Source of the DNA: Chitinophaga sp. MM2321 | GTDB lineage: Bacteria; Bacteroidota; Bacteroidia; Chitinophagales; Chitinophagaceae | DNA: 64,000 nucleotides | Assembly (NCBI RefSeq): GCF_964033635.1 | Contig: NZ_OZ035533.1 | Location: 2,108,001 to 2,172,000, forward strand | Direction of reading: 5' to 3' | Part shown: piece by piece, positions 1-64,000 of the stretch | How positions within the stretch are numbered: the stretch's first letter is position 1 | Layout of the letters: the number at the start of each line of letters is the position of its first letter | The notes under the pieces: model-generated | The model's input: only the letters and a program-made list of their open reading frames with translations | Told to the model about the DNA's origin: nothing | The model's database searches: none | Made by a program: the position numbers and the translations under genes

Positions 1-591
1 TGCCAGCTGAATATTGTACCTGGTTTTGGTCTTCATATTTTCCAGCAAAACATGTTCATCTCTCTTTAAATCCATAAAAATAGTATTGGATGGGAGGATG
101 TCGCTGTTCGTCTTTTTCAGGTTCCAGTTCTGTGTGTTATAGTTAAAGCGTAGTTCCTGCATCTTTTTGCCGGGAGGGCCTGTCCAGATACCTTGTTCGT
201 CAAAATATTGCTCGTCCATAGACCAGTGCGACTGCCATGCCAGATCATAACGGATCATAATACATTTATTGGGCAGCAACGGACGGAGGGACTCCGATAA
301 TTCTTCCAGGAAAACGCCCTGGCGGTCCATATGGGGCTCCGTTTCAGGGCCGTAGGGCACATAGGCCATGCAATATTCATCATTGATCTGCCGGATGATC
401 ACCAGCACATCGCTCTCTACAAATTTATGTTCAGGTGTATCTGTAAATAATTCACTTTTTGCTACCTTAAAATCAAAGGCACTCGACATCAACCCCTGTC
501 GGGTCTTCACTTCCGACCAAAAGGCCGTTTGTTGCAGTATAGGTGTTTTATTCACCTGTTCTATTTCTTTTTTACTGACTTTGATATTCAT
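1..591 (-). CDS. FemA/FemB-family aminoacyltransferase-like protein, C-terminus cut off by window
   Basis: An open frame runs on the minus strand from an ATG at 591 to the window edge, 197 codons without a stop. It begins MNIKVSKKEIEQV. The last residues visible read MKTKTRYNIQLA, resembling the conserved patch of FemA/FemB-type (FemABX) proteins, which attach amino acids to the peptidoglycan stem peptide or act as related GNAT-fold ligases. No signal peptide is seen, so it is probably cytoplasmic. The gene continues to the left. Its upstream gap (592-1095) holds a possible small RNA gene on the same strand. Family assignment rests on the motif and overall look only; the substrate cannot be told. 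Confidence 0.7.
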   Translation of the reverse strand, partial: MNIKVSKKEIEQVNKTPILQQTAFWSEVKTRQGLMSSAFDFKVAKSELFTDTPEHKFVESDVLVIIRQINDEYCMAYVPYGPETEPHMDRQGVFLEELSESLRPLLPNKCIMIRYDLAWQSHWSMDEQYFDEQGIWTGPPGKKMQELRFNYNTQNWNLKKTNSDILPSNTIFMDLKRDEHVLLENMKTKTRYNIQLA

Positions 592-699
592 TTCTGACCG
601 TATTAGCAATGATGATCATGCTGATATTATCACTTTTTGTTAAATGAAATAATCATTTAACCTCGCGGTGAAAGCATGATAAAAAAAGATAAAATGGGA

Positions 700-893
700 T
701 TCCCCCGAACATGGTAATAAACTATAAATGGTTCGGGGCTTTTGTATGAAAGTCTTTGTAATTAGAGACGAAATACAGTTTCTTACAAAAGCAGAAAAAG
801 GGGGCAGTATCCGCTACAGGCGGCACCGGCACGCAATAAGCCAGAGACTTATCCGTGCAATCTATCGGGCGATATGATATGCAGTGTAACATG
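700..893 (-). ncRNA. Candidate structured small RNA (unassigned)
   Basis: The 504-base gap between the FemAB-like gene and the sigma factor has no plausible ORF but much structure. On the minus strand a TACCTTTG promoter element (900-907) precedes three hairpins. The first pairs 829-833 with 854-858 and continues inward with ATAAG/CTTAT. The second pairs TTTGTAA (755-761) with TTACAAA (783-789). The third is a GC-rich stem, CCCCGAAC (703-710) with GTTCGGGG (731-738), which could end the transcript; a run of A on the plus strand (T on the transcript) follows at 681-687. The length, about 190 nt, fits a 6S-type or other regulatory RNA, but I see no diagnostic motif of tmRNA, SRP RNA or RNase P. 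It could instead be a long leader of the FemAB-like gene. Confidence 0.4.
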
Positions 894-899
894 CCGGCG

Positions 900-907
900 C
901 AAAGGTA
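900..907 (-). promoter_or_regulatory. Bacteroidota -7 element (TACCTTTG)
   Basis: The minus strand reads TACCTTTG, an exact match to the TAnnTTTG -7 element of the Bacteroidota housekeeping sigma factor. It would start transcription near 893, reading into the candidate small RNA. A clear -33 TTTG is not visible. Confidence 0.45.
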
Positions 908-1095
908 CGAAAAAAATATTTTTTACTTCCTGGGGTAGCGAAGATGACATTTTGCTGTTCTTGTGGCGGAGCAGTAAAATCCGCCGTGAGTACAATTTGC
1001 GGGATACACCGAATCAGGGTGACAGGCACAAATGGTAAGAGAATGTTAAAAGATTGATTTTTTTTATTAAGTTAGCATAAACGTTTTAGCAACCA

Positions 1096-1704
1096 ATGAA
1101 CAGGGCTGACATTTCTGAATGGCAACACCGGATCAACCAAAATGATGACGAGCAGGCATTTGCCTGTTTGTTTCGCCATTTTTATGACCGCCTCATTCAT
1201 TTTTGTGTACAGTATGTGCATGTCACCGAAGCGGCGGAAGAAATTGTGTCGGACGTTTTTGTGAAGCTATGGAACCGTCGCAGCGAGCTCGACAAAGTAA
1301 ATAATCTCCAGGTATATCTTTTTGTTGCCGTAAAAAATCATTCGCTCAATTATCTCGAACAGTATTCCCATCTCCGCATTGTGCCGCTGCATGAATCCGG
1401 TATGGCCAATCTCCGCAACAGCGTAGACCTGGAACGTGACCTGGAATGGAAAGAGATGCGTTTTAAGATGGACCAGATCGTGGAATCACTGCCGGAACAG
1501 TGCCGCCGGATCTTTAAACTCATCAAAGAAGATGGTTTTAAATATAAAGAAGTAGCCCAGATCCTCAATATCTCTCCCAGAACCGTAGAAACACAGCTTT
1601 TTAGGGCCATGCGCCGTCTTAATGATGGTTTGTCAAGGCTGCACAAGGGCCGGAACATATTGCCGCCGTTGCTGATCTTATTGGCATTGTCGTACTTTGT
1701 CTGA
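1096..1704 (+). CDS. ECF sigma factor, FecI-like (PUL 1)
   Basis: A 202-residue RNA polymerase sigma factor of the ECF class. Region 2 lies at about residues 20-90 (core-binding helices, AAEEIVSDVFVKLW). Region 4 lies at about 130-185, with an HTH around YKEVAQILNISPRTVETQL. Its partner is the FecR-like anti-sigma factor just downstream, and the pair probably switches on the SusC/SusD operon when the receptor binds its glycan. The protein ends in a hydrophobic tail (LPPLLILLALSYFV), seen also in the other two sigma factors of this window. The start ATG is the only well-placed one. Confidence 0.93.
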   Translation: MNRADISEWQHRINQNDDEQAFACLFRHFYDRLIHFCVQYVHVTEAAEEIVSDVFVKLWNRRSELDKVNNLQVYLFVAVKNHSLNYLEQYSHLRIVPLHESGMANLRNSVDLERDLEWKEMRFKMDQIVESLPEQCRRIFKLIKEDGFKYKEVAQILNISPRTVETQLFRAMRRLNDGLSRLHKGRNILPPLLILLALSYFV

Positions 1705-1786
1705 TCCCCCCAAAAAAATATTTTTCCCGCTTGTAAGTAATTCCCTCTCCTTTACCTGTCCTTGGTATCGTATACGATTCCATTTT

Positions 1787-2803
1787 ATGATCCACGAAGA
1801 GAAATTTATCAACCTGGCCACACATGTACTTACAGGAGTGGCTACTGTGGCGGAAAAGCAGGAGCTGGATGCCTTGCTGACGCAATACCCGGAATTAGCG
1901 GAACGTTACACCCTGCTCGCTAACTACTTCACCGACCCCGGCAACCGGGCGGCGGAGAACACCGAGCTGGTGTTGCAACGTACATTGGCAAAAATCAGAT
2001 CACAGGAAGATGCCATCCCATCTCCCCAACACAAAAAATGGCAGTTATCTGCCTGGAAATGGGCAGCGGCAGCAAGCGTAATAGGAATCCTGGCTGGTGG
2101 CCTGTACCTGTTTAAAGGTAGCTCCGCTAAAAAAACAGCCATGAACACCCAGTGGCTCAAACGCAGCAATGGTAAAGGGATCAAATCATTTATCACATTG
2201 GCCGATGGCAGTAAAATATGGCTGAATGCTGCGAGCGTACTCACTTATCCCCGCAAGTTCAATAGCAGCAACCGTGAAGTATACCTCGAAGGGGAAGCCT
2301 TTTTTGATGTAGCCAACAATGTGGAACGCCCTTTTATTATTCACCTGAAAAAAGGTACGATTAAAGTACTAGGCACTTCCTTTAATATCCGTGCATATAA
2401 TAATGAACCGGTACAAACGGCTGTGGTAACGGGTAAGGTGGCCTTTATTCCCAGGTATGAAGGCACCCGGAAAATAGGAGACACCATTCTTATTACACCC
2501 GATGTGAAAGTGACCTACACTTCCAGCAGCGGAACGCTCGTAAAAGGTACCACCATCGGCAATGAAGATAAAGCCTGGACAGAAGGACGCCTGATTTTCA
2601 GAAACGCCACCCTGGAAGAAATCGGCTATAGCCTGGAAAGGAACTTTAGCAAGCGGGTCATATTTGAAGCCAAAGCACCGCGCCAGTTCCGGCTTACAGG
2701 ATCTTTCCATAATAACTCGCTGGAAGATATTATGTATTACCTGAGCCGTTCAAAAGCATTTCATTATACCATTACTGATAGTACACTTGTTATTGCAGAA
2801 TAA
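1787..2803 (+). CDS. FecR-family anti-sigma factor (PUL 1)
   Basis: A 338-residue inner-membrane anti-sigma factor. The cytoplasmic N-terminal part binds the sigma factor. One membrane helix lies at about residues 91-109 (AAAASVIGILAGGLYLF). The periplasmic FecR domain follows, with GSKIWLNAASVLTYP and VYLEGEAFFDVA, and then a DUF4974-like C-terminus. I prefer the ATG at 1787 (MIHEEKFINLATHVL) over the upstream in-frame codon at 1697, which overlaps the sigma gene and would add a non-homologous leader. It sits 83 bases after the sigma gene and before a SusC gene that carries the matching STN domain. Confidence 0.92.
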   Translation: MIHEEKFINLATHVLTGVATVAEKQELDALLTQYPELAERYTLLANYFTDPGNRAAENTELVLQRTLAKIRSQEDAIPSPQHKKWQLSAWKWAAAASVIGILAGGLYLFKGSSAKKTAMNTQWLKRSNGKGIKSFITLADGSKIWLNAASVLTYPRKFNSSNREVYLEGEAFFDVANNVERPFIIHLKKGTIKVLGTSFNIRAYNNEPVQTAVVTGKVAFIPRYEGTRKIGDTILITPDVKVTYTSSSGTLVKGTTIGNEDKAWTEGRLIFRNATLEEIGYSLERNFSKRVIFEAKAPRQFRLTGSFHNNSLEDIMYYLSRSKAFHYTITDSTLVIAE

Positions 2804-2882
2804 ATACTTGTTATACGAATGCCTGATTGTTTTTGCTGATAAATAATTTCCTATTCACTAATTATTAATTGACCACTACGTT

Positions 2883-5800
2883 ATGAGAAAAGAACTGATC
2901 AAAGCTCTTTGCGGGCCTTCTTTTCGATCGCCTTTCCTTTCGCTGGTAATGTGCCTGGTATTCCTGAGCGTGCTGGATCTGCACGCGCAGATAGCCTATG
3001 CTTCGGGTATGCGCAGACCGCCATCGGACCAACAGGTGAAAGAACGGGAAAGCGGAATGAATTATGTCGTGAGCTTGCAGGTAGAAAATGCCAGCCTCGG
3101 ACAAGTACTCGAAATAATTGAGCAGCAAACATCCCTGGTGTTTGTCTATTCCAACGATGAAATCAAAGCATCACAAAGGATTTCGCTGAATGTAAAAAAT
3201 AATAAACTGGACGATGTTCTCCAGATGATCCTGCTGCCGCTGAATATCCGGTATGAGATGATCAGCAACAAAATCATCCTGAAACAAACAAGTCTTGCTA
3301 CACTGGATGATCAGCAACAGGAACTAGCCATCTCCGGCCGTGTTGTCAACAACAAAGGAGAAGGGATACCCAATGTAAACGTGCGTGTACAGGGCCTGAG
3401 CATCGGTACGGTGACCAACAGGGATGGCGTTTATTCCTTAAAGATACCTGCCGCACAGGCCAATGGTATCCTGATTTTTTCTTCTGTAGGATATATTCCT
3501 GCGGAGATAAATATCAATGGAAGAACCCATATAGTAGCCATGCTCACGGAAGATGCAAAAGACCTGAACGAGATTGTGATCACTGCTTATGGTCAGCAGA
3601 AAAGAACACAGGTAACAGCCGCCATCAGTACGATCTCTAACAAAGATATTACCAGCCGGCCTGCTACCAGTATGTTCCAGGCTTTACAGGGACTTGCACC
3701 TAACCTGATTATCCAACAGAACACGGCCGAGCCGGGCGCCACTATCAATATGAATATCCGCGGTGTGGGTAGCTTAACAGGCAACGCACCCCTGGTGATT
3801 ATTGATGGGGTGCAGGCAGGTAACACCGGTTTGCAAAACCTGAATCCTTATGATGTGGAAAATATTTCTGTGCTGAAAGATGCTGCATCTGCGGCTATCT
3901 ACGGGTCACAGGCGGCAAATGGCGTGATCTACATCACTACAAAAAGGGGAAAGAAAGACGAGCGTCCTACGGTGCAGTACAATGGTATGTACGGCTGGCA
4001 AACACCTACTACTTTGCCCCGGCAGGTAGAAGCATGGCAGTACATGACCCTAAAAAATGAAGCATTGGTCAACTCCGGTAAAACACCGCAGTTTGCGCCC
4101 GCTGATATTAAATCCTGGCACGACCGTGGCTCCGAACCGGCCATGCTGCGTGAAATGGTGCGGGAATATACACCACAGCAGAACCATAGTCTGAGCGTTA
4201 CCGGTGGTGGTAAAACCAGTAGCTACCTGTTGTCACTGGGTTATGTAGACCAGGGCAACATGTTGCAAAACAAGTGGCTGCCATCAGACCAGGAATTTTA
4301 TTATAAACGCTACAATGCACGCCTGAATGTATCCATAGACGTAAGCAAATATGTGAAAGTATCCGGAAACGTAGCTTACACGCGCTCCAACACCCGCACA
4401 CAGGTATTTGATATGGGACTCCTGATGCGTGATGCCATGCGTGTTCCCCGTATTTATCCGGTGAAGGATTCGTTGGGTAACTGGGTAGTACCCAGTCTTA
4501 CCAGTAACAGTGTGTTTGCACAGCTGGGTGAAGGCGGTTATAAAATGAATGCTATGGATAACCTGATGGGTGGATTGGATGTGGTGATTACCCCGGCAGA
4601 TCATTTTAAGATCAACCTGAATGCATCCGGTAATTACAATATCAACAATGAAACCCGCCGTATCAACAAGTTCAGTTACGCACCTTATTATACCACGGCT
4701 AATCCGCCACTGTATAATGAAATGCATCAGAGTGAATACAAGGACCTCTATACTAACGTGTACGCCACTGCGGAGTATGAAAATACTTTCGGTCGTCATT
4801 ATGTGAAAGGACAGGTAGGTGTGCGCAGTGATGCGGTAAATGAAGGCTATGGCTTCCGTGGGGATCGTTTTGGTACCACTAATCTTGATAAGGACTGGTC
4901 TATCGGGGGTGGATATATTCCCAAAGCGGATGGTACCTACGACTATGCACAGATAGGTACGTACAACGATTTTACCAATCCTAACCTGTATGCATTGAAC
5001 TCTTTATTCGGAAGGGTAAACTATGTATATAATGATAAATACCTGGCAGAATTTACCTGGCGGTATGATGGTTCTTCCAAACTGGCGCCGGGTCATCGCT
5101 GGCAGTTCTTCCCCGCGTTTTCACTGGGATGGAGACTGACAGATGAAGCCTTTATGCAGGGAATAAAAGACAAGGTGGGTAATGTAAAACTGCGCTATTC
5201 CTGGGGACAGGTGGGTAATTCCACTATCGGCGGATTCAACTACCTGGCCAGGGTGAATATCAATTCGGGTTATTATGCGTTCAACAATTCACCGGTAACC
5301 GGCTCCACTTTTTCAACCTATAATGATCTGTTGCAGTGGGAAATTTCCGCGATGAGCAACTACGGCGTGGATGCGGATTTCTTTAAAGGTAAGCTCACCG
5401 CATCTTTCGATTATTTTGAAAAGATGACCACCGGCATTTACCTTTTCCAGACCGTTCCCGGTACTGCCGGTACAGATGCGCCACTGGAAAATGTGGGTAA
5501 AGTAAATAACAAAGGTTGGGAGCTGGCATTGACGTATCGCACCAGGACAGGCGCTTTTAATCATTCCTTTGGTTTTAACCTGGCTGATAACCTGAATAAG
5601 GTCATCAAGTTCGGACAGGAATCAATCCGCGGCAGCGATTTTACTTATATCATCAAAGAAGGTTTCCCCATTGCTTCGTACTATGGATATAAATCCAATG
5701 GCCTGTATCAGAACCTGGATGATCTGAAAAGTGCGCCAAAAGTGCCTTTCGCATATAACCAGCAGGTAATGCCGGGAGATATAAAATATATCGACCGCAA

Positions 5801-6377
5801 TGGCGATGGCGTGATCGATGAAAGCGACCGCTATGTATTTGGTAATCCTTTCCCCCGCTATACTTTTGGTTTTACCTATAGTGTGAGCTGGAAGAACTTT
5901 GACATGACCATGTTCTGGCAAGGGGTGGGCAAAAGATCCCAGTTCCTGCGGGGTGACATCGTAGAGGCCTTCCATAACAATGAAGACCATGCCATGATCC
6001 AACACCTGGACCGCTGGACGCCTACCAATCCCGGCGCTACTTATCCGCGTCTCACTATTGGTGCGGCAGATGCCAACAATTTTGCATACTCCGATTACTG
6101 GATGTTTGACACCAAATACCTGCGCCTTAAAAATTTACAGGTAGGATATAACCTGCCGAAATCATTGCTGGACAAGGCGAAGATCCAGGGTGTACGGGTT
6201 TATTTCACCAGCCAGAACCTCATAACAATAATGCCTAAACGATTCCGTGAGCTGGGGGTAGATCCTGAGTTTACGCAATTTGATGACAAGCTGGGTAATG
6301 CTAGTTACAATCCTATTGCAGGACGTAATTATCCCAATGCTGCCACCTTTGCTTTTGGTTTGGATGTAAAGTTCTGA
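2883..6377 (+). CDS. SusC/RagA-family TonB-linked outer-membrane transporter with STN domain
   Basis: A 1164-residue outer-membrane importer. In order: signal peptide (about 1-36, ending LDLHAQ); STN domain (about 65-125), which signals to FecR; carboxypeptidase-D-like regulatory domain (about 148-235, ISGRVVNNKGEGIPNVNV); TonB-dependent plug from about 240; and a large beta-barrel to the aromatic C-terminus (FGLDVKF). The STN domain fits control by the upstream sigma/anti-sigma pair. With the SusD lipoprotein 19 bases downstream it should form the lidded glycan importer of PUL 1. The adjacent GH76 genes suggest an alpha-mannan oligosaccharide substrate (inference). Confidence 0.95.
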   Translation: MRKELIKALCGPSFRSPFLSLVMCLVFLSVLDLHAQIAYASGMRRPPSDQQVKERESGMNYVVSLQVENASLGQVLEIIEQQTSLVFVYSNDEIKASQRISLNVKNNKLDDVLQMILLPLNIRYEMISNKIILKQTSLATLDDQQQELAISGRVVNNKGEGIPNVNVRVQGLSIGTVTNRDGVYSLKIPAAQANGILIFSSVGYIPAEININGRTHIVAMLTEDAKDLNEIVITAYGQQKRTQVTAAISTISNKDITSRPATSMFQALQGLAPNLIIQQNTAEPGATINMNIRGVGSLTGNAPLVIIDGVQAGNTGLQNLNPYDVENISVLKDAASAAIYGSQAANGVIYITTKRGKKDERPTVQYNGMYGWQTPTTLPRQVEAWQYMTLKNEALVNSGKTPQFAPADIKSWHDRGSEPAMLREMVREYTPQQNHSLSVTGGGKTSSYLLSLGYVDQGNMLQNKWLPSDQEFYYKRYNARLNVSIDVSKYVKVSGNVAYTRSNTRTQVFDMGLLMRDAMRVPRIYPVKDSLGNWVVPSLTSNSVFAQLGEGGYKMNAMDNLMGGLDVVITPADHFKINLNASGNYNINNETRRINKFSYAPYYTTANPPLYNEMHQSEYKDLYTNVYATAEYENTFGRHYVKGQVGVRSDAVNEGYGFRGDRFGTTNLDKDWSIGGGYIPKADGTYDYAQIGTYNDFTNPNLYALNSLFGRVNYVYNDKYLAEFTWRYDGSSKLAPGHRWQFFPAFSLGWRLTDEAFMQGIKDKVGNVKLRYSWGQVGNSTIGGFNYLARVNINSGYYAFNNSPVTGSTFSTYNDLLQWEISAMSNYGVDADFFKGKLTASFDYFEKMTTGIYLFQTVPGTAGTDAPLENVGKVNNKGWELALTYRTRTGAFNHSFGFNLADNLNKVIKFGQESIRGSDFTYIIKEGFPIASYYGYKSNGLYQNLDDLKSAPKVPFAYNQQVMPGDIKYIDRNGDGVIDESDRYVFGNPFPRYTFGFTYSVSWKNFDMTMFWQGVGKRSQFLRGDIVEAFHNNEDHAMIQHLDRWTPTNPGATYPRLTIGAADANNFAYSDYWMFDTKYLRLKNLQVGYNLPKSLLDKAKIQGVRVYFTSQNLITIMPKRFRELGVDPEFTQFDDKLGNASYNPIAGRNYPNAATFAFGLDVKF

Positions 6378-6396
6378 TGCTTAAACAATCTATTGT

Positions 6397-8004
6397 ATGA
6401 AGAAGTTACTATTGATAATATTACTCGCGGCGGGCATGTCCGGTTGTCGTAAGCTGGACCAGCCTATCACGCGGGAGTTTACTGAAACGGCTTACTGGCG
6501 TGATTCACAGGATGCGCTGGACGCATTGACCGCCTGTTATGAGCATCTCTCCAAAGATGATTACTTTTTTGGTGATGAAGCCCTGAGCGATAACGCTTAT
6601 AACAGCGGTAGCGGATTACTGAATGTAACCTCCATTTCCAACGGCGGTTACGATGGTTCCAATGCCCGTGTAAAAGATACCTGGGGTTATTACTTTACAA
6701 CTATTCGTAGGTGCAACACCGTTACTGCCAATGCAGACCGTGTACCCGGAATGGATAGTACCCTGAAACGCCGGATCGTAGCAGAGGCCCGGTTTATACG
6801 TGCCTATGCTTATTTTCAGCTCACTGCCTGGTACGGCGATGTACCTTTTTATACGGACCTTATCTCTATTGAGCAGTCCCGTGTTATTGCACGTACGGAT
6901 AAAAACACCGTGCAGCAGTTTGTATTACAGGAGCTGGCCGATATTCAGAAAGACTTGCCCACGAATACGCAGCTGGCGGAAAAAGACCGCGGCCGTGTGA
7001 CCCGTGGTGCGGCTATTGCGCTGAGTGCCCGCGTACACCTGTTCCGCAGCGAGTGGCCGGGAGTAGTGAGTGACTGTGAACTGCTGATCAATACAACAGA
7101 GAACGGCGTTTACAGCCTGTTCCCCAGCTACAGCAACCTGTTTACCGTTGCCAATGAATACAATCCTGAAGTGATCATGGACCTGCAATATGGCGGTGGC
7201 AGAACGTACGACAAGCAACGGCAGTTCCTCCCACAAACCATTGCTGCCCTGAGAAGTGTGCTGGTACCTACACAGGATCTTGTAAACGATTACGTGATGG
7301 GGAATGGTAAAGGGATCAATGAAGCTGGTTCCGGATATGTGGAGAGCAATCCGTATGTAAACAGGGACCCGCGCTTTGAAGCCACTATCCTGCATCATGG
7401 GTCTATCGTAACAGATTTCAACGGGGCGCAGCAAACGATCCTCACGCAACCGGGTTCCGTACCCGCTACCAATAGCGTGGATGATCAGGGCGCATCACCT
7501 ACCGGTTACTATTTCTATAAGTATTATGACCGCAGCGCCACCAATTACCAGTCGGGCCTGAACCTCATCCTCTTCCGGTATGCCGATATACTGCTGATGT
7601 ATGCAGAAGCGAAGATGGAGCAGGGGCAGCTGAGTGCTGCTATCTGGAATCAGACAGTCCGGGCTTTGCGTGTACGCGCCGGATTCACAGATGCCAGCGC
7701 CACTGAGTTCAATGCCGCCTGGACAGCCGATCAGCAGCGGACCATCATCCGCCGGGAAAGGAGAGCAGAGCTGACTTTTGAAGGACTTCGCATCTTTGAT
7801 ATCCGTCGCTGGAAGATCGCTGACCAGGTACTGAATAAACCTGTGAGAGGAATCAAAGTAACTTCCGGCTCTTTCAATAAAGATGCAAATGGTTACATCA
7901 TTGTAGAGAACAGGCTGTTTACAGATCCTAAACATAACCTCTGGCCGGTACCTACATTTGAGCGCGATCAGAATAAAAACCTTTCACAGAATCAAGACTG
8001 GTAA
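6397..8004 (+). CDS. SusD/RagB-family glycan-binding lipoprotein (PUL 1)
   Basis: A 535-residue surface lipoprotein. The signal peptide ends in a lipobox (AGMSGC, Cys about residue 17). The rest has SusD character: an N-terminal helical SusD-like region with ARFIRAYAYFQLTAWYGDVPF, and a C-terminal RagB/SusD domain with the usual ILLMYAEAKMEQG and ERRAELTFEGLRIFDIRRW patches. It ends NQDW, close to the family's usual C-terminus. It pairs with the SusC immediately upstream (19-base gap) as the lid that captures glycans. Confidence 0.95.
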   Translation: MKKLLLIILLAAGMSGCRKLDQPITREFTETAYWRDSQDALDALTACYEHLSKDDYFFGDEALSDNAYNSGSGLLNVTSISNGGYDGSNARVKDTWGYYFTTIRRCNTVTANADRVPGMDSTLKRRIVAEARFIRAYAYFQLTAWYGDVPFYTDLISIEQSRVIARTDKNTVQQFVLQELADIQKDLPTNTQLAEKDRGRVTRGAAIALSARVHLFRSEWPGVVSDCELLINTTENGVYSLFPSYSNLFTVANEYNPEVIMDLQYGGGRTYDKQRQFLPQTIAALRSVLVPTQDLVNDYVMGNGKGINEAGSGYVESNPYVNRDPRFEATILHHGSIVTDFNGAQQTILTQPGSVPATNSVDDQGASPTGYYFYKYYDRSATNYQSGLNLILFRYADILLMYAEAKMEQGQLSAAIWNQTVRALRVRAGFTDASATEFNAAWTADQQRTIIRRERRAELTFEGLRIFDIRRWKIADQVLNKPVRGIKVTSGSFNKDANGYIIVENRLFTDPKHNLWPVPTFERDQNKNLSQNQDW

Positions 8005-8030
8005 TTCATCCACCTAAAAAAAGTACGTAT

Positions 8031-9164
8031 ATGAAGCAATATATTATCACAGCATGTTCCATTTTAAGCATACTGTTTACTGCTTGTAAAAAGGACAACT
8101 ATACACTTAATACCAATATGCAGCCGGTGGAAAAACTCACCGCTCCTTTGGATAATAAATACATAAAGCTGCAACCTACAACCAGTGCGAGCGTGAGCTT
8201 TGAATGGGATCAGGCGCGTGCAGAAGACGGTTCGCTGGTATTATATGAAGTAGCTTTTGATAAAGAGGGTGGCGACTTCTCTTCACCCGTAGCAAAGTTT
8301 GCTGCAGACGGAGGCGGGGTACAGAATAAGCTCACCTTATCTCACAAAGATCTTAACAGCATTGCCGGGAAAGCTGGTATTGCTTCACTGGCTACCGGTA
8401 AAATAAAATGGACGGTACTGGCATCCAAAGGATACAACATTCAGCCAGCGGCGGAGTCAAAACTGATTGAAGTAGAAAGGCCAAATGGTTTTGCTGAAAT
8501 TCCGCTGGATGTTTTCCTGACAGGAGAAGCCACGGAAGCGGGTACTGACCTGGCCAAGGCCATCAAGCTGAAAGCTGTTTCCCCGGGTGTATACGAAGTG
8601 TATACTTCTCTGAAAAATGGTAAATATCATTTCGTCAACAGGAACACCGGCACGCCCAGCACTTATTCTATCAGCGGAACAGCTGTAAAGGAAGGGGGTG
8701 AATCAGAACAAACAACAGGTACCAAAGTATACCGCCTGCGGCTGGATTTCAACAATGCAGCAGCAGCAAGTACAGAGATAACCGGTATCGGGCTTTGGTT
8801 TGCGCCGCTGAACAAGTTTATCTACGACCTGTCTTATGAAGGCAACAGCATCTGGGCGTTCCGTAATCAGCCGATCACTTTCAAACAAGAATCGTGGGGT
8901 CGTGATGAACGTTACAAATTCCGTGTAGCCGTAATAGGTAGTGATGGTACGCCCGGTGAAGAATGGTTTGGCAGTTCCAATGCAGATAATAACCGTCCTA
9001 CTGCGGGTACTCCGCTCAGCTTCTGGGAGTTTCATCCAATCAGCAATAACGACCAGTGGAATTATTGCTACAAATTTGCATCAGAAGCAGATAATAAAAA
9101 CTGTGACGTAATCGTAACTTTTGCGCCTGACAAAAATTACACCCACGAAGTGATTGTTAAATAA
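8031..9164 (+). CDS. SusE/SusF-like outer-membrane glycan-binding lipoprotein
   Basis: A 377-residue lipoprotein (lipobox LFTAC). The N-terminal SusE-type beta-sandwich follows (about residues 25-155: an opening PLDNKYIKLQP region and an FEWDQA strand), then two further beta-rich domains that end at the C-terminus. SusE-like proteins sit on the cell surface beside SusC/SusD and help retain glycans. It follows SusD by 26 bases and precedes a GH76 gene by 7 bases, so it belongs to the same operon. Confidence 0.85.
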   Translation: MKQYIITACSILSILFTACKKDNYTLNTNMQPVEKLTAPLDNKYIKLQPTTSASVSFEWDQARAEDGSLVLYEVAFDKEGGDFSSPVAKFAADGGGVQNKLTLSHKDLNSIAGKAGIASLATGKIKWTVLASKGYNIQPAAESKLIEVERPNGFAEIPLDVFLTGEATEAGTDLAKAIKLKAVSPGVYEVYTSLKNGKYHFVNRNTGTPSTYSISGTAVKEGGESEQTTGTKVYRLRLDFNNAAAASTEITGIGLWFAPLNKFIYDLSYEGNSIWAFRNQPITFKQESWGRDERYKFRVAVIGSDGTPGEEWFGSSNADNNRPTAGTPLSFWEFHPISNNDQWNYCYKFASEADNKNCDVIVTFAPDKNYTHEVIVK

Positions 9165-9171
9165 TATAACT

Positions 9172-10317
9172 ATGAAGCATACACGATATTTTATGGTAGT
9201 ATTGGCATTAGCATTCGCATCCTGTTTAAAAGAGCCGGTAGACGATGGTCCCGGTCCGAATCCGGAGAAAGCGCATTACGCCTTTGATTGGGCCATGATC
9301 GCCGATTCCACACAGAATGCCCTTACCGGCAATTTCTGGAACCAGGAAAAGTATTTCAATGAAAACAGCGCAGGCAAAACAAACTTTAACTACTGGCCCA
9401 ATGCACATGCACTGGATGTACTGGTAGATGGTTATCTGCGCAAAAATGACCCTGCGATCAAAAAGCGGATGGATGACTTGCTGGACGGCGTAAAAGCAAA
9501 GAACGGCAACACTTACATCAACTACTTTTATGATGATATGGAATGGATGACACTGGCCTGTTTGCGCGCATACGAAGCCACCGCCGATCCCCGTTATAAA
9601 GATGTGGCCGTATTATTATGGAACGATATCAAAGGCGGTTGGGATGAAGTATGGGGTGGTGGTATTCACTGGAACAAGGATAAAAGCAAGAACTATAAGA
9701 ATACACCCGCTAATGCCCCCGCCTGTATCATTGCTTGCAGGATGTATGGGGTAAGTCAGCAGCCGGATGACCTGATGTGGGCAAAGAAAATTTATGACTG
9801 GCAGAAAAGCAACCTGGTAGATCCTGCCACCGGTATGGTGTGGGACGGACTTAACCAGGACGGCAGCGGTACCGTGAATAAGAGCTGGCTGTTTACCTAC
9901 AACCAGGGCGTATTTATAGGTGCAGGTGTTGAATTGTATAAGCTCACCGGCGAGGCCATGTATATCAACGATGCGGTGAGAACCGCGAATAATGCATTGG
10001 GCGGCAATTTCACGAAGAATAATATCCTGAAAGAAGAAGGTGGTGGTGATGGCGGTTTATTCAAAGGTGTGCTGGTGCGTTACCTGATGTTGCTGATTAC
10101 CGATGGAAGTCTGAGTAGTACCGATGCTGCAAAATATGCCAGCTTCCTGCAACTGAATGCCGAAACCCTTTGGCTGCAAGGTACTTCCAGGCCGCAGCTG
10201 CTCTTTAACACCAACTGGCAGACCACCAGTACTACCAGCGATCTCACAACACAACTGAGTGGCGCCATGGTCATAGAAGCGGCGGCGAGGTTAAAAGAAA
10301 TGGGACTGCTTAAATAA
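9172..10317 (+). CDS. GH76 family glycoside hydrolase (alpha-1,6-mannanase-like), lipoprotein
   Basis: A 381-residue enzyme with a lipobox (ALAFASC), so probably surface or periplasmic. The (alpha/alpha)6-barrel character is clear: repeated aromatic and helical motifs (LACLRAYEATADPRY, WLFTYNQGVFIGAGVELY). The GH76 double-aspartate catalytic pair sits in FYDDMEW at residues 121-122, the spacing known for family members such as Aman6. GH76 enzymes hydrolyse the alpha-1,6-mannose backbone of yeast mannan. I start at 9172 (MKHTRYFMVV) rather than the in-frame codon at 9154, which overlaps the SusE-like gene and spoils the signal peptide. Confidence 0.9.
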   Translation: MKHTRYFMVVLALAFASCLKEPVDDGPGPNPEKAHYAFDWAMIADSTQNALTGNFWNQEKYFNENSAGKTNFNYWPNAHALDVLVDGYLRKNDPAIKKRMDDLLDGVKAKNGNTYINYFYDDMEWMTLACLRAYEATADPRYKDVAVLLWNDIKGGWDEVWGGGIHWNKDKSKNYKNTPANAPACIIACRMYGVSQQPDDLMWAKKIYDWQKSNLVDPATGMVWDGLNQDGSGTVNKSWLFTYNQGVFIGAGVELYKLTGEAMYINDAVRTANNALGGNFTKNNILKEEGGGDGGLFKGVLVRYLMLLITDGSLSSTDAAKYASFLQLNAETLWLQGTSRPQLLFNTNWQTTSTTSDLTTQLSGAMVIEAAARLKEMGLLK

Positions 10318-10339
10318 TTTTTTAATTTACGACTTTGAG

Positions 10340-10405
10340 ATGTTGGAATTTATAAATGCAGCGAATCTGAATTTTGTGCTCCGCTGCATTTATAAATTCC
10401 AACAT
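10340..10405. repeat. Perfect 24-bp inverted repeat between the two GH76 genes
   Basis: The 24 bases at 10340-10363 (ATGTTGGAATTT...) are the exact reverse complement of 10382-10405, separated by an 18-base loop. The stem extends two more pairs outward if a G-U is allowed. No run of T follows, so it is not a classic intrinsic terminator. It may be an mRNA processing or stabilising hairpin inside the PUL operon, or a small mobile repeat. An ATG inside the left arm opens the frame of the next gene but is unlikely to be the real start. Confidence 0.85.
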
Positions 10406-10432
10406 TTAAAAATCCGAAAATATTTTATCGTG

Positions 10433-11494
10433 TTGAGAAGAACCATTATTACGTTATGCTGTCTGTTGTATGCAGCCGGTGGCTTTGCGCAAACCAATGC
10501 GCAACGGGCAGATGAGCTGCATGCAGCGGTGTATAAATATCTGTATAACAGCAAAACAAAGTTATTTATTCAAACCAGTGATCCGGCGAAGAATAATAAC
10601 CTGCATGCAGATCTTTGGGGTCTCTGTGCCCTGATTCAGGCCGCCAATGAAATGGAGCGCCTGCATCCGGGAAAGTCGTATATGCAGCCGGTGGTAGCCG
10701 CCATTGATCAGTATTACGATCCTATTCCGCCGGCACCGGGCTATGCATCCTATGTGGTGAGCGAAAGGCGGGAGGACCGCTACTACGACGACAATCAGTG
10801 GATCGGTATTGCCTACCTGGATGCCTGGCAACGTACCCGGAAAAAATCGTTTATGCAGAAGGGTGATGAAATTTACCGGTTTATGATGACGGGCTACGAT
10901 ACCATTACCGGCGGCGGTTTGTACTGGAAAGAAGGGGATAAGACCACCAAAAATACCTGTTCCAATGGCCCGGGTATCCTGCTGGCGTTGCAGTTGTATG
11001 AAGCCACCCATAAGAAAGCCTACCTCGATACCGCCATGCTTTTATACAATTGGGTAAATAAGTACCTGCGTGATCCGCAGGGCGTTTATTGGGATGCCAT
11101 CAAGCCGGAAGAGCATAACCGTATTGATTCTGCGGTGTATACCTATAATACAGGAACTATGCTGGAAGCCAATGTAAAGCTGTATCGTATTACGCGGAAT
11201 GCGCAGTACCTGAAGGAAGCACAGACGATTGCAGCCGGCAGTTATGCGCGTTTTTTCCATAATGGCAGGTTTAATTCTTCCTATTGGTTTAATGCGGTGC
11301 TGCTGCGGGGATATGAGGCGCTGTATAAAGTAGATAATGATAAACGCTATATCAATGCCATGCAGACGTATGCGGATAATGTTTGGGAGCAGGATCGTGA
11401 TAAACGTAATAACATGTTGGGTAAGCGCCCCGAAAAGGAATTGCTTGGACAGGCAGGGATGATGGAGATCTATGCCAGGTTAGCAACGCTGTAA
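10433..11494 (+). CDS. Second GH76 family glycoside hydrolase, secreted
   Basis: A GH76 protein of 353 residues if started at the TTG at 10433, which gives a clean signal peptide (MLRRTIITLCCLLYAAGGFAQ, cut near AQT). The catalytic aspartates are in YYDDNQW at residues 119-120. TGGGLYWKEGD, NGPGILLALQLYE and YTYNTGTMLEANVKLYR match the family. The in-frame ATG at 10340 lies inside a perfect hairpin and would put 31 unrelated residues before the signal peptide, so I reject it. It is non-identical to the first GH76 and lacks a lipobox, suggesting a periplasmic partner that finishes imported mannan fragments (inference). Confidence 0.87.
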   Translation: MRRTIITLCCLLYAAGGFAQTNAQRADELHAAVYKYLYNSKTKLFIQTSDPAKNNNLHADLWGLCALIQAANEMERLHPGKSYMQPVVAAIDQYYDPIPPAPGYASYVVSERREDRYYDDNQWIGIAYLDAWQRTRKKSFMQKGDEIYRFMMTGYDTITGGGLYWKEGDKTTKNTCSNGPGILLALQLYEATHKKAYLDTAMLLYNWVNKYLRDPQGVYWDAIKPEEHNRIDSAVYTYNTGTMLEANVKLYRITRNAQYLKEAQTIAAGSYARFFHNGRFNSSYWFNAVLLRGYEALYKVDNDKRYINAMQTYADNVWEQDRDKRNNMLGKRPEKELLGQAGMMEIYARLATL

Positions 11495-11516
11495 TATTTT
11501 TTTGGGAGATATGAAT

Positions 11517-11552
11517 AAGCCGTGTGCAGATCTTTACTGCAGGCGGCTTTTT
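11517..11552 (+). terminator. Intrinsic terminator after the GH76 pair
   Basis: AAGCCG and TGCAG pair with CTGCA and CGGCTT (with a two-base internal mismatch) around an ATCTTTA loop, followed by a short T run. It lies 22 bases after the GH76 stop. Confidence 0.65.
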
Positions 11553-11714
11553 ATTGCAGGATGCCCGAAACGAGGGATGCCCTGTAATGGGCTGTTATTA
11601 TTTTGATATAATATTACATAATTTCTTAATTTTATGATTATTATCATTACTTTAAGGGGAATAGGGTGTACCTGTTCCGTTTTTTAAGCTATAGCGTAAA
11701 CCTATCCTATTCCT

Positions 11715-12119
11715 ATGCGGCTAATCCTTTTTCTTTTGCTTGCCTTTGTGCAGTTGACTGTCTATGGACAGACGGCTGCCCCGGCGGGTAAAAAGGGGGA
11801 GCGTTCAACGGAATTTAAGATGAAGGAAGGGAGTTATCTGAGCTTTACGCAGGTGAACCTCAGCCTGGGTGAAATTGGTTTTAAAGTAGAAGTAGCCTGT
11901 GAGCATAAAAAGAGCAATGCAAAGCTGGAGTTCCGGATCGACAAACCCAAGGGCAAAATTATCGGCACGCTGGATATTCCCTATACAGGCGACAGCACCT
12001 ACGCCCTGAAGCTCACCGGCAACCTCCGACATGCAGAAGGAGTACATGATCTGTACCTGGTAGCACGCGGTGAGATCGCCTTTAGCATTACATCTTTCTC
12101 CTTTATTTATAATTATTGA
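11715..12119 (+). CDS. Small secreted CBM6-like jelly-roll protein
   Basis: A 134-residue protein with signal peptide (about 1-19, LTVYGQ). The rest is a single beta-sandwich resembling the C-terminal half of carbohydrate-binding module family 6: KSNAKLEFRIDKPKGKIIGTLDIP, then a GVHDLYLVARGE strand and a closing FSFIYNY where CBM6 usually has the FDWFRF-type strand. It has no catalytic domain. It is separated from the GH76 gene by a terminator and 220 bases, so it may be transcribed alone. Its position suggests a glycan-binding accessory to PUL 1, but binding is unproven. Confidence 0.6.
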   Translation: MRLILFLLLAFVQLTVYGQTAAPAGKKGERSTEFKMKEGSYLSFTQVNLSLGEIGFKVEVACEHKKSNAKLEFRIDKPKGKIIGTLDIPYTGDSTYALKLTGNLRHAEGVHDLYLVARGEIAFSITSFSFIYNY

Positions 12120-12160
12120 TATAGGCATTTCCGTTAGCCGGAAAAAAATGTTTGCTATTT

Positions 12161-12191
12161 TTTGGAAAAATGAAACGGCTGCTTATCTTTG
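12161..12191 (+). promoter_or_regulatory. tRNA-Leu promoter (TTTG / TATCTTTG)
   Basis: A -33 TTTG at 12161-12164 and a -7 TATCTTTG at 12184-12191 are separated by 19 bases, an exact Bacteroidota promoter. The same arrangement and much of the flanking sequence are repeated before the second tRNA-Leu copy. Confidence 0.8.
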
Positions 12192-12214
12192 CGCTCCCTG
12201 ACACAATATCAGTT

Positions 12215-12298
12215 GCCCAGATGGCGAAATTGGTAGACGCACTGTGTTCAGGTCGCAGCGCCGGCAACGGTGTGCTGGTTCGAATCCAGTTCTGGGCA
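12215..12298 (+). tRNA. tRNA-Leu(CAG), copy 1, used as integration site
   Basis: An 84-base type II tRNA. The acceptor stem GCCCAGA pairs with TCTGGGC, with discriminator A at 12298. The anticodon loop TTCAGGT has anticodon CAG at 12249-12251, the stem is CTGTG/CGCAG, the variable arm is long, and the T loop reads GGTTCGAATCC. CCA is not encoded (CTA follows). Its 3' 17 bases are repeated at 16999, marking it as the attachment site of the element that follows. The gene remains intact. Confidence 0.97.
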
Positions 12299-12306
12299 CT
12301 AAAAAG
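12282..12306 (+). repeat. attL: 25-bp direct repeat, tRNA 3' end plus 8 bases
   Basis: The 25 bases from the T-arm of tRNA-Leu through CACTAAAAAG recur exactly at 16999-17023. This is the usual footprint of tyrosine-recombinase integration into a tRNA gene. The identity extends 8 bases past the mature tRNA end. Confidence 0.88.
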
Positions 12307-12335
12307 GTTGTAAGCTATTGACTTACAACCTTTTT
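12301..12335 (+). terminator. tRNA-Leu terminator at the left end of the island
   Basis: A 14-bp stem (AAAAAGGTTGTAAG / CTTACAACCTTTTT) with loop CTATTGA, continuing into a T run. A similar but non-identical terminator follows the right repeat. Confidence 0.88.
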
Positions 12336-12350
12336 TTATTTGTGTCAATG
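12336..12350 (+). repeat. Left copy of 15-bp inverted repeat inside the island end
   Basis: TTATTTGTGTCAATG is the exact reverse complement of 16954-16968. It lies 29 bases inside the left direct repeat, and the partner lies 30 bases inside the right one. The symmetry suggests recombinase arm sites or element ends. Confidence 0.75.
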
Positions 12351-12401
12351 TCGTTTTTCTACGCTTTTACCCACTTTTTTTACACTATTTGCGACACGTA
12401 A

Positions 12402-12596
12402 AAGCTCCAGACAATTTTTGAGCCTTATCAGACATTGGAATGCGGTAAAGCCGAAGTAGGGTTGGGGCTATACTTGTGCAAACAATATGCTGATTTACTA
12501 GGTGGAAATATCGAAGTCCGGAGCAAAAGAGAGGTCACCGTCTTTTCAGTTATTCTTTCTTTTTCATCAATCAAATTTGACAATCACGATAAATAA
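12402..12596 (+). pseudogene. Histidine kinase remnant (C-terminal ATPase end only)
   Basis: A 64-codon frame without an ATG, opened by a stop codon just before it. It reads IFEPYQTLECGKAEVGLGLYLC, followed by KQYADLLGGNIEVRS. This is the G2-box end of a sensor kinase HATPase domain (VGLGLYLCKQYADLLGGNIEV), with nothing of the rest of the kinase present. It ends at TAA 12594-12596. It is a decayed passenger next to the left attachment site and points to an earlier, larger or rearranged element. Confidence 0.75.
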
Positions 12597-12625
12597 GAAT
12601 CCAAACTGTCTTTCTGAATTACATA

Positions 12626-12850
12626 GTGTTTTTACCCATACCCCGGTTTTTTTCCCGGGAAAGAATGTGTGAGGAATGCAATTGGAGCACCCCAACGTTC
12701 TACCGGAAAATGAGGTTAATTAATGATCGGGATAAGGATTCCAGAGGGGCAGCCGCGTTAAGTAATGCCGAGAAAACGATGATGAAAAAAGTAGCCGCTG
12801 AGGTAAAAGTGTGGTTCCAAAATAGTCTTGTTCAGTTGATTGAATCGTAA
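12626..12850 (+). CDS. Small HTH-like protein (hypothetical)
   Basis: Up to 74 residues from a GTG at 12626; an ATG at 12665 would leave 61. The stretch RERMCEECNWSTPTFYRKMR has the look of a recognition-helix region of a small helix-turn-helix protein. The C-terminal half is basic and helical (LSNAEKTMMKKVAAEVKVW). It lies between the kinase remnant and the ATPase operon inside the element, reads the same way, and could be an element regulator or a leftover. I do not recognise a family. Confidence 0.4.
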   Translation: MFLPIPRFFSRERMCEECNWSTPTFYRKMRLINDRDKDSRGAAALSNAEKTMMKKVAAEVKVWFQNSLVQLIES

Positions 12851-12851
12851 A

Positions 12852-13165
12852 TTATATTGGATTTTTAAGATCGACAGGCTATTAGCCTACCGAATTCTTT
12901 ATAATTATTTTCGGATTTGAATGTAGATAATCGCGAGCCCCGATCGATTCTTTCTGATAAAAGCGCCGACATTGGAGGCAGCTTTTCAAGAGGTTGTGTA
13001 ACAACCATACAACTTGCTGGCGCTAAGAAAAGCGCCTCAAGGCGTTAACATATATACTTTAAAATCTTTTTCCGAAATAGTTTTATATTTTCGTAAATTT
13101 TATAGGATACTTTTAGCTTCGAAGAGTTGAATAGTATAAATACATAATATATAATATATTCATTT
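12852..13165 (+). other. Structured leader region of the island operon
   Basis: These 314 bases have no convincing ORF but several short inverted repeats. GGTTGT-gta-ACAACC lies at 12992-13006. GGCGC (13019-13023) pairs with GCGCC (13032-13036), and that arm also overlaps CGCCT-ca-AGGCG (13033-13044), so two hairpins compete. The remainder to the ATG at 13166 is very AT-rich. It probably holds the operon promoter. The competing hairpins could act as operator or attenuator. No exact TAnnTTTG element is seen. Confidence 0.4.
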
Positions 13166-14881
13166 ATGACAGATTTCCTTGATGAGAAGGAATTTGAAGA
13201 AAGGTCAGACTATATAGAAGACAATAATCTAGAATTATGGAACGTCCATAATCAGCATTTTGACTTCATCCAAAAGAAACTACTAGGAGTTGGAGCAAAA
13301 CTTTTGGTTGGGCCTAGGGGTACTGGCAAAACGCACCAAATGAAAATCGCCCATTTATTGTGTAATAAAGATAATTCTAAACCGCTTTCAATATTTGTTT
13401 CGTTTACGAAGTATTATCATTTGGAGCCATTTTTAACTAAGGTTCCAAATGCATTGCAAGTATTTCATACTTGGGTTTTGTCCAAAATAATCCTCAGTTG
13501 TTACGCACTGATTGAAGAACGAAAAGATGATTATTCTCTTTTTGCGAACTCTCCAAGGTCACTGTCCAAAGAGGCGGTGACAACTTTCGTAGAAAAGGCA
13601 GAAAAACTACGTGCATCGCAATTGAGCAATGATAGCCTTATTGTTGATCTAACTATTCACAAGGTTATAGACTGTCTAGAACAGCTTTGTAACCATTATA
13701 AAAGGAAGCGAGTAGTATTGATGCTGGATGATGCCGCGTTATCATTAACGCCTGAATATTTAGTAGAATTCTTCGATATAGTAAGAAGCTTAAAAACTAA
13801 AGGGATTTCTCCAAAAGCATCAGTATATCCTGGCACTACTCAATATGGACCAAGATTTCATGTAGGCCAAGATGCAGAGATGGTACCATGTTGGTTAGGG
13901 GTAGAGAACTCAACTTACTCTTCATTTATGGATAGTTTGGTAGAGCAAAGATTTGTACAATACAAAAGTGGAATCAGTACTGAAATAATCGAGCTTTTTA
14001 AATATGCCTCTTTTGGTGTTCCAAGAGCTTTTATAAGCCTCCTTAGAAATTACAAAGGGAATCCTGATAAAAGTACACTTGCAAAATTTAATGCAGCAAT
14101 AGATCAGCAGGCAAAATTTATTGAAACAGAATATCTCTCGATTGAGAAAAAACTTGTCCAATATCGGAAGGTAATTGAAACAGGAAATAGTTTATTCAAG
14201 AATATTATTGAGTGTATCAAGGAAGAAAATAAAACTTCTGGTGAGTACAAAAATATTGTGATTGGCATTCAATCTGAAAGTATCGATAGTATCAAACTCG
14301 CAAGCAGAATGGTAAGATTTCTCATTGAAGCAGGACTGCTTTATGAGGAGGTTCCAGTGAAGCACGGTGTACAAGAGAAAGGCGAAAAGAGAGAATATAA
14401 AAGATATATTCCTCACATCTTATTTCTAATACAGAATAGAACCTTCTCTCAAGGTCACGGCACAAGTTTCTCAGAAACCTTAAATAATATTAAGAAAAAA
14501 TCCAAGAAACACCCTGTTAGAAGGGTACTCAATACATTATTAGACAAGGAAGAATTAGATGGACTTACGTTAGATCTGCCTCCTTGCCAATCCTGTAATA
14601 CCCCAAGATTAACTGTAGAGCAACGATTTTGTCATAATTGTGGTAAGGAATTAGTCAATCAATCCGCATTTGAGAAATGCTTAAAAATTTCAGTTGATGC
14701 ACTTCCTTTAACAGATTGGCAAAAAGTAAAAGTTAAGGAAATAGGACTCAATGTAATAGGAGATTTTCTTGCTCTACAAGATCCAGCTGCAACGCTCCGT
14801 AAAATTCCTAGAATTGGGGAAGTGAAATCCACAAAAATATATAGTGAAGTAGTCAAAACTGTTGATGAATTCTTAGCATAA
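13166..14881 (+). CDS. P-loop ATPase with zinc ribbon and HhH tail (candidate defence gene A)
   Basis: A 571-residue protein without signal or membrane segments. Walker A is GPRGTGKT at 49-56, Walker B is RVVLMLDDA at 182-190, and a helical lid region with FGVPRAFISLL lies at 283-293. The layout resembles ORC/STAND-type AAA ATPases. A winged-helix-like stretch follows (about 340-425), then a zinc ribbon with C474, C477, C489 and C492, and a helix-hairpin-helix at about 515-571 (KIPRIGEVKSTKI), both typical of nucleic-acid binding. It is likely a nucleotide-driven sensor or motor on DNA or RNA (inference). Its stop overlaps the next start (TAATG). Codon use is AT-rich compared with the chromosome around it. 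Confidence 0.85.
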   Translation: MTDFLDEKEFEERSDYIEDNNLELWNVHNQHFDFIQKKLLGVGAKLLVGPRGTGKTHQMKIAHLLCNKDNSKPLSIFVSFTKYYHLEPFLTKVPNALQVFHTWVLSKIILSCYALIEERKDDYSLFANSPRSLSKEAVTTFVEKAEKLRASQLSNDSLIVDLTIHKVIDCLEQLCNHYKRKRVVLMLDDAALSLTPEYLVEFFDIVRSLKTKGISPKASVYPGTTQYGPRFHVGQDAEMVPCWLGVENSTYSSFMDSLVEQRFVQYKSGISTEIIELFKYASFGVPRAFISLLRNYKGNPDKSTLAKFNAAIDQQAKFIETEYLSIEKKLVQYRKVIETGNSLFKNIIECIKEENKTSGEYKNIVIGIQSESIDSIKLASRMVRFLIEAGLLYEEVPVKHGVQEKGEKREYKRYIPHILFLIQNRTFSQGHGTSFSETLNNIKKKSKKHPVRRVLNTLLDKEELDGLTLDLPPCQSCNTPRLTVEQRFCHNCGKELVNQSAFEKCLKISVDALPLTDWQKVKVKEIGLNVIGDFLALQDPAATLRKIPRIGEVKSTKIYSEVVKTVDEFLA

Positions 14882-15747
14882 TGGGAAAAGATAAAAAAGC
14901 TATTTTCGAATTGAAGGCAAACTCAGTTATGGCAGGCGTTGTTGGCTACGACCTGAGAAATGCGATTGACATAAAACATAAAGAATCTGATTTTTCGCCA
15001 ATCGATAGCTTCATATCAAATGGAACTGAGATAAACAAACTTTTCACAGCGACTCCCTCCCAAGTTTTAGGAAACTTGATCATACTCGGATATATATCTG
15101 CAATAGAAAGCTATTTTCGCGCATTATTTCGTAGACTTATTTTGATAGATGACAAATGCAGGGAAGCCTGTGAGAAACGGCAGGTTTCATATGGTGCAGT
15201 TTTGGCAGTTGATGATTTAATGTTGCCCGAGGCCTTATTTGAGGATATATCTTTCGCAGGTAGAAAAAATTTGATTGACTCGTTTAAGAACTTTCTAAAT
15301 TTAACGTTGCAAGATTCACAAATACCTCCCGACCTCCAAGAAACATTAACTCAGTTTAGTGAAATATGTGAGCTTAGGCACTGTATTGTCCATAGATTTG
15401 GTAAATTTGGCTCGAAGAATGCCATTAGTTTGGGGCTAAATAAGCATCAGTCACATATTGAGAAGCCAATCAAGTTCGATTTCACAATGTTGCAACAACT
15501 TGTAACTGTATGCCACAACACTGTTAGAATTACCAACAATTTGTTGATGGAAAGGATACTAAATAGACTTTTAGTGGAAGGGAGTCACAAAATACCGAAT
15601 CCAATATGGACATGGGATTTCGATAAAGACAAACAGTTATTTGGGCAATATTTTGATACATTTTACTCAAAATTGAATCCACCTAAGCCTAAGTTAACTA
15701 TGCAGGCGGCATACTCAAAATATTATAAATATTATCAAAGCATATAA
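14881..15747 (+). CDS. HEPN-type predicted ribonuclease (candidate defence gene B)
   Basis: A 288-residue, mostly helical protein. ELRHCIVHRFGK contains R166-x4-H171, the R-x4-6-H catalytic signature of HEPN RNases. An earlier helix, ISAIESYFRALFRRLI (about 72-87), matches the first helix of HEPN proteins of the MAE_28990/RiboL-PSP kind. HEPN proteins act as toxins that cut RNA in abortive-infection, toxin-antitoxin and CRISPR effector systems. Here no MNT antitoxin is present, and the flanking ATPase and methyltransferase would be the control parts (inference). The start overlaps the ATPase stop by one base, implying coupled translation. The family call is from motif and helix pattern only. 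Confidence 0.7.
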   Translation: MGKDKKAIFELKANSVMAGVVGYDLRNAIDIKHKESDFSPIDSFISNGTEINKLFTATPSQVLGNLIILGYISAIESYFRALFRRLILIDDKCREACEKRQVSYGAVLAVDDLMLPEALFEDISFAGRKNLIDSFKNFLNLTLQDSQIPPDLQETLTQFSEICELRHCIVHRFGKFGSKNAISLGLNKHQSHIEKPIKFDFTMLQQLVTVCHNTVRITNNLLMERILNRLLVEGSHKIPNPIWTWDFDKDKQLFGQYFDTFYSKLNPPKPKLTMQAAYSKYYKYYQSI

Positions 15748-15753
15748 AATAGG

Positions 15754-16926
15754 ATGGATTTATTAGGGAGATATTATACGGCAGAATTATTTTCTGAGCT
15801 TTTAGTAAACACTTTTTCTACTAAGGAGCCCACATCAATTTTGGAACTTGGAGTAGGTGGCGGTTCCTTAATAAAAGCTGCCTTAAGTAGGTGGGCCAAT
15901 GCGTCTTATTATGTGGCTGACGTGGATCATAATTCCCTAGAAAAGATAAAAGAGGAATTGCCTTTTATCAATACTTTTCATATTGACACTATTAAAGAAA
16001 ATGTATCTGAGAAATTAAATCTCAAAAATGGATCTGTTGACATTGCGATCTGCAATCCACCTTATCTCAAGGTAAGAAATGAACTGTGCTATGATAGCTT
16101 ATTTCATGATGCTAACTTAGATGCCTGTAGAAAATTAAGGATTTTAACATCAGACATTATCTTCTTAGCGAAGAATTTGCAATTAGTAAAAGCCAATGGT
16201 GAAATTGGAATAATTCTGCCTGATAGCCTTATCACAGGGAAAGAATTTGAGAACTTTAGGGCAGCGTTAATTCAGGAATACCATATTAAGGGAATTATAC
16301 AATTACCCGAAAATATTTTCCCTAAAACGGAAGCCCTAACACATATACTATATATCGAAAAGCAAAAGCCCCTAAAGCCTAATACAACGTTGTTTCTATC
16401 AGATAATAAAGGCACCATTATCAATTCTATTGATGTTGATCATGCCTCTTTGGTAGATAGAATGGATTTTAAATTTCATTCTTGGCAAGCTTCATTTAAG
16501 AGATGTAAACGCCAAACACTAGCCTTAAGGGATTTAAGTGCAGATGTTCAACGAGGTAGTTTAACACATAAAGAATTAAAAAATTCAGGTAAATCTTATG
16601 TACATACTACTAATATGGTGCACATGGAAAAATGCTTACGCTTAAAATCCAGCAAAATTATTGAAGGGAAATTTCGGCTCACCCAAAAAGGAGACATTTT
16701 ATTGTCGAGAGTAGGTAATATTGGAAAAGTTTCAATGGTCACACAAGGGAAAGCATTATATTCCGATTGTATTTATAGAATTAGAGTGGCACCAGAACAT
16801 CGTGATCAAGTTTGGAATGCTCTTATTTCAGAGGTGGGACAAAGCTGGCTACAGGCAATATCTCATGGGGTTTGTGCGAAGGTTATAAGTAAAAATGATA
16901 TATTAAACTTCCCAATCAATGTTTGA
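15754..16926 (+). CDS. N6-adenine DNA methyltransferase with single specificity domain (candidate defence gene C)
   Basis: A 390-residue protein. The SAM-binding motif ILELGVGGG lies at 29-37, the acidic end of the next strand is VADVD, and the catalytic NPPY is at 101-104. The helical part resembles HsdM (GEIGIILPDSLITG, then a GIIQLPENIF patch). From about residue 255 the C-terminus looks like one target-recognition domain of a Type I HsdS subunit (KGDILLSRVGNIGKVSMV). So it is a compact modification-plus-specificity fusion without a nuclease. It starts 6 bases after the HEPN gene. It may mark self DNA or sense modification. It could be an orphan modification enzyme, but the tight operon argues against that. 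Confidence 0.85.
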   Translation: MDLLGRYYTAELFSELLVNTFSTKEPTSILELGVGGGSLIKAALSRWANASYYVADVDHNSLEKIKEELPFINTFHIDTIKENVSEKLNLKNGSVDIAICNPPYLKVRNELCYDSLFHDANLDACRKLRILTSDIIFLAKNLQLVKANGEIGIILPDSLITGKEFENFRAALIQEYHIKGIIQLPENIFPKTEALTHILYIEKQKPLKPNTTLFLSDNKGTIINSIDVDHASLVDRMDFKFHSWQASFKRCKRQTLALRDLSADVQRGSLTHKELKNSGKSYVHTTNMVHMEKCLRLKSSKIIEGKFRLTQKGDILLSRVGNIGKVSMVTQGKALYSDCIYRIRVAPEHRDQVWNALISEVGQSWLQAISHGVCAKVISKNDILNFPINV

Positions 16927-16953
16927 AATTTTGGTATATTGAAATAGACACCT

Positions 16954-16968
16954 CATTGACACAAATAA
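16954..16968 (-). repeat. Right copy of 15-bp inverted repeat inside the island end
   Basis: CATTGACACAAATAA, exact reverse complement of 12336-12350. It lies 27 bases after the methyltransferase stop and 30 bases before the right direct repeat. Confidence 0.75.
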
Positions 16969-16998
16969 CTCACAATATATTCACCCGGAACAAGATGT

Positions 16999-17023
16999 GA
17001 ATCCAGTTCTGGGCACTAAAAAG
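16999..17023 (+). repeat. attR: 25-bp direct repeat of tRNA-Leu 3' end
   Basis: An exact copy of 12282-12306. Only the last 17 bases of the tRNA plus 8 downstream bases are present. The sequence before it (CCCGGAACAAGATGT) is not tRNA-like, so this is an attachment-site scar rather than a tRNA gene. Confidence 0.88.
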
Positions 17024-17056
17024 CCTTGTAAGTTTCTATTACTTACAAGGCTTTTT
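17018..17056 (+). terminator. Terminator at the right end of the island
   Basis: A 15-bp stem AAAAAGCCTTGTAAG / CTTACAAGGCTTTTT with a 9-base loop and T run. It is probably the tRNA-Leu terminator from before integration and now separates the island from the convergent receptor gene. Confidence 0.85.
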
Positions 17057-17072
17057 TAATTTTATCTGCGCA

Positions 17073-19244
17073 TCATAATTTTAATTTCAATCCACCATTT
17101 ACAACGAAACCATCCAGCGGAGCATAGATATCTCTAAACACCGGATGCGTGACAGTTCCGGTATATATACTATCGAAACGGGTTTGCCGGGTATCCATGA
17201 AGTTTTCAAAGTTTATAAACAAAGAAAACCGTTCCCATAAACGTTCTGCCATGAATCCGCATATCCAGTAAGGCTTGCCGGTAGTGCCATCACTGAGCGC
17301 CTGCTTGCTGTAGTAGTAGGCTTCCAGTCCAAGCTTCCACTTATCTTCCATTTCGTACATCAATACATTATTCAGCCGATGACGTGCCGTAAGCGGGTTT
17401 TCTCTCTTTGTGCCGTTATCATTTAATTGCGCATCCGTAAAAGTATAACCAATAAATAGTTTAAAATCATCGTAACCGAATTTGACATTTGTTTCCCAGC
17501 CTTTGGTATCTATAAATCCCTTCACATTTTCCAATCTGTATAAATTACCCGGGACACTGTTGAGTAATAAAGGATCATTAATACGGGTGTAGAAGAAGAG
17601 TTGATTTATACTGAAACTCACTTTATCATCAAACAAGGCCGTTTTATAATTAAAATCAAAGTTTACGCCATAAGATTTCTCCAGCTTATTGGCATCAGGA
17701 TTTATGGGCAATACGGATTTATACTGGATGCGTTCTGTTTCCTCTGTGAAAATTGTAGGCGTTTTATATCCGAGGCCACCGCCCAGTCTGGATGAAAGTT
17801 TCGGTGATATTTTAAACAAGGCAGATAGACGGGGTAGCAGCACCAAGCCATAGTCAACCACATAATCGCCCCGCAGACCGGTTTCTAACTGCAGCCAGGC
17901 ATTAGCTTTCCAGGTATTCTGAACAAAAGCGCCCAGTGTATGCTGATCATAATTCCGCCCCGGAAGGGTATCCGTCTGCTCTTCCTTAAAATTATCGGTA
18001 TATAGATTGATACCTGCAACCCAGTCTGTATTCTCCCGTTGATGGCTATACGTAGCTTCCGTATATGAGGACCACTGCTGGCCATCAAAAGTATAATCCG
18101 GAATGGAAATTTTTCGCTTAAAGCTGTTCACGGAATTTTTTACAGTCAGACTGTTTCCTTCGCTAAACTGATGATCAAAGGCAAATTGTGTGGAGAAACG
18201 ATTACTCTTATTCTTCTCATAATAGCTGTGGGTACTGTCTCCCCGTCCTTTAATATAAAGGATGTCGCCACCGGTCCGGTCCTCGGTGATGAAATTTAAT
18301 CCCAGATTCATTTTGGTCTTTGGGCTGAAATACACAAACAGCTTCGGATTGATAACATACCGCTCAAATTCAGGAATAGCCGTAAACCCTGTGTTGGAAG
18401 GATCATAGGGTTTGTTACTATTCCGGGAAGCATAGATTGTTACCCCTACCTTGTCGAACCGTTGGCCATAATAACCATTAATGTCCAGCCCTCCCGCAGA
18501 TGTACCATTGAGCAGGAATCGCAGTTCCCGTTCCTCCGTTGGTGCTTTTGATATCAGGTTTACTAACCCTGCAATGGCACCTCCACCATACAGCGTAGAG
18601 GCAGATCCTTTGATCACTTCTACCTGCTTCAGGTCCAGCGGCGGGGTTTGCAATAGCCCCAAGCCTCCCGAAAATCCGGCATATAAGGGAAATCCGTCTT
18701 TAAGAATCTGTGTATAGCGGCCATCAAGACCTTGTATACGGATACTGGAGTTGGCAGACGTGGCCGAAACCTGTTGCGTTTGAATACCAGTGCTTTCATT
18801 GAGCATCATCCGGATATCACCAGGCTTCATATTCGCTTTCTCTTCCAGCTCTTCCCCGGCTATAAATTCAACGCGGGTGGGAATATCCTCTATACTACGG
18901 TTACTTCTGGTAGAAGAAATAACCACTTCTTCCATCTCTTCTCCGGCGTGATCCAGGAAAACAACCACCGAGTCAGCGGTTAACGGAAAAGAAAATGTAT
19001 CAGTCTTCTCCTGGTATCCCAAAAAACTACAGATAATGACGTGCTTCCCATTAGGAATACCATTAATGGTTACTATTCCATTGTTGTCTGCTTTTGCACC
19101 TTTACTGGTGCCAGCCAGAACAGCAGTAGCCCCGGCCATTGGCGCTTTTGTATCTGCATCTTTTATGACGGCCCTGAAGGTGTTCTGCGCCAGGCATAAC
19201 TGGGCAAAGCACAGTATCAGTATGCTGCTAAATAACTTTATCAT
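17073..19244 (-). CDS. TonB-dependent outer-membrane receptor
   Basis: A 723-residue receptor with signal peptide (ending LCLAQ). A carboxypeptidase-D-like domain follows at about 20-105 (AVIKDADTKAPMAGATAVL), then a plug with EEVVISSTRSNRSIEDIPTRVEF and GGGAIAGLVNLISKAP, and a beta-barrel to the end. The size and lack of a SusD partner suggest a siderophore, heme or cofactor receptor of the FecA/CirA type rather than a glycan importer; the ligand is not evident. It is transcribed toward the island. It stands alone, 100 bases from the next gene. Confidence 0.9.
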   Translation of the reverse strand: MIKLFSSILILCFAQLCLAQNTFRAVIKDADTKAPMAGATAVLAGTSKGAKADNNGIVTINGIPNGKHVIICSFLGYQEKTDTFSFPLTADSVVVFLDHAGEEMEEVVISSTRSNRSIEDIPTRVEFIAGEELEEKANMKPGDIRMMLNESTGIQTQQVSATSANSSIRIQGLDGRYTQILKDGFPLYAGFSGGLGLLQTPPLDLKQVEVIKGSASTLYGGGAIAGLVNLISKAPTEERELRFLLNGTSAGGLDINGYYGQRFDKVGVTIYASRNSNKPYDPSNTGFTAIPEFERYVINPKLFVYFSPKTKMNLGLNFITEDRTGGDILYIKGRGDSTHSYYEKNKSNRFSTQFAFDHQFSEGNSLTVKNSVNSFKRKISIPDYTFDGQQWSSYTEATYSHQRENTDWVAGINLYTDNFKEEQTDTLPGRNYDQHTLGAFVQNTWKANAWLQLETGLRGDYVVDYGLVLLPRLSALFKISPKLSSRLGGGLGYKTPTIFTEETERIQYKSVLPINPDANKLEKSYGVNFDFNYKTALFDDKVSFSINQLFFYTRINDPLLLNSVPGNLYRLENVKGFIDTKGWETNVKFGYDDFKLFIGYTFTDAQLNDNGTKRENPLTARHRLNNVLMYEMEDKWKLGLEAYYYSKQALSDGTTGKPYWICGFMAERLWERFSLFINFENFMDTRQTRFDSIYTGTVTHPVFRDIYAPLDGFVVNGGLKLKL

Positions 19245-19345
19245 TCGTCTGTTAACAATCTAAGTCTAAGTGGTCAGCACGTACAAGGAAAATATGATCA
19301 TGAGCCATTTCATGGGAGCAAATATACTGATCCTCCATGGCACTT

Positions 19346-21022
19346 CTAATCATATTTTTTTATCAGGGATATCCGGTTGATCACTTCATGCAAGATGTTT
19401 TCATGTGCCAGTGTACCCCAGGTTAAATTCCGTTTCTCCGAAAGTCTCGATTCGCAAAACAATTGCGCAATAGATGGCGGTGCTATTTGAATTAATTCAA
19501 TAGCTTGAATGGCTAAAGCCATTTTTTCTACCATGATCCGTGCGTTGAATTCATATGCTGCCGGGTTGGTCATTAACTGTTGTAAATCCGCCAGGTGAAG
19601 GTCTAAAGTAGGATCGAGGCCCTTTGCTTTCCGGAAGTAGTTCATGAGTGCTTCCTTACTCGCAGGCTCTTTATGCATGGCACGCAAAACATCCAGCGCC
19701 TGAATATTGCCTGAGCCCTCCCAGATGGCATTGACAGGAACATCCCGGTATAATCTTGGCATAATCGACTCTTCCACGTAGCCATTTCCACCAATACATT
19801 CCAATGCTTCTCCTAATACCAGTACCGCTCTTTTTGTGTTCCAGAATTTTCCAATGGCTGTGGCAATCCGTGTAAAATGCATGGCTTCTTCATCAAAGAT
19901 GGCATCATCAAAACCTTTTGCCAGGCGCATCGCTAATGTGGTAGCAGCTTCAGATTCCAGGCACAGATCTGCCAGCACATTTTTCATTAAAGGCTGGTCT
20001 ATCAGTTTTTTTCCGAAAACGCTTCTGTAGTTGCAGTGATGGATGACTTCTGTTAATGCTCTTTGCATGGTGGCAGCCGAACCGATAGCACAATCCAGCC
20101 GGGTATGACGTACCATTTCCATGATGTTGGCTACACCGCGGCCTTCATCTCCAATTATTTTTCCCCATGCTTCATGAAATTCAACTTCGCCTGATGCATT
20201 TGATTTGTTGCCCAGTTTATCTTTTAATCTTTGGAAATAGAGTTTGTTTTTTTCTCCTTCCAGGGTGAACCTGGGTACCAGGAAGCAGCTCAGCCCTTTA
20301 TCTGTTTGCGCCAGGATCAGGAATGCGTCACTCATGGGCGCACTGCAAAACCATTTTCTCCCGGTAATTTTATAAATTCCATGACCCATGGGTTTGGCGA
20401 AAGTGAGATTGGCACGCACATCGCTGCCACCTTGCGGTTCGGTCATGGCCATACCAAACGTAACGCCTTTTTTATCAAAGTAAGGAATGTGCCGTGCATC
20501 ATATTCATTTGAAAGTACCAGTGGCAGCCATTCTTCGGCTATGTCTGCTACTATTTTCAGGGAAGGCACAACAGCGAAGGTCATGGTCAACGGGCAACTG
20601 CTGCCTTCATCTATTTGCTGTTTCAGATACGCCAGTACACTATGCGCCAGGTAAGCGCCGCTCCTATTGGAGGTCCAGGCAATGGAATGGACCTGGTGCC
20701 TGATGGAAACTTCCATCATCTCGTGATAAGCCGGATGAAATTCCACTACATCCAAACGGTTGCCAAAACGGTCGTGGGTTTTCAGTACCGGTAAATTTTT
20801 ATTGGCCAGGTTACCCGCTTCCTGCATAGGGTGGCTTCCCATGATCTTTCCAAAAGCTGTGGCCTGCTCATTTATCCAGCTGCCACCATAGGCATTTACC
20901 GCATCTTGAAGCACTTCATGGGTGGTAAATGAATTATAATCTTCAATAACGGGAACCTGGTTGATGGACTTCTGAAAATCAAAACCGGAAGAAAGCATAA
21001 GGGGCGATTTTTGATACTCCAA
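19346..21022 (-). CDS. aidB: AidB-like acyl-CoA dehydrogenase
   Basis: A 558-residue flavoprotein close in layout to E. coli AidB. The N-terminal helical domain includes HPAYHEMMEVSIRHQVHSIAW. The FAD-binding core carries MTEPQGGSDVRANLT, then RLKDKLGNKSNASGEVEFHEA and a C-terminal ECIGGNGYVEESIMPRLYRDVPVNAIWEGSGN. AidB-type proteins belong to the isovaleryl-CoA dehydrogenase superfamily and are linked to the adaptive response to alkylation damage; their substrate is uncertain. It lies 19 bases downstream of the GlxA-like regulator on the same strand, so the two are probably co-transcribed. Confidence 0.88.
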   Translation of the reverse strand: MEYQKSPLMLSSGFDFQKSINQVPVIEDYNSFTTHEVLQDAVNAYGGSWINEQATAFGKIMGSHPMQEAGNLANKNLPVLKTHDRFGNRLDVVEFHPAYHEMMEVSIRHQVHSIAWTSNRSGAYLAHSVLAYLKQQIDEGSSCPLTMTFAVVPSLKIVADIAEEWLPLVLSNEYDARHIPYFDKKGVTFGMAMTEPQGGSDVRANLTFAKPMGHGIYKITGRKWFCSAPMSDAFLILAQTDKGLSCFLVPRFTLEGEKNKLYFQRLKDKLGNKSNASGEVEFHEAWGKIIGDEGRGVANIMEMVRHTRLDCAIGSAATMQRALTEVIHHCNYRSVFGKKLIDQPLMKNVLADLCLESEAATTLAMRLAKGFDDAIFDEEAMHFTRIATAIGKFWNTKRAVLVLGEALECIGGNGYVEESIMPRLYRDVPVNAIWEGSGNIQALDVLRAMHKEPASKEALMNYFRKAKGLDPTLDLHLADLQQLMTNPAAYEFNARIMVEKMALAIQAIELIQIAPPSIAQLFCESRLSEKRNLTWGTLAHENILHEVINRISLIKKYD

Positions 21023-21041
21023 TCAAAATTATTCCATGATG

Positions 21042-22022
21042 TTATTCCACAACCGCCGCTCTGTTATACCGGTTCCTGTAATCAATCGGTGACAGACCGG
21101 TTATCTTTTTAAAAACGGATCTGAAAGATTTGGTGTCAGAATAACCTACATCATACATCACTTCATTTACGTTTTTGCTGCTGGTTTCAAAGTGTTTTTT
21201 TGCGGCCTCAATTTTTACTCTTTGTATATATTCAACAGGGGTGTTGTTGGTTGCTTTTTTAAAACGTCTTTCGAAGTGACGTTTTCCGATGGCGTATTTC
21301 AGCGCCAGGTCTTCAACGGATATTTTATCGGCTACATTATGTTCAATAAATTCCTGTGCATTTTTTATCGGTTCATCTTCATGTTTCTTTTGTCCGGTAA
21401 ACATAATAAAGGGCGACTGGCTTTTCCTGTCTATCTCTACTGCAAATACTTTGGAGGCGAGAATAGCGGTTTCGCGGTTGGCATATTTCTCCACAAGATA
21501 TACGAGGAGATTCCAGTAGGAGTTGGCGCCACCGCTGGAATACAGGCCATCTTCTTCTGTAATGATCCTGCCGTCTACCAGGGTTACTTCCGGGAACATG
21601 CTCCTGAATTCATTGGCTGTTTGCCAGTGACTGGAACATTCTTTTCCGTTTAATAAACCGGTTGCTGCGAGTAGAAAAGCCCCGATACAAAGACTGGCTA
21701 CTTCGGCGCCGTTTTTATATTGATCAACAATCCAGGGGAGAAATGCTTTATTGATTTCCAGCGATTGTTTCAGGTCGCCGCTCAGGGCTGGTATGAAGAT
21801 GAGATCCGTCTTTTTTATATCCTGTATCAGCAGGTCCGTATGTACGGTAAACACGCCATTGTTCAGCCGCACTTCCGGGGAAAGTCCTGCCAGTTGAACA
21901 TGGAACATCGGCGCTTTGCCGGCTGCTTCCAGGAATCCGTTTACGGCGGTGAACATATAGCGCGGATCTGAAATACTGGCTAAGACAGCCTCGTTGGGAA
22001 CAAGTATGGTGATGTGTTTCAT
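21042..22022 (-). CDS. GlxA-like regulator: DJ-1/PfpI domain plus AraC HTH
   Basis: A 326-residue regulator. The N-terminal DJ-1/PfpI-like domain (about 1-190) holds the nucleophile-elbow region SLCIGAFLLAATGLLNG. The C-terminal AraC domain (about 220-320) has two HTH motifs (VEDLALKYAIGKRHFERRFKKA, and NEVMYDVGYSDTKSFRSVFKK). It probably controls the AidB-like gene downstream or the divergent reductase gene, with which it shares a 98-base intergenic region. The inducer is unknown. Confidence 0.9.
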   Translation of the reverse strand: MKHITILVPNEAVLASISDPRYMFTAVNGFLEAAGKAPMFHVQLAGLSPEVRLNNGVFTVHTDLLIQDIKKTDLIFIPALSGDLKQSLEINKAFLPWIVDQYKNGAEVASLCIGAFLLAATGLLNGKECSSHWQTANEFRSMFPEVTLVDGRIITEEDGLYSSGGANSYWNLLVYLVEKYANRETAILASKVFAVEIDRKSQSPFIMFTGQKKHEDEPIKNAQEFIEHNVADKISVEDLALKYAIGKRHFERRFKKATNNTPVEYIQRVKIEAAKKHFETSSKNVNEVMYDVGYSDTKSFRSVFKKITGLSPIDYRNRYNRAAVVE

Positions 22023-22104
22023 AGAATAAAGATAAGGAATAAAAAGTCGCGATCAACCCCTTAAAATGTCGCATCTGCACGTCCTGAAACCGGCATGCCG
22101 GCGG

Positions 22105-22112
22105 TATATTTG
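22105..22112 (+). promoter_or_regulatory. Promoter -7 element (TATATTTG) of the reductase gene
   Basis: An exact TAnnTTTG match 8 bases before the ATG at 22121. Transcription starting 5-7 bases downstream would leave almost no leader, so the mRNA may be leaderless or nearly so. Confidence 0.6.
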
Positions 22113-22120
22113 CCTATAGT

Positions 22121-22711
22121 ATGAGAAAGGTAATTGTATCCATGAATGTAACGCTTGATGGCTTCATGGCAACATCAAACGGGGGGCTTGATTGGCATTT
22201 CCCACACTGGAGTGATGAGATGTCAAGATATGCGGATCAGCAGCTGAGCAGAATAGATACCGTTTTATTGGGACGGGTTACATATGAGGCGATGGCTGGT
22301 TATTATCAATCTGTAGAATCCAACTATGCCGCCACGGCGGAGGATGCTGCGTATGCCTTTATGATGAACAATTACAACAAAATTGTTTTCTCAAAAACAC
22401 TCTCCACGGTTGATTGGAAAAATACAAGGCTGATCAGGGAAAATATAGCCGCAGAAGTGATGCAACTGAAGCAACAACCCGGCAGAGACCTGGTCATACT
22501 TGGTAGCGGCAGCATCGTAACTGTTTTTATGGAGCTGGGCTTAATTGATGAGTATCTGGTGTGGGTGTATCCCGTTATTTTAGGAGAGGGGATGCCTTTT
22601 CTCCATGGCCTGCATGATAAACTGGACCTGAAACTGTTAAAGACTAAAAGATTCAGATCGGGCGTTGTTGTGCTCTACTATCAGGCGCTTTACAGCTGTT
22701 CAAATAAATAA
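22121..22711 (+). CDS. Dihydrofolate reductase / RibD C-terminal family protein
   Basis: A 196-residue NADPH-reductase-fold protein. It begins with the family's VIVSMNVTLDGFMA strand and continues with VLLGRVTYEAM, IVFSKTL and DLVILGSGSIVTVFMELGLIDEY, then the VYPVILGEGMPFL region. Members reduce pterin- or pyrimidine-like substrates; the exact reaction is not known here. It is divergent from the GlxA-like regulator. Its 3' end overlaps the convergent metallophosphoesterase by 22 bases. Confidence 0.9.
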   Translation: MRKVIVSMNVTLDGFMATSNGGLDWHFPHWSDEMSRYADQQLSRIDTVLLGRVTYEAMAGYYQSVESNYAATAEDAAYAFMMNNYNKIVFSKTLSTVDWKNTRLIRENIAAEVMQLKQQPGRDLVILGSGSIVTVFMELGLIDEYLVWVYPVILGEGMPFLHGLHDKLDLKLLKTKRFRSGVVVLYYQALYSCSNK

Positions 22712-23781
22712 TAGAGGGGTGATTCTTCCAGCACTTTACGGGTAGGGGCCGCATCCGTTTTCACCCATTTCACCAGGCGGATAAAGCCATCGGCTATTTC
22801 TATACCTGTGATATCGCCATCACTGAAACAGCAGCAGCCGGTATTGAAATAGGTGGGGTGTACCATTGTTTTTACCAGCTGTTTGCCGGCATATTCTGCC
22901 TGCCGTTTCTGCAATTCTGCCTCGAGTGCTTTCATCTGATCGGCGTCGCCTTTCTCTTTTGCTTTTATCAGTTGTTTGGTGAGGCGGTCGATATGATCGA
23001 GGGAGGCGAAAACAGGCTTATGCGTATGCCCGGAAATGAGCAGGGTGTTTTTATACTGGATGGTCCATTCATACATGATGATATTATGGGCATCTACAAG
23101 ATCGAAGGAGTCGGCGGTAGTGTCCAGGTGAATATCAAACAGGCGCTGGATGGGGGTCCATATGGCGGCTACCACCCATTTGCTGAAAGCGTTTCCGTCG
23201 CTTCTCAGGTCACCCTGGTGGCCGTGTGCGAGAAATATCCGGAAATCGGCATCCTGGTATTTTGTTTGCAGGATCAGTCCTTCGTATATTTTGAGTTTTT
23301 TGCCGAAAATCGGTTTCAGGAACTGCTCCCGTGGTACGAGGTAGTGCCATTCCAGGTCGTGATTACCGAAGATCCGATAGTACCGGTCTTTTTGGAGGAA
23401 CCGGGCTTCTTCCAGGAGGGAGGAACGGTTTTTCTCTATCACTTTCCCGGGTGTGCTTTCCCAGAGTTCTTCACAATCGCCGAGATTAATCAGGGTAAAG
23501 TCATTTTCATAATAATGGCCAAGGGCGGCCAGGTAGTTCTTTTCTGCGGGCATGAAATCATCTGCCGCATCTTTTGCACCTTTATGCTGATCGGAAAAAA
23601 TAATGAAGCGGGCATTTTCCTGGTCACAGGACAAGATCAGCCCTTTATCTTCCTTGCCGTCGAGGATATCCTGCTGCAATTTTGATAAAGAGGTAAAAAC
23701 CGTTTCCCTGTCAGGATTTGATGATATTTTATTGGATGCCCATATGATGAACCGGGCCAGTATTCTTTTGATTGAAGGCAC
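22690..23781 (-). CDS. Calcineurin-like metallophosphoesterase
   Basis: A 363-residue enzyme with the metal-binding signature motifs of the superfamily: SDQHKG (D-x-H type), LGDCEELWE (GD), FGNHDLEW (GNHD), LAHGHQGD and SGHTHKPV (GHTH). There is no signal peptide. A charged coiled segment lies before the last domain (about 270-305, KAKEKGDADQMKALEAELQK). The family hydrolyses phosphoesters of nucleotides, lipids or proteins; the substrate cannot be told. It is convergent with the reductase gene. Confidence 0.9.
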   Translation of the reverse strand: MPSIKRILARFIIWASNKISSNPDRETVFTSLSKLQQDILDGKEDKGLILSCDQENARFIIFSDQHKGAKDAADDFMPAEKNYLAALGHYYENDFTLINLGDCEELWESTPGKVIEKNRSSLLEEARFLQKDRYYRIFGNHDLEWHYLVPREQFLKPIFGKKLKIYEGLILQTKYQDADFRIFLAHGHQGDLRSDGNAFSKWVVAAIWTPIQRLFDIHLDTTADSFDLVDAHNIIMYEWTIQYKNTLLISGHTHKPVFASLDHIDRLTKQLIKAKEKGDADQMKALEAELQKRQAEYAGKQLVKTMVHPTYFNTGCCCFSDGDITGIEIADGFIRLVKWVKTDAAPTRKVLEESPLYYLFEQL

Positions 23782-23897
23782 GTAGTGTCAGATTAAAAAA
23801 AGACAGAAATGTTACAATAAATTGTATTTCCTGAAATCTATCAAAAAATTATTAATTTTCAGGAGAAGATTTTCTACGTTTTATTCATTTTAATGGT

Positions 23898-24929
23898 ATG
23901 CTTATGGATTTTTTACAGACAATATATCATGAGCTGATCTCTTTTCTGGGGATCGGGCAGTTACTGGAGATGTATAAAACAGGTGATTATAGGGCGCTGC
24001 TTACGCTTAAAGGTATCTTTTCTGTAATTTCTCCTGTTGTTCCTTTTTTACTGCTGATAGAAGTAATCCGCGCTTTTATCTACAAAAGATTTAAGATAGA
24101 AGATTATAAAATTCCTTTTCTGATCTTTGTGCTTAATCGTTTTATCTCCAGGTTTATTTCTATTGCGGCTGTTGCTTTCTGTATCGGTTTCTTTGAAAAG
24201 TATGCGCCTATTAAAACCACTTTTACCTGGTATTGGTTTATCTATGGCTATGTGGTGTGGGAGTTCTCGCACTTCATTTATCATTACCTGGGGCATAAGG
24301 TGCGGTTGTTCTGGTGTCTGCATTCCACGCATCATGCGCCCAAGGCAATGAACCTGTCGGTTACCTATACGCATTTTTTCCTGGAGGCGCCCTATGCAGA
24401 TGTGATCCGTACAACGATCTGTATCCTGGCGGGGATTAATCCACCGTTGTTATTCCTGATCATGTTTATTGATGGTACCTGGGGTGCTTTTATTCATGTA
24501 GGCGAGAATCTGATCAAAGACGGGCGGCTGGGTTTTCTGAACAGGATACTGCTGACACCCTCACATCACCGGGTGCATCATGCCAAGAATCCGCTTTATA
24601 TGGATACTAATTTCTGTAACCTGCTCAATATATGGGATAAGGTATTCGGCACATTCCAATACGAGAAAAAGGAGCTGGAGATTGAGTATGGTATTTCGAG
24701 AGAGATGAATCCGGGTAACTTATGGGATGTATATTTCGGGGAGCTGTATTGTCTTGGCCGGGATATCATTCATGCACCCGGTATCACCAACAAGCTGTTG
24801 TACATTGTGATGCCGCCCGGATGGAGCCATACGGGCCAGCATAAAACAGCAAAAGTAGTGAAACAGGCTTATCTCGATGAAATGAAGGCCAGGGGAGAGG
24901 TCAGGCCTGTAGAAGAGCCGGTATCGTAA
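23898..24929 (+). CDS. Sterol desaturase / fatty acid hydroxylase family membrane protein
   Basis: A 343-residue membrane protein with at least four hydrophobic segments. It carries the di-iron histidine boxes of the superfamily: HFIYHYLGH (H125, H129, H133), HSTHHAP (H142, H145, H146) and HHRVHHAKN (H223, H224, H227, H228). Such enzymes hydroxylate or desaturate lipids using oxygen. A second ATG at 23904 is an equally good start. The next small gene has its own promoter, so this is probably monocistronic. Confidence 0.9.
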   Translation: MLMDFLQTIYHELISFLGIGQLLEMYKTGDYRALLTLKGIFSVISPVVPFLLLIEVIRAFIYKRFKIEDYKIPFLIFVLNRFISRFISIAAVAFCIGFFEKYAPIKTTFTWYWFIYGYVVWEFSHFIYHYLGHKVRLFWCLHSTHHAPKAMNLSVTYTHFFLEAPYADVIRTTICILAGINPPLLFLIMFIDGTWGAFIHVGENLIKDGRLGFLNRILLTPSHHRVHHAKNPLYMDTNFCNLLNIWDKVFGTFQYEKKELEIEYGISREMNPGNLWDVYFGELYCLGRDIIHAPGITNKLLYIVMPPGWSHTGQHKTAKVVKQAYLDEMKARGEVRPVEEPVS

Positions 24930-24959
24930 AATACATGCACTTTGTTCCCCGCGATGTAT

Positions 24960-24967
24960 TATATTTG
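24960..24967 (+). promoter_or_regulatory. Promoter -7 element (TATATTTG) for the small basic protein
   Basis: An exact TAnnTTTG match, with TTTG at 24941-24944 upstream (15-base spacing, a little short). It lies downstream of the in-frame codon at 24942, which supports the start at 24990. Confidence 0.6.
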
Positions 24968-24989
24968 TTTTACACCAACGCTGAATATT

Positions 24990-25142
24990 ATGTCTCTGCT
25001 AAACAACAACAAGAAAAACGGTAAAAAAGATAATAAGCAAGTAAAGAACAATATGCCAGGTGGCAACGCATTCATCAAACCCAATGTTGCACCCTCCTTT
25101 ACCAAGAAACCGGTAAAGACAGGTGGTACAAGAGGAAGTTGA
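24990..25142 (+). CDS. Small basic protein (50 aa), hypothetical
   Basis: Fifty residues, very rich in Lys and Asn in the first half (MSLLNNNKKNGKKDNKQVKN) and ending KKPVKTGGTRGS. There is no signal peptide or membrane segment, and it is probably disordered and nucleic-acid-binding by charge. It is supported as a real gene by its own TATATTTG promoter and a strong terminator just after the stop. It lies before the RRM protein gene. I do not recognise a family. Confidence 0.6.
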   Translation: MSLLNNNKKNGKKDNKQVKNNMPGGNAFIKPNVAPSFTKKPVKTGGTRGS

Positions 25143-25166
25143 TGAGCTGCGTGAAGGCCCCCGATT

Positions 25167-25202
25167 AAAAAGCCATGTTATCAAACGGTAACATGGCTTT
25201 TT
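25167..25202 (+). terminator. Intrinsic terminator
   Basis: A 14-bp perfect stem AAAAAGCCATGTTA / TAACATGGCTTTTT with loop TCAAACGG. It ends the small basic protein transcript. Confidence 0.88.
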
Positions 25203-25399
25203 ACATACTGACGGGATTTGTTGTACAGGCACGGTTGTATCTGTAAATAATTATTCTGATATCATTAAATTGACCTACCTTCACTACGTAAGTAGCTCAG
25301 CTGACGTTCAATGGCAGCGGAATCACTACTTGAATCAACGGGAATTTTTTCCCGGTTTTTCCTTCACAAAGTTTAATATCTAACATAAAATACGTCATC

Positions 25400-25675
25400 A
25401 TGAATCTTTATATTTCTAATCTGAGTTCATATACTACAGAGGAAGACCTGAGGAACCTGTTCTCTAAATTCGGCGCCATTGATTCCGTAAAAATCATCGT
25501 GGATAAATTTACTAACCAGTCACGTGGATTTGGTTTTATTGAAATGCCTTCCGATGCAGAAGCAAACGAAGCAATTCAGGGTTTGAATAACACAGAAGTA
25601 CAGGGTAGATCACTGGGAGTAGCAGTTGCCAGACCCAAAGAGAATAACAATAATAACAGGAATAACAGGTGGTAA
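25400..25675 (+). CDS. RRM-domain RNA-binding protein
   Basis: A 91-residue single RNA-recognition-motif protein. RNP2 is LYISNLS (residues 3-9) and RNP1 is RGFGFIEM (about 43-50). The tail is Asn/Arg-rich (KENNNNNRNNRW). This is the small RRM protein type common in Bacteroidota and cyanobacteria, thought to act in post-transcriptional or cold-related regulation. The 197 bases upstream (25203-25399) carry no ORF and no clear TAnnTTTG element; a long leader is possible. Confidence 0.95.
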   Translation: MNLYISNLSSYTTEEDLRNLFSKFGAIDSVKIIVDKFTNQSRGFGFIEMPSDAEANEAIQGLNNTEVQGRSLGVAVARPKENNNNNRNNRW

Positions 25676-25843
25676 GATAGCGTTATCGTCATCTCACTTG
25701 TATTACCAGCATATTATAAATTGTCTTTCAGACTTTTTTAACGGCTTACATCATATACCATCCCATTTACTTGCGGGTGGTATTGATAATAATAGCCATC
25801 GTACTGTTGAACTACCCTCCAATCTTACAACTAAATAGTAAAT

Positions 25844-26923
25844 TTGAACACAGTAAAAACAATTATCAAAGGAACAGGTTGTTTTATTCCATCCCTTGTG
25901 AAACTTAACCGCGATTTTGCCGCAGATAGTTTCTATGATGCTCATCAGGTACAAATTGCAACGGCGACGCTGGAAGTGATCGATAAATTCCAGCAGATCA
26001 CAGGGATTAATGAACGCCGGTATGCAGATAATGATCAGAATGCCTCTGGTATGGCTGCCATTGCTGCTTCCCGTGCTATCACAGATGCAGGTATTGACCC
26101 GGAAACGATAGATCAGATCATTGTAGCGCATAATTTTGGAGATGTTGGTGTAAGTTCTATCCAGTCCGATGCCGTTCCATCTTTGGCTTCCCGCGTAAAA
26201 CATACGTTGGGAATCAGGAACGTTTCCTGTGTAGCCTACGATATTTTATTCGGTTGCCCCGGTTGGTTGCAGGGCGTTATACAGGCAGATGCATTCATAA
26301 AAGCAGGCATCGCCAAACGTTGTCTCGTAATAGGTACAGAAACCCTCAGTCGCGTAATAGATAGCTACGACCGTGACAGCATGATCTTCAGCGATGGCGC
26401 CGGCGCCGTGATCATTGAAGCAAGCAACGACCCCGCCGGCAACGCAGGTATTCTATCCAGCGCAGCACAGTCCTTCGCGATGGACGAAGCCAACTACATC
26501 AACATGGGTAGTTCCTATTTGCCCAACGCCGATGAGCAGGTGAAATACATCAAAATGCAGGGACGGAAAGTATATGAGTTCGCATTGAAACATGTACCCA
26601 CAGCCATTAAAACATGCATCGATGCTATTGGCATGGACATCACCCAGGTGAAGAAAATATTCATTCACCAGGCTAATGAGAAACTGGATGAGGCCATTGT
26701 AAAAGCCTTGTATAAACTATATAACATTACACCGGTATTGAGCGAGGTAATGCCCATGAACATTCACGCACTGGGCAACAGCTCTGTGGCAACTATCCCT
26801 ACCTTGTTTGACATGGTACGCAAAGGTGCTTTCCCGGAGCATAAGCTGGACGCAGGAGATGTAGTGGTATTTGCTTCCGTAGGCGCCGGTATGAATATCA
26901 ACGCTGTTTGTTACAGGATGTAA
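25844..26923 (+). CDS. 3-oxoacyl-ACP synthase III family (FabH-like) enzyme
   Basis: A 359-residue thiolase-fold condensing enzyme. The catalytic triad of the KAS III family is present: C138 in ILFGCPGWLQG, H275 in FIHQANEKL, and N312 in HALGNSS. FSDGAGAVIIEA and the closing DVVVFASVGAGMNINAV fit the family. It starts with TTG at 25844; no in-frame ATG upstream fits. It condenses acyl-CoA or acyl-ACP with malonyl-ACP or a related unit. No other fatty-acid genes are adjacent, so it may be a specialised paralogue. Confidence 0.9.
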   Translation: MNTVKTIIKGTGCFIPSLVKLNRDFAADSFYDAHQVQIATATLEVIDKFQQITGINERRYADNDQNASGMAAIAASRAITDAGIDPETIDQIIVAHNFGDVGVSSIQSDAVPSLASRVKHTLGIRNVSCVAYDILFGCPGWLQGVIQADAFIKAGIAKRCLVIGTETLSRVIDSYDRDSMIFSDGAGAVIIEASNDPAGNAGILSSAAQSFAMDEANYINMGSSYLPNADEQVKYIKMQGRKVYEFALKHVPTAIKTCIDAIGMDITQVKKIFIHQANEKLDEAIVKALYKLYNITPVLSEVMPMNIHALGNSSVATIPTLFDMVRKGAFPEHKLDAGDVVVFASVGAGMNINAVCYRM

Positions 26924-26954
26924 TCATCATAAAGTAAGTTCCCATTAAATTCTG

Positions 26955-26977
26955 AGCCGCCTTCGTGCGGCTTTTTT
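26955..26977 (+). terminator. Intrinsic terminator
   Basis: Stem AGCCGC / GCGGCT with loop CTTCGT followed by a T run. It follows the FabH-like gene by 31 bases. Confidence 0.85.
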
Positions 26978-27077
26978 CTGTCTTGTTACGGCCATCTGAT
27001 CTGCTCATAATAAAGAAAACTGCAACTGTTTTTGTAAGCGCATTTATTGCATTTTTGTATCCTTAAATATTGCACAC

Positions 27078-27863
27078 ATGAATATCCGGTTTTTCCAGGT
27101 AGACGCCTTTACCAACAAACCCTTCAAAGGCAACCCGGCAGGCGTTTGCATCATGGACGCTCCCGCAGATGATCAGACACTACAGGCCATTGCTGCCGAA
27201 AACAATATCGCGGAAACAGCTTTCCTTTTCAAACAACCGGATGGATACCGCCTGCGGTGGTTTACACCCAAAGTAGAAATGCCGCTATGCGGTCATGCTA
27301 CCCTCGCCAGCGCACATGTACTGTGGACCACCGGACTGGCTCCTGCGGAAGAAGTCATTCAATTCCATACCCTGAGCGGGTTGCTGACAGCCGCCAGGAA
27401 AGATAACCGTATAGAACTGGATTTCCCGGCACGCAGCCATGAGCCGGTAGCTTTACCTACCGCATTAAGACAGCTTTTCGGAGATAATTATGCGGATGTT
27501 GTGTTTTCCCACGACCGCTATATTGTAGAGTTGCACTCACCGGAAGATGTGATCAACTTTGTTCCCGATTTTCATTTGCTGGAGAAATATTTATGTGTCA
27601 TCACCAGCAAGGGTAACAACGGCTATCCATACGATTTTGTATCCAGGTATTTTGCTGTTCCGGTGGGTGTAAATGAGGACCCCGTAACGGGTTCGGCACA
27701 TTGCAGCCTGGCGACTTACTGGGCGGAAAGATTGCATAAAAAAACCTTTCATGCCTACCAGGCTTCGGCCAGGGGCGGGGAGCTGAAAGTGATCTTACAG
27801 AATGATCGTGTATTGTTGCAGGGAGAGGCGGTGACGGTGGTAGCAGGTACATTCTACATCTGA
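27078..27863 (+). CDS. PhzF family isomerase/epimerase-like protein
   Basis: A 261-residue protein of the PhzF/diaminopimelate-epimerase fold. The catalytic Glu is E46 in NNIAETAFLF. FKGNPAGVC, the PLCGHATLASAHVL helix and GVNEDPVTGSAHCSLATYW are family motifs. There are no phenazine genes nearby, so it is most likely a PhzF-like enzyme of unknown substrate. The stop is almost adjacent to a convergent small membrane protein gene. Confidence 0.92.
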   Translation: MNIRFFQVDAFTNKPFKGNPAGVCIMDAPADDQTLQAIAAENNIAETAFLFKQPDGYRLRWFTPKVEMPLCGHATLASAHVLWTTGLAPAEEVIQFHTLSGLLTAARKDNRIELDFPARSHEPVALPTALRQLFGDNYADVVFSHDRYIVELHSPEDVINFVPDFHLLEKYLCVITSKGNNGYPYDFVSRYFAVPVGVNEDPVTGSAHCSLATYWAERLHKKTFHAYQASARGGELKVILQNDRVLLQGEAVTVVAGTFYI

Positions 27864-27866
27864 AAA

Positions 27867-27995
27867 CTATTTTCCGATCACCCAATAGCCGATAGCCAAC
27901 CAGATCAGCCCTTTGATCAGGAAGAACAGAAAGCCCCAGACACCCAGCTTCTTCAGCCATTTGAGGAGTTGTTGTTTTTTGTTACCGGTACTCAT
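27867..27995 (-). CDS. Small membrane protein (42 aa)
   Basis: A 43-codon minus-strand frame from ATG 27995 to TAG 27867, reading MSTGNKKQQLLKWLKKLGVW followed by GFLFFLIKGLIWLAIGYWVIGK. A basic N-terminal helix is followed by one hydrophobic helix of about 20 residues and a Lys end. It looks like the short single-pass proteins found across Bacteroidota. It is convergent with PhzF, with 3 bases between the stop codons. The clean charge and hydrophobic layout suggests a real gene; its function is unknown. Confidence 0.6.
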   Translation of the reverse strand: MSTGNKKQQLLKWLKKLGVWGFLFFLIKGLIWLAIGYWVIGK

Positions 27996-28112
27996 AACAT
28001 TGTAAAATTACAGGAAATATCAATTGATTTTCAAAAACCAGGGAAGCATTCTTTAAACAGGTAGACTATAAAAATCTATTATAGTATCTTGTTTTTAATA
28101 AACCACGCAGAT

Positions 28113-28562
28113 ATGCACTTTCGTGAAGCTACCATTGATGATATTCCCGGCCTCTTTAAAGTTCGCTTTGCAGTGAAGGAAAATCGCCTGAATAACCCTG
28201 ACCTGGCCACCAGGGAAGATTGTGAACGTTATCTGACTACAGATGGGAAGGGATGGGTATGTGAGGCCGCCGGCAATATTGTAGGCTTTGCCATAATAGA
28301 TGCTATGCGAAATAATATATGGGCTTTATTTGTTGATCCCGGTTATGAAGCACAAGGTATTGGCAAGCAATTACAAACCCTGATGCTGGACTGGCATTTC
28401 AGTGAATCGGATGATATGTTGTGGCTGGGAACCAGCGCCAATACAAGAGCTGAGCGGTTCTATGCACTCACCGGCTGGATGAAGACGGGCATGCTGGACA
28501 CCGGCGAAGTAAAATTTATTATAACCCGTAACCGCTGGCTGCAAGTGAGTGGATTGAGCTGA
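28113..28562 (+). CDS. GNAT family N-acetyltransferase
   Basis: 149 residues from the ATG at 28113 (MHFREATIDDIPGLFKVRF), the standard GNAT opening. A second in-frame ATG at 28089 would add an unusual leader. The acetyl-CoA loop is DPGYEAQGIGKQLQT, and the C-terminal strand is ERFYALTGWMKTG. The acceptor is unknown. It stands alone between two unrelated genes. Confidence 0.88.
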   Translation: MHFREATIDDIPGLFKVRFAVKENRLNNPDLATREDCERYLTTDGKGWVCEAAGNIVGFAIIDAMRNNIWALFVDPGYEAQGIGKQLQTLMLDWHFSESDDMLWLGTSANTRAERFYALTGWMKTGMLDTGEVKFIITRNRWLQVSGLS

Positions 28563-28624
28563 GTGTTTGCCCTGTACAAAAGGTATCCATGTTGTAAAGT
28601 CTGAAACGCTAATGATTTAATGTG

Positions 28625-28632
28625 TATTTTTG
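28625..28632 (+). promoter_or_regulatory. Promoter -7 element (TATTTTTG) of the BtuB-like gene
   Basis: An exact TAnnTTTG match 26 bases before the ATG at 28659. The leader is too short for a cobalamin riboswitch. Confidence 0.6.
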
Positions 28633-28658
28633 CGCTCTTTTAGCAATTATTCATAAAG

Positions 28659-30548
28659 ATGCGCATAGCTGTTAGTTATAGTAAGATCCTTATATTCCTG
28701 TCCTTAGGCGTATGCAGCCGTGCAACGGCGCAACAACGCACAGATAGTTCTCTTGCCACACACAACCTGGATGAAGTAATTGTGCAGGAAAACAGGCTGG
28801 CGGCACCGTTAAAGGCCCTCAACCGTAATATTACCATCATCAGCCGTAAACAGATAGAAGGAATGGCGGTAACCTCCATCAATGAGGTGCTGGCATTTGT
28901 TCCGGGCCTGGATGTGCGGCAGCGCGGCCCTGGCGGTATCCAGGCGGATATCGGCATTGATGGCGGTACTTTTGACCAGACCCTCGTGCTGTTGAACGGG
29001 ATCAAAATCACAGACCCGCAAACAGGCCACAATATCATGAATCTCCCCATTTCATTGTCGGATGTGGACCATATAGAAGTGCTGCGTGGTGCAGCCGCCC
29101 GTGTATACGGCATTAATGCCCTCAACGGTGCTATCAATATCATTACCCGCAAAGCGTCGGAAAGTGGTATTGAACTAAGTGGCAGCGGAGGCAGCAGCTT
29201 TAAGAAAAATGAGAAAGGGAAAGCGTATGGAGCTTATGCACTTGGCGCCACCGGCTCCCTGGTGACGGGTAGTACCAACCAAACACTGTCGCTTGGTCTT
29301 AATGAAGGCAATGGTTACCGCTATAATACCGCCTATAATAATTACCGCGCATTTTACCAGGGTGCATTCGAGAAGGATAGTGCGCAGCGTTATAATGTAC
29401 TGGCAGGCTTTGTGAAAAATACTTACGGCGCCAACGGATTTTATGCTGCACCCGGTGATAAGGAATCGGAAGAAACGGTGCAGACCTTCCTCGCCGCTGT
29501 GAGCAACACTATCCGGATCAACCGTAAATGGGTGATGACACCGCGTATCAGCTATCGTTATACAGAAGATGATTACCTGTATATTAAACAAAACAAGCCC
29601 GGCAACCTGCACGATAACCACATCGTGGACGCAGAGCTGAACAACAGCTTTGAAACAGGCATCGGCTCTTTTGGCGCCGGTGTAGAGGGACGCTATGAAT
29701 ACATCAACAGTAACAACCTGGGTATTCACGATAGAACCAACCTGGGCCTCTATGGAGAATATAAAACAAAAGCAGATAAGCGGTTTAGTTTTACGGTAGG
29801 TGGGTATCTCAACTACAACTCTTTCTATGGCTGGCAATTCTTTCCCGGTGCAGATGTAGGATTCAATATCACGCCGGAGCTGAAGGTATTTGCCAATGTG
29901 GGTACTGCACAACGTTTGCCTACCTATACAGACCTCTATTATAAAAGTGCCGCCATCATCGGCAACGATAAACTGGGCCCTGAGAAAGCCACCTTCATGG
30001 AAGTGGGCGTACGCAAATACAGTGGTAAATTCTCTTATGCAGGGAGTGTCTTTTACAGACAGGTAGCAGATTTTATTGATTATGTAAAAGATAGTCTTAA
30101 TCAGCCCTGGCAGCCGCAGAATTTTCAGCGGGCGGATACCAAAGGATTTACGCTCAGCACAGGCTACAGCACTACCTTGCAGGAACATGGGGTATTTAAT
30201 GCGGTGGCTGTTAATGCAGGCTACAATTATTTGTCGCCTTCCTTCAAAGGAGATGATGGTATCAATAAAAAGATTTCCCGTTACGTGATTGAAAGCCTGC
30301 GTCACCAGGTTACAGCCAATGTACGTGCTACGGTGTGGCAACATTTTAGTGTATCCGCTGCTGCACGGTATTGCATGCGGATCAACTACAAGGATTATAC
30401 AGTAGTGGATGCGCGCATAGCCTACAAGCAACCCCGTTACCAGTTATATGTTGATGCCAATAATTTACTGGATGTTACCTACATAGAAGCCGGGGCAGTA
30501 CCTATGCCGGGCAGATGGATAACATTGGGCGGAACCGTCCGGTTATAA
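28659..30548 (+). CDS. TonB-dependent receptor, BtuB-like
   Basis: A 629-residue outer-membrane receptor. It has a signal peptide ending ATAQQ, a TonB-box-like NLDEVIVQENRL, a plug domain with INEVLAFVPGLDVRQRGPGG, then VLRGAAARVYGINALNGAINII, and a 22-strand-type barrel to GGTVRL. It is smaller than SusC proteins and lacks the carboxypeptidase-D domain, as in BtuB and other vitamin B12 or small-metabolite receptors. The next gene encodes a B12-type radical SAM protein, which strengthens a cobalamin link, but no riboswitch is present. Confidence 0.85.
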   Translation: MRIAVSYSKILIFLSLGVCSRATAQQRTDSSLATHNLDEVIVQENRLAAPLKALNRNITIISRKQIEGMAVTSINEVLAFVPGLDVRQRGPGGIQADIGIDGGTFDQTLVLLNGIKITDPQTGHNIMNLPISLSDVDHIEVLRGAAARVYGINALNGAINIITRKASESGIELSGSGGSSFKKNEKGKAYGAYALGATGSLVTGSTNQTLSLGLNEGNGYRYNTAYNNYRAFYQGAFEKDSAQRYNVLAGFVKNTYGANGFYAAPGDKESEETVQTFLAAVSNTIRINRKWVMTPRISYRYTEDDYLYIKQNKPGNLHDNHIVDAELNNSFETGIGSFGAGVEGRYEYINSNNLGIHDRTNLGLYGEYKTKADKRFSFTVGGYLNYNSFYGWQFFPGADVGFNITPELKVFANVGTAQRLPTYTDLYYKSAAIIGNDKLGPEKATFMEVGVRKYSGKFSYAGSVFYRQVADFIDYVKDSLNQPWQPQNFQRADTKGFTLSTGYSTTLQEHGVFNAVAVNAGYNYLSPSFKGDDGINKKISRYVIESLRHQVTANVRATVWQHFSVSAAARYCMRINYKDYTVVDARIAYKQPRYQLYVDANNLLDVTYIEAGAVPMPGRWITLGGTVRL

Positions 30549-30600
30549 ATGAAAGAGATAAAATCGTAGCTGCGTTTACGTTAGTGGGAAGAAGTAGATT

Positions 30601-30636
30601 GGCATTCCTGGGAGCGCCTGCGCTCCCAGGAATGCC
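30601..30636. repeat. Perfect 16-bp GC-rich hairpin between receptor and radical SAM genes
   Basis: GGCATTCCTGGGAGCG and CGCTCCCAGGAATGCC pair perfectly around CCTG. There is no T run, but GATT before and AATC after extend the stem past a two-base bulge. It may be a terminator of the long-stem type used in Bacteroidota, or an mRNA-protecting hairpin. Confidence 0.75.
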
Positions 30637-30666
30637 ACAATCCTGCTATCTTTCATTATTATGAGC

Positions 30667-30674
30667 TAAATTTG
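30667..30674 (+). promoter_or_regulatory. Promoter -7 element (TAAATTTG) of the radical SAM gene
   Basis: An exact TAnnTTTG match 18 bases before the TTG start at 30693, which supports that start and separate transcription from the receptor gene. Confidence 0.55.
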
Positions 30675-30692
30675 CGGTTTAAATAACCTGAT

Positions 30693-32894
30693 TTGAGTAA
30701 TTCTGTTTTTTTAATAACGCCGCCATTTACACAGCTGAACACGCCGTACCCGGCCACTGCTTATCTGAAGGGATTTCTGAACACAAAAGGCATCACCTCC
30801 TTTCAGGCCGATCTGGGTATAGAAGTAACGCTGGCTTTATTTTCAAAACAGGGTTTACAGCAATTGTTTGCACATATAGCAGCAGCACCGCCGGCAGCAT
30901 TGACAGAAAATGCAGCCCGGATCATCGCACTACAGGACGATTACGTGCATACCATAGACGCCGTCATTTTATTTCTACAGGGCAAAAACCCTACACTGGC
31001 GCATCAGGTATGCAAACGTGATTTCCTGCCGGAAGCATCCCGCTTCGGACAACTGGATGACCTCATCTGGGCTTTTGGTTCCATGGGCACACAGGACAAG
31101 GCCAAACACCTGGCTACAATGTACCTCGAAGACCTGTCTGATCTCATCACGGAATGTGTGGATGCCCACTTCGGTTTCAGCCGCTACGCAGAACGCCTCA
31201 GCCGCTCTGCCAACAGTTTCGACGAACTGTATGAAGCCCTTCAGCAGGGACTTACTTATGTAGACAATATTCTCACAGCTATTCTTGCTGCCCGTATGGC
31301 TGCTGTACAACCCGCTATGGTGGCTATTTCTGTGCCGTTTCCGGGCAACCTGTACGCTGCCTTCCGTTGTGGACAATGGATCAAAAAACATTACCCGGCT
31401 GTGAAAGTGGCAATGGGCGGCGGCTTCCCGAATACAGAACTGCGCTCCCTTTCCGATCCGCGGGTGTTTGAATTTGTTGATTTTATTACGTTGGATGATG
31501 GAGAAGCACCGGTAGAAAACCTGGTACAGTTCATCGAAGGAAAAAAGACCACCGCAGCACTTAAACGCACGTTCCTGTTGGAAGATGGGAAAGTAACATA
31601 TATCAATGATAAGTCCTGTAATGACTACAAACAAGGACAGGTAGGCACACCGGACTACAGCGACCTTCTGCTGGACAAATACATCTCCGCCATTGAAGTG
31701 GTGAATCCCATGCACAGCCTCTGGAGCGACGGGCGCTGGAACAAGCTCACCATGGCGCATGGCTGCTATTGGGGTAAATGTACTTTCTGTGATATTTCAC
31801 TGGACTATATAAAGATCTATGAACCGTTAACAGCAGCATTGCTTTGCGACCGGATGGAAACCATCATCGCACAAACCGGTCAGAATGGTTTTCACTTTGT
31901 GGATGAAGCCGCGCCACCCGCACTGATGCGGGCGATGGCGCTGGAAATCATCCGCCGCAAGCTCACTGTTAGCTGGTGGACGAATATCCGCTTTGAAAAG
32001 AGCTTCACCCGCGACCTGTGCCTGCTGTTGAAAGCTTCCGGCTGTATTGCTGTTTCCGGCGGCCTGGAGGTGGCTTCTGACCGCCTGCTGGGGCTTATAC
32101 AGAAAGGGATCACGGTGGCCCAGGTGGCCCGTGTAAACCGCCATTTCACAGAAGCCGGTATCATGGTGCATGCTTACCTCATGTATGGCTTCCCTACGCA
32201 AACAGCACAGGAAACTATTGACTCGCTGGAAATGGTGCGGCAGATGTTCCAGGCGGGCATCCTTCAGTCCGCATTCTGGCACCAGTTTACCATGACGGCC
32301 CACAGCCCTGTGGGGCTCGAACCGGAGAAGTTCAACGTACAAAAGGAATCAACCGCCACGGGCAGCTTTGCCAATAATGATATTATGCATGTGGACCCCA
32401 CCGGTGCGGATCATGAAACCTTCAGCTATGGTCTGAAAAAATCGTTGCTGAACTATATGCATGGCGCTTGTTTTGACTATCCGTTGTCTAAATGGTTTGA
32501 GTTTAAAGTGCCAAAGACCAGCATTCATCCGGACTATATTGCCACGGCATTACTGGAAGAAGAAGTGGGTACCATAAAACCAACTTCCAAGGTCGTGTAC
32601 CTCGGCAAACAGCCAGTAGTGGAAACGATTACCAAATCCAAGAAAGGAAGCACCTGGGAAGTGTCGTCCTTTACTTTTCAGAATAAAAAAGAGAAAGTCA
32701 ATATCAGTGTACCACCACCACAAGGTTTGTGGCTGGTGCAGATGCTGCAACAACTGGCTGTTACCAATCCCAAAACGTATACGCTACAGGAAGTGAAGGA
32801 CAGTTATGAATCTGCCGGTTTGGAAGATTTCGAACTGTTCTGGGATAATAAGCCGGTGAATGCTTTGTACAGGTCAGGATTGCTGAAACTGTAA
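30693..32894 (+). CDS. B12-binding-type radical SAM protein with CX4CX2C cluster motif
   Basis: A 733-residue protein starting with TTG. The N-terminal third resembles a cobalamin-binding Rossmann domain (VFLITPPFTQLNTPYPATAY, and later VKVAMGGGFPNTELRSL) but lacks the His of the DxHxxG motif. The radical SAM core has HGCYWGKCTFCD with C358, C363 and C366. The spacing is CX4CX2C, not the usual CX3CX2C. Then FHFVDEAAPPALM, SGGLEVASDRLLGLIQKG and YLMYGFPTQT fit the TIM-barrel of B12-type radical SAM enzymes. The reaction is unknown. A BtuB-like receptor is the upstream neighbour. It is convergent with the SRPBCC gene. Confidence 0.88.
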   Translation: MSNSVFLITPPFTQLNTPYPATAYLKGFLNTKGITSFQADLGIEVTLALFSKQGLQQLFAHIAAAPPAALTENAARIIALQDDYVHTIDAVILFLQGKNPTLAHQVCKRDFLPEASRFGQLDDLIWAFGSMGTQDKAKHLATMYLEDLSDLITECVDAHFGFSRYAERLSRSANSFDELYEALQQGLTYVDNILTAILAARMAAVQPAMVAISVPFPGNLYAAFRCGQWIKKHYPAVKVAMGGGFPNTELRSLSDPRVFEFVDFITLDDGEAPVENLVQFIEGKKTTAALKRTFLLEDGKVTYINDKSCNDYKQGQVGTPDYSDLLLDKYISAIEVVNPMHSLWSDGRWNKLTMAHGCYWGKCTFCDISLDYIKIYEPLTAALLCDRMETIIAQTGQNGFHFVDEAAPPALMRAMALEIIRRKLTVSWWTNIRFEKSFTRDLCLLLKASGCIAVSGGLEVASDRLLGLIQKGITVAQVARVNRHFTEAGIMVHAYLMYGFPTQTAQETIDSLEMVRQMFQAGILQSAFWHQFTMTAHSPVGLEPEKFNVQKESTATGSFANNDIMHVDPTGADHETFSYGLKKSLLNYMHGACFDYPLSKWFEFKVPKTSIHPDYIATALLEEEVGTIKPTSKVVYLGKQPVVETITKSKKGSTWEVSSFTFQNKKEKVNISVPPPQGLWLVQMLQQLAVTNPKTYTLQEVKDSYESAGLEDFELFWDNKPVNALYRSGLLKL

Positions 32895-32901
32895 TTTATA
32901 G

Positions 32902-33402
32902 CTACGAGTTGATAACATTTTTATGCGCCTCGTTTTTGTTGCGCAGATCCAGTCCCCCTTCCAGGAAAGATTTCAGGTTAGCCAGGTAAAAGGTCCAGCC
33001 ATTGGAGCAGCCCAGGTGATAACTGGCCCTGGACGCATCATCGGTAGGAATGGCCTCCTGTACGAGGTCTATTACCGTTTCACCTGATTCGCTGCTGATG
33101 TTGATATTTACAATACCAGCTTTGCCAAAAGAAAAACGCAGATAGTCGTGCCCGTTAGCTACTAGAATTTCACCCCGTTCCGGTACATCATCTGCATAGC
33201 CGTACCAATGCCAGGTATAGTGATCTCCCTTTTGAATTTTACTGTTATTGTTTACGGGTTCACCTGCGTTGCTGGTAAATACAGCTTCGCGCAGGAACCA
33301 GCTTTCCAATGCAGCAGGGGAGGTCCAGGCATCATATACCTGTTGAATGCTGCTTTTAACAGGTATCCGGACGTTGAACCGGCTCCAATCATAATTTCCC
33401 AT
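32902..33402 (-). CDS. SRPBCC / AHSA1-like domain protein
   Basis: 166 residues from the ATG at 33402 (MGNYDWSRFNVRIPVKSSIQ), the usual opening of START-like SRPBCC proteins. An in-frame ATG at 33471 would add 23 residues. QVYDAWTSPAALESWFLREA, GDHYTWHWYG and the closing helix GWTFYLANLKSFLEGGLDLR fit activator-of-Hsp90-homologue-1-like proteins. These bind hydrophobic ligands, and no catalytic residue is implied. Confidence 0.87.
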   Translation of the reverse strand: MGNYDWSRFNVRIPVKSSIQQVYDAWTSPAALESWFLREAVFTSNAGEPVNNNSKIQKGDHYTWHWYGYADDVPERGEILVANGHDYLRFSFGKAGIVNINISSESGETVIDLVQEAIPTDDASRASYHLGCSNGWTFYLANLKSFLEGGLDLRNKNEAHKNVINS

Positions 33403-33553
33403 AGAGAAGTGTTTTATCCGGAGAGATATTTCCAGCTCCTTTTCAGTCTGCTGCTGTTTCAATATAATCATCCAGGATGGTTATTATTTGCTGATTTATA
33501 CCCCGAATTTAAAACATTTTTATAACGCGGTCTTTTCCCATTTTCCTGCGGAT

Positions 33554-33579
33554 CAGATACGGGGATTTTCCCGTATCTG
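33554..33579. repeat. 10-bp inverted repeat in a divergent intergenic region
   Basis: CAGATACGGG and CCCGTATCTG around GATTTT, about 45 bases before the gene at 33625 and upstream of the divergent SRPBCC gene. No T run follows, so it could be an operator for either gene rather than a terminator. Confidence 0.5.
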
Positions 33580-33624
33580 GTATGATAAAAAAGATGAATA
33601 TTTGTTTACACTAAATAAAAAATC

Positions 33625-34188
33625 ATGAGCGACAAAATGATGGTCACAGGTTACACTGCTGACAATCAGGGGTATCTGGAAGATACTACGGAGCCCCTTG
33701 ACTACCACATGCCCTTTACCAGTGAAAACACTACTTTTGGGATGCCGGTTACGGTGAAAGCCTATTTCGGCATGCTGCTTAATTTTTACAAATTGTTATC
33801 AGAAAACCCGGATGCCCAAAAGGTTTTTCAGGATGTGCATTCTGTGGAATTCAGTAAAGCGTCTCTTTTCCGGCTGCTCAGTCAGCAGGGATGTGAGTAT
33901 ATCCGTTTTTATTTTGCTGTGCCGGAAGTTGATCAGAAGCTGAGCCTGCTGGCAGAGGGATTGGATATAGACCGTAACCAGATCGGGTATGCCCAGCTGA
34001 TGGCAAAAGCACAGGCCAATGATATGGTGCATGACTCCACCAACCCGCTGATTGAAGAAAGAGGGAACGGGGGAGGAAAGAAGCCACCATTGACGGCTCT
34101 TTTAGCCAGCCTGCAGGAAAGCGGCTACACACAGGACAATATTTCATTAACCAATATATTGGCTTTTTTAAACGATACTTCCAGGTAA
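33625..34188 (+). CDS. Hypothetical protein in a two-component cluster
   Basis: 187 residues, soluble, acidic N-terminus, no signal peptide. It contains ASLFRLLSQQGCEYIRFYFAVPE, a patch seen in uncharacterised Bacteroidota proteins (inference from memory of pattern only), and a Gly/Lys linker (ERGNGGGKKPPLTALL). Its stop overlaps the next start by one base (TAATG), linking it to the membrane protein, kinase and response regulator that follow. I cannot assign a function. Confidence 0.7.
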   Translation: MSDKMMVTGYTADNQGYLEDTTEPLDYHMPFTSENTTFGMPVTVKAYFGMLLNFYKLLSENPDAQKVFQDVHSVEFSKASLFRLLSQQGCEYIRFYFAVPEVDQKLSLLAEGLDIDRNQIGYAQLMAKAQANDMVHDSTNPLIEERGNGGGKKPPLTALLASLQESGYTQDNISLTNILAFLNDTSR

Positions 34189-34832
34189 TGGACGGATGGA
34201 TATACGGATACTATGTACTGCTGGTGATTTGTTTCGCCATTAGTTTGTTCTACCTGCAACATGAGCAGGTAAGGTTACTGGCGATACTGTTAGGTATATC
34301 TATTGTAACGGAAATTATTGTTGAGCTGATAGGTAAAGATGAAGCCCAACCCCGCTTTTTTATTGTCTACCATTTTTTTGTGGTGCTGGAATATAGTTTG
34401 ATAACAATTATTTTAAGATCAGGAATCACGGATACCCGTTTAAAGTTATTAATGGAGATCTCTATTTATGTATTCGGATGTATTTCTCTTGCGCATAGCT
34501 TTATTTTTGGTGGCTGGCATTATTTCCCCGGAATTAATATCACCATAGAAAGTTTCCTGGTCATTTGCTGGTGCCTTTTATCCTTTTTTTCGATTACCCC
34601 GAATAGTGAAGCGTCTATATTCCGGCACCCTGGTTTTTGGTTGACCCTGGCTTTTTTCTTTTATTTCGCAGGCTCTATGTGTGTGAATGGTTTTTATAAT
34701 CTGCTATTGGCCAGCGACCTCAAATCAGCCAGGCGACTTTTTGTAATTTTAAACTCGTTTTCCAATTACCTGTTGTATATTATGCTGATAAAAGGCATTG
34801 TATGCTTCCGGTCACCCAGGATCTGTTCGTAG
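34188..34832 (+). CDS. Integral membrane protein next to histidine kinase
   Basis: 214 residues with six or seven hydrophobic segments and short loops. It begins MDGWIYGYYVLLVICFAISL. It overlaps the preceding gene by one base and the following kinase gene by 31 bases, so translation is probably coupled. It may be the sensing partner of the kinase, which itself has only one membrane helix (inference). No family is recognised. Confidence 0.75.
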   Translation: MDGWIYGYYVLLVICFAISLFYLQHEQVRLLAILLGISIVTEIIVELIGKDEAQPRFFIVYHFFVVLEYSLITIILRSGITDTRLKLLMEISIYVFGCISLAHSFIFGGWHYFPGINITIESFLVICWCLLSFFSITPNSEASIFRHPGFWLTLAFFFYFAGSMCVNGFYNLLLASDLKSARRLFVILNSFSNYLLYIMLIKGIVCFRSPRICS

Positions 34833-35581
34833 CTGTAATTCTTATCACCCTCCTTTTTACCATTATGGGATTGGTGGTTGTGATGGCCATTATCAATTAC
34901 AAGAAAAAACAACAGGCATATCTTCATCAGCTCAAATTAATGAAAGAGGAGTATGATAAACAACTGATGTGGTCACAGATAGAAATGCAGGAAGAAGCCT
35001 TTACCCACCTGGGACAGGAATTGCACGATGACATCGGACAGTTGTTAAGCAGTACAAAATTACTGATCAATGTAACCCAGCGTAGCCTGCCGGAAGTACC
35101 GGAGCCGCTGCGTACCGCCGAGGAAACCCTGAGTACCGCTATTCATCATCTGCGGGCACTCTCTAAGTCCTTTAGCCGTCAATGGCTGGATCAGTTCAGC
35201 CTGATAGATAACCTGAAAGGAGAGGTGGAACGTATTAACGCCAGCCGCGCCATACAGGTGAAGTTTACCCATGAACTGGCCGTATTGCCGTTGCAGGCGG
35301 AACCGCAGATCATCCTGTTCCGTATCATCCAGGAGGCCATACAGAATTGTCTTAAACACGCCAGGCCACAGGTAATAGATATCAGTATGCGCATCGTTGA
35401 AAAGGTGTTGCTGCTGATCATTGCTGACGACGGGGCGGGTTTCGACAAAGCAGGCATGTCTGCCACCGGGATGGGGATCCGTAACATGCAGCACCGCACC
35501 AACCTGCTGGGCGGCACTATCCGCTGGGAAGTAACCACTGCAGGAGGTACCGCCGTGCTGATACAATTACCCGTTGAATAA
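34802..35581 (+). CDS. Sensor histidine kinase, NarL-partner (HisKA_3) type
   Basis: 259 residues. One N-terminal membrane helix (about 8-32) is followed by a coiled linker (about 34-65), a HisKA_3 dimerisation domain with the phospho-acceptor H75 in GQELHDDIGQLLS, and HATPase with N-box QEAIQNCLKHA and G-box IADDGAGFDKAGMSATGMGIRNM. There is no periplasmic sensor domain; sensing probably comes from the overlapping upstream membrane protein. The response regulator starts 7 bases after its stop. Confidence 0.92.
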   Translation: MLPVTQDLFVAVILITLLFTIMGLVVVMAIINYKKKQQAYLHQLKLMKEEYDKQLMWSQIEMQEEAFTHLGQELHDDIGQLLSSTKLLINVTQRSLPEVPEPLRTAEETLSTAIHHLRALSKSFSRQWLDQFSLIDNLKGEVERINASRAIQVKFTHELAVLPLQAEPQIILFRIIQEAIQNCLKHARPQVIDISMRIVEKVLLLIIADDGAGFDKAGMSATGMGIRNMQHRTNLLGGTIRWEVTTAGGTAVLIQLPVE

Positions 35582-35588
35582 ATCTTTT

Positions 35589-36224
35589 ATGAATATTAAT
35601 ATAGCCATAGCAGACGATCACCAGCTATTCCTCAAATCACTCAGTCTCCTGATCAGCAGTTTCAACGGCTTCCACATTGTAGCAGAAGCCATCAACGGAA
35701 AAGAACTGCTGGATAAAATAGCGGGCCTGTCTGTTCCTCCGGACATCGTACTGCTGGATGTAAACATGCCGGTAATGGACGGTGCGAAGGCTACCGCCGC
35801 TTTACAAAAAGCGTATCCTGATATGAAGCTGGCCGCCCTTTCCATGAAAGATAATGATGCTACCATCATTACGATGCTGAAAGCTGGTTGCTGTGCCTAT
35901 CTTCTGAAAGATATCCATCCCGTGGAACTGGAAAAGGCATTGCTGGAAATACATAAAAACGGCGTCTATTACAACGATGCCTCCAACGTAAATTACCGCC
36001 GCCTGTTGCTGCAATCGGAACAGAAAGAAACCATCACAGGAAGAGAAAAGGAATTTCTCAGCTTCGCGTGCAGTGATCTTACCTATAAGGCCATCGCGCA
36101 AAAAATGAATGTATCTGAAAGAACGGTAGATGGCTACCGGGAAACCCTCTTTCACAAGCTGAATGTACAAAGCCGTACCGGCATGGTACTGGAAGCATTG
36201 CGCAGACAACTGGTATCACTGTAA
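35589..36224 (+). CDS. Response regulator, NarL/FixJ family
   Basis: 211 residues from the ATG at 35589 (MNINIAIADDHQLFL); an in-frame codon at 35574 overlaps the kinase. The receiver domain has the acidic pair D9/D10, the phospho-site D57 in LLDVNMPVMDG and the switch Lys in LLKDIHPVEL. The C-terminal LuxR-type HTH is GREKEFLSFACSDLTYKAIA, then QKMNVSERTVDGYRE. It pairs with the kinase immediately upstream. Its regulon is unknown. Confidence 0.94.
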   Translation: MNINIAIADDHQLFLKSLSLLISSFNGFHIVAEAINGKELLDKIAGLSVPPDIVLLDVNMPVMDGAKATAALQKAYPDMKLAALSMKDNDATIITMLKAGCCAYLLKDIHPVELEKALLEIHKNGVYYNDASNVNYRRLLLQSEQKETITGREKEFLSFACSDLTYKAIAQKMNVSERTVDGYRETLFHKLNVQSRTGMVLEALRRQLVSL

Positions 36225-36272
36225 ACCATTCTCTCAGGCTCCTCGCTGGTCAGTTTTTGTACCGGATAATTT

Positions 36273-36303
36273 TTTGAAAAAAAGGAATGACTGCTTATCT
36301 TTG
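36273..36303 (+). promoter_or_regulatory. Promoter of tRNA-Leu copy 2
   Basis: TTTG at 36273-36276 and TATCTTTG at 36296-36303 with 19-base spacing, the same as tRNA-Leu copy 1. Confidence 0.8.
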
Positions 36304-36326
36304 CCTTCCCTGACACAATATCAGTT

Positions 36327-36410
36327 GCCCAGATGGCGAAATTGGTAGACGCACTGTGTTCAGGTCGCAGCGCCGGCAACGGTGTGCTGGTTCGAATCCA
36401 GTTCTGGGCA
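36327..36410 (+). tRNA. tRNA-Leu(CAG), copy 2
   Basis: 84 bases, identical over the mature tRNA to copy 1 at 12215-12298, with anticodon CAG at 36361-36363. The 24 bases before it are also the same. It is followed by a different terminator and carries no integrated element, so it serves as an internal comparison for the occupied copy. Confidence 0.97.
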
Positions 36411-36414
36411 CCTT

Positions 36415-36452
36415 ACTGGCCAAACGGTTTAAACACTGTTTGGCCAGTTTTA
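36415..36452 (+). terminator. tRNA-Leu copy 2 terminator
   Basis: An 11-bp stem ACTGGCCAAAC / GTTTGGCCAGT with a 12-base loop, followed by a T-rich stretch. Confidence 0.88.
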
Positions 36453-36542
36453 TTTTGGGGGGGGGTAGAACCTGCTTCCGGTGTATATACTTTCTGTCCC
36501 AAAAAGAGCATTCACCTTAAATCCCGGGATACACTACGGATA

Positions 36543-36558
36543 GTTGTTAAATAACAAC
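36543..36558. promoter_or_regulatory. Candidate operator palindrome before the XRE/pentapeptide gene
   Basis: GTTGTTA-AA-TAACAAC is a perfect 7-bp inverted repeat. A second weaker site, GTTG-N8-CAAC, follows at about 36564-36579. Both lie just upstream of the promoter at 36596-36630, where an XRE regulator could bind its own gene. Confidence 0.5.
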
Positions 36559-36595
36559 AATAAGTTGCGTAATTACAACTAAGAGTGCTTGTGTT

Positions 36596-36630
36596 TTTGC
36601 TGATTCTGGAGATGAATCTGAATATCTTTG
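36596..36630 (+). promoter_or_regulatory. Promoter of the XRE/pentapeptide gene
   Basis: TTTG at 36596-36599 and TATCTTTG at 36623-36630. The implied start site (about 36637) rules out the frame's first codon at 36585 and supports the ATG at 36648. Confidence 0.65.
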
Positions 36631-36647
36631 GTGTCAAAATAGTACGT

Positions 36648-37532
36648 ATGTTAAATACCAGAATGATCGGCAATAAAATTGCCGAAGCACGAAAGAAAAT
36701 AAATATTTCTCAAGCCCAGCTTGCTCAGCGTTTATTCATCAGTGCCCAGGCAGTTGGAAAGTGGGAGCGGGGAGAATCAATGCCAGACATCACTACTTTT
36801 AACCGTCTCGCGGAAATGCTGGGTGTTGATCTTAACTATTTTTCAGAAAGCTTCCCATCTGAGGTTGCTGAGGAGGTAGCCGTTGAGCCTGAACAGCCAT
36901 CCGGAAAGCAGCAGAAAAAGCGTAGCTGGGATATGTCGGGCGAGAGCTGGGTGGACGCCGATTTTTCCGGGGTGGAAAATCTGCATGAAAAATTGAGCTC
37001 CTCCAATATCCAGCGTTGCAGGTTTATCGGTTCAGATTTGTCTGGACTTCTTCTGAAAAGCAATAATGTTGAAGGCTGTGATTTTTCAGGTTCCAATATC
37101 AGCAGCAGCCATATTCAGAGGTCTTACTTAGAGGATAATGTGTTTAAGAACTGTTCCCTGAATGAAGCTGCATTTTCAGGGAGCTATATCAAAGGCTGCG
37201 ATTTCACTGGCGCCAATTTTACCGGAGTGGAATTTAAATCCGGCGCCTTCCTGAATAGTACAGTTGCAAATGCAGTGTGGAACCGGACCTCTTTTATTAC
37301 TACACAGATTGACAATATCGTTTTCGAGGGTAGATTGGAGGACTGTTCTTTTGAAAACTGCGCCTTTGATATGGTGACATTCCGGCAGGCAACGCTTATT
37401 AACACTTTCTTTAAAAACAAGCGTTTGAAATGGGTCCGGTTTATTGACTGTCAGGCAGATCGGATGACCTACGAGTTCCTGAAAAAAAACGGGAAAGTAG
37501 ATTTAACAGGTATCACGTTGCTGACATCATAG
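36648..37532 (+). CDS. XRE-type HTH regulator fused to pentapeptide-repeat domain
   Basis: 294 residues from the ATG at 36648. The N-terminal XRE HTH (about 6-62) is IGNKIAEARKKINISQAQLA and the following WERGESMPDITTFNRLAEMLGV. A charged linker (about 70-95) leads to a right-handed beta-helix of degenerate pentapeptide repeats (about 105-265: GCDFSGSNIS, GCDFTGANFTG, DCSFENCAFD). XRE repressors usually sense ligands through the C-terminal domain. A pentapeptide solenoid, which can mimic DNA or bind proteins, is unusual there. It is followed by a convergent gene and is probably autoregulated through the palindromes upstream. Confidence 0.88.
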   Translation: MLNTRMIGNKIAEARKKINISQAQLAQRLFISAQAVGKWERGESMPDITTFNRLAEMLGVDLNYFSESFPSEVAEEVAVEPEQPSGKQQKKRSWDMSGESWVDADFSGVENLHEKLSSSNIQRCRFIGSDLSGLLLKSNNVEGCDFSGSNISSSHIQRSYLEDNVFKNCSLNEAAFSGSYIKGCDFTGANFTGVEFKSGAFLNSTVANAVWNRTSFITTQIDNIVFEGRLEDCSFENCAFDMVTFRQATLINTFFKNKRLKWVRFIDCQADRMTYEFLKKNGKVDLTGITLLTS

Positions 37533-37596
37533 AAAAGGGAAGTATTGGGTCGAAAAACCGGATGCTTTAAGCCGGGCGGATCGACAGTTAATACCG

Positions 37597-37851
37597 TTAG
37601 TGGCAACAATTATCCCCTTGTTGAACAGGCGGACATTTTACCGTCCCATAGCTGCAATATACGCAACAGTCGCCGGTCTTGGGTTTAAGCCGCTGATGAC
37701 AGTTTTCGCAGGTATAAAAGTATTGACAAGCATCAGTAGGCATCATTTCTTCCTTTTTATATCCACAGTAAGGGCAGGTAAAAGTTGATTGAAGAATGGT
37801 TTTGTGGTTTGATATAAAACAACCCCAAAACGGATAATATTTTAGTTTCAT
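37597..37851 (-). CDS. GDCCVxC domain-containing protein
   Basis: A Cys-rich small protein of 84 residues from the ATG at 37851. It contains CPYCGYKKEEMMPTDACQYF, then YTCENCHQRL and the hallmark GDCCVYCSYGTVKCPP. This family occurs with Cys or selenocysteine at the last position of the CCVxC motif and is often near mercury or redox genes. The function is unresolved, but metal or thiol chemistry is likely. Homologues seem to start around ILQSTFTCP; there is no ATG there, so the 18 extra N-terminal residues may not be native. An alternative in-frame ATG is at 37878. Confidence 0.8.
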   Translation of the reverse strand: MKLKYYPFWGCFISNHKTILQSTFTCPYCGYKKEEMMPTDACQYFYTCENCHQRLKPKTGDCCVYCSYGTVKCPPVQQGDNCCH

Positions 37852-37958
37852 ATTAGTTGCTTTATAATGATTTATCAAATCTGATCCGTATTTCCCTCAG
37901 CAAAATAGAACATATCATCAATTAATTTTATTGAAATCCTGAAGAATTTCATATCTAT

Positions 37959-37966
37959 TACCTTTG
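37959..37966 (+). promoter_or_regulatory. Promoter -7 element (TACCTTTG) of the broken methyltransferase
   Basis: An exact TAnnTTTG match 19 bases before the ATG at 37986, suggesting the remnant may still be transcribed. Confidence 0.55.
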
Positions 37967-37985
37967 TATACTAAATGATGTGCAA

Positions 37986-38409
37986 ATGGAACAGAACAAG
38001 GACCATTGGGAAAATGTTTATAATACAAAATCTTCATCAGAAGTAAGCTGGACACAGGAAGTGCCACGAACTTCTCTCGATATAATTCTTTCCTGTAATG
38101 TTCCGAAAACAGCCCGCATTATTGATATTGGCAGTGGTGACAGCAAGCTCGTTGACTTTCTGTTGGAAGCAGGCTTTACGAACATTACAGTGTTAGATAT
38201 TTCGACCAAAGCATTGGAACGGGCAAAACTAAGATTAGGAGAAAAAGCAGCCCTGGTAAAGTGGCTGGTGCAGGATGTTATATAGTGAAGAAACATTGGC
38301 TGGTCAGCTAAGTAATGGCTTTGAGAAGCTAAAGTGTATCACCGAAAATCATATAACTCCCTTTAAGACAATACAACATTTCTTATGCTGTTCCTTTAAA
38401 AGGATCTGA
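37986..38409 (+). pseudogene. Class I SAM methyltransferase with internal deletion and frameshift
   Basis: The first 99 codons (MEQNKDHWENVYNTKSSSEV...) give the N-terminal half of a SAM-dependent methyltransferase: motif I RIIDIGSGDSKLVDFL, motif II ITVLDIS. They stop at TAG 38283-38285. From the +1 frame at 38278 the typical C-terminus of the same family resumes at once (YSEETLAGQLSNGFEKLKCI, then ENHITPFKTIQHFLCCSFKRI) and ends at TGA 38407-38409. Intact relatives are about 200 residues, so roughly 60 internal codons are missing with loss of frame. The enzyme is surely inactive. Confidence 0.8.
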
Positions 38410-38478
38410 TAGTTCCATGAGCATAATCCGGTAAAGTAACCGGACTTAATTTTGACTACCATCCTGCTTGCAATAAGA

Positions 38479-38531
38479 AATGATCAAGGACTGAATATGA
38501 CATAAAATACCTTATTCAGTCCTTGATCATT
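38479..38531. repeat. Perfect 19-bp inverted repeat
   Basis: AATGATCAAGGACTGAATA (38479-38497) pairs perfectly with 38513-38531 around a 15-base loop. It lies between the methyltransferase remnant and the SARP-type regulator, with no T run after it. It is the same type as the long hairpins at 10340 and 30601 but unrelated in sequence. Confidence 0.85.
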
Positions 38532-38610
38532 AGCGTATAAATAAGGTTTAATTTGTTTATTATTTGTATATTCCGCGAAGGCTTAGATCTATAAATATTA
38601 AATAGTTAAT

Positions 38611-38618
38611 TATTTTTG
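38611..38618 (+). promoter_or_regulatory. Promoter -7 element (TATTTTTG) of the SARP-type regulator
   Basis: An exact TAnnTTTG match 14 bases before the ATG at 38633, giving a short leader. Confidence 0.6.
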
Positions 38619-38632
38619 TCTTTTAGCGGTGT

Positions 38633-39310
38633 ATGCGGAAGTTTATCCTTTTACTATTTTTATCTATTCATCTGTTCGAAATTGCAGGTTATGCTCAATC
38701 CTATGGATTACGCTTTTCTAGTCATGAAGTTGTGCAGGAAAGGCGGACATCGCTAAACCTCACGCCATCAGGACCCTTGTGTTTCAGGAAGGATGCAGCC
38801 ATTTCATTTGATCTGAACTTCGTGCCATATAAGGAAACTTACTTCGGATATGTGCTGAGATTGATCACTGCCAATAATGAGAACATTGACCTTGTTTATA
38901 ATCAGAAGGAACGAACCTTTAATTTCCTGATAGGAGAAAGTTACTCCAGGAGCTTTGCCGTTGATTCGGTGGCGTTGTTTGGGAGTTGGATCAACTTCAC
39001 CATCCGCTTTGATCTGCAACATAACGAGATCTCCATCCTTGTAAATAATAAATTCATTGGTAAGGGCCCCGTTAAATCCGGGACGCCGCTATGTACCAGG
39101 ATCTTTTTTGGTACCAACACGTTTGAAGGATTTCAAACGGTGGACATACCACCTATGAATCTGAAAAATATAGTCATAAAGGAAGATAATGTTATCAGGT
39201 ACCATTGGCCATTGTCGGGAGATACGGGCAATACAGCCATCGATAAAGTAGAAGGAAAGAAGGCTGAGATCAGGAATGCCAACTGGATAGGACCCAAACA
39301 CCAGAACTAG
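38633..39310 (+). CDS. N-terminal fragment of amber-interrupted SARP-type regulator (LamG-like sensor)
   Basis: 225 residues with signal peptide (ending AGYAQS) and one concanavalin-A/LamG-like beta-sandwich (about 25-215). It ends NWIGPKHQN at TAG 39308-39310. The reading frame continues unbroken past the TAG into the next frame, so this is the exported ligand-binding front of an 848-residue membrane-spanning regulator. TAG differs by one base from TGG (Trp), consistent with a point mutation. If no readthrough occurs, this part would be a free periplasmic protein. Confidence 0.8.
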   Translation: MRKFILLLFLSIHLFEIAGYAQSYGLRFSSHEVVQERRTSLNLTPSGPLCFRKDAAISFDLNFVPYKETYFGYVLRLITANNENIDLVYNQKERTFNFLIGESYSRSFAVDSVALFGSWINFTIRFDLQHNEISILVNNKFIGKGPVKSGTPLCTRIFFGTNTFEGFQTVDIPPMNLKNIVIKEDNVIRYHWPLSGDTGNTAIDKVEGKKAEIRNANWIGPKHQN

Positions 39311-41179
39311 CGGCTGCTGCACACCTGGCAGATAAAAGGCTTGCCCAGTGTGGCCTTTGATAAAAATGAAGAGGTGCTGTACATTGTGTCGCAGGACTCG
39401 CTGTATGATTTACGCTTTAAGAACGAGCAACTGGAGGGAACCCGGTTATCACAAAAACTGGATACACTGCTGCCCGGTAACCAGTCTGTCTTTAATCCTT
39501 TTAACAACAAACTCTATAATTTTTACATCGACCATAAAAAAGTGGGCGCCTATGATACCATTGGTAAAAAATGGGAGATGAATTATACACCGGACATACT
39601 CACGGTGTACTGGCAGGCCAATAAATTTATTTCATCAACAGATGATGCTTTGTATATCATGTGTGGTTATGGGCAGATGACCTATAAGAACACCGTACAG
39701 CGATATTCTTTTACCAGTAAGACATGGGACTCCGTTCCAGTCAAGGGAGCACGGCTGACGCCCAGGTATCTGTCGGCGTTGGGAACGTCACCAACAGGAG
39801 ATACGGCGTATATCCTTGGGGGTTATGGCAGCAACAGTGGTAACCAGGTCGTAAACCCAAGACACTATTATGACCTGGTATCCTACGATGTAAAAGACCA
39901 TTCTTTCAATAAAATTTACCAGTTACCGGAACCTGCTGCACAATTCTGTTTTGCCAACAGCCTGGTAATTGACCCGGTGGCAAAGGAATATTATGCCCTG
40001 ATCTTCCCGGATGACAAGTTTAATTCCTCTCTTCAGTTGATCCAGGGCTCCCTGCTGAAACCAACGTATCAGCCGGTGGCCAATACCATCCCTTATTCTT
40101 TTCATGATATCAAATCCTTCGCCGACCTGTATTACTGCGAAACAAGTAAAAAGCTGGTGGCAGTTACGCTCTATACTTCCAAGGAAAATGTGACAGCCGT
40201 AAATGTATATGTCCTGGAATTCCCTCCTAATCCAATAATAGCAGCCACTTCGGGGCTAAGCTGGTTTTCTTCCTGGTATTACCTGTTGCTGATCCCCGTG
40301 GGAGCAGTAGGGTTGTTCCTGTTTTATAAACGCCGCAGACGGGCATCACAAGCCTTGATCGCACCTGCTTCGCAGTCGCCCGTGGCGCCGCTGGTATCGC
40401 CCGAAGTAATACCTGCAACACCGCCTGTTGCCGTAACGATAGCCGAACCGGTAGCAAAAAAAGGCAACATCTTTTTCTTTGGCCCTTTTGAGGTGCAAGA
40501 CAAAGAAGGACAGGATATTACGAAGTACTTCACTCCGCTGCTCAAAGAATTGTTCCTGTTGTTAGCTATTTATACCGTACGATCCGGAAGGGGCATTTCC
40601 TCTGAAAGACTATACGCTACCCTTTGGCGTGACAAGTCTAACAAGGAAGCACAGAACAACCGTTCTGTGAATATGGTGAAACTCAAAGCCATCCTCGACA
40701 AACTGGGCACCTGTGCTTTTGTGAAGGAGGCCGACCGCTGGAGTTTACAATACAATACCGAAGATATCCGGATGGATCTGGCTGATTTTCAAGTACTGCT
40801 GCAAATGCCCCGGCCATTGCAGGAACAGCCGGTACGTGACCTGCTGGGGATCATCCATCGTGGTTCATTCCTGCCCGATGCCAATTATACCTGGCTGGAA
40901 GATTTCCAGTCGGAGATCTCCAACCTGGCCCTCAATATCTTATCAGAGGCTGCTGTGCAGTTCAGATCCGATCCTGAATTCTTAATTGAGATCGCAGACA
41001 GTATCTTCCTTTTCGATCCCGTGAATGAAGAGGCGCTCCACCTGAAATGCAGCAACCTGATTTTGCTGGGTCGGCATTCTCTCGCTAAAACTGCCTTCAA
41101 CAAATTTGCCAAGGAGTACCAGCATATGTATGGAGAAGATTTCCCGCATGTGTTTAATGATTACTCGGGGGATAAGTAA
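39311..41179 (+). CDS. C-terminal part of amber-interrupted regulator: kelch-like domain, TM helix, SARP-like DNA-binding domain
   Basis: This is in the same frame as the preceding fragment, directly after its TAG. The only near start is a TTG at 39341 without a plausible signal peptide. It holds a kelch/beta-propeller-like region (to about 40240), one membrane helix at 40259-40325 (WYYLLLIPVGAVGLFLFY) followed by KRRRR, and a Pro/Ala-rich linker. A cytoplasmic winged helix (FFFGPFEVQDKEGQDITKYF, then LLKELFLLLAIY) and a helical BTAD-like tail end it, as in SARP activators. Intact, it would sense a ligand in the periplasm and act on DNA at the membrane, as one-component PUL regulators do. The carbamoyltransferase operon and PUL 2 lie directly downstream. 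Confidence 0.82.
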   Translation, partial: RLLHTWQIKGLPSVAFDKNEEVLYIVSQDSLYDLRFKNEQLEGTRLSQKLDTLLPGNQSVFNPFNNKLYNFYIDHKKVGAYDTIGKKWEMNYTPDILTVYWQANKFISSTDDALYIMCGYGQMTYKNTVQRYSFTSKTWDSVPVKGARLTPRYLSALGTSPTGDTAYILGGYGSNSGNQVVNPRHYYDLVSYDVKDHSFNKIYQLPEPAAQFCFANSLVIDPVAKEYYALIFPDDKFNSSLQLIQGSLLKPTYQPVANTIPYSFHDIKSFADLYYCETSKKLVAVTLYTSKENVTAVNVYVLEFPPNPIIAATSGLSWFSSWYYLLLIPVGAVGLFLFYKRRRRASQALIAPASQSPVAPLVSPEVIPATPPVAVTIAEPVAKKGNIFFFGPFEVQDKEGQDITKYFTPLLKELFLLLAIYTVRSGRGISSERLYATLWRDKSNKEAQNNRSVNMVKLKAILDKLGTCAFVKEADRWSLQYNTEDIRMDLADFQVLLQMPRPLQEQPVRDLLGIIHRGSFLPDANYTWLEDFQSEISNLALNILSEAAVQFRSDPEFLIEIADSIFLFDPVNEEALHLKCSNLILLGRHSLAKTAFNKFAKEYQHMYGEDFPHVFNDYSGDK

Positions 41180-41233
41180 TGTGGTGACCCAATCCCGATA
41201 AATTCTTTATTAATTCCTTTATTAATCTCCCGG

Positions 41234-41280
41234 TTAGTGCATTATTAGTGCTGTTGTTAAGGCTGCACGGATAAATTGCA
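41234..41280 (+). promoter_or_regulatory. Conserved 47-base upstream motif, copy A
   Basis: TTAGTGCATTATTAGTGC followed by TGTTGTTAAGGCTG. The TTAGT/TTAG/GTTA units are spaced about 11 bases apart, one helical turn. Further upstream, TTTATTAAT occurs twice. Without gaps, 26 of the first 32 positions match copy B (45827), and both copies end in TTGCA. It is probably a tandem activator site before the SGNH/TPR gene. Confidence 0.6.
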
Positions 41281-41285
41281 TTGAA

Positions 41286-43343
41286 ATGAATAGGACTCAG
41301 AGATTCCACGATCTTGGCACTCAGGCCGTTTTATTACAAAAAAGAAGCATGCTGGTGTTTAAAACCATCAGCATGCTTTTACCTTTTTTACTGATAGTTG
41401 GAATAGAGTTAATATTGAGGGCTTTTAACTATGGCTATGACCTTCGGCTGTTTATCACCTCTCCACAGGATAAAAACTATTATGTACTGAACCCGGATGC
41501 TTCCCGGAGATATTTTTCCAACCAACAGATCGCCACTACCGGCAATAGTGAAATATTTAAGAAGATAAAAGATAAAAACACCCTCCGGGTTTTTGTATTG
41601 GGAGAATCTACTACAATTGGTTACCCCTATTTTCATAATGGCTCTTTTCACCGTTGCTTGCAGTATCGTTTAATGCATACCTGTCCGGATAAGGAACTGG
41701 AGATCATCAACCTGTCATTGACGGCGGTAAATTCCTATACGGTGGCGGGATTTGCGAAAGAGCTGGTACACTACCAGCCTGATGCCGTGCTTATTTATAC
41801 AGGGCATAACGAGTATTATGGTTGCCTGGGCGCCGGTAGCACAGACAAAATTGCCGGTAATCCTTTTATCATCCACACGATCTTAAAACTGCGGGAGTTC
41901 AGGTTAACACAACTGTTTGCAAATGTATTGGATAAGATAACTTCTCCGGGGCGTGCTGCCGGCCCGGAAAGCGGTAAGGCACGGATGGAACTGATGGTGG
42001 CGGAACAGCAGATTCCTTATGGATCTGTGCTGTATGAAAGGGGGATCAGGCAGTTCAGCACCAATATGGACCAAACGTTACAATTGCTGAATGGGGCCCA
42101 CGTGCCTGTTTTCATCAGCAATCTGGTATCCAGCGAGAAGGACCTGTTTCCTTTTATCAGCATGCCGGTAGATAGTGTGTCATATCCCGGTTTCGCGGCT
42201 GCATATACCCGGGCTGAGCAGTTGCTGCAAAGAGGGGACAGCCTGGCGGCGCTGAGTGGTTTTTTGGCTGCCAATAATATTTATGGAGCACATGCTGGTT
42301 GTAATTATTACCTCGGTTTGCTGAAAATGCATCAGGGGGATAATACCGCTGCAAAAGTATATTTCAGCAAAGCCCGCGACCTGGATGCCCTGCGTTTCCG
42401 GGCGCCCTCAAAGCTGAATGAAATCATCCTGCAACTATGCCGTAAATATAAAAATACACACCTGGTAGATGCTCATGCCGCATTTGAAGCCGCCACCAGC
42501 AGTCATATTATTGGGAAGGAGCTGGTGCTGGAACATGTACACCCTAACCTGAAAGGGTATGCGTTGTTGTCGGATGTATTTTATAATGCGATGAAACAAC
42601 AAGGCATTTTTACGGTGCAGCCGGAAAATGAGATGAGCTTTGCGCAACTGCAGCAAGCCATGCCGATAACAGTGGTTGATTCGCTGGCAGGCGCCTACAA
42701 AATTGCCAACCTCAAAAGAAGCTGGCCTTTTAATACGGGGCATGCCACAGATACTACGCTGATTGCTACACCCGAAGAGCAACTTGCCTATGAAGTGGCA
42801 TTCAGACATACTTCCTGGGCCACTGCCATGCAACAGCTGTACGACAGCTATAACAGGAGCGGTCAACTGGCGGCAGCCAGAACAGTAGTAGAGGCGCTGG
42901 CACTGGAACATCCCACAGACCCCGGTTATTATGAGCAGGCCGCCAACTACTTTGGTAAACTAAATGACTTTGACAATGCGCTGGTATATTTTAAAAAAGC
43001 GTTTGCACTAGCTCCTTCCTTTGATAATGCAAGGAATCTTTTTGTGCTTTGTTTGAAACTGGATCGTAGCAAAGCTGCGTTGCCCTACCTGGATTATGCC
43101 ATCGCGCATAATGAGCAACAGCTTGACTTACAGCCTGTAAAAACATACCTGCTCCAGGTGCTGCAACTCCAGGAGGAGGCTGCCAGGCAACCCCTGAACG
43201 TAACTGTGCTGAATCAGATCGCTGCTAAATATTACCGCATGGGAAATAAGGATGGAGCCGCATTGTATGTAGAAAAAGTACTGCACACCGCACCTGCCGA
43301 CAAGGACGCATTATTATTACAAAGCCAGTTAAAAAAAATATAG
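41286..43343 (+). CDS. SGNH hydrolase-like protein with TPR C-terminus, membrane-anchored
   Basis: 685 residues. An N-terminal membrane anchor lies at about 26-46. The SGNH hydrolase domain has Ser S108 in VFVLGESTTIGYP (block I), N175 in YTGHNEYYG (block III) and H in EHVHPNLKGYALL (block V). The C-terminal TPR-like helices (about 510-685) include YYEQAANYFGKLNDFDNALV and YFKKAFALAPSF. SGNH enzymes act as esterases or acyltransferases on glycans and lipids. It is translated 3 bases before an SxtJ-like gene and belongs to the carbamoyltransferase operon. A start at 41349 is also possible. Confidence 0.87.
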   Translation: MNRTQRFHDLGTQAVLLQKRSMLVFKTISMLLPFLLIVGIELILRAFNYGYDLRLFITSPQDKNYYVLNPDASRRYFSNQQIATTGNSEIFKKIKDKNTLRVFVLGESTTIGYPYFHNGSFHRCLQYRLMHTCPDKELEIINLSLTAVNSYTVAGFAKELVHYQPDAVLIYTGHNEYYGCLGAGSTDKIAGNPFIIHTILKLREFRLTQLFANVLDKITSPGRAAGPESGKARMELMVAEQQIPYGSVLYERGIRQFSTNMDQTLQLLNGAHVPVFISNLVSSEKDLFPFISMPVDSVSYPGFAAAYTRAEQLLQRGDSLAALSGFLAANNIYGAHAGCNYYLGLLKMHQGDNTAAKVYFSKARDLDALRFRAPSKLNEIILQLCRKYKNTHLVDAHAAFEAATSSHIIGKELVLEHVHPNLKGYALLSDVFYNAMKQQGIFTVQPENEMSFAQLQQAMPITVVDSLAGAYKIANLKRSWPFNTGHATDTTLIATPEEQLAYEVAFRHTSWATAMQQLYDSYNRSGQLAAARTVVEALALEHPTDPGYYEQAANYFGKLNDFDNALVYFKKAFALAPSFDNARNLFVLCLKLDRSKAALPYLDYAIAHNEQQLDLQPVKTYLLQVLQLQEEAARQPLNVTVLNQIAAKYYRMGNKDGAALYVEKVLHTAPADKDALLLQSQLKKI

Positions 43344-43346
43344 ATC

Positions 43347-43736
43347 ATGAAGATAGTATTTGGCCGGGTGAGCCGTCAGCAATGTGTGGAGTTTGGCCAG
43401 GTGGCCGTGCTGGTAGTTATAGTAGCCGTTTTATACTACAGGAACTTTCATTTTGTGACCACTGCCCTGATCTGTATGGCGATCACTATGATATTACCAC
43501 GCCTGTGGTTTCCATTAGCCTGGATTTGGTTTGGATTATCAAAGATATTAGGGGAGATAAATATACGTGTATTATTGACACTTATTTTTATGGTGGTAGT
43601 ATTACCGGTAGGATTATGGCATAAACTGCGCGGGAAAGATAGTTTGCAGCTGCGGCAGTTTAAGCGGGGAAGGGAATCCGTGATGGTGAAACGGGAGCAT
43701 GTATATACGAAAGAAGACCTGCTCCATACATTTTAA
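43347..43736 (+). CDS. SxtJ-like membrane protein
   Basis: 129 residues with three hydrophobic segments (about 18-35, 38-60 and 75-92), a cytoplasmic basic patch (LRQFKRGRESVMVKREHVYT) and the ending KEDLLHTF. This matches the small SxtJ family, which is found next to carbamoyltransferases and DUF5989 proteins. It is the second gene of the operon, 3 bases after the SGNH gene. Its role is unknown, possibly a membrane scaffold for the carbamoyltransferase. Confidence 0.8.
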   Translation: MKIVFGRVSRQQCVEFGQVAVLVVIVAVLYYRNFHFVTTALICMAITMILPRLWFPLAWIWFGLSKILGEINIRVLLTLIFMVVVLPVGLWHKLRGKDSLQLRQFKRGRESVMVKREHVYTKEDLLHTF

Positions 43737-43757
43737 AACGATCATAATTCATACGAC

Positions 43758-43907
43758 ATGGAATTTCTGCGAGAGCTGTTTTACTTTTTAAGGACCCGTA
43801 AAAAATTCTGGCTGCTTCCATTAATTATTATGTTGCTGCTGCTGGCATCCTTGGTGGCCTTAACCAGTGTGTCGGCGCTGGCGCCTTTCATTTACACTTT
43901 ATTTTAA
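43758..43907 (+). CDS. DUF5989 family small membrane protein
   Basis: 49 residues, reading MEFLRELFYFLRTRKKFWLL, then PLIIMLLLLASLVALTS and a VSALAPFIYTLF end. One membrane helix lies between a basic N-terminus and an APFIYTLF end, the characteristic look of DUF5989 proteins. They regularly sit between SxtJ-like and carbamoyltransferase genes. It lies 21 bases after the SxtJ-like gene and 5 bases before the carbamoyltransferase. Confidence 0.85.
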   Translation: MEFLRELFYFLRTRKKFWLLPLIIMLLLLASLVALTSVSALAPFIYTLF

Positions 43908-43912
43908 CGCGA

Positions 43913-45769
43913 TTGAAGATTATCATTCTTGGCATATCCGCCTTTTACCATGATAGTGCAGCGGCGCTGATAATAGACGGAAAGATAGTGGCTGCGGCCC
44001 AGGAGGAACGTTTTACGCGGATAAAGCATGATTCGTCTTTCCCCGTGAATGCCATCACTTATGTGTTGCAGGAAGCGGGTATCCATTTTAATGAACTCAC
44101 TGCAGCAGCCTTTTATGATAAACCACTGCTGAAATTTGAAAGACTACTGGAAACCTATCATGCCTTTGCGCCCCGCAGCTGGCGCAGTTTCCTGACGGCT
44201 ATACCGGTATGGATGAAAGATAAGGTGTTCATGAAAAAACTGTTGCGTAAAGCATTCCGTCAACTCGGAGGCGATGACAGGTTACCACTTTATTTTCCCG
44301 AACATCATTTATCACATGCTGCCAGCGCATTTTATCCTTCACCGTTTCAGGAAGCCGCTATCCTCACCGTAGATGGTGTAGGAGAGTGGGCAACCACTAC
44401 CATTGCCCATGGGAAAGGGAATGAAGTGAAAATTCTGCGGGAGCTTCGGTTCCCCCATTCGCCGGGTTTGCTGTACGCCGCCTTTACTTATTACCTGGGG
44501 TTTAAAGTAAACAGCGGGGAATATAAATTAATGGGACTGGCTCCTTATGGGCAGCCCGATGCCGCACAAACGTTGTTATTCAGGGAAAAGATCATTACAA
44601 CGCTGGTGGATATACGAAGTGATGGCTCCCTGTTACTGAACATGGACTATTTTGATTTTGCCACGGGGCTCCGTATGACAGCCGATCATAAATGGGAAGC
44701 CTTGTTTGGCTTGCCCCGCCACATGCCGGAGTCGGCCCTCACGCAGGATCATATGAACCTGGCACTGGCCATACAGCAGGTAACGGAAGAAATAGTTGTT
44801 GCGCTGGCGCGTACCGCAAAGGAAATTACACAAAGTAGTCACCTGGTCATGGCAGGCGGGGTGGCATTAAATTGTGTGGCCAACAGTAAAATTGCAGCTA
44901 CAGGAATCTTTGAAGATATCTGGATACAGCCGGCGGCTGGTGATGCCGGTGGTGCATTAGGTGCTGCCTACGCCGCTTTTTATATCGGCATGCAACAGGC
45001 GAGAGAAATAGTACCGGGAGAAGATGCTATGCAGGGAGCATTCCTCGGACCTGCCTATAGCGAAACGGATATTAGGAAGATGATCAGCAGATATGATGCA
45101 GTGGGAGAAAAGATCACGGACTTTAATGCTCTGACGACTTTGATAAGTGATCACCTGGCCAATGGAAAAGTAGTGGGCTGGTTCCAGGACCGGATGGAGT
45201 TTGGACCCCGCGCACTGGGTAACCGGAGTATCCTGGCTGATCCCAGGAATACCGGTATGCAGCAACTCATCAATCTTAAAATAAAATTCCGGGAAGGATT
45301 CCGGCCTTTTGCACCGGCAGTTTTAGAGGAAGATGCAACCCTTTATTTTCAGACGGCTGCACCATCTCCCTATATGTTATTTATAGCTGCACTTAAAACA
45401 ACACAGCGAAAATCCGAAGCAGCCGGTGAAGGGGAACAAGATATCTATCAACGGCTACACCAGGTGCGTTCAACGGTACCCGCTATTACACACGTGGATT
45501 ATTCCGCCCGTTTACAAACCGTCAATAATACACTTCATCCGAAGCTATATCAGCTTATTAATAATTTTAAAAAACTTACAGGTTGCAGTATGCTGATCAA
45601 TACCTCTTTTAATGTAAGAGGAGAACCTATTGTTTGTACACCACAGGATGCTTACCTCGCTTTCATGCGTACAGAGATGGATTATCTCGTAATAGGTAAT
45701 TACCTATTTGATCGCAGCCATCAGCAGGTTTTATCTCCTGATCTACTCACTTCTTTTGAAGCAGACTAA
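43913..45769 (+). CDS. NodU/CmcH-family carbamoyltransferase
   Basis: 618 residues from a TTG start (MKIIILGISAFYHDSAAALI). The N-terminal Kae1-like domain has the HDSAA motif (about 13-17), EHHLSHAASAFYPSPF (about 130-145), the LTVDGVGEW loop, and a LMGLAPYG patch. The C-terminal domain has FGPRALGNRSILADPR, FREGFRPFAPAVLEED and NTSFNVRGEPIVCTPQDA. The family transfers a carbamoyl group from carbamoyl phosphate through carbamoyl-adenylate to a hydroxyl on a sugar or other metabolite. The preceding SGNH, SxtJ-like and DUF5989 genes form the conserved operon. The acceptor is unknown; a surface glycan is plausible. Confidence 0.94.
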   Translation: MKIIILGISAFYHDSAAALIIDGKIVAAAQEERFTRIKHDSSFPVNAITYVLQEAGIHFNELTAAAFYDKPLLKFERLLETYHAFAPRSWRSFLTAIPVWMKDKVFMKKLLRKAFRQLGGDDRLPLYFPEHHLSHAASAFYPSPFQEAAILTVDGVGEWATTTIAHGKGNEVKILRELRFPHSPGLLYAAFTYYLGFKVNSGEYKLMGLAPYGQPDAAQTLLFREKIITTLVDIRSDGSLLLNMDYFDFATGLRMTADHKWEALFGLPRHMPESALTQDHMNLALAIQQVTEEIVVALARTAKEITQSSHLVMAGGVALNCVANSKIAATGIFEDIWIQPAAGDAGGALGAAYAAFYIGMQQAREIVPGEDAMQGAFLGPAYSETDIRKMISRYDAVGEKITDFNALTTLISDHLANGKVVGWFQDRMEFGPRALGNRSILADPRNTGMQQLINLKIKFREGFRPFAPAVLEEDATLYFQTAAPSPYMLFIAALKTTQRKSEAAGEGEQDIYQRLHQVRSTVPAITHVDYSARLQTVNNTLHPKLYQLINNFKKLTGCSMLINTSFNVRGEPIVCTPQDAYLAFMRTEMDYLVIGNYLFDRSHQQVLSPDLLTSFEAD

Positions 45770-45826
45770 TAAATGAAGGGCCGTTATGCAACATTATTTA
45801 AAAAAAACTCAACACTAATGCCGCAG

Positions 45827-45873
45827 TTAGTTCATAATTAGGTCTGTTGTTAGGCCTGTCGTGCTTACTTGCA
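45827..45873 (+). promoter_or_regulatory. Conserved 47-base upstream motif, copy B (PUL 2)
   Basis: TTAGTTCATAATTAGGTC followed by TGTTGTTAGGCCTG, aligning without gaps to copy A at 41234-41280. It lies 36 bases before the SusC start at 45910. The shared sequence suggests that one regulator acts on both operons. Confidence 0.6.
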
Positions 45874-45909
45874 GGGTATTATTTTATCAATCGAAACATC
45901 GTTCGCGTT

Positions 45910-48909
45910 ATGAAAAGATTATTATTGCTGATGTTCCTCGCATCTGGCCTGCTTCAGGCCTATGCCCAAACGCAGTTGACAAAAGGTAAAGTACTGGACG
46001 ATTCCGGTAACCCATTACCCGGCGCTACTGTGAGAATAAAAGGTACTAACCTTTCAAGTCCTACTGATGCTCAGGGTGCATTTCAAATTGCAACCGGTGA
46101 GCAGGCTTCCCCGGTATTGATCATTTCTTACATCGGTTATCTGACACAGGAGATACCGGTCAATGGAAGTGCACCATTATCTGTTCAGATGAAACCTGAT
46201 GCCAGGTCATTGAACGATGTGGTAGTAGTGGGTTATGGTACCCAGAAAAAAAGGGATGTAACTGGCGCTACCAGTTCACTGAAAGCCGTAGACATTGCCA
46301 AGCGTCCATTGGTAAGAGTTGAACAGGCGTTACAGGGTACTACTTCCGGCGTAACAGTTCAAAGTAACAGCGGTCAGCCCGGGAAAGGTTTGAGCGTGAG
46401 GATCAGGGGCGCCAGTTCTGTAAGTGGCGGCAATGATCCGTTGTATGTTATTGACGGCTATATCGGTGGAAACATTGAGTCGGTGAGTCCTTCGGATATC
46501 GAGTCTATGGAGATCCTGAAAGATGCTTCTGCTACCGCTATCTATGGTTCCAGGGCTTCTAACGGTGTAGTGCTCATTACTACAAAAACAGGTAGATCAG
46601 GGAAGCCAAGGGTTGACTTCAGTACCTGGTTGAGCAGAGCCAGCATCCCCAAGAAGCTGAGCTTACTGAACGCCTATGATTTTGCCGTACAGGCAAACAA
46701 AGCTTCCTTCTATAAAGATTCTACCGGCGCACCGGCATTCACGGATCAGGAAGTAAAAGATCTTCTTGGAAAACAAGGGACTGACTGGCAGGATGAAGTC
46801 ACACAAAAAGCATGGGTACAGAATTACCAGTTGAGCGTATCCGGTGGATCTGAAAGCGTAAAGTATTTCTTCTCCTTTAACCACCTGGATCAACCTGGTA
46901 TATTAATTAACCAGTGGTATAAGAGAAATACACTGAGAGCAAATGTTGATGCAAAATTAAATGACCGGTTAAACCTGAAAGTAAACATCACGGCGGTATT
47001 GCCACAAAGCCATAATACCGGTTATAGCGGAGATATTACCGATCCTTTTGCACAGGCATACCAGTGGGATCCAACCTCTCCGGTAAAGGATGAGAATGGC
47101 AATTATATTCCCCGTTCCACCAGAGGTTCCAACCAGTTCAACCCGGTAGCCAATGCCATGAATCAGGCGGTGGATGTAAATACCACCAATGTTACTGCCA
47201 CGGGTGTGGTAACCTATCGCATCCTCGATCACCTGATCTTTACTTCCAATAACAGTTACGAGTTACAGTCACAGTTAACACAATCCGTGTTTCCCAAACA
47301 AACCAACGTGGGAGATGCAGGTGGCGATTATGCACAGGCAGAAACCAACAGGTACAGGAGCTGGCAGAACAGTAACTTCCTGACCTATAACAACCGGTTC
47401 GGAGATCATGGATTAACAGTGACCGCACTGTTTGAACAGGCTTCCAAAACCAATACCAACGCAAAAGTGCAGGCTAAAAATTTATCTACCTATAACAATG
47501 GTTATTATAACCTGGGCCTGGGTGGTACACAGCTTACTACAGGCGGTTATTGGGCTGATGCACTTATCTCTTATATGGGCAGGGTGAATTATTCCTATAA
47601 AGATAAATACCTGCTTACTGCTTCTGTGCGTACAGATGGATCTTCTCATCTTACCCAGAAATATTCCACCTTCCCTGCGGTAGCATTAGGCTGGGTAGTG
47701 GATAAAGAAAATTTCATGGAAGGCTCAAAGGTGATCACTGGTCTGAAGATCCGTGCCAGTTACGGTCAAACAGGTAACCAGGCAGTACCTGCTTATGCTA
47801 CTATTGCACAGATTACCAGCGGTGGTCCTGCTTATTATTTTGATGGTAACACACCCAGTGTATCCACCCCGTTGGGAACACCGGTAACACAAACCTTGCA
47901 ATGGGAAAAAAATACGACCTATGATGCAGGAGTAGATATTGAATTTTTCCGCGGCCGTTTAACATTCACGGCTGATGCGTATAACAGGCAGATTACCGAT
48001 CTGCTCTACAATAAGCCGAACCCTGGATATTATGGTGGTGGCAACTTCCAGAAAAACCTGGGTAGCCTGGAAAACAAGGGCCTTGAATTTAGTGTAGGTG
48101 GTACACCCGTGTATGGAAACAAGTTTAAATGGACCAGTAATTTTAATATCTCTTTCAACAGGAACAAAGTGTTAAACCTCGGTGATATTGATAATGTGAT
48201 TGTAAACAATATCGGATCTGCCCAAACAGGTGCTGCTATTCTGAAAGTAGGCCAGCCACTGGGCTCTTTCTTTGGTTACAAATTCCTCGGTACCTGGAAA
48301 ACTGCACAGGCAGCAGATGCTGCATTGTATGGTCAGAAACCGGGTGATGCCAGGTATGAAGATGTAGATAACAGCCACTCCTATAATACCGCAGATCTGC
48401 AGGTGGTTGGTAATGGTAATCCTAAGTTTGGTTTTGGGTTTACCAATGATTTCTCCTATGGCAACTTCAGTATGAATGTAATGTTCCAGGGTACACATGG
48501 TAATCAGATCTATTCCTTTACTACCCCTTATACGTTGGGTGGTTTGGGTGATGCCCGCCATGCTACTTCTACGGATGTCCTGAAAATGTGGACACCGGAA
48601 AATCAGACAGATGTTCCTGTTTATTACAGTACCAACTTCCTGACCAGCAGCCGTTGGGTATATGATGCCAGTTATATAAAGCTGAAGAATATTTCGCTGA
48701 CTTACACCTTCCCTGAAAATTTATTGGGCAGGGCAAGAATTCACAGTCTTGATATTTATGTGAGCGCACAGAATATATGGACTATTACAGATTATCCTGG
48801 TTATGATCCGGAAGTAACCAATGCTACCAATGCTATTACGCAGGGGCTGGAAACCGGTACCATTCCGAATCCTAAAACATATACTGTTGGTTTAAGACTT
48901 GGTTTATAG
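45910..48909 (+). CDS. SusC/RagA-family TonB-linked outer-membrane transporter (PUL 2)
   Basis: 999 residues from the ATG at 45910 (MKRLLLLMFLASGLLQAYAQ signal peptide); the in-frame codon at 45847 gives a 21-residue leader that overlaps the conserved motif. The carboxypeptidase-D-like domain (about 24-100: GKVLDDSGNPLPGATVRIKG) is followed by the VVVVGYGTQKKRDVTGA TonB-box and plug region, PLYVIDGYIGG, the barrel, and a YTVGLRLGL end. There is no STN domain, matching the absence of a sigma/FecR pair here. SusD follows 47 bases later. Confidence 0.95.
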   Translation: MKRLLLLMFLASGLLQAYAQTQLTKGKVLDDSGNPLPGATVRIKGTNLSSPTDAQGAFQIATGEQASPVLIISYIGYLTQEIPVNGSAPLSVQMKPDARSLNDVVVVGYGTQKKRDVTGATSSLKAVDIAKRPLVRVEQALQGTTSGVTVQSNSGQPGKGLSVRIRGASSVSGGNDPLYVIDGYIGGNIESVSPSDIESMEILKDASATAIYGSRASNGVVLITTKTGRSGKPRVDFSTWLSRASIPKKLSLLNAYDFAVQANKASFYKDSTGAPAFTDQEVKDLLGKQGTDWQDEVTQKAWVQNYQLSVSGGSESVKYFFSFNHLDQPGILINQWYKRNTLRANVDAKLNDRLNLKVNITAVLPQSHNTGYSGDITDPFAQAYQWDPTSPVKDENGNYIPRSTRGSNQFNPVANAMNQAVDVNTTNVTATGVVTYRILDHLIFTSNNSYELQSQLTQSVFPKQTNVGDAGGDYAQAETNRYRSWQNSNFLTYNNRFGDHGLTVTALFEQASKTNTNAKVQAKNLSTYNNGYYNLGLGGTQLTTGGYWADALISYMGRVNYSYKDKYLLTASVRTDGSSHLTQKYSTFPAVALGWVVDKENFMEGSKVITGLKIRASYGQTGNQAVPAYATIAQITSGGPAYYFDGNTPSVSTPLGTPVTQTLQWEKNTTYDAGVDIEFFRGRLTFTADAYNRQITDLLYNKPNPGYYGGGNFQKNLGSLENKGLEFSVGGTPVYGNKFKWTSNFNISFNRNKVLNLGDIDNVIVNNIGSAQTGAAILKVGQPLGSFFGYKFLGTWKTAQAADAALYGQKPGDARYEDVDNSHSYNTADLQVVGNGNPKFGFGFTNDFSYGNFSMNVMFQGTHGNQIYSFTTPYTLGGLGDARHATSTDVLKMWTPENQTDVPVYYSTNFLTSSRWVYDASYIKLKNISLTYTFPENLLGRARIHSLDIYVSAQNIWTITDYPGYDPEVTNATNAITQGLETGTIPNPKTYTVGLRLGL

Positions 48910-48956
48910 TTGATATTGAAAAGCACAGGTTTCTATTTTTCTAAAAAATTACTATT

Positions 48957-50516
48957 ATGAATATAAAATATTTCTTGCCTTTAGCGGTGGCAGTGGTGCT
49001 GGGAACAGCTTCCTGCGTAAAGCTGACGGAAGATCCTAAAGGAAACTTAACACCCGGTAATTATTTTGCTACGCAGAAAGACCTGGATGCATCCGTTGCT
49101 TCCATTTATCAGAAGCTGAGTGTAGATGGAGCCTGGGGTTTTACAAATAAAATGACTTCCTATTTCGGTGCAGACGACCTCACAACAGATCCGGGTTTGA
49201 ACAAACAGGATATGCGCGAGTACGACAAGCTGGAAGGCACCAGTACCAATGAGGGTATCAAAGCGCAATGGAACGGCCCCTGGAATGCCATTTACCAGGC
49301 TAATAACGTACTGGCAAATTATGAGAAGATACCAGGTACAGACGCCGGTGCGATGGATCTGAAAAATAAATCAGCCGGGCAGGCATACTTCCTTCGGGCA
49401 CTATGCTATTTCTACCTGGTGAGAACTTTTGGACAGGTACCGCTGGTCGATAAACCTGCTGATATTGCGGTGCTACCACCCAGAGCAGAGGTAAGTGCCG
49501 TCTATGAACTTATTGTAAGTGATCTGAAACAAGCCGCTGCTTTATTACCAGACAAATGGACGGGTAGTGCTGACGTAGGACGTGCCAGTGGCCTTGCATC
49601 AAGGGCGTTACTGGCACATGTGTATCTAACTATGGCCGGCTGGCCGCTGAACCAGTCAGCCAACTTCGCTTTGGCTGCAACTGAAGCGGATGCGGTGATC
49701 AAGGCAAATAAGTTTTCGCTGGTACCGGACTACCTGGAGGTGTTCAAAACAAATAACAACGCAGAAAGCATTTTTAGTATCCAGTTTAATGTGGGTGGGA
49801 ATGTACCCAACCGTTCCTTCGGTTCTACCTGTGTACCCCTGGAAGAATCAGGACTGGATAATTCCGGTGGCTGGGATGACTTTTATCCTGAAGTTAATTT
49901 CTTCCTGAATGCACCCAAGTGTACCCGTACCGATGAAACTTTTTATACCGTTATTAAAAAGCAGAATCCGGATAAAAAAACCTACACTTTATTGCCATGG
50001 AATAGCAGCGCAACAAATGCGAAACATCCTTATTACAAAAAGTTCCGTTATGGTGTAGGGGATGGTGTAAAAGAAACAGATACTTCTATTATCACGATTC
50101 AACCAAGTACCAATAAAACAACAGATATTATCCGTTATGCAGAGACGCTGCTGATTTATGCTGAAGCATCTGCCATGGCTTCCGGTGCTCCTTCGGCGGC
50201 ATCCTATGACGCCATAAATGAAGTGAGACACCGCGCAGGCTTGCTTCCGCTGAAAACCGGTTTGTCTGCCGCCGCTTTCCGCGACTCTGTTGTGTATGAG
50301 CGCGCTTATGAATTTGCTGGTGAATTCGGACAACGCTGGTTTGATATCGTACGGCTGCAATTGTTGCCAAAAGTGCTGGCAGAACGCAGCAAAACATTGG
50401 AGCCAAATGCTATTAATCCAACCTCACTGACCAACCCTGCTCCGAAATATCTTGCTCCGATACCTTTTGGTGATCTGAGCCTGAGCCCGGGATGGACACA
50501 AAATCCCAGCTACTAG
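48957..50516 (+). CDS. SusD/RagB-family lipoprotein (PUL 2)
   Basis: 519 residues. The lipobox is VLGTASC. An N-terminal TPR-like helical region (AGQAYFLRALCYFYLVRTFG, followed by QVPLVDKP) precedes the SusD core with TLLIYAEASAMASG and YERAYEFAGEFGQRWFDIVR. It ends NPSY. It forms the surface lid of the upstream SusC. A strong terminator follows, so the GH92 gene may be transcribed at a lower level or separately. Confidence 0.95.
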   Translation: MNIKYFLPLAVAVVLGTASCVKLTEDPKGNLTPGNYFATQKDLDASVASIYQKLSVDGAWGFTNKMTSYFGADDLTTDPGLNKQDMREYDKLEGTSTNEGIKAQWNGPWNAIYQANNVLANYEKIPGTDAGAMDLKNKSAGQAYFLRALCYFYLVRTFGQVPLVDKPADIAVLPPRAEVSAVYELIVSDLKQAAALLPDKWTGSADVGRASGLASRALLAHVYLTMAGWPLNQSANFALAATEADAVIKANKFSLVPDYLEVFKTNNNAESIFSIQFNVGGNVPNRSFGSTCVPLEESGLDNSGGWDDFYPEVNFFLNAPKCTRTDETFYTVIKKQNPDKKTYTLLPWNSSATNAKHPYYKKFRYGVGDGVKETDTSIITIQPSTNKTTDIIRYAETLLIYAEASAMASGAPSAASYDAINEVRHRAGLLPLKTGLSAAAFRDSVVYERAYEFAGEFGQRWFDIVRLQLLPKVLAERSKTLEPNAINPTSLTNPAPKYLAPIPFGDLSLSPGWTQNPSY

Positions 50517-50533
50517 TTTTTATTTTGATGGAC

Positions 50534-50575
50534 AAATAGTTTAATCATGCCTCCGGGCATGGTTAAACTATTTTG
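50534..50575 (+). terminator. Strong terminator between SusD and GH92 (PUL 2)
   Basis: An 18-bp stem (AAATAGTTTAATCATGCC with its partner at 50556-50573, one G-U pair), loop TCCG and a following T run. It would separate import genes from the enzyme gene. Confidence 0.88.
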
Positions 50576-50619
50576 TTCCTCATCACACGCATATTCTTTC
50601 GGGATATAAACAATAGTGA

Positions 50620-52875
50620 ATGAAAAAAATAACGTGGAAACTGTGCGGCCCTTTGCTGCTGACACCTTTCTTATTCTTATGCGGTACGATGAAAGTACTG
50701 GCCGGCGATACCATTCCCGGCAACAGGCAGAACATTGACCTGATTGACCCTACCATTGGAAATGTAGGGCACCTGCTGGAGCCTACAAGACCTACTGTAC
50801 AGCTACCCAATCAGCTGATCCGTTTTACACCGCAGCGACAGGATTTCATGGATGACCAGATTTCCAGTTTCCCGCTGACGATCGTATCACACCGGCTCGG
50901 ACAGGTGTTTTCCATCAAACCATCTATAGAGGCGCCCGGTAAAACAGCCTGGCAATCCAGGATGGCCTATGATCATAACCTGGAAGTGAACAAGCCATGG
51001 TATTATTCCACCTGGTTACTGAATGAAGAAATTAATGTAGAATTTACAGCTGGCAAGAAAGCAGGTTATTATCGTTTCCGCTTTCCCGAAGGAGAAAATA
51101 AATCGTTGTTATTTGATGTATATAACGATGGCGCCGCCGAATACAATTTTCTGCCAGGTAATGCCATAGCCGGTATGGAAACCTATAACGGCGATATAAA
51201 GGTATATATGTATGGGATGTTCAGCCAGGCAGGTATACCCGGCGTGCTGGAAGATGATCAGCTGAGTAGCAAAAAAAGCATTGCTGGTAAAGGTATCAAA
51301 GCCTGTATCAGTTTTCCGGCTGCTACCAGGGAAGTAACGTTTAAATACGCGATCAGTTATATCAGTGCAGCACAGGCGAAGAAAAATTATGAAGAAGAGA
51401 TCAGCAAAAAGAATTTTGAAGCAGTAGTTGCCAGCGGTAAAAAAGCGTGGACCGGTGTCATGTCGCAGATCAATGTGAAAGGTGGTACACCAGCACAGTT
51501 ACGTTCTTTTTATACGGCCTTGTATCGCTGTTATGAAAGAGCGATAGACATCACGGAAGACGGACAGTATTACAGCGGTTTTGATAAACAGATCCATAAA
51601 GATAACCGTCCGTTTTATGTAGATGACTGGTCGTGGGATACTTACCTGGCCCTGCATCCGCTGAGAATGATCCTGAACCCTGCCAGGGAAGAGGATATGT
51701 TGGAATCCTACGTACACATGTACGAGCAAAGCGGCTGGCTGCCTACTTTCCCGGTATTGTTCGGTGATCATGCATGTATGAATGGTTTTCATTCTTCTAT
51801 AGTCATGCTGGATGCATGGAGAAAAGGACTAAAAAACTTTAATATAGAAAAAGCCTACGAGGGCATGCGCAAAAATGCGACCGCCGCTACTATGCTGCCC
51901 TGGCGCAATGGCAACAAAACAATACTGGATGATATCTATCACGATAAAGGATATTTTCCTGCATTACATATAGGGGAGAAGGAAACAGTAGCAGCCGTAC
52001 ATCCTTTTGAAAAGAGACAGGCCGTGGCAGTGACACTGGGCGGCAGTTATGACGATTGGGCACTGGCTGAATTAGCTGGTGATCTGCATAAGAAAGATGA
52101 CCAGCGTTTGTTTGCACCAAGAGGACAGAACTACAAAAATCTCTGGAACGCAGATAAACAATTCTTCCTGCCTAAAGATGATAAGGGCAACTGGATTGAC
52201 ATCAATGTGAAATTTGATGGGGGCACAGGAGGACGTGATTACTATGATGAAAACAACGGCTGGACATACCTCTGGCAGGTACAGCAGGATATTCCCGGTC
52301 TGATCAGTTTAATGGGCGGAAAGCAATCCTTTGAAAACAGGTTGGATCAGTTGTTCCGCGAACCGCTGGGGATGTCGCGCTATGAGTTCTGGAATAAATT
52401 CCCGGATGCTACCGGCCTGGTAGGTCAGTATTCCATGGGTAACGAACCCAGTTTTCATATTCCATACCTGTACAACTATACCAATGCTCCCTGGAAAACA
52501 CAGGAGCGCATCCGTTTCCTGCTGGATAGCTGGTTCAAGGATAATATCTTCGGTATTCCCGGTGATGAAGATGGTGGTGGGATGTCTGCTTTTGTTGTCT
52601 TTTCTTCTATGGGCTTTTATCCAATCACACCGGGTATTCCGGAGTATACTATTGGTAGCCCGGTGTTTGAAAAAATAAGTATAACACTGCCTGATAAAAA
52701 AATATTTACCATCAACGCACATAACTGTTCTGTGGTAAATAAATATATTCAATCTGCCAGGTTCAACGGTCAACCTTTAAATAAACCAACGTTCACCCAT
52801 CAGCAATTGTTAGACGGAGGAACCCTTGAATTGTTCATGGGACCTAAGCCTAACAAGCACTGGGGTGTTCAATAG
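50620..52875 (+). CDS. GH92 family alpha-mannosidase
   Basis: A 751-residue exported enzyme (signal peptide about 1-28, ending VLAGD). The N-terminal beta-sandwich leads into the (alpha/alpha)6 barrel, with VDDWSWDTYLALHPL, FHSSIVMLDAW and GNEPSFHIPYLYNY (E609 region), then the conserved GDEDGGGMSAFVVFSSMGFYP (648 onward). These are hallmarks of GH92, calcium-dependent exo-alpha-mannosidases. With the GH76 enzymes of PUL 1 it fits a mannan- or high-mannose-glycan-degrading programme. It lies 103 bases after SusD, across a terminator. Confidence 0.93.
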   Translation: MKKITWKLCGPLLLTPFLFLCGTMKVLAGDTIPGNRQNIDLIDPTIGNVGHLLEPTRPTVQLPNQLIRFTPQRQDFMDDQISSFPLTIVSHRLGQVFSIKPSIEAPGKTAWQSRMAYDHNLEVNKPWYYSTWLLNEEINVEFTAGKKAGYYRFRFPEGENKSLLFDVYNDGAAEYNFLPGNAIAGMETYNGDIKVYMYGMFSQAGIPGVLEDDQLSSKKSIAGKGIKACISFPAATREVTFKYAISYISAAQAKKNYEEEISKKNFEAVVASGKKAWTGVMSQINVKGGTPAQLRSFYTALYRCYERAIDITEDGQYYSGFDKQIHKDNRPFYVDDWSWDTYLALHPLRMILNPAREEDMLESYVHMYEQSGWLPTFPVLFGDHACMNGFHSSIVMLDAWRKGLKNFNIEKAYEGMRKNATAATMLPWRNGNKTILDDIYHDKGYFPALHIGEKETVAAVHPFEKRQAVAVTLGGSYDDWALAELAGDLHKKDDQRLFAPRGQNYKNLWNADKQFFLPKDDKGNWIDINVKFDGGTGGRDYYDENNGWTYLWQVQQDIPGLISLMGGKQSFENRLDQLFREPLGMSRYEFWNKFPDATGLVGQYSMGNEPSFHIPYLYNYTNAPWKTQERIRFLLDSWFKDNIFGIPGDEDGGGMSAFVVFSSMGFYPITPGIPEYTIGSPVFEKISITLPDKKIFTINAHNCSVVNKYIQSARFNGQPLNKPTFTHQQLLDGGTLELFMGPKPNKHWGVQ

Positions 52876-52907
52876 AATGATATTGATATCCGTAAAATAA
52901 TTATAAC

Positions 52908-52932
52908 AGGATGCTGACTTTGTTAGCATCCT
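52908..52932. terminator. Hairpin between convergent GH92 and GH2 genes
   Basis: AGGATGCT and AGCATCCT pair around a 9-base loop. The right arm overlaps the GH2 stop codon. It may serve both strands, though T runs are weak. Confidence 0.55.
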
Positions 52933-55387
52933 ATTGTGCATTTTCCGCCAGCTCTATCCTGATTTCACTATCCGGAATATTTTCCGCAACCACCTTTAGT
53001 TTTGCGGTGCCTGTTTTGCCTTTAGGCCGCAGAATAATCAGGCAGCTCCCGCGGTAAGTAGTGCAGGTAGGCTGGGTAAAGCTCCGCATATCCTTAGGAT
53101 CGGCGTTGCCGGTGGCCATCAGTTCCGCATCACCTTCCACGGTGAAGTGAAGCGTTACCGGCTCCGTGATGATCACCCCATTTTCATCTACGATGTCTGC
53201 CCGGATATAGGCCAGGTCATTACGGTCCGCCTGGATGATCTGCCGGTCTGCAGTTAATCTTATCCGGCTTGGCTTTCCGGAAGTTTGCAGTATGCTGGAA
53301 TCTTTTCTAATCCCATTTTCAATACCGGTAACTTTTAATACGCCCGGTTGGTAGGGTACTTTAAAACGAGCTGTGAGACTGGTTTCAGGAGAACAGGATT
53401 TTTCTGCAATGATGTTTCCATTCAGCTCTAATCTCACTGTAGGATAACGCGAATAAACGGTTACATCCATCGGTGCGCCTTCCTGTCCTGGCCAGGTCCA
53501 GCTTTGTCTTTCATCTGGCCAGCCCCATTTACTCACTACTTCAGTAAGCCCTTTGGGAATAGGGGCATGTACTGCCATGGCTATTTTGCTTCGGTTCCAT
53601 ATCACATCCCTGTAATAAGCCTGTGGTTTCTTTCCGCCAATGAGGTCAATGTCTCCGCAATTGCCGTTGAACCAGGGCCACTCTAATGCGCCACCATCTT
53701 TTTCATTGTCCATTACGGTATGACCGATAGCGGTTTCGCCTATATAATCCATCGCTGTCCATACAAAATCACCTGTGATCCAGGGGTATTTCTCCACTGC
53801 CTGCCAGTTTTCAAACCGTTGCACCGGGAATGATTCTGTGCCTACGATTACGCGGGAGGGATATTTATCATGATCGCTTACATACGTGGCTAATTGGTAA
53901 TTATAGCCGGCAACATCCAGTATTTCGAAGGCGGGCGCTGTTTCATCCCAATGCTTTTGTCCTTTGGGGAAATCGCTGAAATCGCAGATGCCAGCTGTTA
54001 CAGGACGGGTGGTATCCAGTTTTCTGACTTCATCACGCAGTTGTTTTGTCAGCGCCAGTCCGGTGGGATCAGCTCTTTCATTGATTTCATTACCTATGCT
54101 CCATAGTAAAACAGAAGGATGATTACGATCACGTAAGATGATAGACCGGAGATCTTTTTGCCAGTAATCATTGAAGTAGAGATGATAGTCCTGTGCATTT
54201 TTTTGTCTTTGCCACATATCAAATGCCTCGTCAATGACCAGCAGTCCTATGCTGTCACATGCATCCAGGAATGCTTCCGAAGGCGGATTGTGACTGGTAC
54301 GCACGGCATTGAATCCATTGGACTTCAGCAGTTGCGCTTTTCTTATTTCGGCCCTGTTGATGGCGGCTGAGCCAATGATGCCGTTGTCATGGTGAACAGA
54401 ACCACCTTTCAGCAATAATCGTTTTCCATTCAATAAGAAACCTTGTGCGGCATCAAAATGGATGGAGCGTATGCCGAACCTGGTGGTTGTTTGCCCGGTT
54501 AACTTTTCGTTGCGGTATAAGGACACTATCGCACTGTACTGCGTAGGACTATCCGGTGACCACAGTTTTGGTTTGGGAATGCGTATTGCCCGTTGAATGG
54601 CTACTGTTTCGTTAGATTTTATATTTGAGCCAGCACGCACTTTAGCTACCTGCTTACCATTCGCATCAACAATCGTGATCAGCATTGTGCTGGCAACAGC
54701 CTGTTGCAGCGTGTTGGTAACGGAAGCGGTAATGCTGACCACTGCTTCTTTTTCGGTTACCTTCGGTGTAGTAACGAATACGCCCCACTGTGGTATATGT
54801 ACGGGATCTGTTACGTTTAACCAGGCATTACGATAAATACCTGAGCCGGTGTACCACCTGCTGTTACGTCCTTCGTTCTTTACTTGTACCGCTAATATGT
54901 TGGGCTGACCGGCAGGGTTCAGGTAAGGAGACAGGTCATAATGTATCGGCGTATAGCCATAAGCGTGATGACCGAGATAATGACCATTGATCCAGAGATC
55001 ACTTTGCATATAGATACCGTCGAAGAGAACGGATACTAATTTGCCGTGGTCTGCTTCCGGCAGCACAAATTTTTTCCTGTACCAGCCGTGCCCACCTACC
55101 GTATAACCCGTTGAAGTGGCGCCCACGCTTTTACGGTAAAAGGGGCCTATCACATTGTGATCGGACTGATTGGGCAAATCCTCAATGCTCCAGTCGTGTG
55201 GTATATCAAGACTACGCCAGTTACGGTCATCAAATCCCGGCTTTTCTGCGCCTGTAGCGTCTCCCAGAAAAAACCGCCATTCACTGTTGAATGGACGGCT
55301 CCCTGATGAAACGGATTGCGCTATTACGGGGATGAAAAAAAAACATAAAAGCGTAGTAATATAATAATGCCTGGCGATACGTTTCAT
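52931..55387 (-). CDS. GH2 family beta-glycosidase (beta-galactosidase-like)
   Basis: An 818-residue exported enzyme (signal ends VIAQS). In order: GH2 sugar-binding domain (about 35-195), Ig-like domain (about 205-305), TIM barrel (about 310-600) with acid/base E434 in LLWSIGNEINER and nucleophile E518 in VIVGTESFP, then C-terminal beta domains including a DUF4982-like region and a final Ig-like domain (about 700-800). GH2 covers beta-galactosidase, beta-mannosidase and beta-glucuronidase. The substrate is uncertain, but the sequence around SHNPPS and DEAFDMW is beta-galactosidase-like. It is the last gene of PUL 3. Confidence 0.92.
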   Translation of the reverse strand: MKRIARHYYITTLLCFFFIPVIAQSVSSGSRPFNSEWRFFLGDATGAEKPGFDDRNWRSLDIPHDWSIEDLPNQSDHNVIGPFYRKSVGATSTGYTVGGHGWYRKKFVLPEADHGKLVSVLFDGIYMQSDLWINGHYLGHHAYGYTPIHYDLSPYLNPAGQPNILAVQVKNEGRNSRWYTGSGIYRNAWLNVTDPVHIPQWGVFVTTPKVTEKEAVVSITASVTNTLQQAVASTMLITIVDANGKQVAKVRAGSNIKSNETVAIQRAIRIPKPKLWSPDSPTQYSAIVSLYRNEKLTGQTTTRFGIRSIHFDAAQGFLLNGKRLLLKGGSVHHDNGIIGSAAINRAEIRKAQLLKSNGFNAVRTSHNPPSEAFLDACDSIGLLVIDEAFDMWQRQKNAQDYHLYFNDYWQKDLRSIILRDRNHPSVLLWSIGNEINERADPTGLALTKQLRDEVRKLDTTRPVTAGICDFSDFPKGQKHWDETAPAFEILDVAGYNYQLATYVSDHDKYPSRVIVGTESFPVQRFENWQAVEKYPWITGDFVWTAMDYIGETAIGHTVMDNEKDGGALEWPWFNGNCGDIDLIGGKKPQAYYRDVIWNRSKIAMAVHAPIPKGLTEVVSKWGWPDERQSWTWPGQEGAPMDVTVYSRYPTVRLELNGNIIAEKSCSPETSLTARFKVPYQPGVLKVTGIENGIRKDSSILQTSGKPSRIRLTADRQIIQADRNDLAYIRADIVDENGVIITEPVTLHFTVEGDAELMATGNADPKDMRSFTQPTCTTYRGSCLIILRPKGKTGTAKLKVVAENIPDSEIRIELAENAQ

Positions 55388-55413
55388 AAATCGATCAAAT
55401 TTTAAGGAATAGG

Positions 55414-57045
55414 TCAGAAACCAGTATTTTGTTCAATATAAGGATTCTTATCTATCTCTTCCTGTGGTATTGGTAACAGGGTGTATTTCTGTTCAAAAGT
55501 CCGGGTTTCAATTAACTGTGTACCATAGGTGAGCGAACCATCTCCATTTTTGGTGATCTTGACGCCATATAACGGCCCCTCACATACTTCTTTGGCAATA
55601 TTCCACCGGCGTACATCATGGTAGCGCATCTCTTCAAAATTCAATTCTATCTGGCGTTCGTGACGAATTTTTTCGCGCATTTGTATTTTATTAAGTCCGG
55701 TTACCAACGGGGGCATATTCACACCCGGACGGGCCCTTACCTGGTTTACATAAATGGCGGCATCGTCTGGTTTACCGCTTTCATTCAATGCTTCGGCATA
55801 CATCAGCAACAGATCAGCATATCGCAGAATAGGTTGTAGGAAATGTTGGGAAGTAATGCCGTACTCGTAGTAGTTGGTAATGGTTTCATCGATTGCCTTT
55901 TTAATATAGTAACCGGTAGATTGATTGCCGCCCACGATATAATCTTTTCCGCCAACATAAAATTGTAGTGGAATACCTTTAAAAGTAGATCCCTGGTGGT
56001 ATATGGAGGCATCAAAGCGGGGATCACGGTTTTTATAAGGGTCCTGTGGATTGTAAAGGGGGGATTCTGATGGAAGTTTTCCATCGGTCATTTCAAACTG
56101 GTCAACCAGGTTTTGTGAGGGCATACCACCTCCCCAGGCGCCACCGCTTTCTGGTGCATTTACCAGTACCCAATCCGGCGCTCCATTTATCTGACGTGGT
56201 TCTGTGTTATAGGAAACAATAAACTCGCGGTTATTATCTGATTTATCAAAGAACATTTTTCCATAATCAGGATGGAGTGAATAGGTGTTGAGATCCAGCA
56301 CCCGCTGTGCCACCTTTGCGGCTTGTTCGTAAGCTGCCTGGTCATTGCTGAGCGAAGCCTTGTACATTAAGGCTCTTACTTCCATTGCAAGAGATGCACC
56401 CTTTTCTGCTCTTCCTTTATCTTCACCTTTCCATTCAAGAGGAAGTTCTGCGGATGCTTCTTCAAATTCATTAATAATGAATTGAATGGTTTCTGCGGCG
56501 GTATTACGTTTTACTTTGTAGGCAGCGGAATCCTGGAGGGATTGCGGAGCAGTAATAATGGGAACACCCCTGTAGAAACTGTATAATTCAAGATAAAATA
56601 CAGCTCTGAGAAACCTGCCTTCACCACGGTAACCTTTTTTCACCGGTTCATCAAAAGAGCTGCCTTCCACACCTTCGAGGAAGGTGTTAGCCTGCCGGAT
56701 TTTTTCATAATTCATCGCCCACTGACCTCCCAGGTTATATTCCATACTTCCGGCACCTGCATTATAGTTGTTTCCGCGCAAATTGGTGAAAAGCAATCCA
56801 CCAAAGGAATGCGCGGCATCCCGTGTATTCATGTCAAAGATAACACCACCGCCACGACCCAGGTATTGTGGGAGTAATCCGTAGATAGTTAGCAGGTTGG
56901 CTTTTGCCAGTTCCGGTTTGGAAAATACGGATGCTGCCGTGATGGCATTGAGCGGCGCAGTATCCAGGAATTTTGATTTTTCGCAGCCCTGCATGAATGT
57001 GCCGGCTATTAAAATGGTGAGTATGCTGAAATATTTATAGTTCAT
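55414..57045 (-). CDS. SusD/RagB-family lipoprotein (PUL 3)
   Basis: 543 residues from the ATG at 57045 (MNYKYFSILTILIAGTFMQG then Cys, a lipobox). The in-frame codon at 57075 adds ten residues and overlaps the SusC end. FLRAVFYLELYSFYRGVPII, then LLLMYAEALNESGKPDDA, and ERQIELNFEEMRYHDVRRW are SusD patches. It ends IEQNTGF. It lies between SusC (33 bases upstream) and the GH2 gene (26 bases downstream). Confidence 0.94.
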   Translation of the reverse strand: MNYKYFSILTILIAGTFMQGCEKSKFLDTAPLNAITAASVFSKPELAKANLLTIYGLLPQYLGRGGGVIFDMNTRDAAHSFGGLLFTNLRGNNYNAGAGSMEYNLGGQWAMNYEKIRQANTFLEGVEGSSFDEPVKKGYRGEGRFLRAVFYLELYSFYRGVPIITAPQSLQDSAAYKVKRNTAAETIQFIINEFEEASAELPLEWKGEDKGRAEKGASLAMEVRALMYKASLSNDQAAYEQAAKVAQRVLDLNTYSLHPDYGKMFFDKSDNNREFIVSYNTEPRQINGAPDWVLVNAPESGGAWGGGMPSQNLVDQFEMTDGKLPSESPLYNPQDPYKNRDPRFDASIYHQGSTFKGIPLQFYVGGKDYIVGGNQSTGYYIKKAIDETITNYYEYGITSQHFLQPILRYADLLLMYAEALNESGKPDDAAIYVNQVRARPGVNMPPLVTGLNKIQMREKIRHERQIELNFEEMRYHDVRRWNIAKEVCEGPLYGVKITKNGDGSLTYGTQLIETRTFEQKYTLLPIPQEEIDKNPYIEQNTGF

Positions 57046-57078
57046 TGCTGGTAGTTTTAAATTCAGGTAATACATGCA

Positions 57079-60000
57079 TTAGAAAGTAACCTGTACGCCT
57101 CCGTTGAAAATAATTTGCTGCGGATAGTAATGCCCCATGTTATTGGTGTTTTCCGGATCCACTTCTTTGAATTTGGAGAAGGTGAGCAGGTTAGCGCCAT
57201 TCACATATACCCTGATTTGTCTGGCCCTGATACGGGATGCGATGGAATTGGAAACGTTATAGGCAATCTGCAGATTTTTGAGCCGGAGATAACTCATGTC
57301 ATATAGCCAGAAGCTGGACACATTATCATAGTTCCAGGATGAACTGGTGAGTATCCGCGGATAGGCGGCATTGGTGTTTTCCGGCGTCCAGTAGTCTTCG
57401 TGTACTTTCAGCGCATTACCGGCGCCATTAAAAGGTTTGGCCATCCAGTTATTAAAATACTGCTGGTTACCAGTTCCTGCCTGCCAGAACATAGCTGCTT
57501 CAAAGTTGCCAAAGTTGACGGTTGTTTGCCAGCCAAAGATATTTATTGGCAGGTTATTACTGCCGATATAAGTAACGTCATCTCCGTTGATAAATCCATC
57601 GCCATTAAGGTCTTCGTATCTGATATCACCGGGTTTAACAAACGGATAATTGTTGCCGTATGCTTTGGTAATTTCGTCTGGTGATTGGAAATAACCATTT
57701 GCCTTATACCCATATACCGGGTTGAGTGGTCTGCCGGCTTGCATAATGCGTTGTTCCTTCGATGCTGGTTCGCCAATATCCATCACCGTATTCTTTGCAT
57801 GTGTAATGCTAAACCTGCTTTGAATATTCAGCTTACTGTTGAACCGTTTATTATAACCCAGTACAATTTCGAATCCTTTATTATCAACCTGCTGAAAATT
57901 TTCATAGGGAAGAACATTGGCCGGTGTGCCCATGGTAGCGGGGATAGTGGCGCTTCTTTGTCCGAGGATGTTTCTTCTCTTCTCTATAAAATAATCAGCT
58001 TCAATAGATATATCATTTAAAACAGTGGCTTCAAAACCGATATTCGTTTTCTTGGCGGTTTCCCAGGTTACATCCGGGTTGGCCAGTCTGCTCAGCAGAA
58101 TATTGTTTTGAAAACTACCTGCGGTACCCATTGCCACACCAGGTCCGAAACCATAGAAAGACAGGTATTGATAAGAGCCGATCTGATCGTTCCCCAGCTC
58201 ACCGTAAGATGCCCTGAGCTTCAGGTAATTGATAGCACGGATGTCTTGCAGGAATGCTTCATTAGATACGACCCATCCCGCAGAAACAGCGGGGAAGAAG
58301 CCGAATCGTTTTCCTTCCGCAAATAGTGTTGACCCATCGCGGCGGAAACTGAACTCCATCAGGTATCGCTGGTCATACTGGTAACTAAGTCTTCCTACCA
58401 GACTTTGCCGACGGTATTGGGTAGCGTCACCGGTGGTAGTCTGGTTTACGGTTCCACCTGCATTGATGATTTGTAACTGGTCTGACAGGTAATCTTTACG
58501 GGTAACGGACAAGTCATTAAACCATTCGGCCTGCTGTGAATAAAGCAACAACGCATTAATGCCATGACGACCGAAATCCCTGTTATAGATACCATGCAAT
58601 TCCAGTAAAGTATTCTGACCTGTTCCCCTGTATTCGAGCAGTGACGGTTTATCCATGCCCGTTAGTTGGTCATACCGGATATCATTATTATCCTGTACGG
58701 CAACAAATGTTTCCACCGGTAATAACCAGGTTTTGGTATGTGTAGGTTTATTATCGTAAGCTGCTATTCCTTTTAAGGAAAGCCCTTTCACGAAAGGAAT
58801 ATCCTGGGAAATTTGCAGACGGGTAAGCAATCCATCTGTTTCATCGTTCTGGTACCCGCTTTCGTAAGCAGCTGCCCATCCATTCCTGTTATTAGCCGCA
58901 GGGCCCCAAAGACCGTTGGGATATTTTCCTGCATAAACGGAAGCCGCGCGATTGATGTTTTCAAAAATATAACTATAGTCCTGACCAGGGTTACTGGCTT
59001 TTCCCATGTACCCGGAAATATCGAATCCTATGCGGGTGGTATTGGTCGCTTTAATGTCTACATTGGATCTGAAGTTATATCGCTTGAAACCGAAGTTGGA
59101 ATTGCCGCCGCTGTTCAACAGGTTTTCCTGGTTCAGGTAATTAAAGGAAACGTAGTAATTCGCTTTATCTGTTCCACCTGTAACCGTGAGGTTGTGTTGC
59201 TGCGTAGGCGCAGAACCTCTCAGCACACTAAGCCAGTCAGTGTTGGGATAGAATATCGGATCAGAGCCATCACGGTATTTCTGAATGGCTTCATCTGTAT
59301 ATAGTTTGGGTCTGCCTTCATTTACCAGCGCCGTATTATACAGGGTAGCATATTCTGCTGCATCTACATATTCAGGCAGACGTGTCGCTTTTTGAATGCC
59401 GTAATTGAAAGCATAACTTAAGGATAGTTTGCCTTCCTTACCACGTTTGGTGGTGATCACAATTACACCGTTTGCGCCCCTGGCGCCGTATACGGCCGCT
59501 GCGGAAGCATCTTTCAGTACAGAAATGCTTTCTATTTCGGAAGCAGACAAGCGGTTAAAATCTGTCGCACTTCTGGGAACACCATCAATCACATACAGCG
59601 GATTGGTATTGCCGGTAGTAGCAACACCGCGCACATAGATCATAGTTTGATCGTTTCCCGGTGTGCCCTGGGGCTGGATGGCGGTAACACCGCTTACTCT
59701 TCCCGCCAGCATGTTGCTGACGTTGGGGCTGGGTGATTGCGATAACTCGGTGAAGTTGACGGAAGAAATAGCGGCCGTTACATTCCCTTTCTTTTGTGTA
59801 CCATAACCTATCACCACAATACCGGAAAGCATCCTGTTCGTAGGCGTCATCTTAATGACAACGGAATAGGTGTCGTTGGGCTTTAAGGTAATACCCGGCA
59901 ATTGTTGGGGATCATATCCTACACTGGAAAACTTCAATATATAATTCTTTCCGGCGGCTAATCCGGAGAAGCGGAATACGCCCATGCTGTCTGTTTGTGA

Positions 60001-60192
60001 ACCGGCAGAAAAATCACTTTTTTCGTTTTCTATGATCACCGTAACATTGGGCATAGCTTCATCCAGGTTGTTCCTGACAATCCCGGTAATTTCTGCCCGG
60101 TTCTCCTGGGCAAGTACCGATAGCGGGAGGAAAAGTGATAGCAAGAGTAAGCAGGAAAGGATCTTCCTGCCAGGCAGTGTAGCAATTTTCAT
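57079..60192 (-). CDS. SusC/RagA-family TonB-linked outer-membrane transporter (PUL 3)
   Basis: 1037 residues with signal peptide (ending SVLAQE). The carboxypeptidase-D-like domain (about 33-115: ITGIVRNNLDEAMPNVTVII) is followed by the GIVVIGYGTQKKGNVTAAIS TonB-box and plug region, PLYVIDGVPRS, a barrel, and a NGGVQVTF end. It has no N-terminal STN domain, although a sigma/FecR pair precedes it. Signalling must run another way, or the sigma factor answers to another receptor. With SusD it forms the importer of PUL 3. Confidence 0.95.
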   Translation of the reverse strand: MKIATLPGRKILSCLLLLSLFLPLSVLAQENRAEITGIVRNNLDEAMPNVTVIIENEKSDFSAGSQTDSMGVFRFSGLAAGKNYILKFSSVGYDPQQLPGITLKPNDTYSVVIKMTPTNRMLSGIVVIGYGTQKKGNVTAAISSVNFTELSQSPSPNVSNMLAGRVSGVTAIQPQGTPGNDQTMIYVRGVATTGNTNPLYVIDGVPRSATDFNRLSASEIESISVLKDASAAAVYGARGANGVIVITTKRGKEGKLSLSYAFNYGIQKATRLPEYVDAAEYATLYNTALVNEGRPKLYTDEAIQKYRDGSDPIFYPNTDWLSVLRGSAPTQQHNLTVTGGTDKANYYVSFNYLNQENLLNSGGNSNFGFKRYNFRSNVDIKATNTTRIGFDISGYMGKASNPGQDYSYIFENINRAASVYAGKYPNGLWGPAANNRNGWAAAYESGYQNDETDGLLTRLQISQDIPFVKGLSLKGIAAYDNKPTHTKTWLLPVETFVAVQDNNDIRYDQLTGMDKPSLLEYRGTGQNTLLELHGIYNRDFGRHGINALLLYSQQAEWFNDLSVTRKDYLSDQLQIINAGGTVNQTTTGDATQYRRQSLVGRLSYQYDQRYLMEFSFRRDGSTLFAEGKRFGFFPAVSAGWVVSNEAFLQDIRAINYLKLRASYGELGNDQIGSYQYLSFYGFGPGVAMGTAGSFQNNILLSRLANPDVTWETAKKTNIGFEATVLNDISIEADYFIEKRRNILGQRSATIPATMGTPANVLPYENFQQVDNKGFEIVLGYNKRFNSKLNIQSRFSITHAKNTVMDIGEPASKEQRIMQAGRPLNPVYGYKANGYFQSPDEITKAYGNNYPFVKPGDIRYEDLNGDGFINGDDVTYIGSNNLPINIFGWQTTVNFGNFEAAMFWQAGTGNQQYFNNWMAKPFNGAGNALKVHEDYWTPENTNAAYPRILTSSSWNYDNVSSFWLYDMSYLRLKNLQIAYNVSNSIASRIRARQIRVYVNGANLLTFSKFKEVDPENTNNMGHYYPQQIIFNGGVQVTF

Positions 60193-60272
60193 TTGATTTG
60201 TTTTTTTTAGCGCAAAGAATCGCCATCATTGCCTGAGCAATGCTTCGACCATAAGGCGCAATGTGGAATGGA

Positions 60273-61328
60273 TCAGTGGATCTTTTTGATGATATATCTG
60301 CCGGATTGGTTGCTGACCGACAATTGATTTAATAAAGCGATGTCATTAATTATCTTATTTAGCGAATCGTTCTTATTTAACTTACCTGTGAAGTACCTGT
60401 TCTTTAGTTCGGCAGGCACATAATAGATCTCTACGTTATAATAATCACTCAACTGGTCAAATACCTGGCTGATGGACATGCCGTTAAACATATACCAGTC
60501 CGGTTGTTTCGTGCCGCTATTGCCGGAAGATGCTACCGCACGGCCTATACTGTGCACACCTTTCATCCTGTTGATACTGGCTGTCATAACGGTTCTGTCA
60601 TACAGTAATTCTTCTCCGGGATTCAGGTAAAAGGAACTTGTTTTTTTGTCCTGTTGCAGCGCCGATGTGTTGACCATCACTTTCCCGGTATGCAACTGAA
60701 CACGTATCGTATTTTCGGCCTGCCTGCAACTGATGGTAAAAGAGGTTCCTAACGCGGTGGTAGTAATGTTATCACTATGAACAATAAACGGTCTGGCTTT
60801 ATCCTTTGATACCTTGAACAATGCTTCCCCGGAAAGATATACGTCTCTTTCTGCTGCCTGAATAAATGCTTTTTTATACCTGATAGTGCTTTGTGGTGAC
60901 AGTTCTACCGTAGACCCGTCTGCTAATGCCACAAGTTGCACCGAATTTGTATTATTGGAAGATAAAATATACTGCTCTTCAGCGTCGCGCGGTGCTGTAC
61001 TTTCTGCAACAGGATCATTTATAGTATTGTTCCGTCCCAGGAAATACCAGCCCGCACCGATTGTACCGGCAATTATAACGGCAGCGGCTATCCGCCGGAA
61101 AACGTTGATTCCTACTATTTTCCCACGCTTCTTTAACACGATGCTGGTAATACGGTCCGCAGCAGCCGCAGGGATGTTATCCGTGCTTTTAAAATTTATC
61201 CACTCTTCTTCCGGCAGATATTTTTCCAACTCTTCCGGATGTGCTTCAAAATGTTTAATAACAAGCGTTTTCTCCTCCTCTGTACACGCATTCTGCAAAA
61301 AAAGCGTTATCAATTCCCTTGTTATCAT
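60273..61328 (-). CDS. FecR-family anti-sigma factor (PUL 3)
   Basis: 351 residues. The cytoplasmic N-terminal part (1-75) precedes a membrane helix at about 77-97 (FRRIAAAVIIAGTIGAGWYFL). The periplasmic FecR domain has LADGSTVELSPQSTIRYKKA and DVYLSGEALFKVSKDKARPF, with a DUF4974-like C-terminus (NRYFTGKLNKNDSLNKIIND). It lies 69 bases downstream of its sigma factor and 80 before SusC. Confidence 0.92.
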   Translation of the reverse strand: MITRELITLFLQNACTEEEKTLVIKHFEAHPEELEKYLPEEEWINFKSTDNIPAAAADRITSIVLKKRGKIVGINVFRRIAAAVIIAGTIGAGWYFLGRNNTINDPVAESTAPRDAEEQYILSSNNTNSVQLVALADGSTVELSPQSTIRYKKAFIQAAERDVYLSGEALFKVSKDKARPFIVHSDNITTTALGTSFTISCRQAENTIRVQLHTGKVMVNTSALQQDKKTSSFYLNPGEELLYDRTVMTASINRMKGVHSIGRAVASSGNSGTKQPDWYMFNGMSISQVFDQLSDYYNVEIYYVPAELKNRYFTGKLNKNDSLNKIINDIALLNQLSVSNQSGRYIIKKIH

Positions 61329-61397
61329 TGTGAGAATGGGTGTTTGATTAGTAATACGTTTGAAAAGGCTGATACCCTAAGTCCGATAAAAAAAAAT

Positions 61398-61931
61398 TTA
61401 AAAATAGAGACAGATCCACAGGGGCAGCAGGGCAATATGATTTCTCAGGTACTTAATCGCCTGTGTGATATGGTACTCCACCGCTTTTACGGAAATGGAC
61501 AATTCTGCTGCAATCTCCCTGGCGCTCATCCCTTTAAAACGACTCATCTCAAAAACTTTTTTCCTCACCGGTGGCATTTTCTGCAATACCTGCACCAGCT
61601 GACTGTTCAATTCCTTTTCATGAAGTCCGCCCCATATTTCATCACCGGCAGAAATATCATATATGGGTAAAGCCACGGTAGTCTTCTTTCTTAGCTGATC
61701 TATCATGGTGGTTCTTGCAATACGGAAAAGCTGGATGGAGATGGAAAGTTCTTCCGATAAAGAGGCACGGTATTGCCATAGTTTGATAAACGTAAGCTGG
61801 GTGCACTCTTCAGCTATATAGCGGGAGTTGGTTTTATGAAGTACATAGAGGTACAATTTTTCGTAGTACTCCTGGAAAACAGTTTCAAAGATGACACGAT
61901 CACCCTGACGTATAGCAATAACTGTATTCAA
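61398..61931 (-). CDS. ECF sigma factor (PUL 3)
   Basis: 177 residues. Region 2 lies at about 15-80 (YYEKLYLYVLHKTNSRYIAE, with ECTQLTFIKLWQYR) and region 4 at about 115-170 (MPPVRKKVFEMSRFKGMSAR, with EIAAELSISVKAVEYHITQA). It ends in a hydrophobic tail (HIALLPLWICLYF). It is divergent from another sigma factor gene with 138 bases between them, so two PUL switches share one regulatory region. Confidence 0.93.
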   Translation of the reverse strand: MNTVIAIRQGDRVIFETVFQEYYEKLYLYVLHKTNSRYIAEECTQLTFIKLWQYRASLSEELSISIQLFRIARTTMIDQLRKKTTVALPIYDISAGDEIWGGLHEKELNSQLVQVLQKMPPVRKKVFEMSRFKGMSAREIAAELSISVKAVEYHITQAIKYLRNHIALLPLWICLYF

Positions 61932-62069
61932 TGTAACAATCAGTTTATTAAATCAGGTAAAGGGGAAAGATTATATAAATATATAAATTTTTACCGCATG
62001 GTACAGAAAAATCAGCTCTCGGATCTTCCGGCTCTTTTACCGTTTATCCATTTTACCTGTTATCCATGA

Positions 62070-62714
62070 ATGCTGATTGCTAAAATTCTGCGGTTAATTA
62101 TTACATTTGTTTTTAACTTAATCAAGACAACTTTGTTCGGGGATGTGCCAGCATATGAGGAGCGGCTATTAGTTGAGATGGTCCGTAAGGGAGACCAGGC
62201 TGCGTTTGCGGAGATTTATCATAAATATGCAGCAGAACTTTTTCAATACGCAGGTAAAGTATTAAAAGACAGTACCGCGGCGGAAGATATTGTGCAGGAA
62301 TTATTTGCAGGATTATGGAAATCACGGGAACAGTTACATATTCATACTTCTTTGCGCGCATATATTTATGCGGCCAACCGTAACCTGTTATTAAAAGTTA
62401 TCCGCAAGCGGGAAAAGGAATCCCACTTATTTAACCAACTCGAATACAGGGTCACTTATGCTCCGGACCCCGAAAACCTGCTACACAACAAAGAACTAGG
62501 TATACGCATATCCTTACTTGCTGCTGGTCTGCCAGATAAATGCAGGGAGATATACCGGTTGAGCAGAGAGCAACATCTTTCCAACAAAGAAATTTCAGCC
62601 AGGTTAGGCATCACAGAAAAAACGGTGGAGAACCAGCTCACCATTGCATTGCGTAAACTCCGCAAGGGCATGGGATACGTGTTGGTTGTTTTTCTCCATC
62701 TCCTGCCGGTATAA
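62070..62714 (+). CDS. ECF sigma factor (start of a fourth locus)
   Basis: 214 residues from the ATG at 62070. Region 2 includes GDQAAFAEIYHKYAAELFQY and EDIVQELFAGLWK; region 4 is LPDKCREIYRLSREQHLSNK, with EISARLGITEKTVENQL. The first 22 residues (MLIAKILRLIITFVFNLIKT) are hydrophobic and not typical of the family, so the true start may be a TTG near 62133 (LFGDVPAYEERLL) or nearby. The C-terminal tail is hydrophobic (YVLVVFLHLLPV). The FecR gene 164 bases downstream is its likely partner. Confidence 0.88.
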   Translation: MLIAKILRLIITFVFNLIKTTLFGDVPAYEERLLVEMVRKGDQAAFAEIYHKYAAELFQYAGKVLKDSTAAEDIVQELFAGLWKSREQLHIHTSLRAYIYAANRNLLLKVIRKREKESHLFNQLEYRVTYAPDPENLLHNKELGIRISLLAAGLPDKCREIYRLSREQHLSNKEISARLGITEKTVENQLTIALRKLRKGMGYVLVVFLHLLPV

Positions 62715-62878
62715 ATCACCATTCATCAACATATTGCTGCCAGGGAAATACAGCTAACCCGTTTAAAATAACATTATTAATTAAAATATATGAAAGATGT
62801 TTGGGGGATACGACCCTAACGCAGCTCTATATCATGGTGAAGCATGGATGGATTAATCGACTACTTTAATTATCATGA

Positions 62879-64000
62879 GTGGAAAAACAGGCATTTCTAC
62901 ATTTAATAGATAAATATCTCGCAGGGGAAGCATCTGCTGCTGAACAGCAGCTATTAGAGAATTATCTGGCTAGTTTCCAGCAGGAGGAAGGATTGGATGA
63001 AAGTGATCAAGCCGGCAGGTTGCAGCTGATATTGGAAAAGGTGATGGCGGGAGAAGAAAAAGTAATGTCGGCAGCACCGGTTCGTGGCCGTATCGTGATG
63101 ATGAAAATGCTGCGGTATGCAGCTATGGTAATAGTGCTGGCAGGCGCTGTGTTGTGGTATTTTACAACGCGGGAGCATAAGCCGGCAGTAGTAGTTGCCG
63201 GGCAGACCTTGATCCAGCCTGGTAGTGACGGCGCCACGCTTACATTGGAAGATGGCAGCACAGTGCAACTGGATAGTGCCGTCAATAAAGGGTTACAGGT
63301 TATACAGGCCGGTAGTAACGTAGTGGCTAAAAATGGAATGCTGCTATATGAGCATCATGATAAGATAACCGAAACCAGGATAAGCTTTAATACGTTGCGT
63401 ACAACAAAAGGTAAGCAATTCAAGTTGCAGCTGCCGGATGGCTCGGTGGTGAAATTAAATGCGGCTTCGTCTATCCGCTTCCCCACCAGCTTTGAAGCAA
63501 ATGAAAGGAGCGTAACGGTAGAAGGAGAGGCTTATTTCGAGGTAGCCCCCGATGCATCAAAACCTTTTATAGTAGTTACCCGCAACCATCACGAGATAAA
63601 GGTGCTCGGTACCGAATTTAACCTGAACGCATATGATGACGAACCATTTGTGCGTACAACCTTGGTGAAAGGAAAAGTACTTGTATACAACAATACGCCG
63701 GGAAGCGCGGCGCCGGTGGTGTTATTGCCCGGGCAGGAAACACGTGCTACCGATGGGAAAATTGTCATTTACGAAGCCGGGGAAATGAATGAGGCAACGG
63801 CCTGGTTAAATAATAAATTTAGTTTTAGTAAAGCAGATATTAAAACAGTGATGCGCCAGGTGGCCCGCTGGTACGATATAGAGGTGGCCTATGACGGAGA
63901 TGTAGCCGCTACTTTTTCAGGTAGTTTTTACCGGGCAGATAATATCGACGACTTGTTAAAGATCATTGCCTATTCTTCCAATGTAGCTTTTAAATGGGAG
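62879..64000 (+). CDS. FecR-family anti-sigma factor, C-terminus cut off by window
   Basis: An open frame of 374 codons from a GTG at 62879 (MEKQAFLHLIDKYLAGEASA) running off the right edge. The overlapping ATG at 62875 is in a frame that stops quickly. A membrane helix lies at about 78-95 (LRYAAMVIVLAGAVLWYF). The FecR domain has QLPDGSVVKLNAASSIRFP, EGEAYFEVAPDASKPF and VLGTEFNLNAYDDEPF, and the DUF4974-like region begins near FSKADIKTVMRQVARWYDIE. It pairs with the sigma factor just upstream and should precede a SusC gene outside the window. Confidence 0.9.
   Translation, partial: MEKQAFLHLIDKYLAGEASAAEQQLLENYLASFQQEEGLDESDQAGRLQLILEKVMAGEEKVMSAAPVRGRIVMMKMLRYAAMVIVLAGAVLWYFTTREHKPAVVVAGQTLIQPGSDGATLTLEDGSTVQLDSAVNKGLQVIQAGSNVVAKNGMLLYEHHDKITETRISFNTLRTTKGKQFKLQLPDGSVVKLNAASSIRFPTSFEANERSVTVEGEAYFEVAPDASKPFIVVTRNHHEIKVLGTEFNLNAYDDEPFVRTTLVKGKVLVYNNTPGSAAPVVLLPGQETRATDGKIVIYEAGEMNEATAWLNNKFSFSKADIKTVMRQVARWYDIEVAYDGDVAATFSGSFYRADNIDDLLKIIAYSSNVAFKWE

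Follow-up and report, generated by a model that had tools for sequence, protein, structure and literature searches.

A conserved and mobile set of ATPase, HEPN-like and N6-adenine methyltransferase genes as a candidate three-component defence module

Three adjacent genes of Chitinophaga sp. MM2321, coding for a predicted ORC/Cdc6-STAND-type ATPase, a HEPN-like protein and an N6-adenine DNA methyltransferase, belong to a conserved and mobile set. We give an even chance to the reading that this set is a three-component defence module following restriction-modification (R-M) logic, in which an RNase replaces the DNase and the methyltransferase is both marker and sensor. From the window (the whole stretch of 64,000 nucleotides analysed) and from related loci we establish the gene set and assign its domains, show that it is conserved and co-inherited and bears signs of mobility, and find that copies broken in a single gene persist.

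The three genes are the main cargo of a tRNA-Leu element

The genes were found in an element of 4.7 kb that is enclosed by 25-bp direct repeats and sits at a tRNA-Leu gene, on its 3' side. The features of the element are the following.

12215..12299, + strand: tRNA-Leu (CAG), integration target (ARAGORN)
12282..12306, + strand: left 25-bp direct repeat (att-like), overlapping the tRNA 3' end (repeat search)
12402..12596, + strand: remnant similar to the C-terminal portion of a histidine-kinase ATPase domain (translation judged by eye)
12626..12850, + strand: 74-aa ORF without match in Pfam, PADLOC or NCBIfam
13166..14881, + strand: predicted ATPase of ORC/Cdc6-STAND type (571 aa); zinc ribbon and helical (HhH-like) tail at the C-terminus
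13310..13333, + strand: Walker A GPRGTGKT (residues 49-56), kept in 68/68 rows having the region (73 rows)
13727..13732, + strand: Walker B DD (residues 188-189), kept in 70/70 rows having the region (73 rows)
14585..14641, + strand: zinc ribbon, cysteines 474, 477, 489 and 492, kept in 69/69 rows having the region (73 rows)
14881..15747, + strand: 288-aa HEPN-like protein predicted to be an RNase effector (AF2 model, pLDDT 91.6)
15376..15393, + strand: HEPN motif R166-x4-H171 (C-x-RHC-xx-HR)
15754..16926, + strand: N6-adenine DNA methyltransferase with one fused HsdS-like target-recognition domain, 390 aa
16054..16065, + strand: motif NPPY (residues 101-104); NPPY in 31 and NPPF in 31 of the 62 rows having the region (64 rows)
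16516..16923, + strand: target-recognition domain, about residues 255-390, boundary approximate
16999..17023, + strand: right 25-bp direct repeat (att-like) (repeat search)

The two repeats are perfect and mark the element ends, and their core of 21 bases occurs at just those two sites in the whole genome. The tight AT-rich operon of the preliminary description was recovered, the first two genes overlapping by 1 base and the last two being separated by 6 bases, with GC contents of 0.355, 0.360 and 0.347 for the ATPase, HEPN and methyltransferase genes, respectively, against 0.445 for the whole window. The trio is also, as described there, the sole intact large cargo of the element, the remainder being the histidine-kinase fragment and the 74-aa ORF, which is the only other ORF of at least 60 aa; no integrase was found in the 4.7 kb. 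The gene to the right of the element is present in 14 of 35 genomes, its own included. In the 10 loci of this gene that were examined, tRNA-Leu was absent from the flank of about 1.5 kb and no empty site was found.

Domain assignments

The window ATPase matched the Pfam ORC-CDC6-like family (PF24389) weakly, with 23.1 bits for a cut-off of 27. Among four scanned relatives, L017, L042 and L078 passed this cut-off (28.2, 42.4 and 51.5 bits) and L053 fell below it (24.6 bits). Pfam zinc ribbons were scored in relatives of the ATPase. The structural model of the window protein is of the ORC/STAND type. The ATPase and zinc ribbon of the preliminary description are retained, and its HhH tail is backed in relatives only, by an HHH_5 match of 26.2 bits (cut-off 27) in L053.

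The HEPN-like protein showed no match in Pfam. Its predicted fold is tentatively HEPN-like, the top structural matches of the AF2 model being HEPN proteins at weak Z. Residues R166 and H171 are unchanged in 36/36 aligned relatives, out of at least 120 relatives, and the motif noted earlier stands. The R-x4-H motif was present in 75/75 rows, a count conditioned by the fact that the genome loci were found partly via this motif; the 13 viral loci included in it were found via the ATPase. HEPN proteins carrying the motif are described as RNases in excerpts of PMC3710099.

The methyltransferase gave 63.4 bits with Pfam N6_Mtase, and the PADLOC profile MTase_II (PDLC03285) spanned almost the entire protein with 234 bits; the E. 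coli methyltransferase reached 786.8 bits with this profile. Its recognition domain was weakly matched by Methylase_S (residues 266-389, 19.1 bits, cut-off 22) and by PADLOC Specificity_I (30.7 bits). The earlier assignment of a methyltransferase with NPPY and one HsdS-like domain is supported, with a weak match for the latter. The methyltransferase alignment is highly variable.

Conservation, distribution and neighbours

We collected 74 loci, comprising 61 genome loci found via HEPN motifs, in which HEPN counts are conditioned on this search, and 13 viral contigs found by querying a phage collection with a single ATPase (L017); no viral locus was obtained with the window methyltransferase as query. 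In 71/74 loci an ATPase sequence is found no more than 400 bp away from the HEPN gene (6 of these 71 being damaged or truncated at the end of a contig), and in 63/74 a methyltransferase sequence is found within 1.5 kb, some copies being damaged. The association of the three genes exceeds chance, and the conserved co-occurrence proposed as a check in the preliminary description was found. Where an intact methyltransferase gene shares the strand of the ATPase-HEPN pair (53 cases), no more than 52 bp separate it from the pair, overlapping genes included. The gene order is clade-specific in a tree of the 65 loci considered below, less the near-copies L019 and L069 and with the window copy added.

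The hosts belong to Bacteroidota, Pseudomonadota and Myxococcota, and the set is carried also on plasmids and prophages; a conserved mobile trio is supported. DNA of the set was present in 145/5426 complete E. coli genomes. The copy of E. coli HS (NC_009800.1, about 335287-339242) lies about 1.7 kb from a BREX-1 cluster, and the other defence or mobile neighbours include integrases and prophage contigs, all taken without matched control. The neighbour scan covered 147 ORFs of 204 selected, two L017 duplicates being dropped and ORFs longer than 700 aa and loci after L050 left out. Among the neighbour families listed were 10 Phage_integrase, 9 ORC-CDC6-like and up to 8 matches per CARF6 model, descriptive counts without matched control; also among the families listed, matches to R-M and other defence families were single ones.

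A second ORC-CDC6 ATPase and a CARF6-type protein were found directly beside the set in 9/61 genome loci and 0/13 viral loci, in six loci at 15-146 bp and in the same direction. The CARF6 assignment came from PADLOC in eight loci and, in L023, from ORF 13914-14840 with an impure profile, one of whose seeds (L023:10927) is a PRTase-CE protein. No description of this pair was found in the available portions of the literature on CARF6 and PRTase-CE.

Incomplete copies

We then considered the 65 loci in which the ATPase and HEPN genes are both intact; contig-edge or split loci (L006, L021, L036, L052) and loci with a damaged ATPase (L018, L033, L037, L057, L063) were set apart. L052 is probably one system divided between contigs and was not scored as a natural deletion for this reason. 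Seven of the 65 have no intact methyltransferase, five having none nearby and two a split one (L067, L075), and their ATPase and HEPN proteins retain the catalytic residues. The methyltransferase is likewise split in the plasmid copy L119 and absent from a Limimaricola plasmid copy. An alignment search of 10 genomes detected no full-length methyltransferase elsewhere in the genomes of the methyltransferase-less L011, L018, L060 and L037; partial matches of 60.9-98.5 bits were obtained in those of L011, L060 and L037 and none in that of L018. In view of the seven loci and of L119, the simple form of the earlier proposal, that the methyltransferase must protect self, is not supported.

The HEPN gene is also kept beside a broken or largely absent ATPase (L018, L033, L037 and some E. 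coli copies), which disfavours the ATPase as an antitoxin. Of the preliminary idea that the ATPase releases the RNase, activation can be retained and restraint cannot, since HEPN persists beside broken ATPases. For E. coli, 60 of 148 match rows were examined and 11 regions read, partly picked as broken-looking, so these counts give no damage rates.

Proposed mechanism

We infer phage defence, RNA cleavage, the trigger and each functional step as follows. The methyltransferase would find a specific, probably asymmetric, DNA site via its single recognition domain and methylate adenine, marking the host sites. Where incoming DNA carries an unmodified site, the complex of methyltransferase and DNA would recruit or load the ORC/Cdc6-STAND ATPase, which may bind DNA via its C-terminal zinc ribbon/HhH part and assemble with ATP. 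The assembled ATPase would turn on the HEPN protein, leading to RNA cutting and arrest of the infected cell. The methyltransferase would both mark self and report unmodified sites, as in BREX; as marker and sensor at once, its loss would therefore switch the system off and the host would not be killed.

A further version, which we regard as less likely than not, is a restriction that never cuts DNA: beside the methyltransferase as mark and sensor, the ORC/Cdc6-like ATPase would assemble at unmethylated sites like origin-binding proteins and fire the RNase, and in a subset of loci the ORC-CDC6/CARF6 pair could feed a nucleotide signal, as an extra input, into this HEPN effector.

Alternative explanations

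The ATPase might instead watch the methyltransferase, or another R-M or BREX enzyme. Blockage of the watched enzyme by a phage inhibitor, for instance a DNA mimic, would then lead the ATPase to fire the HEPN RNase, in the way that PrrC acts for EcoPrrI. Operon couplings of HEPN and R-M genes are described, with PrrC-type release as their proposed model, in the accessible parts of PMC3710099 and PMC12707154; the E. coli HS copy adjoins BREX-1, and methyltransferase-less copies would fit if another enzyme were guarded. However, a guard should fire on the loss of its ward, and in L067, L075 and L119 intact ATPase and HEPN genes are maintained next to a split methyltransferase. The methyltransferase also changes faster than the ATPase and HEPN, unlike a closely watched partner, and we consider a guard unlikely.

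Less room is left for an abortive infection system of two genes, ATPase and HEPN, that has a trigger of its own and is accompanied by a frequent but independent methyltransferase. The ATPase and HEPN track each other at 0.92 and the methyltransferase tracks them at 0.72-0.74, five loci and the Limimaricola plasmid copy do without it, and distant ATPases are paired with a different small helical protein, all of which would suit a passenger. Looser linkage would then be expected than the short gaps of the 53 intact methyltransferases and the clade-specific order, which makes this explanation quite unlikely.

A classical R-M or toxin-antitoxin system, where ATPase and HEPN attack the cell unless its sites are modified, would make the methyltransferase an essential antidote. 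R-M systems usually place an N6-methyltransferase and a nuclease in one operon, and a methyltransferase sequence is adjacent in 63/74 loci. The antidote is nevertheless not obligatory, because intact ATPase and HEPN persist without an intact methyltransferase in 7/65 loci. Single-gene damage spared the methyltransferase in about 4-5 events (L033, L057/L063, EC15=167, HCP8S3_I1=MSB1_1D) and hit it alone in 3 (L067, L075, L119). The methyltransferase being 31 percent of the gene length, damage roughly follows length, and no biased loss pointing to an antidote was found; we hold this explanation to be improbable.

ATP-dependent restriction, with ATPase and HEPN jointly cutting unmodified DNA, would agree with a site-specific methyltransferase of PADLOC class type II but appears very improbable, given that none of the three proteins matched a DNase domain (Pfam, PADLOC, NCBIfam) and that HEPN proteins with this motif are described as RNases.

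Comparison with known systems

As the preliminary description had supposed, the gene set matched no named system in Pfam, PADLOC, NCBIfam or the literature outside preprints and most subscription journals. The N6-methyltransferase with a sequence-recognition domain, a type I and type II R-M feature, is present, the recognition domain being weak, and neither the ATPase nor the HEPN protein matched a restriction endonuclease family or HsdR (Pfam, PADLOC, NCBIfam). In RADAR, the partner RdrB is an adenosine deaminase, whereas no deaminase was matched in the element with the same libraries. PrrC is one ABC-ATPase/HEPN protein; here the predicted ORC/STAND ATPase and the HEPN protein are separate genes, with no restriction subunit and no hsdR. 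PrrC-EcoPrrI and other R-M-tied HEPN proteins are likewise HEPN RNases genetically coupled to DNA modification enzymes (PMC3710099, in excerpt), PrrC being part of a complete type IC R-M locus according to the accessible part of PMC12707154.

Compared with type 1 BREX, the trio has no PglZ, BrxA, BrxB or BrxL and has a HEPN-like effector instead; neither these nor BrxC were found in the element, which consists of three genes and the 74-aa ORF, and the PglX-type similarity of the methyltransferase is weak (PADLOC, NCBIfam). In BREX, modification and defence both require the methyltransferase gene. The DUF499-centred, BREX-related Hma systems share an ORC/STAND ATPase, an N6-methyltransferase and often a HEPN domain (PMC12839542, in excerpt). 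They also possess a Swi2/Snf2 helicase and a fusion of HEPN with the DUF499 ATPase, and the trio gave no match to the helicase or to DUF499 (Pfam, PADLOC, NCBIfam). For MADS, the methyltransferase reached 62.6 bits with mad2; the MAD5-like recognition domain (30.4 bits) and the ATPase against mad8 (up to 23.7 bits) were weak, the other components of MAD1-MAD8 were unmatched, and scores stayed far below the NCBI cut-offs (MAD2 33.5 of 720).

Significance

The BREX cluster near the E. coli HS copy is the one cloned from HS. In the accessible part of the BREX paper, HS and its BREX mutants alike show full resistance to lambda, T4, T5 and T7, and our guess is that the trio might contribute to the phage resistance left after BREX deletion. 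The presence of the module in E. coli, including HS, puts it within reach of testing in this species. If the proposed reading is true, these three compact genes would form an R-M-like system with an RNase restriction arm, joining DNA self-marking directly to abortive infection.

The element and its operon

The three-gene set of Chitinophaga sp. MM2321 is carried by a 4.7-kb element inserted at the 3' end of a tRNA-Leu gene. The ORF coordinates confirmed the gene positions, the 1-base overlap and the 6-base gap of the preliminary description, and the features are the following:

12215-12299, tRNA-Leu gene, the 3' end of which is the insertion site
12282-12306 and 16999-17023, perfect 25-nt repeat bounding the element
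13166-14881, + strand, gene of the ORC/Cdc6-STAND-type ATPase
14881-15747, + strand, gene of the HEPN-like protein (R-x4-H), overlapping the ATPase gene by 1 base
15754-16926, + strand, gene of the N6-adenine methyltransferase with one HsdS-like recognition domain, 6 bases after the HEPN gene

The 21-base core of the repeat occurs at no other place in the 6.78-Mb genome. Besides the three genes, the element contains a 74-aa ORF without match in Pfam, PADLOC or NCBIfam and a fragment judged by eye to resemble a histidine-kinase tail; no integrase was found in the 4.7 kb. A second tRNA-Leu (CAG) gene is located at 36327-36412. Another copy of the set is present in a genome of the same genus (G010), with HEPN and methyltransferase lengths identical to those of the locus of Chitinophaga sp. 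S165 (L016).

Conservation and distribution of the set

Genome contigs scanned with a HEPN alignment yielded 61 loci and viral contigs scanned with an ATPase alignment yielded 13. Co-occurrence across genomes, on which the claim of an undescribed defence operon depended, was borne out: of the 74 loci, 71 showed ATPase sequence no more than 400 bp from the HEPN gene, six of these being damaged or truncated by a contig end; methyltransferase sequence occurred at most 1.5 kb away in 63 and was absent there in 11. The 13 viral loci, found through the ATPase, all exhibited HEPN. The methyltransferase was placed upstream on the same strand (48 loci), downstream (9) or upstream on the opposite strand (6), and all 53 intact same-strand methyltransferases lay within 52 bp of the ATPase-HEPN pair. 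Gene order tracked the tree, in which Bacteroidota, Pseudomonadota and Myxococcota are named, with 8 changes compared to a shuffled mean of 21. Distances of ATPase and HEPN correlated at 0.92 across 58 three-gene rows, made up of the window and 57 loci, compared to 0.72-0.74 for the methyltransferase parts against either protein.

The module is rare. An ATPase match was found in 3 of the 395 genomes searched from the window's phylum (the own genome and two distant paralogues) and, for the class of a gammaproteobacterial locus, in 2 of 369 (that locus and one fragment, about 104 residues long); for HEPN, 2 of 59 relatives matched, the own genome counted. Of 5426 E. coli genomes, 148 gave matches, and 145 contain at least 80 percent of the set DNA. 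RefSeq names these genes 'HsdM family methyltransferase', 'ORC-CDC6 family AAA ATPase' or 'zinc ribbon domain-containing protein', and 'hypothetical protein'.

As in the preliminary description, no named system was recognised: the ATPase and HEPN proteins scanned had no system-level match in PADLOC, Pfam or NCBIfam, and no name for the set appeared in the literature searched, including passages of PMC12839542, PMC13092281, PMC3710099, PMC9519451, PMC6326788 and PMC12707154; preprints and most subscription journals fell outside this scope, and a published name is possible.

Mobility and neighbouring genes

The set genes were lower in GC than their surroundings in all 44 loci of at least 15 kb, by 0.099 on average. 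Matches were present in 43 plasmid records, four of which contain at least 80 percent of the ATPase; all three genes are whole on two of the four, another (L119) has the methyltransferase split across two frames and the last (L120) has ATPase and HEPN only. The single ATPase query used had no match in the phage collection. In a Thiotrichaceae MAG (L056:7799-11568), a nuoK-like gene precedes an ATPase-HEPN pair and a second copy of its end follows the pair, which suggests integration at this gene.

All observations on neighbours are descriptive, made without a matched control. A tyrosine integrase gene stands ahead of the set in 10 of the 11 E. coli regions examined, and the set lies at tRNA-Thr in both regions viewed widely. 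In E. coli HS (L131:13612-17209), brxA, the start of the BREX-1 cluster, is located about 1.7 kb downstream of the set end; the cloned BREX system of E. coli came from this strain. Nine loci from Bacteroidota and Pseudomonadota, L003 (5193-8100), L004, L007, L009, L012, L023, L042, L044 and L045, have a second ORC-CDC6-like ATPase adjoining the set together with a CARF6-type protein, the CARF6 assignment coming from PADLOC in eight and from our own, impure profile in one. The neighbouring ATPase of L003 scored 362 bits with PF24389, and L023 has in addition a PRTase-CE gene. Two distant ATPase paralogues (L080:7751-10181 and L081:7065-9386) have instead a helical partner of 232-234 aa with a VHG motif and, in one, a weak DUF5677 match, possibly forming another ATPase-HEPN pair; that of L080 adjoins an apparent type III R-M operon, judged by eye.

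Copies with broken genes

In L018, L033 and L037, a whole HEPN gene has as its neighbour an ATPase that is broken or largely absent; the HEPN gene is likewise whole in E. coli EC15, 167 and HCP8S3_I1, with IS insertions in the ATPase, and in W21, which has lost the methyltransferase and the beginning of the ATPase. In MSB1_1D, both ATPase and HEPN carry insertions. HEPN is thus tolerated without an intact ATPase, which makes the ATPase more likely an activator of HEPN than its antidote. The ATPase had been proposed to release the RNase; its role as switch is kept, in this modified form.

Four loci that are split or at a contig edge, and five whose ATPase is damaged, were set aside, leaving 65 with intact ATPase and HEPN. 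The methyltransferase is adjacent in 58 (cut by the contig end in L041), missing in five (L011, L056, L060, L078 and L079) and split in two (L067, frames differing; L075, same frame with a stop), and all seven loci without an intact one retain every catalytic residue in ATPase and HEPN. About 4-5 damage events spare the methyltransferase (L033; L057 and L063; EC15/167, sharing an insertion site; HCP8S3_I1/MSB1_1D, sharing another) and three hit it alone (L067, L075 and L119); as it makes up 31 percent of the coding length, this spread is about what gene length alone predicts. Both results argue that the methyltransferase is not an obligatory antidote, and the earlier view that it must protect self is not supported in its simple form. 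Breaks in single copies may be sequencing errors. Pseudomonas bharatica CSV86 has two copies (L057 and L063), both with ATPase and HEPN broken; their methyltransferase ORFs measure 441 and 408 aa.

Proposed mechanism

With its single recognition domain, the methyltransferase would be expected, as in its enzyme class generally, to mark an asymmetric site. The pattern of broken copies fits a BREX-like logic; in BREX, as reported in PMC6326788, brxX deletion abolishes both protection and modification. A guard model in the style of PrrC, the HEPN RNase of the EcoPrrI R-M locus, has its precedent in PMC3710099 and PMC12707154 and is a possible alternative for the set; HEPN linked to R-M operons is an already known theme. 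In the BREX-like scheme, all functional steps of which we infer, the ATPase, in which an ORC/STAND fold is combined with a C-terminal zinc ribbon and an HhH-like tail, would be the likely switch and HEPN the likely effector, and the methyltransferase would mark self and report unmodified sites, so that its loss would turn the system off.
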